This document shows, in pieces, positions 1 to 20,136 of a stretch of 20,136 bases of DNA. Position numbers and translations under genes: made by a program. The DNA is taken from positions 1-20,136 of the IMG/VR virus record IMGVR_UViG_3300011116_000142; one strand, written 5' to 3'. The stretch comes from a virus. Each line of letters starts with the position of its first letter. Position 1 is the stretch's first letter. Below the pieces are notes generated by a model, which did no database searches, had not been told where the DNA came from, and worked only from the letters and a program-made list of their open reading frames with translations.

Positions 1-104
1 GTGTCGGTGCGTTCACAAAAAAACGCCCACCTTTAATTTAGTTGCATCTTGTCGTAGATGTAATTTAAGTAAAGGTGGGCGTTTTTTTGTGAACGCACCG
101 ACAC
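1..104. repeat. Perfect 35-bp inverted repeat at the window edge
   Basis: Bases 1-35 are the exact reverse complement of bases 70-104, leaving a 34-base spacer. The right arm lies in a normal HNH reading frame that matches the later complete HNH gene (15229-15540), so it is the authentic copy. The left arm sits where the central part of that HNH gene should be: homology to the intact gene begins only at base 35 (the N-L codons) and is lost upstream. The simplest reading is a fold-back chimera at a contig end. A real terminal hairpin is possible but less likely, because the spacer and right arm are coding sequence. Confidence 0.9.
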
Positions 105-175
105 CACCGACCCCCCTTTCCTTTTCTAACCCACAAAACACCTCGATCGCCCACGATCAGACTGGATCGATTTGA
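35..175 (+). CDS. HNH endonuclease, C-terminal fragment
   Basis: This is the 3' end of a gene whose 46 visible codons (stop TGA 173-175) align with the C-terminus of the intact HNH protein at 15229-15540. The alignment covers a CxxCN-SKGGRFF knuckle, a Pro/Thr-rich stretch and a tail ending in HDQTGS. HNH proteins next to the large terminase are known in many phages to be needed for cos cleavage. The N-terminal two thirds, including the DH catalytic motif, are missing because bases 1-34 are the inverted repeat. The stop overlaps the TTG start of the terminase gene. The frame stays open to base 2, but residues before base 35 should not be trusted. Confidence 0.8.
   Translation, partial: NLVASCRRCNLSKGGRFFVNAPTPPTPLSFSNPQNTSIAHDQTGSI
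101..175. other. Candidate cos / packaging-site region, copy 1
   Basis: Bases 101-148 match 15466-15513 of the second copy with one mismatch in 48, including silent codon positions, although the surrounding genes differ at many third positions. The block contains an A-C6 run followed by a pyrimidine-rich stretch. GATC occurs at 145, 155 and 165, exactly one helical turn apart, and again at 195. Position between an HNH gene and the large terminase is where HNH-type phages keep cos. The cut site itself cannot be assigned from sequence. Confidence 0.4.
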
Positions 176-1650
176 ACAACTTTGAAAAAGAATTGATCGA
201 CTCAATTCAGGCTCAATCAGAATTAGGAGGTGTGCAAACACCGCGTATTCACTCAAAACTTAATGATTTGCCGTCTAAAGGTCATGAAATGATTGAGTTT
301 GCAGCTGAGATCAACCTACAGCTTATGGAATGGCAAAAATTCGTGTGCATTCACGGCCACAAAATCCGACCTGATGGTAGATGGGCGCATTCTGAGCTTG
401 GGCTAATCATGGCCAGACAACAGGGTAAGAGTACGCTTATGATGCTTAGGATTTTGACAGGAATGTACATGTGGGGCGAAGGTTTGCAATTGGCATCAGC
501 CCACAGATTGACAACATCACTTGAAACATTCAGACAGATAGTTGGCCATATTGAACAGAATGACAAATTAGCAAGCGAAGTAAAAAAGATACGATGGCAA
601 CATGGTGCAGAGGAAATTGAATTAAAAGGCAATAGGAGATTTGTAGTAAAGGCTGCCAATAATGCAGCTAGAGGTTTAAGCAAACCTGAAACAATTCACT
701 TAGATGAATTAAGAGAATACAAAGATGAGGATGCTTGGTCAAGTATGCGTTATTCCATGATGGCTGCAAAAAATCCACAGGTTTGGATCTATAGCTCGGC
801 CGGAGATCAACATTCTGTAATCTTAAACAAATTGCGTGAGAGGGCGTTGGCTTCAGCTACGACCAACGATCCGATCGGTTGGTTTGAGTGGAGTGCTGAA
901 CCAGATGCGCCAATTCTAAATCCGTCAACTGGCGATCTTAACTGGCCGGCATTTGCTCAAGCCAACCCGTCATTAGGCATAACTATCCATCCTGACAATT
1001 TGCGTGCAGTAGCAAATGATCCACCCGATATTGTAAGAACTGAAGTTTTGGCTCAATGGGTCGATACAATAAATTCAGCTATCGATGCACAAAAATGGGA
1101 ATTGTGTAGAACTGACCCAATACCATTAGACCCTGACAAACCAACTTGGTTTGGATTAGATCTTAGCCCAGATCGTAAATTTGCAGCTCTTACTGCTACA
1201 CAAAAACTTCCGGGTGAGAAATTTAATTTAGTTTTACTTCATACATGGTCAAATGATTATTCAATTAATGATTTAGCGGTTGCAAACGATATTGCACCTT
1301 ATGTAAGAAAATATAATGTTCAGACTGTCGCTTATTCCAAAAGGACTGCACAAGCCGTTGCAAGTCGGTTAGTTCCTGCTGGAATTCCCATTACAGATAT
1401 GGATGGGGCGATATATGCTGAATCATGCGATCGGTGGTTAGGCGCAATTAATTCCCATCGATTACAGCATGGTGGTCAGGAGGAACTGACCCAGCAAACA
1501 CTATCCGCTGCGAAACTGCCCTATGGGGATGGGTCATGGATCATCGGTAGGAGAGCAAGTAGAGTCGCAGTTTGTGCAGCTGTGGCATCTGCTTTAGCAA
1601 GTTACTTTGCGACACAACCTGAAACGGAAATAGATATTCAAGTCGGATAA
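172..1650 (+). CDS. Terminase large subunit (copy 1)
   Basis: DNA-packaging motor ATPase and nuclease, 492 aa, full length for the family. The ATPase half shows a Walker A-type loop RQQGKST (residues 82-88), a Walker B segment TIHLDE with D178-E179, and a YSSAG coupling motif near residue 207. The nuclease half begins at FGLDLSP (D330), followed by the conserved AYSKR and MDGAIYAESCDRW blocks. At the C-terminus, where an acidic residue is often seen in such nucleases, both copies read RRASRVAVC. The start is TTG at 172, overlapping the HNH stop by two bases, with no good ribosome binding site. A strong AGGAGG at 225-230 lies only one base from an in-frame GTG, too close for a normal start. 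No small terminase is evident; the adjacent HNH protein may work with it. Confidence 0.93.
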   Translation: MNNFEKELIDSIQAQSELGGVQTPRIHSKLNDLPSKGHEMIEFAAEINLQLMEWQKFVCIHGHKIRPDGRWAHSELGLIMARQQGKSTLMMLRILTGMYMWGEGLQLASAHRLTTSLETFRQIVGHIEQNDKLASEVKKIRWQHGAEEIELKGNRRFVVKAANNAARGLSKPETIHLDELREYKDEDAWSSMRYSMMAAKNPQVWIYSSAGDQHSVILNKLRERALASATTNDPIGWFEWSAEPDAPILNPSTGDLNWPAFAQANPSLGITIHPDNLRAVANDPPDIVRTEVLAQWVDTINSAIDAQKWELCRTDPIPLDPDKPTWFGLDLSPDRKFAALTATQKLPGEKFNLVLLHTWSNDYSINDLAVANDIAPYVRKYNVQTVAYSKRTAQAVASRLVPAGIPITDMDGAIYAESCDRWLGAINSHRLQHGGQEELTQQTLSAAKLPYGDGSWIIGRRASRVAVCAAVASALASYFATQPETEIDIQVG

Positions 1651-1661
1651 ATCGGACTTTA

Positions 1662-1679
1662 TGGTATATTATGTACCAA
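1662..1679 (+). promoter_or_regulatory. Extended -10 promoter for leaderless portal mRNA (candidate)
   Basis: TGG-TATATT (1662-1670) fits an extended -10 box and stands 8 bases before the ATG at 1679. Transcription would begin at about 1677-1679, so the mRNA would start at or next to the start codon. No Shine-Dalgarno sequence precedes either ATG 1661 or ATG 1679. The same arrangement with the same 8-base spacing occurs at 17023-17040 in the second copy. No convincing -35 box is visible. Leaderless mRNAs are common in actinobacteria. Alternatively translation begins at ATG 1661 by coupling from the terminase gene. Confidence 0.45.
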
Positions 1680-2782
1680 TGGGATTATTCGATAGATTTC
1701 GGGCAACACAACAAGAAAATCCAGTTGATGTAGCTGCTGCACTTTCACCATATAACGCACAGCAATTAGTTGGCGGAATTTTATTTGGAACTACAACTGC
1801 AACGCGTGAACAATACATGGCAATACCTGCCGGAGCGCGTGCAAGAAATATAATTTGTTCAACAGTCGGATCTTTACCAATTGAACAATATAATCATTTT
1901 ACAAATGAACACATAAGACCAAACCGAGTAATTATGCAACCAGATCCAAGAGTTGCAGGATCAGCAATTTATTCATGGATCGCTGAGGATCTTTTACTTT
2001 ACGGCGTTGCTTATGGAATGGTAATGGATGCTTATGCAGCCACAGATGCTTCAAGAATTAGAGCATGGACAAGAATTGCTCCGGGTCGAGTATTTGCTTC
2101 ATTAAATGGTAACTCAACAGAAATTGAGTATTACACAGTTGACGGAAAGCGAGTGCCACCATTTGGATTAGGTTCGCTAATTGTATTTAACGGATTAGAT
2201 GAAGGAATACTTAATAGAGCAGGTCGAACAATTAAAGCTGCTGCATCATTAGAGCAAGCTGCTGAAATGTATGCAAAAGAGCCTATGCCACAAATGGTAT
2301 TAAAGTCAAATGGCACAAATTTAACTCCAGAGCGAATCACAAAGTTATTAGAGTCTTGGAAAATATCAAGATCAACAAGATCAACTGCATTCTTAAATGC
2401 CGATGTTGAATTACAGGCTCTAGGATTTGATCCGGCTAAATTACAATTAAATGAAGCTCGCCAATACCTTGCTTTAGAAATCGCAAGAGCATCTGGCATT
2501 CCAGCATCATTCGTATCTGCTGAAACTACCAGCATGACTTATTCGAACATGACAGCCGAAAGAAAAGCACTTATTGACTTTTCATTACGACCAATTTTAA
2601 CTGCAATTGAACAAAGATTATCTCAAGCCGATTTCTGCCCTAACGGAATTGAAACTCGATTTGATATTGATGATTTCTTGCGTGGCTCAGCATTAGAGCG
2701 AGCGCAAGTCTATGAAATCCTAAACCGCATTGGCGCGATGAGCGTTGAGCAAATTCAAGAGGAGGAGGACTTAATCCGATGA
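1679..2782 (+). CDS. Portal protein (copy 1)
   Basis: Forms the dodecameric portal ring at the capsid vertex through which DNA is packaged and ejected (HK97-type portal family). The protein begins MGLFDRF, a common portal N-terminus, and has the conserved segment ARARNIICSTVGSLPIE near residues 50-65, followed by typical portal stem and wing sequence. It is 367 aa from ATG 1679. An in-frame ATG at 1661 would add six residues, but it has no ribosome binding site and overlaps the candidate -10 box. The C-terminus EQIQEEEDLIR is encoded by GA-rich DNA (about 2758-2770) that also supplies the ribosome binding site of the next gene; the stop overlaps that start (ATGA). It lies between terminase and capsid genes, the usual head order. 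Confidence 0.9.
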   Translation: MGLFDRFRATQQENPVDVAAALSPYNAQQLVGGILFGTTTATREQYMAIPAGARARNIICSTVGSLPIEQYNHFTNEHIRPNRVIMQPDPRVAGSAIYSWIAEDLLLYGVAYGMVMDAYAATDASRIRAWTRIAPGRVFASLNGNSTEIEYYTVDGKRVPPFGLGSLIVFNGLDEGILNRAGRTIKAAASLEQAAEMYAKEPMPQMVLKSNGTNLTPERITKLLESWKISRSTRSTAFLNADVELQALGFDPAKLQLNEARQYLALEIARASGIPASFVSAETTSMTYSNMTAERKALIDFSLRPILTAIEQRLSQADFCPNGIETRFDIDDFLRGSALERAQVYEILNRIGAMSVEQIQEEEDLIR

Positions 2783-4314
2783 AGATTAATTTTCCAATAA
2801 CACTAACCGCAGCTGATTCAAAAAAGAGAACCTTAACTGGTCGAATTGTCAGTTGGGATGAGCAAGGTTCTACCAGCGCAGGATTAACAGTATTTGAAAA
2901 AAATAGTATTGATTTCTCAAAACCAATTAAATTATTACTTGAGCATGATCGTACTCGACCAATTGGCAAAATGATTGATGTAACAGCTGATGAGAATGGT
3001 ATTGAAGCCACATTCAAAGTGGCAGCAACAATCGCTGGTGATGATTCATTACTAGAAGCTGCCGAAGGTTTAAGAGATGGATTTTCAGTTGGTGTAAAAA
3101 TCAACGAATGGAAAAATGAGGAAGGCGTGCTAAAAATCAAATCAAGTTTCTTACAGGAAGTCAGTTTGGTCACTGAGCCCGCCATCGACACAGCTCGCGT
3201 CACAGAAATAGCAGCGAGCCAAACACCAGAGAATTCCGAAGCAACCGCTGAGGAAACCACAACAAAGGAGAACAAAGTGTCAGAAATTACTTCTGAGGCT
3301 CCTATCGCAACCGAAGCGGTAGAAGCGACACAGGCTCCAGTTGTAACAGCCAACTACATGGCATACACAAAGCCACGCGTTGATACAAATGTTACAGCAG
3401 GACAATATGCAGCAGCACAGATTCGTGCGATTCAAGGCGACAACGATGCACGCGATCTAATTGCAGCATTAGCAATTGGAACAGTTTCAGAAAACACAGG
3501 AATGGTTCCACCAAATTATTTACGCGATGTTATTGGCGTAATTGATTCATCAAGACCATTTATCGATAGCATCGAGCGCGCACCGCTCCCTGCAAGTGGC
3601 CTTAAGATTTTTACTCCTGTATTAGGAGCACGGGCGATTGTTGGACAAACAGCAGAGGGTGTTGAATACGCATCTCAAGATACAGCTGTTACTTTCCAAG
3701 AGGACAATATCGTCAAGTTCGCGGGCGCAAATGTGTTTAATCAAGAGGTCTTGGATAGATCAGACCCTAGCATGTTAGACCTCCTTATACGCGAGTTGGC
3801 TGCATCTTACGCACAAAAGACTGATGCTTATGCTGCAAACATTGCTGCACAAAATTCAGCTGCATCAAGTGGAACAACAATTTACAAAGCAGTTGCAAAA
3901 GGTATTGCAGATGCTTACGGCGTAATGCGTTTTACACCAAACAACTTGTTAGTTGCACCAACTGGTGGCATGGACTCAATTGATTATTCAACCTTGCTTG
4001 GCGAAGTTGATGACAATAAGCGCCCTCTATTTTCAGCAGCAGCACCACAAAATGCAGCTGGTTTAATTACTCAGGGTTCTACAAACGGAACAATTGCAGG
4101 ACTTAATCTCGTAGTTGATCCAAATTACACTGGAGATAATGCTGGTAATAAGGCTGCTCTAGTTTACCCATCAGCAGCAATGAGATTCCATGAGTCTGGA
4201 ACATTCGAGATTCGTGCAAATATCGTTGCTAACGGCCGTATTGAAATTGGTCTATACGGATATGTTGCAGTAGTTAATCGCTACCCAACAGCCTTCCGTG
4301 CACTAAATATCTAA
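2779..4314 (+). CDS. HK97-type prohead protease fused to major capsid protein (copy 1)
   Basis: One 511-aa frame joins two head functions. Residues 1 to about 147 are a prohead serine protease of the U35/S78 type, with candidate catalytic His56 (LLEHDRT), Ser103 (DGFSVG) and Glu127 (QEVSLV). A disordered Glu/Thr-rich linker (about 148-195) follows, then an HK97-fold major capsid protein to the C-terminus, including RPLFSAAAPQNAAG and the final LYGYVAVV strand. The GAGGAGGAGG ribosome binding site lies in the portal gene end and the start overlaps the portal stop. Protease-capsid fusions are known in small actinobacteriophages. An in-frame GTG at 3277 with its own ribosome binding site could make free capsid protein. 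The protease half resembles copy 2 closely, the capsid half does not. Confidence 0.92.
   Translation: MKINFPITLTAADSKKRTLTGRIVSWDEQGSTSAGLTVFEKNSIDFSKPIKLLLEHDRTRPIGKMIDVTADENGIEATFKVAATIAGDDSLLEAAEGLRDGFSVGVKINEWKNEEGVLKIKSSFLQEVSLVTEPAIDTARVTEIAASQTPENSEATAEETTTKENKVSEITSEAPIATEAVEATQAPVVTANYMAYTKPRVDTNVTAGQYAAAQIRAIQGDNDARDLIAALAIGTVSENTGMVPPNYLRDVIGVIDSSRPFIDSIERAPLPASGLKIFTPVLGARAIVGQTAEGVEYASQDTAVTFQEDNIVKFAGANVFNQEVLDRSDPSMLDLLIRELAASYAQKTDAYAANIAAQNSAASSGTTIYKAVAKGIADAYGVMRFTPNNLLVAPTGGMDSIDYSTLLGEVDDNKRPLFSAAAPQNAAGLITQGSTNGTIAGLNLVVDPNYTGDNAGNKAALVYPSAAMRFHESGTFEIRANIVANGRIEIGLYGYVAVVNRYPTAFRALNI
3264..3279 (+). promoter_or_regulatory. Internal ribosome binding site and GTG start for a free capsid protein (copy 1)
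   Basis: AAAGGAG (3264-3270) lies six bases before an in-frame GTG (3277-3279, codon 167 of the fusion). Translation from here would give a 345-residue protein starting MSEITSEAPIATEAVEA and carrying the whole capsid domain without the protease. Copy 2 keeps the arrangement at 18645-18658 although the flanking codons differ (AGGAGG, five-base spacing, GTG, then a Ser codon). This would supply many capsid subunits per protease by nested translation, as an alternative to cleavage of a fusion. Use of the start is inferred. Confidence 0.6.
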
Positions 4315-4327
4315 TAGTTTAACTGAG

Positions 4328-4376
4328 TGCCTGGGGTTGCTCCCGATCTCAGGCATCCATTAATGGGAGTAAGGAG
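4328..4376 (+). promoter_or_regulatory. Pseudoknot-like RNA element between capsid and connector genes (copy 1)
   Basis: In the 67-base gap after the capsid gene, TGCCTGGG (4328-4335) pairs with CTCAGGCA (4348-4355) in an 8-bp stem with one G-U pair. The 12-base loop GTTGCTCCCGAT contains CTCCC (4340-4344), complementary to GGGAG (4365-4369), immediately before the AAGGAG ribosome binding site (4371-4376) of the connector gene. Copy 2 has an identical loop, a stem with a compatible pair change, and a 9-base connecting loop of the same length but different sequence. There is no U-run, so it is not a standard terminator. It may control connector translation. I do not recognise it as a named RNA family. 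Confidence 0.6.
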
Positions 4377-4381
4377 ATGAC

Positions 4382-4954
4382 ATGCCAACCATAATTACAG
4401 CTTCCGAGTTGCGATCTGTGCTTGGTGTGTCATCTTCCTTGTATAACGATGCTTACTTAAACCAAATTATTGATACAGCAGAAACAGTAATTCTGCCAAT
4501 GTTAGTTACATTCAAGAGCCCTATTCAAAAAGTCGTGCTGACTGATAATGTCGCCACTTTCACTACACTAGGCATACATGAATTTACCGAAGGACAATCA
4601 GTTGTCATTACAGGATGCGGATCACCATACAATGGAACAAGAACAGTACTTGCAGACAATCTTGGCGCATATACCTTCTCAGCTGCAATCACAAATGCCG
4701 ACATCATCGAAGCAAATGTTATTCCAAGTGGAGTTGCCACTTTATCTACAGCATCAACTTATATTGGAAACGCAGCTGTTCAATCAGCCGTCTATACAGT
4801 TTCAGTCGAAGTTTTCCAAGCAAGATTAGCAGGTGGCGGTCAGATAGAAGGCGTTGATTTTACAGCCACACCATTTAGAATGGGTCGATCATTATTCAAT
4901 AAATGCGTTGGCTTACTTGGTTCATACATGGATACAGATAGCATGGCTCAATAA
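4382..4954 (+). CDS. Head-tail connector (gp6-like adaptor) with inserted beta domain (copy 1)
   Basis: A 190-aa protein directly after the capsid gene, with the usual adaptor helices at its N-terminus (ITASELRSVLGV and YNDAYLNQIIDTAETVI, residues 6-37). In adaptors of this kind the helical bundle docks on the portal ring. A beta-rich segment, about residues 45-120 (SDNVATFTT-like, VVITGCGSPYNGT), is inserted before the closing helices (VSVEVFQARLAGG, RSLFNKCVGLLGSY), making it longer than a minimal adaptor. The ribosome binding site AAGGAG is five bases before the ATG. The first 40 bases of the gene are identical in copy 2. The assignment rests on position and helix pattern. Confidence 0.7.
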   Translation: MPTIITASELRSVLGVSSSLYNDAYLNQIIDTAETVILPMLVTFKSPIQKVVLTDNVATFTTLGIHEFTEGQSVVITGCGSPYNGTRTVLADNLGAYTFSAAITNADIIEANVIPSGVATLSTASTYIGNAAVQSAVYTVSVEVFQARLAGGGQIEGVDFTATPFRMGRSLFNKCVGLLGSYMDTDSMAQ

Positions 4955-5343
4955 TGCCTAACCAAACAATTCTTGAACAAGTTCGCACGCCTTTAGCAAC
5001 TGCTTTATCAACTGTTGCAGGAAATGTTTATGCTTTTGTACCTGAAACAGTTATTCCACCAGCAGTAGTTGTTGTGCCTGATTCGCCATACCTAGAATTT
5101 AAAACAATTAACAAAAGCAATATCAGGGCAAAAGTTAATTTTACTATTTCAGTTGCAGTTGCATATAACAGCAATCCTGCATCGCTCGACAATATCGAGC
5201 AATTGATAATCAGCGTTCTGGCAGTTATTCCCGGTGGATATATTGTCAGCTCGGTCGAAAGACCAACAGTTACCACAGTCGGAGCATCGACTTTGCTTAT
5301 CGCAGATGTTCGAGTATCTACCTACTACACACGCACAGTCTAA
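4954..5343 (+). CDS. Probable tail terminator / tail completion protein
   Basis: A 129-aa protein coded between the head-tail connector and the tail tube, the usual place for the protein that caps the tube and joins it to the head. The N-terminal helix (residues 3-22, ILEQVRTPLATALS) is followed by alternating strands (VYAFVPETVIPPAVVVVPDSPYLEF, VNFTISVAVAYN), a helix (LDNIEQLIISVLAVI) and C-terminal strands ending in STYYTRTV, an alpha/beta pattern seen in gpU-like terminators. The ATG overlaps the connector stop by one base (TAATG), implying coupled translation. No catalytic motif is present. Function is inferred from position, size and fold pattern. Confidence 0.6.
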   Translation: MPNQTILEQVRTPLATALSTVAGNVYAFVPETVIPPAVVVVPDSPYLEFKTINKSNIRAKVNFTISVAVAYNSNPASLDNIEQLIISVLAVIPGGYIVSSVERPTVTTVGASTLLIADVRVSTYYTRTV

Positions 5344-5355
5344 GGAGAAATAATC

Positions 5356-5763
5356 ATGGCAACAGTAGTAATCACTGGTCGCGATATTTCGTTGTCTTTC
5401 ACAGGTGGAACAGACATCGAAGCGCAAGCAACCAGCGCAGTTTTAACAAAAGTTAATGAGCGTCAGGAATACCAAACTCTTGATGGCACAGCTTATAAAA
5501 CCACAAATATCTCTGGCACATTCGCTTTGTCAATGTTGGCTGATTGGGGCAAGGCAAACTCAGTTTGTGAAGCTTTATGGACAGCAGCAGAGTCAGCACC
5601 AGATACAGACATCACAATTACTTTGACAGCTGCAACTGGAGCACAATTCCAGTTTCCAGTAAAGCCTGAATTCCCAACAGCAGGTGGATCAGGAATTGAT
5701 GCACAAACTGTTGATTTTGAATTCACTGTAACAGGTGGATCAGTAACAGAAACATTTAGTTAA
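5356..5763 (+). CDS. Major tail protein (tail tube)
   Basis: A 135-aa, Thr/Ala-rich, beta-dominated protein just upstream of the frameshifted tail chaperone genes, where the tube subunit is normally found. Sequence such as DISLSFTGGTDIEAQA, YKTTNISGTFALSM and a strand-rich C-terminus (VDFEFTVTGGSVTETF) fit the small siphophage tube subunit that polymerises around the tape measure. It has one of the best ribosome binding sites in the window (AAGGAG, eight bases before the ATG), as expected for a protein made in many copies. It is short for the family, matching the otherwise minimal genome. Confidence 0.75.
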   Translation: MATVVITGRDISLSFTGGTDIEAQATSAVLTKVNERQEYQTLDGTAYKTTNISGTFALSMLADWGKANSVCEALWTAAESAPDTDITITLTAATGAQFQFPVKPEFPTAGGSGIDAQTVDFEFTVTGGSVTETFS

Positions 5764-5785
5764 GAAATAGAAACGGGAGCAACCA

Positions 5786-6070
5786 ATGCAAAGAATAATT
5801 AAAATTACATATAACTCAGGTGAAGAAGCAGTTTACACCGCCAAAACACCTGAGTTTGTGAAGTGGGAAAGAGAAACAAATAAAACCATTTTAGATATGC
5901 ACGAAAAAAGTGGATTATGGGATTTGATGTTTCTTGCTTATCACGCTTACAAAAGAGAAGCTGGTGGAAAGCCAGTAAAATCTTTTGATAATTGGATCGA
6001 AACAGTATCGGAATTTGATACAGTTAAAGATGGTGATGCAGACCCAAAAGTCACCAAGCAGGAAGCCTAA
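5786..6070 (+). CDS. Tail assembly chaperone G (zero-frame product)
   Basis: A 94-aa soluble protein between tail tube and tape measure genes, the position of the lambda G chaperone that coats the tape measure during tail assembly. The N-terminal strands (IIKITYNSGEEAVYTA, residues 4-19) and the KWERETNKTIL and WDLMFLAYHAYKREAG helices are typical of actinobacteriophage chaperones. GGGAG precedes the ATG. Most ribosomes should stop at TAA 6068-6070. A fraction can slip at CCCAAAA 6043-6049 to make the longer GT protein. The two chaperones together are expected to bind the tape measure. Confidence 0.8.
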   Translation: MQRIIKITYNSGEEAVYTAKTPEFVKWERETNKTILDMHEKSGLWDLMFLAYHAYKREAGGKPVKSFDNWIETVSEFDTVKDGDADPKVTKQEA

Positions 6071-6183
6071 GTAGATTATTGGTTGAGTTGGCAATAGCCA
6101 CACAAATACCAATGAGCGAATGGGTTGAAGCAAGCGACATTTTGACAGCGATAGAAGTATTGGAGCAGAGGTATGGCAAATGA
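5786..6183 (+). CDS. Tail assembly chaperone GT, made by -1 frameshift
   Basis: After the slippery heptamer C-CCA-AAA (6043-6049) the -1 frame is open from 6037 to TGA 6181-6183. It encodes a T domain with SRLLVELAIATQIPMSEWVE and DILTAIEVLEQRY, the pattern seen in chaperone C-termini of other actinobacteriophages (small helical domain with a conserved xPxSEW turn). The fused product would be 132 aa: 88 codons in frame 0 and 44 after the shift. The T segment has no sensible start or ribosome binding site of its own, which supports frameshifting rather than an independent gene. The GT end overlaps the start of the next gene at 6173. Confidence 0.82.
6043..6049 (+). promoter_or_regulatory. Programmed -1 ribosomal frameshift site CCCAAAA
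   Basis: The heptamer fits X-XXY-YYZ in the zero frame (C-CCA-AAA), so both tRNAs can re-pair after slipping back one base (CCC, AAA). It lies 18 bases before the zero-frame stop and inside the only window where both frames are open (6037-6070). I saw no strong downstream stimulatory stem. Confidence 0.8.
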
Positions 6184-6634
6184 AACAATCGCCTACAATA
6201 AAAAAGACCTGCGCGATATTTACAAGGCTTTCAAACTTATGGACGACCAAGCTACTGATGAAGCACGCCGTCAATCTGCTGCTCTGGCGTATTTTGCATC
6301 AGAGGAAATTAAACAGTCAGCTGCAACTAGAACAAAAGCTGGTAAAGTTGCGCAGAGAGTCGCGGATGGCGTTAGCATCTCTAAATCAAGTAAGATCGGC
6401 GAATTCAGTTACGGCTTCGCAAGACAAAAGTTTTCAGGTGGTGCTACTACACAAACCCTATGGGGTGGCGTTGAGTTTGGTTCAAATAAATTCAAACAGT
6501 TCCCTACATATTCAGGACGGCAAGGTCGTGGATCTCGCGGATGGTTCATTTATCCAACCCTTCGCAGAATTCAGCCTGAATTGATTAACAAATGGGAACA
6601 AAGTTTTGATCGCATCATTAAGGAATGGGTCTAA
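6173..6634 (+). CDS. HK97 gp10-like tail or neck protein
   Basis: A 153-aa basic protein between the chaperones and the tape measure. An N-terminal helix-rich part (DLRDIYKAFKLMDDQATDEA, ARRQSAALAYFASEEI) precedes a Gly-rich beta region with WGGVEFGS and QFPTYSGRQGRG, and a C-terminal helix (RIQPELINKWEQSFDRII). The WGG-EFGS and YPTLRRIQPEL patterns recall the HK97 gp10-like putative tail-component family, whose members usually lie upstream of the tube gene, so the position here is unusual. It may be the stopper or another neck protein, which is otherwise missing from this phage. The start overlaps the frameshifted chaperone end. Confidence 0.55.
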   Translation: MANETIAYNKKDLRDIYKAFKLMDDQATDEARRQSAALAYFASEEIKQSAATRTKAGKVAQRVADGVSISKSSKIGEFSYGFARQKFSGGATTQTLWGGVEFGSNKFKQFPTYSGRQGRGSRGWFIYPTLRRIQPELINKWEQSFDRIIKEWV

Positions 6635-7815
6635 TGGCAACAGGTAATCGCACATTAAAGTTATCAATCCTTGCCGATGTTGATGACTTAAAAAAGAAGT
6701 TAGGCGAAGCTGATAAAGCCGTTGAGGATAATTCAAGCAAGATTTCAGAGTTTGGTAAAAAGGCTGCTGCTGCTTTTGCGGTCGCTGCTGCTGCTGCCGT
6801 TGCGTATGCTGGCAAATTAGCCGTTGATGGGGTCAAGGCTGCAATAGAGGATGAACAGGCACAGTTAAGGTTAGCCAATGCCCTAAGACAGGCTACAGGG
6901 GCTACTGATGCGCAAATAGCGGCAACTGAGGACATGATCCTACAAACCAGCCTTGCAACTGGCGTCGCCGATGATCAATTAAGACCAGCATTACAAAGAC
7001 TTGCAGTATCTACAAAAGATACAGAGCAAGCCCAAAAATTATTAACACTTGCTTTAGATATTAGCAAGGCATCAGGTAAAGATTTAGAAACTGTTACAAA
7101 TGCTTTAGGTAGAGCGCAAGATGGAAATGTTACTTCACTTGGTCGATTAGGTCTTGGCTTATCAAAAGCTGAATTATCAACCCTTACATTTACAGAAGTT
7201 CAACAAAAACTTGCTGATCTTTATGGTGGCGCAGCAGCTCAAAATGCTGACACATTCCAAGGCAAGATTGATCGTCTTAAAGTAGGATTTGATGAAGCCA
7301 AAGAATCACTTGGCGCAGCATTACTTCCAGCAGTTGAGCGATTTATTACATTCTTAAACGATACAGGCATCCCAACACTTAATGCGTTTATTGCAGGTTT
7401 GACTGGCGATGAAGGACTTAATAACTCATTAAATGAAACACAAAGAAGCGCACAATCATTTGGTAAAGCAATTGGTGTCGTGTCTGGCATTATTTCAGGA
7501 TTTATTACATTCTTGCGTGAAGCAATTGGCTTAGTCGTATCTTTAGCCAATGAGTTAATTAGAGTTGTAAATATCATTCCTGGAGTCAATATTGGATCGA
7601 TTCCAAACCCAGCACCATCAGCTAGTAGATCATCAGTGCCATCAGTTCCAAGAGGATCATCAAATTTTAGTTATGGGGCAGGCAATCCACAATATAACAT
7701 TACAGTAAATGCAATCGATGGAGAAGGTGCTGCACGAGCCGTTGCAAAGGTAGTTAATGAGTCAGCTGCTCGAAGCGTGCCATTATTTACTGGCAACGGA
7801 ATTAAACTTCAATGA
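6634..7815 (+). CDS. Tail tape measure protein
   Basis: Sets tail length and occupies the tail lumen. It is 393 aa from ATG 6634, which overlaps the previous stop (TAATG) and has AAGGA nine bases upstream; an in-frame ATG at 6625 is too close to that site. A charged N-terminal helix (DVDDLKKKLGEADKAVEDN, about residues 15-33) leads into an Ala-rich hydrophobic segment (about 44-64), then a TP901-type core with LQRLAVSTKDTEQAQKLL and LETVTNALGRAQDGN. A second long hydrophobic stretch lies around residues 278-315. For a tape measure it is very short: at about 1.5 angstrom per residue it predicts a tail of roughly 60 nm, consistent with a minimal siphovirus. Confidence 0.88.
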   Translation: MATGNRTLKLSILADVDDLKKKLGEADKAVEDNSSKISEFGKKAAAAFAVAAAAAVAYAGKLAVDGVKAAIEDEQAQLRLANALRQATGATDAQIAATEDMILQTSLATGVADDQLRPALQRLAVSTKDTEQAQKLLTLALDISKASGKDLETVTNALGRAQDGNVTSLGRLGLGLSKAELSTLTFTEVQQKLADLYGGAAAQNADTFQGKIDRLKVGFDEAKESLGAALLPAVERFITFLNDTGIPTLNAFIAGLTGDEGLNNSLNETQRSAQSFGKAIGVVSGIISGFITFLREAIGLVVSLANELIRVVNIIPGVNIGSIPNPAPSASRSSVPSVPRGSSNFSYGAGNPQYNITVNAIDGEGAARAVAKVVNESAARSVPLFTGNGIKLQ

Positions 7816-9059
7816 CAGTTTTTACTCCTGACTGGAAACTAACTGTCGGTGGAATTGATTATACTGACATAACAATATCTGATATTCAGCATCAAGCAGG
7901 TCGGACAGATATTTATCAACAGCCACTTCCATCTTATATGCAAATTACTTTAGTTGCATTAAATAATCAAACGCTTCCTTTTGACATTAATGATTCCTTT
8001 GATTTGCAAGTAAAAGACTCAACTGGATCTTATGTTAGCTTATTTGGTGGGGATGTTACTGATGTTACTGTTGAAGTAGGTGCTACTGGATCTATTGCAA
8101 CAGTTGTCCAATACACACTTATTGCCATGGGCTCGCTAGTTAAATTAGCCAAAGAAATTTGGGATGACAACATTTCTCAAGATGAAGATGGCAATCAAAT
8201 TTACACAATTCTTTCTAGTGTGTTGCTTGGTACTTGGAATGATGTGCCAGCAGCTTCAACATGGGCAACCTACAATGCAACCGAAACATGGGCAAATGCA
8301 GTCAATCTAGGACTTGGCGAAATAGATCAGCCTGGTCTTTACACGATGAGTTCCCAATCAAATGTTACTGACACTATTTACAATGTGGTTGCTGATATTG
8401 CAACTTCAGCATTTGGATATATTTATGAGGACAATCAAGGCAATATAGGTTATGCGGATGCAGATCATCGCAGGGATTATTTAATTACAAATGGTTATGT
8501 TGAGTTAGATGCTCGCCATGCTTTAGGTCAAGGTTTATCTACGATCATGCGTTCAGCAGATGTTAGAAATGACATATACCTAAATTATGGCAACAATTAC
8601 AATTCACAGGTTACTGCCACAGATCCAGCTTCTATTGCACTATATGGCTACAAAGCAGAAACAATAAACTCTCGGGTTCATGGAACTGTTGATGCTCAAG
8701 CCATTGCCGACCGATACATAGATCAAAGAGCTTATCCAATCCCAGCATTCCAATCAATCACATTCCCAATAACTAACTCAGAAATAGATGACGCTGATAG
8801 GGATGATCTACTAGCTGTATTTATGGGAATGCCAGTTCATATTCAAAACTTACCAAGCCAAATCTCAGGTGGGGCATTTGAAGGTTATGTTGAGGGGTGG
8901 TCATGGAGCACTAGATTTAATGAACTGTTTCTCACAATTAATGTTTCGCCAGTCGCATTTAGCCAAGTGGCGATGCGTTGGAATACCATGCCTATAACAG
9001 AGGCTTGGAACACAATAGACCCAACTTTAACTTGGGAATACGCTACAATAATCTCATAG
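7812..9059 (+). CDS. Distal tail / baseplate hub minor tail protein
   Basis: A 415-aa protein directly after the tape measure (ATGA overlap), where distal tail and hub proteins are coded. The N-terminus (FTPDWKLTVGGIDYTDITIS) has the pattern of phage hub proteins. The middle carries WDDNIS and a region with FGYIYEDNQGNIGYADADHR, also seen in minor tail proteins. The C-terminal part (RWNTMPITEAWNTIDPTLTW) has evenly spaced Trp residues typical of the last segment of these proteins. No peptidase or glycosidase motif is visible, so a structural role at the tail tip is most likely. Since there is only one such gene before the fibre, it may combine distal tail and hub roles. Confidence 0.7.
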   Translation: MTVFTPDWKLTVGGIDYTDITISDIQHQAGRTDIYQQPLPSYMQITLVALNNQTLPFDINDSFDLQVKDSTGSYVSLFGGDVTDVTVEVGATGSIATVVQYTLIAMGSLVKLAKEIWDDNISQDEDGNQIYTILSSVLLGTWNDVPAASTWATYNATETWANAVNLGLGEIDQPGLYTMSSQSNVTDTIYNVVADIATSAFGYIYEDNQGNIGYADADHRRDYLITNGYVELDARHALGQGLSTIMRSADVRNDIYLNYGNNYNSQVTATDPASIALYGYKAETINSRVHGTVDAQAIADRYIDQRAYPIPAFQSITFPITNSEIDDADRDDLLAVFMGMPVHIQNLPSQISGGAFEGYVEGWSWSTRFNELFLTINVSPVAFSQVAMRWNTMPITEAWNTIDPTLTWEYATIIS

Positions 9060-9071
9060 GAAAAGGATAAA

Positions 9072-9752
9072 ATGCCAACTACTACTAATTTTGGCTGGAC
9101 AACACCAGCCGACACCGATCTAGTTAAAGATGGTGCTGCTGCAATTAGAACATTTGCCGGAAATGTTGACACTTCTTTAGTTGATCTAAAAGGTGGAACA
9201 AGCGGACAATATCTTACAAAAAATTCCAATACTGATTTAGATTATGCTTGGGTTACTTTATCTGCAGGTGGAATGACTTTATTATCAACTACATCATTAA
9301 CTGGTTCATCTGTAACTGTATCAAGTATTAGTCAAAGTTATATTGATTTATACATAGTCGTTGAAAATTTATACACTTCTAACGATCAAGAAGATGTTAA
9401 TTTTAGATTTAACGCAGATTCAAATGCTAATAGACATGCTGCTGTTGTAACAATGAGCACTAGCAATAGCACATCTTTTGGCGCAACTTCTGTTCGCTGG
9501 TTTTATGGTGTAAGCAATAATGCAAGTTACAAAAAAATGGGAGTTACAACAATTCAAAACTACGCGAATACTACAAATTTGAAATTTGCAATGTTTCATT
9601 CAACAGGTATTAATGCTTTTAATACTGCAAATACTACTGCAAATTTTTTTCAAGGAGTATATGACCAAGCAGCTGCCATCTCATCTTTTAGTTTGTTTCC
9701 AAATACAGGAAATTTTAGTGGTGGAACAGTTAAAGTATATGGGGTTAAATAA
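9072..9752 (+). CDS. Tail fibre / receptor-binding protein
   Basis: A 226-aa Thr/Ser/Asn-rich protein downstream of the hub. The N-terminal module (NFGWTTPADTDLVKDGAAAI, residues 6-25, then DTSLVDLKGGTSGQYL) is of the kind that anchors short fibres to the tail tip in environmental phages. The rest is beta-rich and ends in GGTVKVYGVK, a common jelly-roll-like C-terminus for receptor-binding domains. AAAGGA lies six bases before the ATG. It is short for a fibre and shows no chaperone or depolymerase motif. It probably decides host range, and is the structural protein expected to vary most between relatives. Confidence 0.65.
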   Translation: MPTTTNFGWTTPADTDLVKDGAAAIRTFAGNVDTSLVDLKGGTSGQYLTKNSNTDLDYAWVTLSAGGMTLLSTTSLTGSSVTVSSISQSYIDLYIVVENLYTSNDQEDVNFRFNADSNANRHAAVVTMSTSNSTSFGATSVRWFYGVSNNASYKKMGVTTIQNYANTTNLKFAMFHSTGINAFNTANTTANFFQGVYDQAAAISSFSLFPNTGNFSGGTVKVYGVK

Positions 9753-9967
9753 TGACAAAATCTAAACCACAGGTAAAAATTGTTAATGCTGAAACTGGCG
9801 AAGAAATTATTAGAGATGCCAATGCTGAGGAATTAGCACAGATGCAATTAGATGCCGCAGATGCAGCAGCAAGAAAAGCCGAAGCCGAAGCAAAAGAAGC
9901 ATCACGCGAAGCAATTCTTGATCGCTTAGGTTTAACTGCTGACGAAGCAAAATTAATACTTGGCTAA
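9752..9967 (+). CDS. Small coiled-coil protein coupled to the tail fibre
   Basis: A 71-aa protein that starts within the fibre stop (TAATG). After a strand-like start (PQVKIVNAETGEEIIRDAN) comes an Ala/Glu/Lys-rich helix (about residues 24-52) and a small terminal helix pair (AILDRLGLTADEAKLILG). Similar short proteins follow fibre genes in other environmental phages. A fibre-assembly chaperone or fibre-associated role is possible, but I know no proven function. No membrane segment or cysteines. Confidence 0.5.
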   Translation: MTKSKPQVKIVNAETGEEIIRDANAEELAQMQLDAADAAARKAEAEAKEASREAILDRLGLTADEAKLILG

Positions 9968-10377
9968 TGAAGCCGTATTTATCTAAAGCTGCTGAAACAT
10001 TACGCGACCAAATAAATGGAGCGTTTGTGGGTCGGAGCAGGAAAGCTGATGGATGGATCGGTGATAATAAGCACGCATCTAGAAAATCCGATCATAACCC
10101 ACGACCTGACGGAGAAGTTTGCGCGATCGACATTGACGCTGGCTTATCTGACGAACAAGGAATTAGTTATGATTTGGCAGATCAGCTTCGACTTGCAGCA
10201 AAAAAAGATAAGCGTATATCTTACATAATCTTTAGCAGAAAAATCTGCTCAAAGAAATCATTATGGCGCTGGGTTGCTTACAGAGGTTTGAACCCACACG
10301 AAAAACATTTACATATTTCTTTTAAGCCAAATCAAACAGGCGAGAAGTTCAACATTCCACTACTGAAAGGTAACTAA
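9967..10377 (+). CDS. Endolysin: M15-type peptidoglycan peptidase
   Basis: A 136-aa single-domain enzyme predicted to cut peptide bonds in peptidoglycan at lysis. The M15 metallopeptidase pattern is visible: SDHNPRPDGEVCAIDID with His43 and Asp55/Asp57, and HEKHLHISF with the paired His114 and His116. These give the two His and one Asp that hold zinc in this family. There is no signal peptide and no separate cell-wall binding domain, so it should need the holin-like proteins encoded next. The start overlaps the previous stop (TAATG) and the stop overlaps the next start. Small M15 enzymes are common endolysins in actinobacteriophages. Confidence 0.82.
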   Translation: MKPYLSKAAETLRDQINGAFVGRSRKADGWIGDNKHASRKSDHNPRPDGEVCAIDIDAGLSDEQGISYDLADQLRLAAKKDKRISYIIFSRKICSKKSLWRWVAYRGLNPHEKHLHISFKPNQTGEKFNIPLLKGN

Positions 10378-10580
10378 TGAAACTAACCAAAAAACACAAA
10401 GCAGCGATTAAGTCATATTTGAGAGCTGTGGCAGCTAGTGGAATCACAGTAGCCTTAGCAATAGTGGCTGACATTCATCCAGCTTATGCAACCCTACTTG
10501 GCGCTGTTGTTGCGCCTGTTGCCAAAGCATTAGATCCAAAGTCCGGGAGCGAAGTTGATTATGGTCTTAGCGAAAAATGA
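10377..10580 (+). CDS. Putative holin
   Basis: A 67-aa membrane protein next to the endolysin. After a basic N-terminus (MKLTKKHKAAIKSYLR) come two short hydrophobic segments (about residues 17-32 and 35-50) joined by DIHP, then a polar C-terminus (DPKSGSEVDYGLSEK). Size, topology and position fit a holin that opens the membrane for the M15 enzyme. AAAGG lies six bases before the ATG and the gene overlaps the endolysin stop. It cannot be assigned to a holin family by eye. Confidence 0.65.
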   Translation: MKLTKKHKAAIKSYLRAVAASGITVALAIVADIHPAYATLLGAVVAPVAKALDPKSGSEVDYGLSEK

Positions 10581-10771
10581 CACCGAACGAATTAGTCGCA
10601 TTTGGCGTTGGCGTTTGCAGTATCGCAGGCGCTTTATTACTGGCTCTACGATGGGTTATTAAAAGTTTCTTAAGCGAATTAAAGCCCAATTCAGGCAGTT
10701 CAATGAAAGATCAAATTACTAGACTTGAACAGCGTGTTGATGAGTTATTTACATTAATCAGTAAGCGATAA
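10577..10771 (+). CDS. Small membrane protein of the lysis cassette
   Basis: A 64-aa protein starting within the stop of the putative holin (ATGA). It has one hydrophobic segment (about residues 7-29, VAFGVGVCSIAGALLLAL) followed by a charged helix with heptad-like spacing (MKDQITRLEQRVDELFTLI, about 43-61). The design, one membrane anchor plus a coiled coil, is seen in second holins and holin regulators next to actinobacteriophage endolysins. Which of the two membrane proteins forms the lethal pore cannot be decided here. Confidence 0.5.
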   Translation: MTPNELVAFGVGVCSIAGALLLALRWVIKSFLSELKPNSGSSMKDQITRLEQRVDELFTLISKR

Positions 10772-10780
10772 TTTCTGTTA
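10767..10780 (+). promoter_or_regulatory. Weak candidate -10 box for a leaderless transcript
   Basis: The gene at 10780 has no ribosome binding site. GATAAT (10767-10772, five of six matches to TATAAT) stands seven bases before its ATG, so a transcript would begin at about the start codon. No good -35 is seen. The copy 1 portal promoter has a similar arrangement. This could be the promoter of the accessory gene block. Confidence 0.25.
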
Positions 10781-11034
10781 TGGCGAACACACGAAAGCGA
10801 ACCACACGGAAAAAAGTCAATCGTCGTCGAGTTCGCCACACTCCTGAACCATTAACTAAGTTAGATCAATGGTATATAGCAAAGCATGAAATGTTTAGAG
10901 CTGCACGCAAGGCTGGATTTTCTGAGTCTGTTGCGCTTTATCTAATGGATAATCCTGAATCAATGCCTGACTGGATCGTAGGCGATCAAGGAATAATCCC
11001 AACTATTCCAACTCCAGATGAGGATGAAGATTAA
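10780..11034 (+). CDS. Hypothetical protein with basic N-terminus and acidic C-terminus
   Basis: An 84-aa protein of unknown function. The first 20 residues are very basic (RKRTTRKKVNRRRVRH), the middle is helical (LDQWYIAKHEMFRAARKAG, SESVALYLMDNPESMPDWIV) and the end is acidic (TPDEDED). The middle resembles a small helical domain often found in actinobacteriophages between lysis and DNA genes. The basic tail suggests nucleic-acid contact, but no known DNA-binding motif is present. Its end overlaps the start of the phosphoesterase gene by 17 bases. Confidence 0.55.
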   Translation: MANTRKRTTRKKVNRRRVRHTPEPLTKLDQWYIAKHEMFRAARKAGFSESVALYLMDNPESMPDWIVGDQGIIPTIPTPDEDED

Positions 11035-11776
11035 GCGCATAGCGTTTGTATCAGATCTCCAAGTGCCATTCTTTGATGAGAAGGCAACTAAGTCAGTCGG
11101 CCGTTTTTTGGCCAAATGGAAACCCCATCGCACTATTTGTATTGGCGATGAAATTGATTTACCTCAACTTGGGGGTTTTAATGCTGGAACTATTGATGAG
11201 ATGGTTGGCAATATCCATGAGGATCGACTACTAACTCAAGAAGTATTAACTTACCTAGGTGTTACAGATGTGCTTGGCTCAAATCATGGCATAAGACTTT
11301 ACCGATCAATTAAAAAAAGATTACCAAGTTTTTTGAATCTGCCTGAGATGCAGTACGAAAAATTTCTAGGTTATGACAAATTAGGTATCAAATTTCATCC
11401 TTACGGATTAGATTGGGCTCATGGTTGGACTGCCGTTCATGGCGATGCTTTTCCACTATCTCAAGTACCGGGCCAAACGGCCTTAAATGGGGCTAGGAGG
11501 CTTGGAAAGAGCGTGGTGTGTGGGCATACCCATAGATTAGGGGTTTCGGCCTTTACAGAGGCATCTAGAGGCCATTTAGGGCGTACTGTGTGGGGTGTTG
11601 AGGTTGGCAATTTAGTAGATCTGAGCAGTTCAGGCATGGCATACACTAGAGGCTACGCAAACTGGCAAACTGGCTTTGTTGTGGCCTATGTTCAAGATAG
11701 AAAAGTTCAAGTTATTCCAATTCCAATTAATGCCGATGGCAGCTTTATATTTGAAGGCAAGGTTTATGGGGCGTGA
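11018..11776 (+). CDS. Calcineurin-like metallophosphoesterase
   Basis: A 252-aa protein of the binuclear-metal phosphoesterase superfamily. The motifs appear in order: SDLQVPFFD (Asp13), GDEID (Asp44), GSNHG (Asn89-His90), VHGD (His141) and CGHTHR (His170, His172). In the first motif the usual Asp-x-His is Asp-x-Gln, a form I associate with phage relatives. Substrate is unknown; relatives act on DNA ends, nucleotides or phosphoproteins. The start may be ATG 11018 or ATG 11024, since neither has a clear ribosome binding site and both lie within the end of the upstream gene. The stop overlaps a micro-ORF at 11766. Confidence 0.85.
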   Translation: MRMKIKRIAFVSDLQVPFFDEKATKSVGRFLAKWKPHRTICIGDEIDLPQLGGFNAGTIDEMVGNIHEDRLLTQEVLTYLGVTDVLGSNHGIRLYRSIKKRLPSFLNLPEMQYEKFLGYDKLGIKFHPYGLDWAHGWTAVHGDAFPLSQVPGQTALNGARRLGKSVVCGHTHRLGVSAFTEASRGHLGRTVWGVEVGNLVDLSSSGMAYTRGYANWQTGFVVAYVQDRKVQVIPIPINADGSFIFEGKVYGA

Positions 11777-11843
11777 AACCGATTATCAGACTCGCACGAT
11801 TGATGACCATATCGACGATCTTGAGGATCTTGGCGTTATCTAA
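11766..11843 (+). CDS. Micro-ORF, 25 residues, acidic
   Basis: ATG 11766 overlaps the last codons of the phosphoesterase gene, and the frame runs 25 codons to TAA 11841-11843. The peptide begins MGRETDYQTRTIDDHIDD and ends LEDLGVI, acidic and probably helical. The overlap style matches the coupled genes elsewhere, and the frame fills otherwise empty DNA. There is no independent ribosome binding site and nothing to compare it with, so it may be chance. Confidence 0.4.
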   Translation: MGRETDYQTRTIDDHIDDLEDLGVI

Positions 11844-11936
11844 TCGTTATAAAACACGCCGTAAGTAAATAACCGACTGTCATTGATTTAGTTCATACTT
11901 TCTGTATCAGGCATCCGCCTGGTATTAGGGAGCAAA
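11844..11936 (+). promoter_or_regulatory. Longest intergenic gap, with a 9-bp hairpin before a ribosome binding site
   Basis: This 93-base gap is the largest in the first genome. Bases 11904-11912 and 11917-11925 form a hairpin (GTATCAGGC, loop ATCC, GCCTGGTAT, two G-U pairs). It is followed by AGGGAG (11927-11932) and the ATG at 11937. No U-run follows, so it is unlikely to be an intrinsic terminator. I looked for a promoter and found only weak matches (TTGATT at 11883, TATAAA at 11849). The hairpin may influence translation of the next gene or stabilise a processed 5' end. Confidence 0.4.
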
Positions 11937-12137
11937 ATGGAAATAATAGGTTACGGATTTATTATAGGCTGTTTGATTGGTCTAGGTTTGTATTTTCTAG
12001 ATGAATATCGAATGGATAAACATTATCAAAATGGCTATTGGGCTGGTCGATCAGCTGGCTGGAAATCTTGCTTGGAACATCAAGCCAAAGTGCAAAAGAT
12101 GAAATTAGAGCAGGTTTTTGATTATGACAAAAACTGA
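11937..12137 (+). CDS. Small membrane-anchored hypothetical protein
   Basis: A 66-aa protein with an N-terminal hydrophobic segment (residues 2-20, EIIGYGFIIGCLIGLGLYF) followed by a charged, Tyr/Trp-rich cytoplasmic part (DEYRMDKHYQNGYWAGR) and a helical end. It has a good ribosome binding site (AGGGAG, four bases before the ATG) after the only sizeable intergenic gap, so it likely leads the downstream accessory genes. I do not recognise a family. It overlaps the next start by 14 bases. Confidence 0.55.
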   Translation: MEIIGYGFIIGCLIGLGLYFLDEYRMDKHYQNGYWAGRSAGWKSCLEHQAKVQKMKLEQVFDYDKN

Positions 12138-12417
12138 GAAACTGCTGCAAGATGCGCTCGCACTTATTCACGAACGAGGAATGCAGTATGGTCATCCGGC
12201 AATCCAAATGGATCGAATTGCCAAATTATGGTCTGCGTATCTTGGTTATCCAATCACATCAAATCAAGTGGCAGGCTGTATGGTCATGCTCAAACTCAGT
12301 CGTAGTGTTGAAAGTCCAGAAATTATGGATCACTACCAAGACGCAATTGCGTATGTCGCAATATCAAAAACCTGTCATGAATACATGCAAGACAAAGACT
12401 TTGAATGGGAGCACTAA
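12124..12417 (+). CDS. DUF6378-like phage protein
   Basis: A 97-aa helical protein with the pattern ERGMQYGHPAIQMDRIAKLW, YLGYPITSNQVAGCMVMLK and HYQDAIAYVAIS, which I recognise as the DUF6378 type common in phages. Members are probably involved in phage nucleotide or DNA metabolism, but the biochemical role is not established to my knowledge. ATG 12124 is chosen; a TTG two codons upstream (12118) is possible. A weak GCAGG lies about nine bases upstream, and the frame overlaps the previous gene. Confidence 0.65.
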   Translation: MTKTEKLLQDALALIHERGMQYGHPAIQMDRIAKLWSAYLGYPITSNQVAGCMVMLKLSRSVESPEIMDHYQDAIAYVAISKTCHEYMQDKDFEWEH

Positions 12418-12419
12418 AA

Positions 12420-13088
12420 ATGGGATTTAACTTAGAAGATTATGAAGATGTGGCAACGCTTAACAAATGGTTTATTGCCAATTTTCCAATGGGTAGATCA
12501 GATATATCAGTCGTAAGCCATGATGCCACAAATGGATATATTTTGATTCAGGCTACTTTATGGCGTGATTCAACAGATGATAAGCCAGCAGCTAGTAACT
12601 TGGCTTTTGGATCTAGAGAAACATTTATGCCTAACATGAAAAAATGGTATGTAGAAGATACAGCCAGTTCCGCTCTTGGTAGGGCAATAATCCTTTTGAA
12701 AGGCAGCAATAAGACTGCAACTAAGGATGACATGAAAAGGGTTGAAACATCCGAGCCAAATCAATATGAAAAGAAATTACAGGAAAGGCGATACGGAGCG
12801 CCGGGAACTAAATCAGCTGCAATTGAGGATGCGTTACGAGCTTCTTTTGCAGTTGATAACAAAGTCGATGATCCGCAACAATGGACTATTGCCGATGCTG
12901 TTGATGCAGTAGGTCATGCAACTCCTAAAGAACCACCAATGTGTGAACATGGGATGATCTTGAAGCAAGGTGTTAGTAAAGGTGGAAAGCCTTATTATGG
13001 TTATGTCTGCAAAGGATCAAATAAGGATCACGCCATTTGGGCAAAAATGACCGCGAAAGGCACATTCTATTTTGAAGGAGTCGAGTAA
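12420..13088 (+). CDS. ERF-like ssDNA-annealing or recombination protein with Cys/His tail
   Basis: A 222-aa protein. Its core has YVEDTASSALGRAI (from Tyr77), similar to the signature of ERF-family annealing proteins (tyrosine, acidic pair, then a Ser-Ala-hydrophobic-Gly-Arg-Ala helix). The first 60 residues carry the strands expected before it (DISVVSHDATNGYILIQATL). A flexible middle leads to a C-terminal module with Cys175, His177, Cys197 and a later Asp-His in a GGKPYYGYVC context, resembling a short zinc-binding finger with some ligands replaced. It probably helps recombination or concatemer formation. GGGAG about nine bases upstream favours ATG 12420 over ATG 12405. Confidence 0.55.
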   Translation: MGFNLEDYEDVATLNKWFIANFPMGRSDISVVSHDATNGYILIQATLWRDSTDDKPAASNLAFGSRETFMPNMKKWYVEDTASSALGRAIILLKGSNKTATKDDMKRVETSEPNQYEKKLQERRYGAPGTKSAAIEDALRASFAVDNKVDDPQQWTIADAVDAVGHATPKEPPMCEHGMILKQGVSKGGKPYYGYVCKGSNKDHAIWAKMTAKGTFYFEGVE

Positions 13089-13258
13089 TGGGATACATAG
13101 CGTTTATAGATGGCAGCGGTTGGACTGTCGAATTAGATGATAATGGCGCACACTTGGTTAAATCAATTATCAAATGTGAAGTATGTGGTGATGACCGAGT
13201 ATTTAAGGATGGCACATGTTTTAGATGTCATGAGCTAATAAATCGTGACCCAATTTAA
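13088..13258 (+). CDS. Small single zinc-ribbon protein
   Basis: A 56-aa protein starting in the previous stop (TAATG), with GAAGGAG just upstream. The N-terminal strand hairpin (GYIAFIDGSGWTVELDDNG) is followed by one four-Cys zinc ribbon: C30-x2-C33 and C44-x2-C47. Such tiny ribbons may bind nucleic acid or act as adaptors; no particular role can be assigned. It ends inside the start of another zinc-ribbon gene. Confidence 0.6.
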   Translation: MGYIAFIDGSGWTVELDDNGAHLVKSIIKCEVCGDDRVFKDGTCFRCHELINRDPI

Positions 13259-13496
13259 GTGTAATGGTTGCAAACGCAACACCGATTACATTGAGATCGA
13301 ATGGAAAAATAAACCTAAAGGATTTGCTATCTATCAATGCAAGGATTGTGGTTGCGTGGGAGTTAAGAATGAAGCTGAGCCTATGAAGCAAAGCGACAAT
13401 ACAGTTAGGAGATGTAACAGCTGTGGGTCATGGCAGTTTAGCGGTCTGGACTGTCATACTTGCTTATTGATTGGAGAATATGATGCCAACATATGA
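13245..13496 (+). CDS. Double zinc-ribbon protein
   Basis: An 83-aa protein with two four-Cys ribbons in series: C6-x2-C9 with C32-x2-C35, and C57-x2-C60 with C70-x2-C73; C37 is an extra cysteine. The proposed GTG start overlaps the previous gene by 14 bases and has no good ribosome binding site, so translation may be coupled. It is the middle of three adjacent zinc-ribbon genes. Function unknown; nucleic-acid or protein binding is the usual role of such ribbons. Confidence 0.6.
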   Translation: MTQFKCNGCKRNTDYIEIEWKNKPKGFAIYQCKDCGCVGVKNEAEPMKQSDNTVRRCNSCGSWQFSGLDCHTCLLIGEYDANI

Positions 13497-13659
13497 ATAC
13501 AGCTGTAAAGAATGCGGCACTTATGGATCAGTTCATCGAACCTACAAAGAGGATGATGGGGGTATGAATTGCCCTAGATGCAAAACTGCTATGGCAAGAG
13601 TTTATTCAGCTCCGGGAATCTCATTTAAGGGCGATGGGTGGGCTGGTAAAACTAAATGA
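13483..13659 (+). CDS. FmdB-family zinc-ribbon protein
   Basis: A 58-aa protein beginning MPTYEYSCKECG, the hallmark of the FmdB-type regulatory zinc ribbon, with C8-x2-C11 and C30-x2-C33, followed by a basic tail (GISFKGDGWAGKTK). FmdB proteins are small putative regulators in bacteria and turn up in actinobacteriophages. TTGGAG lies six bases before ATG 13483, which fits better than ATG 13480. The stop overlaps the next ATG. Confidence 0.75.
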   Translation: MPTYEYSCKECGTYGSVHRTYKEDDGGMNCPRCKTAMARVYSAPGISFKGDGWAGKTK

Positions 13660-14246
13660 AAATACTTAATCTTTATTCAGGTTTAGGCGGTAATAGAAAA
13701 CTTTGGGGCGATGAGCATTTGGTGACTGCTGTTGAATTCGACCGAGAAATTGCAGCTATTTATCAAGATCAATATCCGAACGATGAAGTAATTGTAAGAG
13801 ATGCTCATCGATATCTATTAGAAAATTACAAAAATTATGATTTTATTTGGAGCAGTCCACCATGCCCAACCCACAGCAGCTTTAGATTTAATATCCAAGT
13901 TAGGTATCGTGGAACTAAACCAGAATACCCTGATATGAGGCTTTATCAAGAGATTATATTTTTAAAACATCATTTTGAAGGTAAATGGGTGGTAGAGAAT
14001 GTTAAGCCATATTATGAGCCTTTGATTGATCCTACATTCATTTTACAAAGGCATTATTTCTGGTCTAATTTTAGAGTTGAGCCCAAAGACTTCGAATCAG
14101 ACAATATAAGAGGAGCTCAGATACCTGATTTACAGCTGCTTCATGGAATAGATTTATCTAATTACAAAATACCAGAAAAGCGTAAATTGCTGAGGAATTG
14201 CGTTCATCCGCCTGTTGGATTACATATATTGGAGTCAATATTATGA
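13656..14246 (+). CDS. C5-cytosine DNA methyltransferase, compact
   Basis: A 196-aa putative enzyme transferring a methyl group from S-adenosylmethionine to cytosine C5. Visible motifs: I (LNLYSGLGGNRKLWG, residues 4-18), an acidic residue for the cofactor (VEFD), IV (SSPPCPTHSSF, catalytic Cys in PPC), VI (ENVKPYY), VIII-like (QRHYFWSNF) and X-like (NCVHPPVGLHILESIL). The stretch between VIII and X, where the target-recognition domain should lie, is only about 40 residues, so recognition is either minimal or supplied by a partner. No restriction enzyme gene is next to it, so an orphan, possibly anti-restriction role is likely. It overlaps both neighbours. Confidence 0.8.
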   Translation: MKILNLYSGLGGNRKLWGDEHLVTAVEFDREIAAIYQDQYPNDEVIVRDAHRYLLENYKNYDFIWSSPPCPTHSSFRFNIQVRYRGTKPEYPDMRLYQEIIFLKHHFEGKWVVENVKPYYEPLIDPTFILQRHYFWSNFRVEPKDFESDNIRGAQIPDLQLLHGIDLSNYKIPEKRKLLRNCVHPPVGLHILESIL

Positions 14247-14737
14247 AGTTTGCTTACGCTGATCCACCATATTACAAACAAGGTAAAAAACTATATGGCA
14301 AACTACATGATCAAGCTGAAGTCTGGGATGCCAAACAAGCACACATTGATTTGATACATAAATTGATGACTGAATACCCAGATGGATGGGCTTTAAGTTG
14401 CAATCCTGCTGATTTATCATGGATTATGCAATACCATCAAAATCTAAGGGTTTGTGCTTGGACTAAAACATTTCATCAAATTAGGCCTACCACTGTTCAA
14501 TATGCTTGGGAAGCGGTTTTGTTACATGGTGGCAGAAAAGATAATAAGCGTAAGCCTATGGTTAGGGATTGGCTTAGCTGCCGTATTGCTATGAAAAAGG
14601 GACTTACTGGAGCTAAACCATTAGAGTTCAATTTATGGATATTGGATTTATTAAACTATCAGCAAGGAGATCAATTAGATGACCTATTTCCCGGTAGTAA
14701 TGGCATGGCTGAAGCATTGGCACAAAAAAATGACTGA
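14243..14737 (+). CDS. N6-adenine DNA methyltransferase (DPPY type)
   Basis: A 164-aa putative adenine methyltransferase. It begins with the catalytic motif IV FAYADPPYY (Asp7-Pro-Pro-Tyr10) and ends with GAKPLEFNLWILDLL and DLFPGSNGM (147-155), a cofactor-binding motif I of FxGxG type with Asn in place of the last small residue. Catalytic motif before cofactor motif is the beta-class order. The ATG overlaps the stop of the C5 enzyme (ATGA), with TTGGAG upstream; a longer frame from 14198 would overlap that gene and is unlikely. Target site is unknown. Being paired with a C5 methyltransferase suggests self-protection or control of packaging. Confidence 0.75.
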   Translation: MKFAYADPPYYKQGKKLYGKLHDQAEVWDAKQAHIDLIHKLMTEYPDGWALSCNPADLSWIMQYHQNLRVCAWTKTFHQIRPTTVQYAWEAVLLHGGRKDNKRKPMVRDWLSCRIAMKKGLTGAKPLEFNLWILDLLNYQQGDQLDDLFPGSNGMAEALAQKND

Positions 14738-14819
14738 AGCGGGCTATGATCAGACTTGGAATGACACCGATGACTTACGCATTACGACATGCCGTCTGAC
14801 CTGCGGTTTTGTTAGATGA
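14730..14819 (+). CDS. Micro-ORF, 29 residues, two cysteines
   Basis: ATG 14730 overlaps the end of the adenine methyltransferase gene, and the 29-codon frame ends at TGA 14817-14819, which overlaps the ATG of the next gene. The peptide starts MTEAGYDQTWNDTDDLR and ends in TTCRLTCGFVR. It bridges the only gap between the two genes with overlaps at both ends, which supports it as real. There is no independent ribosome binding site and no recognised family. Confidence 0.45.
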   Translation: MTEAGYDQTWNDTDDLRITTCRLTCGFVR

Positions 14820-15238
14820 TTTGGAGGCGTATGATACCCTTAAACGCAAATTCGCTTTCAGAGCGAAAGGGCGAGCCCGTTAGGGTTAAGCTCGCAAGGT
14901 TTGGTTTGGTGATATCTCTGTTCCTAGCCTTGAACATAGCCTTTCTAAAAGATGATTCCGTAGCAGCTGATAGAACTAATCATTACAGACAATGGGCATT
15001 CATACAATTAAATGATATAGATCAATTTCATTGTTTAGATGAGTTGAACTACAAAGAATCAAGATGGAATCCTAAAGCCAAGAATGGTAGTCATTATGGT
15101 ATTCCTCAAGGTAGATCTAAGTATTTAAGTAAAGTAGATGGATACAAACAGATTGATTGGCAGTTAAAATACATTGAGAAGCGATACTCTAATCCATGTA
15201 ATGCTTTAGCTCATCATAAGATTAAGGGATGGTATTGA
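14816..15238 (+). CDS. Exported lytic-transglycosylase-like protein
   Basis: A 140-aa protein with a basic N-terminus, a hydrophobic segment (about residues 29-44, FGLVISLFLALNIAFL) and a possible signal-peptidase site after VAA (49-51). The exported part has a lysozyme-like pattern: HCLDELNYKESRWNP with candidate catalytic Glu81, KNGSHYGIPQ, and a closing NPCNALAHHKIKGWY. Cys73 and Cys128 could form a disulfide. The fold probably cuts glycan strands. The start is ATG 14816, which overlaps the micro-ORF stop; ATG 14831 also follows a TTGGAGG but too closely. It lies far from the lysis cassette, so it may act at infection, at release, or against competitors. Confidence 0.65.
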   Translation: MIWRRMIPLNANSLSERKGEPVRVKLARFGLVISLFLALNIAFLKDDSVAADRTNHYRQWAFIQLNDIDQFHCLDELNYKESRWNPKAKNGSHYGIPQGRSKYLSKVDGYKQIDWQLKYIEKRYSNPCNALAHHKIKGWY

Positions 15239-15540
15239 GTAGATCAGCATTAAGAGATAGTGGATCAACAAGACACTGGCGATCAATAAGAGAACGCATA
15301 TTAAGGCGAGATGGTTACATCTGCCAATACTGTGGACAAGAAGCTAATACAGTTGATCATGTAATTCCGAGAAAGCTCGGAGGATTAGACACCGATGATA
15401 ATTTATTAAGTGCGTGTTCTAAGTGTAATTATTCAAAGGGTGGGCGGTTTTTTGCCGGCCGACGAACACCACCGACCCCCCGTTCCTTTTCTAACCCACA
15501 AAACACCTCGATCAGCCACGACCAGACCGGATCGACTTGA
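15229..15540 (+). CDS. HNH endonuclease next to the terminase (complete)
   Basis: A 103-aa HNH/treble-clef nuclease. C32-x2-C35 and C63-x2-C66 form the structural zinc knuckles around TVDHVIPRKLGG (Asp43-His44), then DDNLLSACSKCN with Asn58 and Asn67. The tail (TPPTPRSFSNPQNTS) is Pro/Thr-rich and low complexity, and its DNA is nearly identical to that of the first copy. HNH proteins adjacent to the large terminase are known to cooperate in cos cleavage. It starts inside the end of the previous gene, and its stop overlaps the terminase TTG start. Its C-terminus differs from the fragment at 35-175, so it belongs with the second terminase. Confidence 0.85.
   Translation: MVLSRSALRDSGSTRHWRSIRERILRRDGYICQYCGQEANTVDHVIPRKLGGLDTDDNLLSACSKCNYSKGGRFFAGRRTPPTPRSFSNPQNTSISHDQTGST
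15466..15540. other. Candidate cos / packaging-site region, copy 2
   Basis: The equivalent of bases 101-175: bases 15466-15513 match 101-148 with one mismatch. GATC occurs at 15510, 15530, 15543 and 15570; at 15520 it is GACC, so the 10-base phasing of copy 1 is only partly kept. A further identical 28-base block (15587-15614 against 222-249) lies inside the terminase genes, with a variable stretch of about 70 bases between. The cut position is not known. Confidence 0.35.
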
Positions 15541-17012
15541 TTGATCTTGAAACGGGCGAAATCCTTAGCGATCAGGTTCAATCGACATTAGGAGGTGTGC
15601 AAACACCGCGTATTTGCTCAAAACTCAATGATTTGCCGTCTAAAGGTCAAGAAATGATCGATTTTGCAGCACAGATTGGCATACAGCTAATGGAATGGCA
15701 AAAGTTTGTCGCTATTCATGCTCACAAAGTCAAACCGGATGGCAGATGGGCAACGAGTGAAGTTGGGTTGTGCCTTAGCAGACAGAATGGCAAAAGCACA
15801 TTGATGATGCTTAGGATATTAACCGGCATGTTTGTGTGGGGTGAAGGATTACAGCTTGCATCAGCACACCGGCTAACAACATCACTAGAAACATTTAGGC
15901 AGATTGTTGCATTAATAGAAACACATCCTGGACTTGAGAAAGAAGTTAAAAAGATACGCTGGCAACATGGCGCGGAGGAAATAGAGTTATTTGGCAACAG
16001 GCGGTTTGTTGTTAAGGCTGCTAACAATGCAGCTAGAGGTTTAAGCAAACCGGAAACAATACACATGGATGAGTTGCGAGAATACAAAGACGAGGATGCT
16101 TGGTCATCAATGCGTTACTCAATGATGAGTGCTAAAAATCCGCAAGTGTGGGTTTATTCATCAGCTGGTGATCAGCATTCTGTTATATTAAACAAATTGC
16201 GTGAGAGAGCGTTAGCGTCAGCCACGACTAACGATCCGATAGGTTGGTTTGAGTGGAGTGCCGAGCCGGATGCACCGATACACCTTCCGTCAGGTGATAT
16301 AAACTGGTCAGCATTTGCCCAAGCCAACCCATCGCTAGGCATAACAATTCATCCAGATAATATTCTGGCTGCAATAAATGATCCGCCTGACATAGTGCGA
16401 ACTGAGTTGCTTACCCAATGGGTAGATACAATAAACAGCGCAATTGATCCACAGAAATGGGCAGCTTGTCAGATAGAGCCAATACAATTAGATCCGGAGC
16501 AACCCACTTGGCTTGGACTTGACTTATCGCCTGATAGAAAGTTTGGCGCATTAGTTGCTGCTCAGAAATTAGCCGGTGAAAGATTTTATGTGCAATTGCT
16601 GCACACTTGGTCAAATGATTACAGCTTGAATGATTTGGCAGTTGCCAACGACATTGCACCTTATGTAAGAAAATACAACACGCAGACTGTGGCTTACAGC
16701 AAGCGCACAAGTGCAGCGGTAGCAAGTCGGCTTGTGCCGGCTGGCATACAGACAACCGACATGGATGGTGCTATTTATGCAGAAAGTTGCGACAGGTGGC
16801 TAGGTGCAATTAACTCACACAGATTGCAGCATTCTGGGCAAGAGGAATTGACGCAACAGACTTTATCAGCTGCAAAATTGCCGTATGGTGATGGAAGTTG
16901 GATTATTGGAAGGCGTGCTAGCCGAGTTGCTGTTTGTGCCAGCGTTGCCACAGCATTAGTCAGTTATTTCGCGACACAACCCGAAACGGAAGTTGATATA
17001 CAAATCGGATAA
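15537..17012 (+). CDS. Terminase large subunit (copy 2)
   Basis: A 491-aa packaging ATPase-nuclease, about 85% identical by eye to copy 1. The Walker A-type loop reads RQNGKST (Gln replaced by Asn against copy 1), Walker B TIHMDE, coupling motif YSSAG, nuclease start LGLDLSP, and the same C-terminal RRASRVAVC. The first 17 residues differ almost completely from copy 1 while sequence on both sides is conserved. It begins with TTG overlapping the HNH stop. Synonymous differences are spread along the gene, so this is a different phage lineage and not a duplicated end of the first genome. Confidence 0.92.
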   Translation: MIDLETGEILSDQVQSTLGGVQTPRICSKLNDLPSKGQEMIDFAAQIGIQLMEWQKFVAIHAHKVKPDGRWATSEVGLCLSRQNGKSTLMMLRILTGMFVWGEGLQLASAHRLTTSLETFRQIVALIETHPGLEKEVKKIRWQHGAEEIELFGNRRFVVKAANNAARGLSKPETIHMDELREYKDEDAWSSMRYSMMSAKNPQVWVYSSAGDQHSVILNKLRERALASATTNDPIGWFEWSAEPDAPIHLPSGDINWSAFAQANPSLGITIHPDNILAAINDPPDIVRTELLTQWVDTINSAIDPQKWAACQIEPIQLDPEQPTWLGLDLSPDRKFGALVAAQKLAGERFYVQLLHTWSNDYSLNDLAVANDIAPYVRKYNTQTVAYSKRTSAAVASRLVPAGIQTTDMDGAIYAESCDRWLGAINSHRLQHSGQEELTQQTLSAAKLPYGDGSWIIGRRASRVAVCASVATALVSYFATQPETEVDIQIG

Positions 17013-17022
17013 TTAGCAATTA

Positions 17023-17040
17023 TGGTATATTATGTGCTAA
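17023..17040 (+). promoter_or_regulatory. Extended -10 promoter for leaderless portal mRNA (copy 2, candidate)
   Basis: TGG-TATATT (17023-17031) with eight bases to the ATG at 17040, identical in layout to 1662-1679. The sequence upstream is diverged except for a shared ATCGGATAA near the terminase stop. No ribosome binding site precedes either possible ATG (17022 or 17040). The box overlaps possible coding sequence of the longer portal start, so conservation of the first bases could also reflect codons. Confidence 0.42.
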
Positions 17041-18146
17041 TGGGATTATTTGATCGTTTTGTAACAAATAAGACAATTGCACCAACAACAGATGTCGCTG
17101 CTTCTTACGCGCCTTACAATGTGCAAGCTGCTGTTGGTGGCGTATTCTTCGGAACACAAACCGCAACGCGTGAACAAGCAATGTCTGTGCCAGCAGTTGC
17201 AAGAGCAAGAAACATAATTTGCTCAACAATAGGTTCGTTGCCAATAGAAACATACAATCATTTTACAAAAGAGCATATACGACCAACAAGAGTTTTGATG
17301 CAACCTGATCCACGCATTGCTGGATCTGCAACATACGCTTGGATTGCAGAGGATATTTTATTTACAGGTTTTGCTTATGGTCAGGTATTAGATAGTTACT
17401 CAGACAGCGATGGCGCAAGAGTAAGAGCATGGACAAGAATATCGCCAGATCGTGTTACCTATCAATTGAATTACAATCAAACAGAAATTCTATTTTACAG
17501 AATTGATGGCGAGGAGTTGCCGCTTAGTGGTGTTGGCAGTTTAGTTGTATTTAACGGATTAGATGAAGGCGTGTTAAATCGTGCCGGTCGCACAATAAGA
17601 GCTGCACAAGAATTAGAAAAAGCAGCCGAGATGTATGCAAAAGAACCTGTGCCAACAATGGTATTAAAATCCAATGGCACAAACCTTACACCAGAGCGCA
17701 TAACAAGATTGCTTGAAAGTTGGAAAGCAAGTCGAGCAACAAGATCAACTGCATTTCTAAATGCTGATGTTGAGTTAACCGCACTTGGATTTGATCCACA
17801 AAAATTACAATTAAATGAGGCACGCCAATACCTTGCAACTGAGATTGCAAGAGCTGTGGGTATTCCGGCATCATTTGTGTCTGCTGAAACTACAAGCATG
17901 ACTTATAGCACAACAATTATGGAACGCAAAGCACTTATTGATTTTAGTTTAAGAAATGTGCTAACACCTATTGAACAAAGATTATCAATGGCTGATTTTG
18001 TGCCAAATGGTGTTGAGGTCAGATTTGACATTGACGATTTCTTGCGTGGATCTGCATTAGAGCGTGCGCAAGTTTATGAAATCCTAAACCGCATTGGCGC
18101 AATGAGCGTCGAGCAAATACAAGAGGAGGAGGACTTGATCCGATGA
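17040..18146 (+). CDS. Portal protein (copy 2)
   Basis: A 368-aa portal from ATG 17040 (374 aa from ATG 17022), clearly homologous to copy 1 over its whole length. The ARARNIICSTIGSLPIE segment, LKSNGTNLTPERIT, and NEARQYLATEIARAVGIPASF are kept, and the last 30 codons (SALERAQVYEILNRIGAMSVEQIQ region) are almost identical in DNA. Variable regions cluster at residues 10-25 and 110-160. The stop overlaps the protease-capsid start, and GAGGAGGAGG inside the portal end serves as its ribosome binding site. Confidence 0.9.
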   Translation: MGLFDRFVTNKTIAPTTDVAASYAPYNVQAAVGGVFFGTQTATREQAMSVPAVARARNIICSTIGSLPIETYNHFTKEHIRPTRVLMQPDPRIAGSATYAWIAEDILFTGFAYGQVLDSYSDSDGARVRAWTRISPDRVTYQLNYNQTEILFYRIDGEELPLSGVGSLVVFNGLDEGVLNRAGRTIRAAQELEKAAEMYAKEPVPTMVLKSNGTNLTPERITRLLESWKASRATRSTAFLNADVELTALGFDPQKLQLNEARQYLATEIARAVGIPASFVSAETTSMTYSTTIMERKALIDFSLRNVLTPIEQRLSMADFVPNGVEVRFDIDDFLRGSALERAQVYEILNRIGAMSVEQIQEEEDLIR

Positions 18147-19723
18147 GTAAAACATTGAAGATCAATTTCCCAATAACACTAACCGCAGCTGACAGTCGCA
18201 AGCGCACTATGTCCGGCACAATTGTGTCTTTTGATGAAAAAGGAATGACAAGTGCTGGTGCAACAGTATTTGAGAAAGGCAGCATTGATTTTAGTAAGCC
18301 TGTTAAATTATTGCTAGAGCATGATCGCACTAGACCAATTGGCAAGATGGTTGATATATCAGAGGATGCAAAAGGCATTTACGCAACATTTAAGATTGCA
18401 GGAACAATTGCTGGTGATGACAGTATGTTAGAAGCAGCAGAAGGATTACGCGATGGTTTTAGCGTTGGCGTAGTTGTAGATGATTTTGATGCTAACAAAG
18501 GTGTAATGACTGTTAAAGCATCTCGACTTATGGAAGTTAGCCTTGTTGCTGAGCCAGCAATTGATAGCGCAAGAGTTTCAGATATAGCAGCAAGTGAAAC
18601 ACCAGAAAATTCCGAAGCAACCGCTGAGGAGCAAACAAAAACACAGGAGGACATTGTGTCAGATACACAAACAGCTCCTATCGCGACCGAAGCGGTAGAA
18701 GCTACAAAATCTGAGCCTGTGGCAATACAAGCAAATCACCCAGTTGCTTACACAAAGCCACGCTCACCAATTAAAACACAAGCTCATTTCTTAGAGCATT
18801 CAGTTAAAGCATCTATGGGAAATCGTGACAGCGCAGAGTGGGTAGCACATGCAAAGGCTGAGGATGCAAAAATGCTTACAGCAGCCGATGACAGCTTCAC
18901 AACTAACCCAGCATTCAAGCCAACACAATTTGTAACAACAGTTGTTGATACACAAATTGGTGCACGCGGTGCAATTGATGCAATTGGAACACGACCATTG
19001 CCACGCGCTGGAATGACTGTTTCATTTCCAAAAATTACCACTTCTGGAAGCGTTGAGGAAAAGGGTGAAGGTGCTGCACCATCAGAAACAGGAATTGTTT
19101 CAAGTTATGTTGATGCAACTGTCAAAGCCTACAAAGGCTTACAACGCTACTCTGTTGAGATTTTAGATCGCGCAGATCCAAGTTTTTATCAGGCAATGTT
19201 GGAAAATATGCGAAGAGTTTATGCTCAGGCAACTGAGGCTGCGGTAATTGCAGAATTAACATCAGGTGGAACACAAGGAACTGCACAAGCCGCAGATCTT
19301 GATGGAATTGTTGCATTTGTGAAAACAGAAACACCAGCTGCATATCTTGCAACAGGTGAGTTAGCAACACGCTACATTGCTGGAACATCACAATGGGGCT
19401 TGTTAATTGGCGCACAGGACAGTTCAAAGCGACCAGTATTCTCAGCAGTTAATCCACAGAATGCTGCCGGCGCAGTTTCACCATTATCACTACGCGGAAA
19501 TGTAATGGGTCTGGACCTATATGTTTCAAACAAAGCAGTTTCCACTTCAATTGATGAGAGCGCATTTATTGTTGTGCCATCAGCTGTTGCAATTATGGAA
19601 AGCCCAGTTTTACAACTTTCTACCAACATCATTACAACTGGCGAAATTGAGACAATGCTTTACGGCTACCTGGCTGTTAAGACACTTGTTGCCGGTGGAG
19701 TTAGACGCTTTAACCTAACCTAA
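18143..19723 (+). CDS. Prohead protease fused to major capsid protein (copy 2)
   Basis: A 526-aa fusion. The protease part keeps LLEHDRTRPIGKM (catalytic His), DGFSVGV (Ser) and MEVSLVAEPAID (Glu), and is similar to copy 1. The linker keeps TPENSEATAEE and PIATEAVEAT nearly exactly. From about residue 205 the capsid part departs: an added N-terminal arm (FLEHSVKASMGNRDSAEWVAHA) and different core, with only scattered matches such as RPVFSAVNPQNAAG and LYGYLAV. It is still an HK97-fold capsid by these landmarks. It may represent an exchanged or fast-evolving capsid domain in a conserved frame. An in-frame GTG at 18656 could give free capsid. Confidence 0.9.
   Translation: MSKTLKINFPITLTAADSRKRTMSGTIVSFDEKGMTSAGATVFEKGSIDFSKPVKLLLEHDRTRPIGKMVDISEDAKGIYATFKIAGTIAGDDSMLEAAEGLRDGFSVGVVVDDFDANKGVMTVKASRLMEVSLVAEPAIDSARVSDIAASETPENSEATAEEQTKTQEDIVSDTQTAPIATEAVEATKSEPVAIQANHPVAYTKPRSPIKTQAHFLEHSVKASMGNRDSAEWVAHAKAEDAKMLTAADDSFTTNPAFKPTQFVTTVVDTQIGARGAIDAIGTRPLPRAGMTVSFPKITTSGSVEEKGEGAAPSETGIVSSYVDATVKAYKGLQRYSVEILDRADPSFYQAMLENMRRVYAQATEAAVIAELTSGGTQGTAQAADLDGIVAFVKTETPAAYLATGELATRYIAGTSQWGLLIGAQDSSKRPVFSAVNPQNAAGAVSPLSLRGNVMGLDLYVSNKAVSTSIDESAFIVVPSAVAIMESPVLQLSTNIITTGEIETMLYGYLAVKTLVAGGVRRFNLT
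18645..18658 (+). promoter_or_regulatory. Internal ribosome binding site and GTG start for a free capsid protein (copy 2)
   Basis: AGGAGG (18645-18650) lies five bases before an in-frame GTG (18656-18658, codon 172), giving a product that begins MSDTQTAPIATEAVEAT and keeps the whole capsid domain. The upstream and downstream codons differ from copy 1, yet site, spacing, GTG and following Ser are kept, which points to function. Confidence 0.6.
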
Positions 19724-19732
19724 TAATGGTCA

Positions 19733-19782
19733 TGCCTGTGGTTGCTCCCGATCACAGGCAGTCGAATATGGGAGTTAAGGAG
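19733..19782 (+). promoter_or_regulatory. Pseudoknot-like RNA element between capsid and connector genes (copy 2)
   Basis: TGCCTGTG (19733-19740) pairs fully with CACAGGCA (19753-19760), loop GTTGCTCCCGAT as in copy 1. CTCCC in the loop can pair with GGGAG (19770-19774), then AAGGAG (19777-19782) leads to ATG 19788. Compared with copy 1 the seventh pair changes from G-U to T-A, and the 9-base segment between stem and GGGAG is replaced except for its last AT, while its length is kept. Confidence 0.6.
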
Positions 19783-19787
19783 ATGAC

Positions 19788-20136
19788 ATGCCAACCATAA
19801 TTACAGCTTCCGAGTTGCGATCTGTGCTTGGTGTGTCATCATCCTTGTATAATGACGCTTATCTAAATCAAATTATTGACACAGCAGAAACAGTTATACT
19901 GCCGATGCTTGTTACCTTCAAAGCACCTATTCAAGCGGCATCATTGTCAGACAATGTTGCTACATTTACGACATTAGGAATACATGAATTTACCGAAGGA
20001 CAATCAGTCGTCATCACAGGATGCGGATCACCTTACAACGGAACAAGAGCGGTGCTGGCAGATAATCTTGGACAATATACCTTTTCGCAATCGATCACTA
20101 ATGCCGATATACTCGAAGCTAATGTCATCCCATCCG
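19788..20136 (+). CDS. Head-tail connector (copy 2), cut by the window end
   Basis: The first 116 codons of the copy 2 adaptor gene, about 90% identical in protein to copy 1. The opening 40 bases are identical to those of copy 1, and the preceding ribosome binding site region also matches. Differences concentrate in the inserted beta domain (APIQAASLSDN, GQYTFSQSI). The gene is open to the last base; its missing C-terminal third is outside the window. Confidence 0.7.
   Translation, partial: MPTIITASELRSVLGVSSSLYNDAYLNQIIDTAETVILPMLVTFKAPIQAASLSDNVATFTTLGIHEFTEGQSVVITGCGSPYNGTRAVLADNLGQYTFSQSITNADILEANVIPS

Follow-up and report, generated by a model that had tools for sequence, protein, structure and literature searches.

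The window analysed here is the whole 20,136-base IMG/VR record, on whose + strand a protease-capsid fusion gene (2779–4314; stop codon 4312–4314) is followed by an adaptor (connector) gene (4382–4954). The two are separated by 67 nt, whereas no other large gap occurs in the head and first tail genes, and this interval holds an element of 42 nt that begins 13 nt beyond the capsid stop codon. Read directly, copy 1 of this element and the bases after it (4328–4376) have the layout TGCCTGGGGTTGCTCCCGATCTCAGGCA-TCCATTAAT-GGGAG-T-AAGGAG. They comprise a hairpin S1 (4328–4355) with a stem of 11–12 bp (4328–4338/9 with 4344/5–4355) and apical CUCC(C); the loop CUCCC (4340–4344), proposed as the 5' strand of a pseudoknot helix S2; a connecting loop L3 (TCCATTAAT, 4356–4364); GGGAG (4365–4369), the proposed 3' strand of S2; and the Shine-Dalgarno (SD) sequence AAGGAG of the adaptor gene (4371–4376), which lies outside S2. 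Copy 2, from a second, related phage in the same record, reads TGCCTGTGGTTGCTCCCGATCACAGGCA-GTCGAATAT-GGGAG-TT-AAGGAG (19733–19782, + strand), with S1 at 19733–19760, CUCCC at 19745–19749, GGGAG at 19770–19774 and AAGGAG at 19777–19782, and stands before a second adaptor gene cut by the record end (19788–20135). Against a covariance model of the element, copy 1 scored 69.0 bits (4328–4369; E = 7.5e-17) and copy 2 scored 62.5 bits (E = 5.5e-15). The initial annotation had proposed a pseudoknot-like RNA from a comparison of these two copies, and direct reading recovers the features it listed: a stem pair changed from G-U to U-A, an identical 12-base segment, CUCCC/GGGAG complementarity in both copies, a 9-nt connector equal in length but different in sequence, and a gap of 1 or 2 nt between GGGAG and the SD sequence. 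Because the coding DNA downstream also agrees at 89% of positions, the two window copies alone are weak evidence of structure.

Two related phages are represented in the record: the first supplies about 15.4 kb and the second the following 4.7 kb or so. In this second part the genes for HNH, terminase, portal, protease-capsid and adaptor appear again, with nucleotide identities of roughly 70–89%; several near-full contigs of the phage group measure 15.1–15.9 kb, and the joining most likely arose through chimeric assembly in the HNH region. At the record end, within the HNH reading frame, lies a near-perfect inverted repeat (1–104; 49-nt arms, 92%), probably an assembly or amplification artefact. 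It gave spurious microRNA matches in Rfam, and with a permissive E-value the search of the window produced spurious matches only, mainly of microRNA models on this terminal palindrome. Farther downstream, the frame at 5786–6070 is extended in the -1 frame by an ORF of 48 residues (6037–6183), with CCCAAAA in the overlap (GACCCAAAAGTC); the region at about 6040–6183 looks like the usual tail-assembly-chaperone frameshift 5' of the tape measure gene.

The gene downstream of the element is assigned as a head-to-tail adaptor by synteny with Decurrovirus, and the evidence from its fold is weak: the AF2 model of the 190-aa product has a pLDDT of 61, and its best Foldseek matches are phage neck/tail-barrel proteins at E-values of only 0.2–0.9. 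Sequence searches with the product gave no match in PHROG or Pfam and none of significance in the PDB. Its N and C parts are helical and enclose a beta-rich insert (residues 52–118; 4535–4735) that is possibly Ig/FN3-like and that, judged by length, the Decurrovirus adaptor (118 aa) lacks. On the other side of the element, the capsid parts of the two phages (3265–4311 and 18640–19720) diverge strongly, whereas similarity is far higher in the protease part and in the adaptor; it seems that capsid modules have been exchanged just 5' of the RNA element. Across the family, the capsids preceding the element fall into five clusters, about 29–46% identical over the last 220 residues, which nevertheless share hairpins. 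In isolated portal relatives (Decurrovirus Kels and Maggie; Rhodococcus phage RRH1) the capsid gene and the next gene are separated by 3 nt, with no element between them.

In candidate stretches of IMG/VR, the adaptor protein has at least 592 relatives; the top 80 were retained, and 80 more came from a search with a diverged query, for a total of 160 loci gathered by the adaptor protein alone and blind to the motif. The upstream region was contained in 151 of them, and every one of these (151/151) carries the full element, with 12/12 standard pairs and GGGAG 8–10 nt later. Pattern scans of IMG/VR supplied further copies; after merging of identical contexts, 203 distinct copies remained, all on IMG/VR phage contigs with the same adaptor gene downstream. 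An adaptor start was recognised 3' of all but two of them, one of which lies at a contig end while the other had itself been found via its adaptor. The element always lies 3' of the capsid stop codon and 5' of the adaptor SD sequence, and the covariance model detects a single copy in each genome fragment, apart from the joined window with its two, at scores of 44–70 bits on the + strand versus at most 14 bits on the minus strand. The carriers are small (about 15 kb) siphovirus-like phages, probably with Actinobacteria as hosts. Cellular genomes yielded a single relative, a contig of 4.7 kb assigned to a Bacteroidetes MAG, which is probably phage as well.

The family consensus is UGCC-NNNNNN-UGCUCCCG-NNNNNN-GGCA, followed after 8–10 nt by GGGAG. 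Covariation was evaluated on 54 distinct sequences at 12 nested positions (648 pair cells), and all 648 cells hold standard pairs. This 100% pairing compares with a shuffled mean of 88% (0/500 shuffles) and with 29–44% in slid controls, and the covariation score is 0.356 as against 0.111 after shuffling. Five stem pairs show changes on both sides; pair 5-24 occurs as UA, AU, GC and CG, and pair 7-22 as GC, GU, UA, AU and CG. Placed on the adaptor gene tree, these states require at least 47 changes at pair 6-23 and at least 74 at pair 7-22, counts that recombination inflates but within which many independent events likely remain. Three further pairs, 9-20 (GU/AU/GC), 10-19 (UA/GC/UG) and 11-18 (UG/UA; a scan of IMG/VR at this pair found three contigs with U-A in place of U-G), fall within what had been described as a 12-base loop. 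Since these positions are paired or covary, the stem extends to 11–12 bp and the loop shrinks to 4–6 nt: the segment is indeed identical in both window copies, but covariation makes most of it stem and leaves a true loop of about CUCCC. The mid-stem covaries freely and is flanked by invariant islands, namely the basal four pairs (UGCC/GGCA, unchanged in 54/54 sequences), the loop and GGGAG. A full IMG/VR scan with the class-1 loop, 9-nt L3 and GGGAG kept returned no variant with a changed stem pair 2-27. The conserved G-U pairs (9-20, 11-18) form on the + strand only, which argues for a + strand RNA rather than DNA. Judged from these sequence comparisons, S1 is a real, covariation-supported RNA structure, and the proposal of a conserved folded RNA 5' of the connector ribosome-binding site is upheld by covariation together with the 151 of 151 motif-blind loci.

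The evidence for the second helix is of another kind. CUCCC and GGGAG are each present in 203 of 203 distinct copies, and the L3 that leads from the hairpin to GGGAG, variable in sequence, is 9 nt long in 158 copies, 8 nt in 40 and 10 nt in 5. The distance from GGGAG to the hairpin is 8.8 ± 0.44 nt, whereas that to the start codon is 14.2 ± 2.5 nt (range 12–20); given standard deviations of 0.44 versus 2.5 nt, it is the hairpin rather than the start codon that positions GGGAG. That GGGAG itself serves as the SD sequence of the adaptor can be rejected, since it is too far from the start codon at 12–20 nt, unfixed relative to it and accompanied by a separate SD. IMG/VR contig scans (with T required after the stem) found no family member with a loop base 3 other than C, and full IMG/VR scans in the class-1 context found none with a loop base 2 other than U; all that these scans and the one of pair 2-27 gave was chance matches, or no sequence at all. 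Homologues that had lost the stem or the CUCCC/GGGAG complementarity, which would have spoken against the original proposal, were sought in the IMG/VR scans and the 151 motif-blind loci, and none was found.

Complementarity, constant hairpin spacing and feasible geometry together argue that CUCCC and GGGAG likely pair into an H-type pseudoknot. On the other hand, no compensatory change in S2 occurs across the family, and because both strands are invariant, the pairing is unproven by covariation; the pseudoknot of the initial annotation is therefore retained as probable rather than proven. Its predicted dimensions are S1 of 10–11 bp, L1 of 1–2 nt (G12), S2 of 5 bp and L3 of 8–10 nt, and, judged from known pseudoknots, loops L1 and L3 of such lengths could feasibly span the stems. 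A G12-C17 pair, also invariant, would leave CUCC as the loop and is in competition with S2. Freeing the loop costs the hairpin about 1.6 kcal/mol, and the S2 duplex contributes -7.0 including initiation; by this rough estimate the pseudoknot would be marginally stable without tertiary contacts and could be switched. A switchable fold is suggested both by this marginal S2 and by the SD-like GGAG held within GGGAG. GGGAG may be invariant because it serves twice, its GGAG pairing both with the loop and with 16S rRNA. CUCCC and GGGAG could also each be kept for another reason, for example protein binding.

The position of the element relative to the two flanking genes suggests a function. The distance from the capsid stop codon to the hairpin is 7–18 nt in 173 family members, with a mode of 10 nt (82/173). 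By toeprint geometry, a ribosome whose A site holds a stop codon extends about 10 nt past that codon, which puts the first S1 pair approximately at the entrance of the ribosome channel. On the 3' side, S2 is 1–11 nt from the SD sequence, which is itself mostly 4–6 nt from the start codon, and the end of the element is inside or at the edge of the 30S footprint on the adaptor start. We propose, with moderate confidence, that the element is a cis-acting translational control of the adaptor relative to the capsid on the late mRNA. A ribosome that terminates on the capsid gene would have its leading edge roughly at the start of the element, whose end would fall within the area covered by a 30S subunit at the adaptor start. 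The folded element would keep capsid ribosomes from reinitiating and make the adaptor start less accessible to 30S subunits, so that adaptor initiation would be uncoupled from the heavy capsid ribosome flow and adaptor output held low. The fold might be opened by 30S/S1 or by some other factor. Per virion, the adaptor is present in about 12 copies and the capsid protein in hundreds. The variable distance between S2 and SD does not enforce precise docking, and the unchanged basal UGCC/GGCA pairs exceed the needs of a plain roadblock, which hints at a specific partner. Structure 5' of an SD sequence can alter initiation by a factor of over 100 (PMC3936740). Whether the element represses or activates is a matter of guesswork; the T4 gene 32 pseudoknot beside its ribosome binding site represses (PMC535899).

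Several other explanations were weighed against translational control of the adaptor by the fold itself. A phage or host RNA-binding protein could recognise the UGCC/GGCA base, the GCUCCC loop and GGGAG as an operator and thereby repress or activate adaptor translation, for which T4 gp32 acting on the pseudoknot of its own mRNA is the model (PMC535899). Invariant islands beside a freely covarying mid-stem form the pattern of sequence-specific recognition, and the absence of variants at loop bases 2 and 3 or pair 2-27, in the contexts covered by the full IMG/VR scans, fits it as well; a candidate binding protein was not identified in the 15 kb genome, however, and we consider such an operator rather unlikely. 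The capsid protein, one of the binders suggested earlier, is disfavoured in particular by the capsid diversity upstream of shared hairpins, since identical hairpins follow capsids that are only about 30% identical over the last 220 residues (about 30–33% between the clusters concerned). Less probable again is that S2, just 5' of the SD, promotes adaptor initiation or reinitiation in the manner of ColIb-P9 repZ: the S2-SD spacing is loose (1–11 nt), and a booster is less expected for a protein generally required in far fewer copies than the capsid. The topology relative to the SD is nonetheless that of the established repZ case (PMC8383071). We give the same low standing to a role in mRNA processing or stability, in which the hairpin would shield the 3' end of the capsid message and mark a cleavage site while the CUCCC/GGGAG pairing would be incidental. 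A stable hairpin directly 3' of the stop codon of the most abundant protein, with covariation shown for the hairpin only, would suit such a role, which however leaves the invariant loop and the fixed GGGAG-hairpin distance unexplained and lacks a U-tract or terminator-like site. Neither an intrinsic terminator nor an internal promoter was found, and no terminator-like site is present at 4000–4700.

That the element serves to extend the capsid protein through frameshifting or readthrough is very improbable, even though an S1 of about 11 bp gives the element a geometry like that of coronavirus-type pseudoknots (PMC7618472). The stop-to-hairpin distances (7, 8, 9, 10 and 12–18 nt) are out of phase, stops occur in all three frames before or inside the element at most loci, and the spacers inspected show no constant slippery heptamer; with neither a consistent phase nor an open frame, a -1 frameshift or readthrough signal is largely refuted. 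The strong capsid variation 5' of the element might also suggest that the site between the capsid and adaptor modules matters only as DNA, as a palindrome or a hot spot of recombination, without RNA function. This reading is hardly tenable, given conserved G-U pairs that are sensible only as + strand RNA and compensatory changes that preserve 648 of 648 pairs, and as a sole explanation the DNA palindrome is refuted by that covariation and those G-U pairs.

As the initial annotation had supposed, no named RNA family fits: among the 4227 families of Rfam 15, none gave a match overlapping 4328–4376 or 19733–19782, even at E ≤ 5. The element likewise had no match in 50,697 GenBank phages, plasmids gave none either, and a literature search found no description of it. 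As proposed, it works like known leader pseudoknots and belongs to no family tested here. The SAM-II and preQ1 class riboswitches are H-type pseudoknots near an SD sequence; the present element, in contrast, has no Rfam match at E up to 5 and no downstream metabolic gene. The repZ pseudoknot is part of an antisense-controlled replication leader, whereas for the present element, different in sequence and sizes, an antisense RNA is not indicated. With the ColIb-P9-type repZ activator pseudoknot (PMC8383071) it shares a position just 5' of the next gene's ribosome binding site. The T4/RB69 gene 32 autoregulatory pseudoknot (PMC535899) likewise lies 5' of the SD in a dsDNA phage mRNA and serves translational control, but there a pseudoknot of about 28 nt is followed by a less structured gp32-binding region of more than 40 nt with UUAAA repeats, whereas the present element has 42 nt, adjoins the SD, precedes another gene and has another sequence (homology compared by Rfam only). 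The rpsO (S15) leader pseudoknot (PMC3858243) is also located at a ribosome binding site, where 30S/S1 must melt the fold; it takes in coding bases, while the present element leaves SD and start codon outside. The coronavirus-type (IBV) frameshift pseudoknot (PMC7618472) has a similarly long S1 (about 11 bp), short L1 and short S2, but unlike it the present element has no reading frame through it and is not a frameshift signal.

We tentatively suggest, as a possibility somewhat less secure than translational control as such, that the element represents an RNA family not described before. It would be an H-type pseudoknot that can be switched and whose recognition core is fixed; in a large group of small uncultured phages it would sense a ribosomal or phage factor and set the ratio of capsid to adaptor. 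At 42 nt, it lends itself easily to reporter and probing tests. That one mRNA yields capsid and neck proteins in very unequal amounts is usually ascribed to SD strength. In the structural operon of a phage group found only in metagenomes, a covariation-supported structured RNA, kept in every member between these two genes, offers a testable alternative to that explanation.
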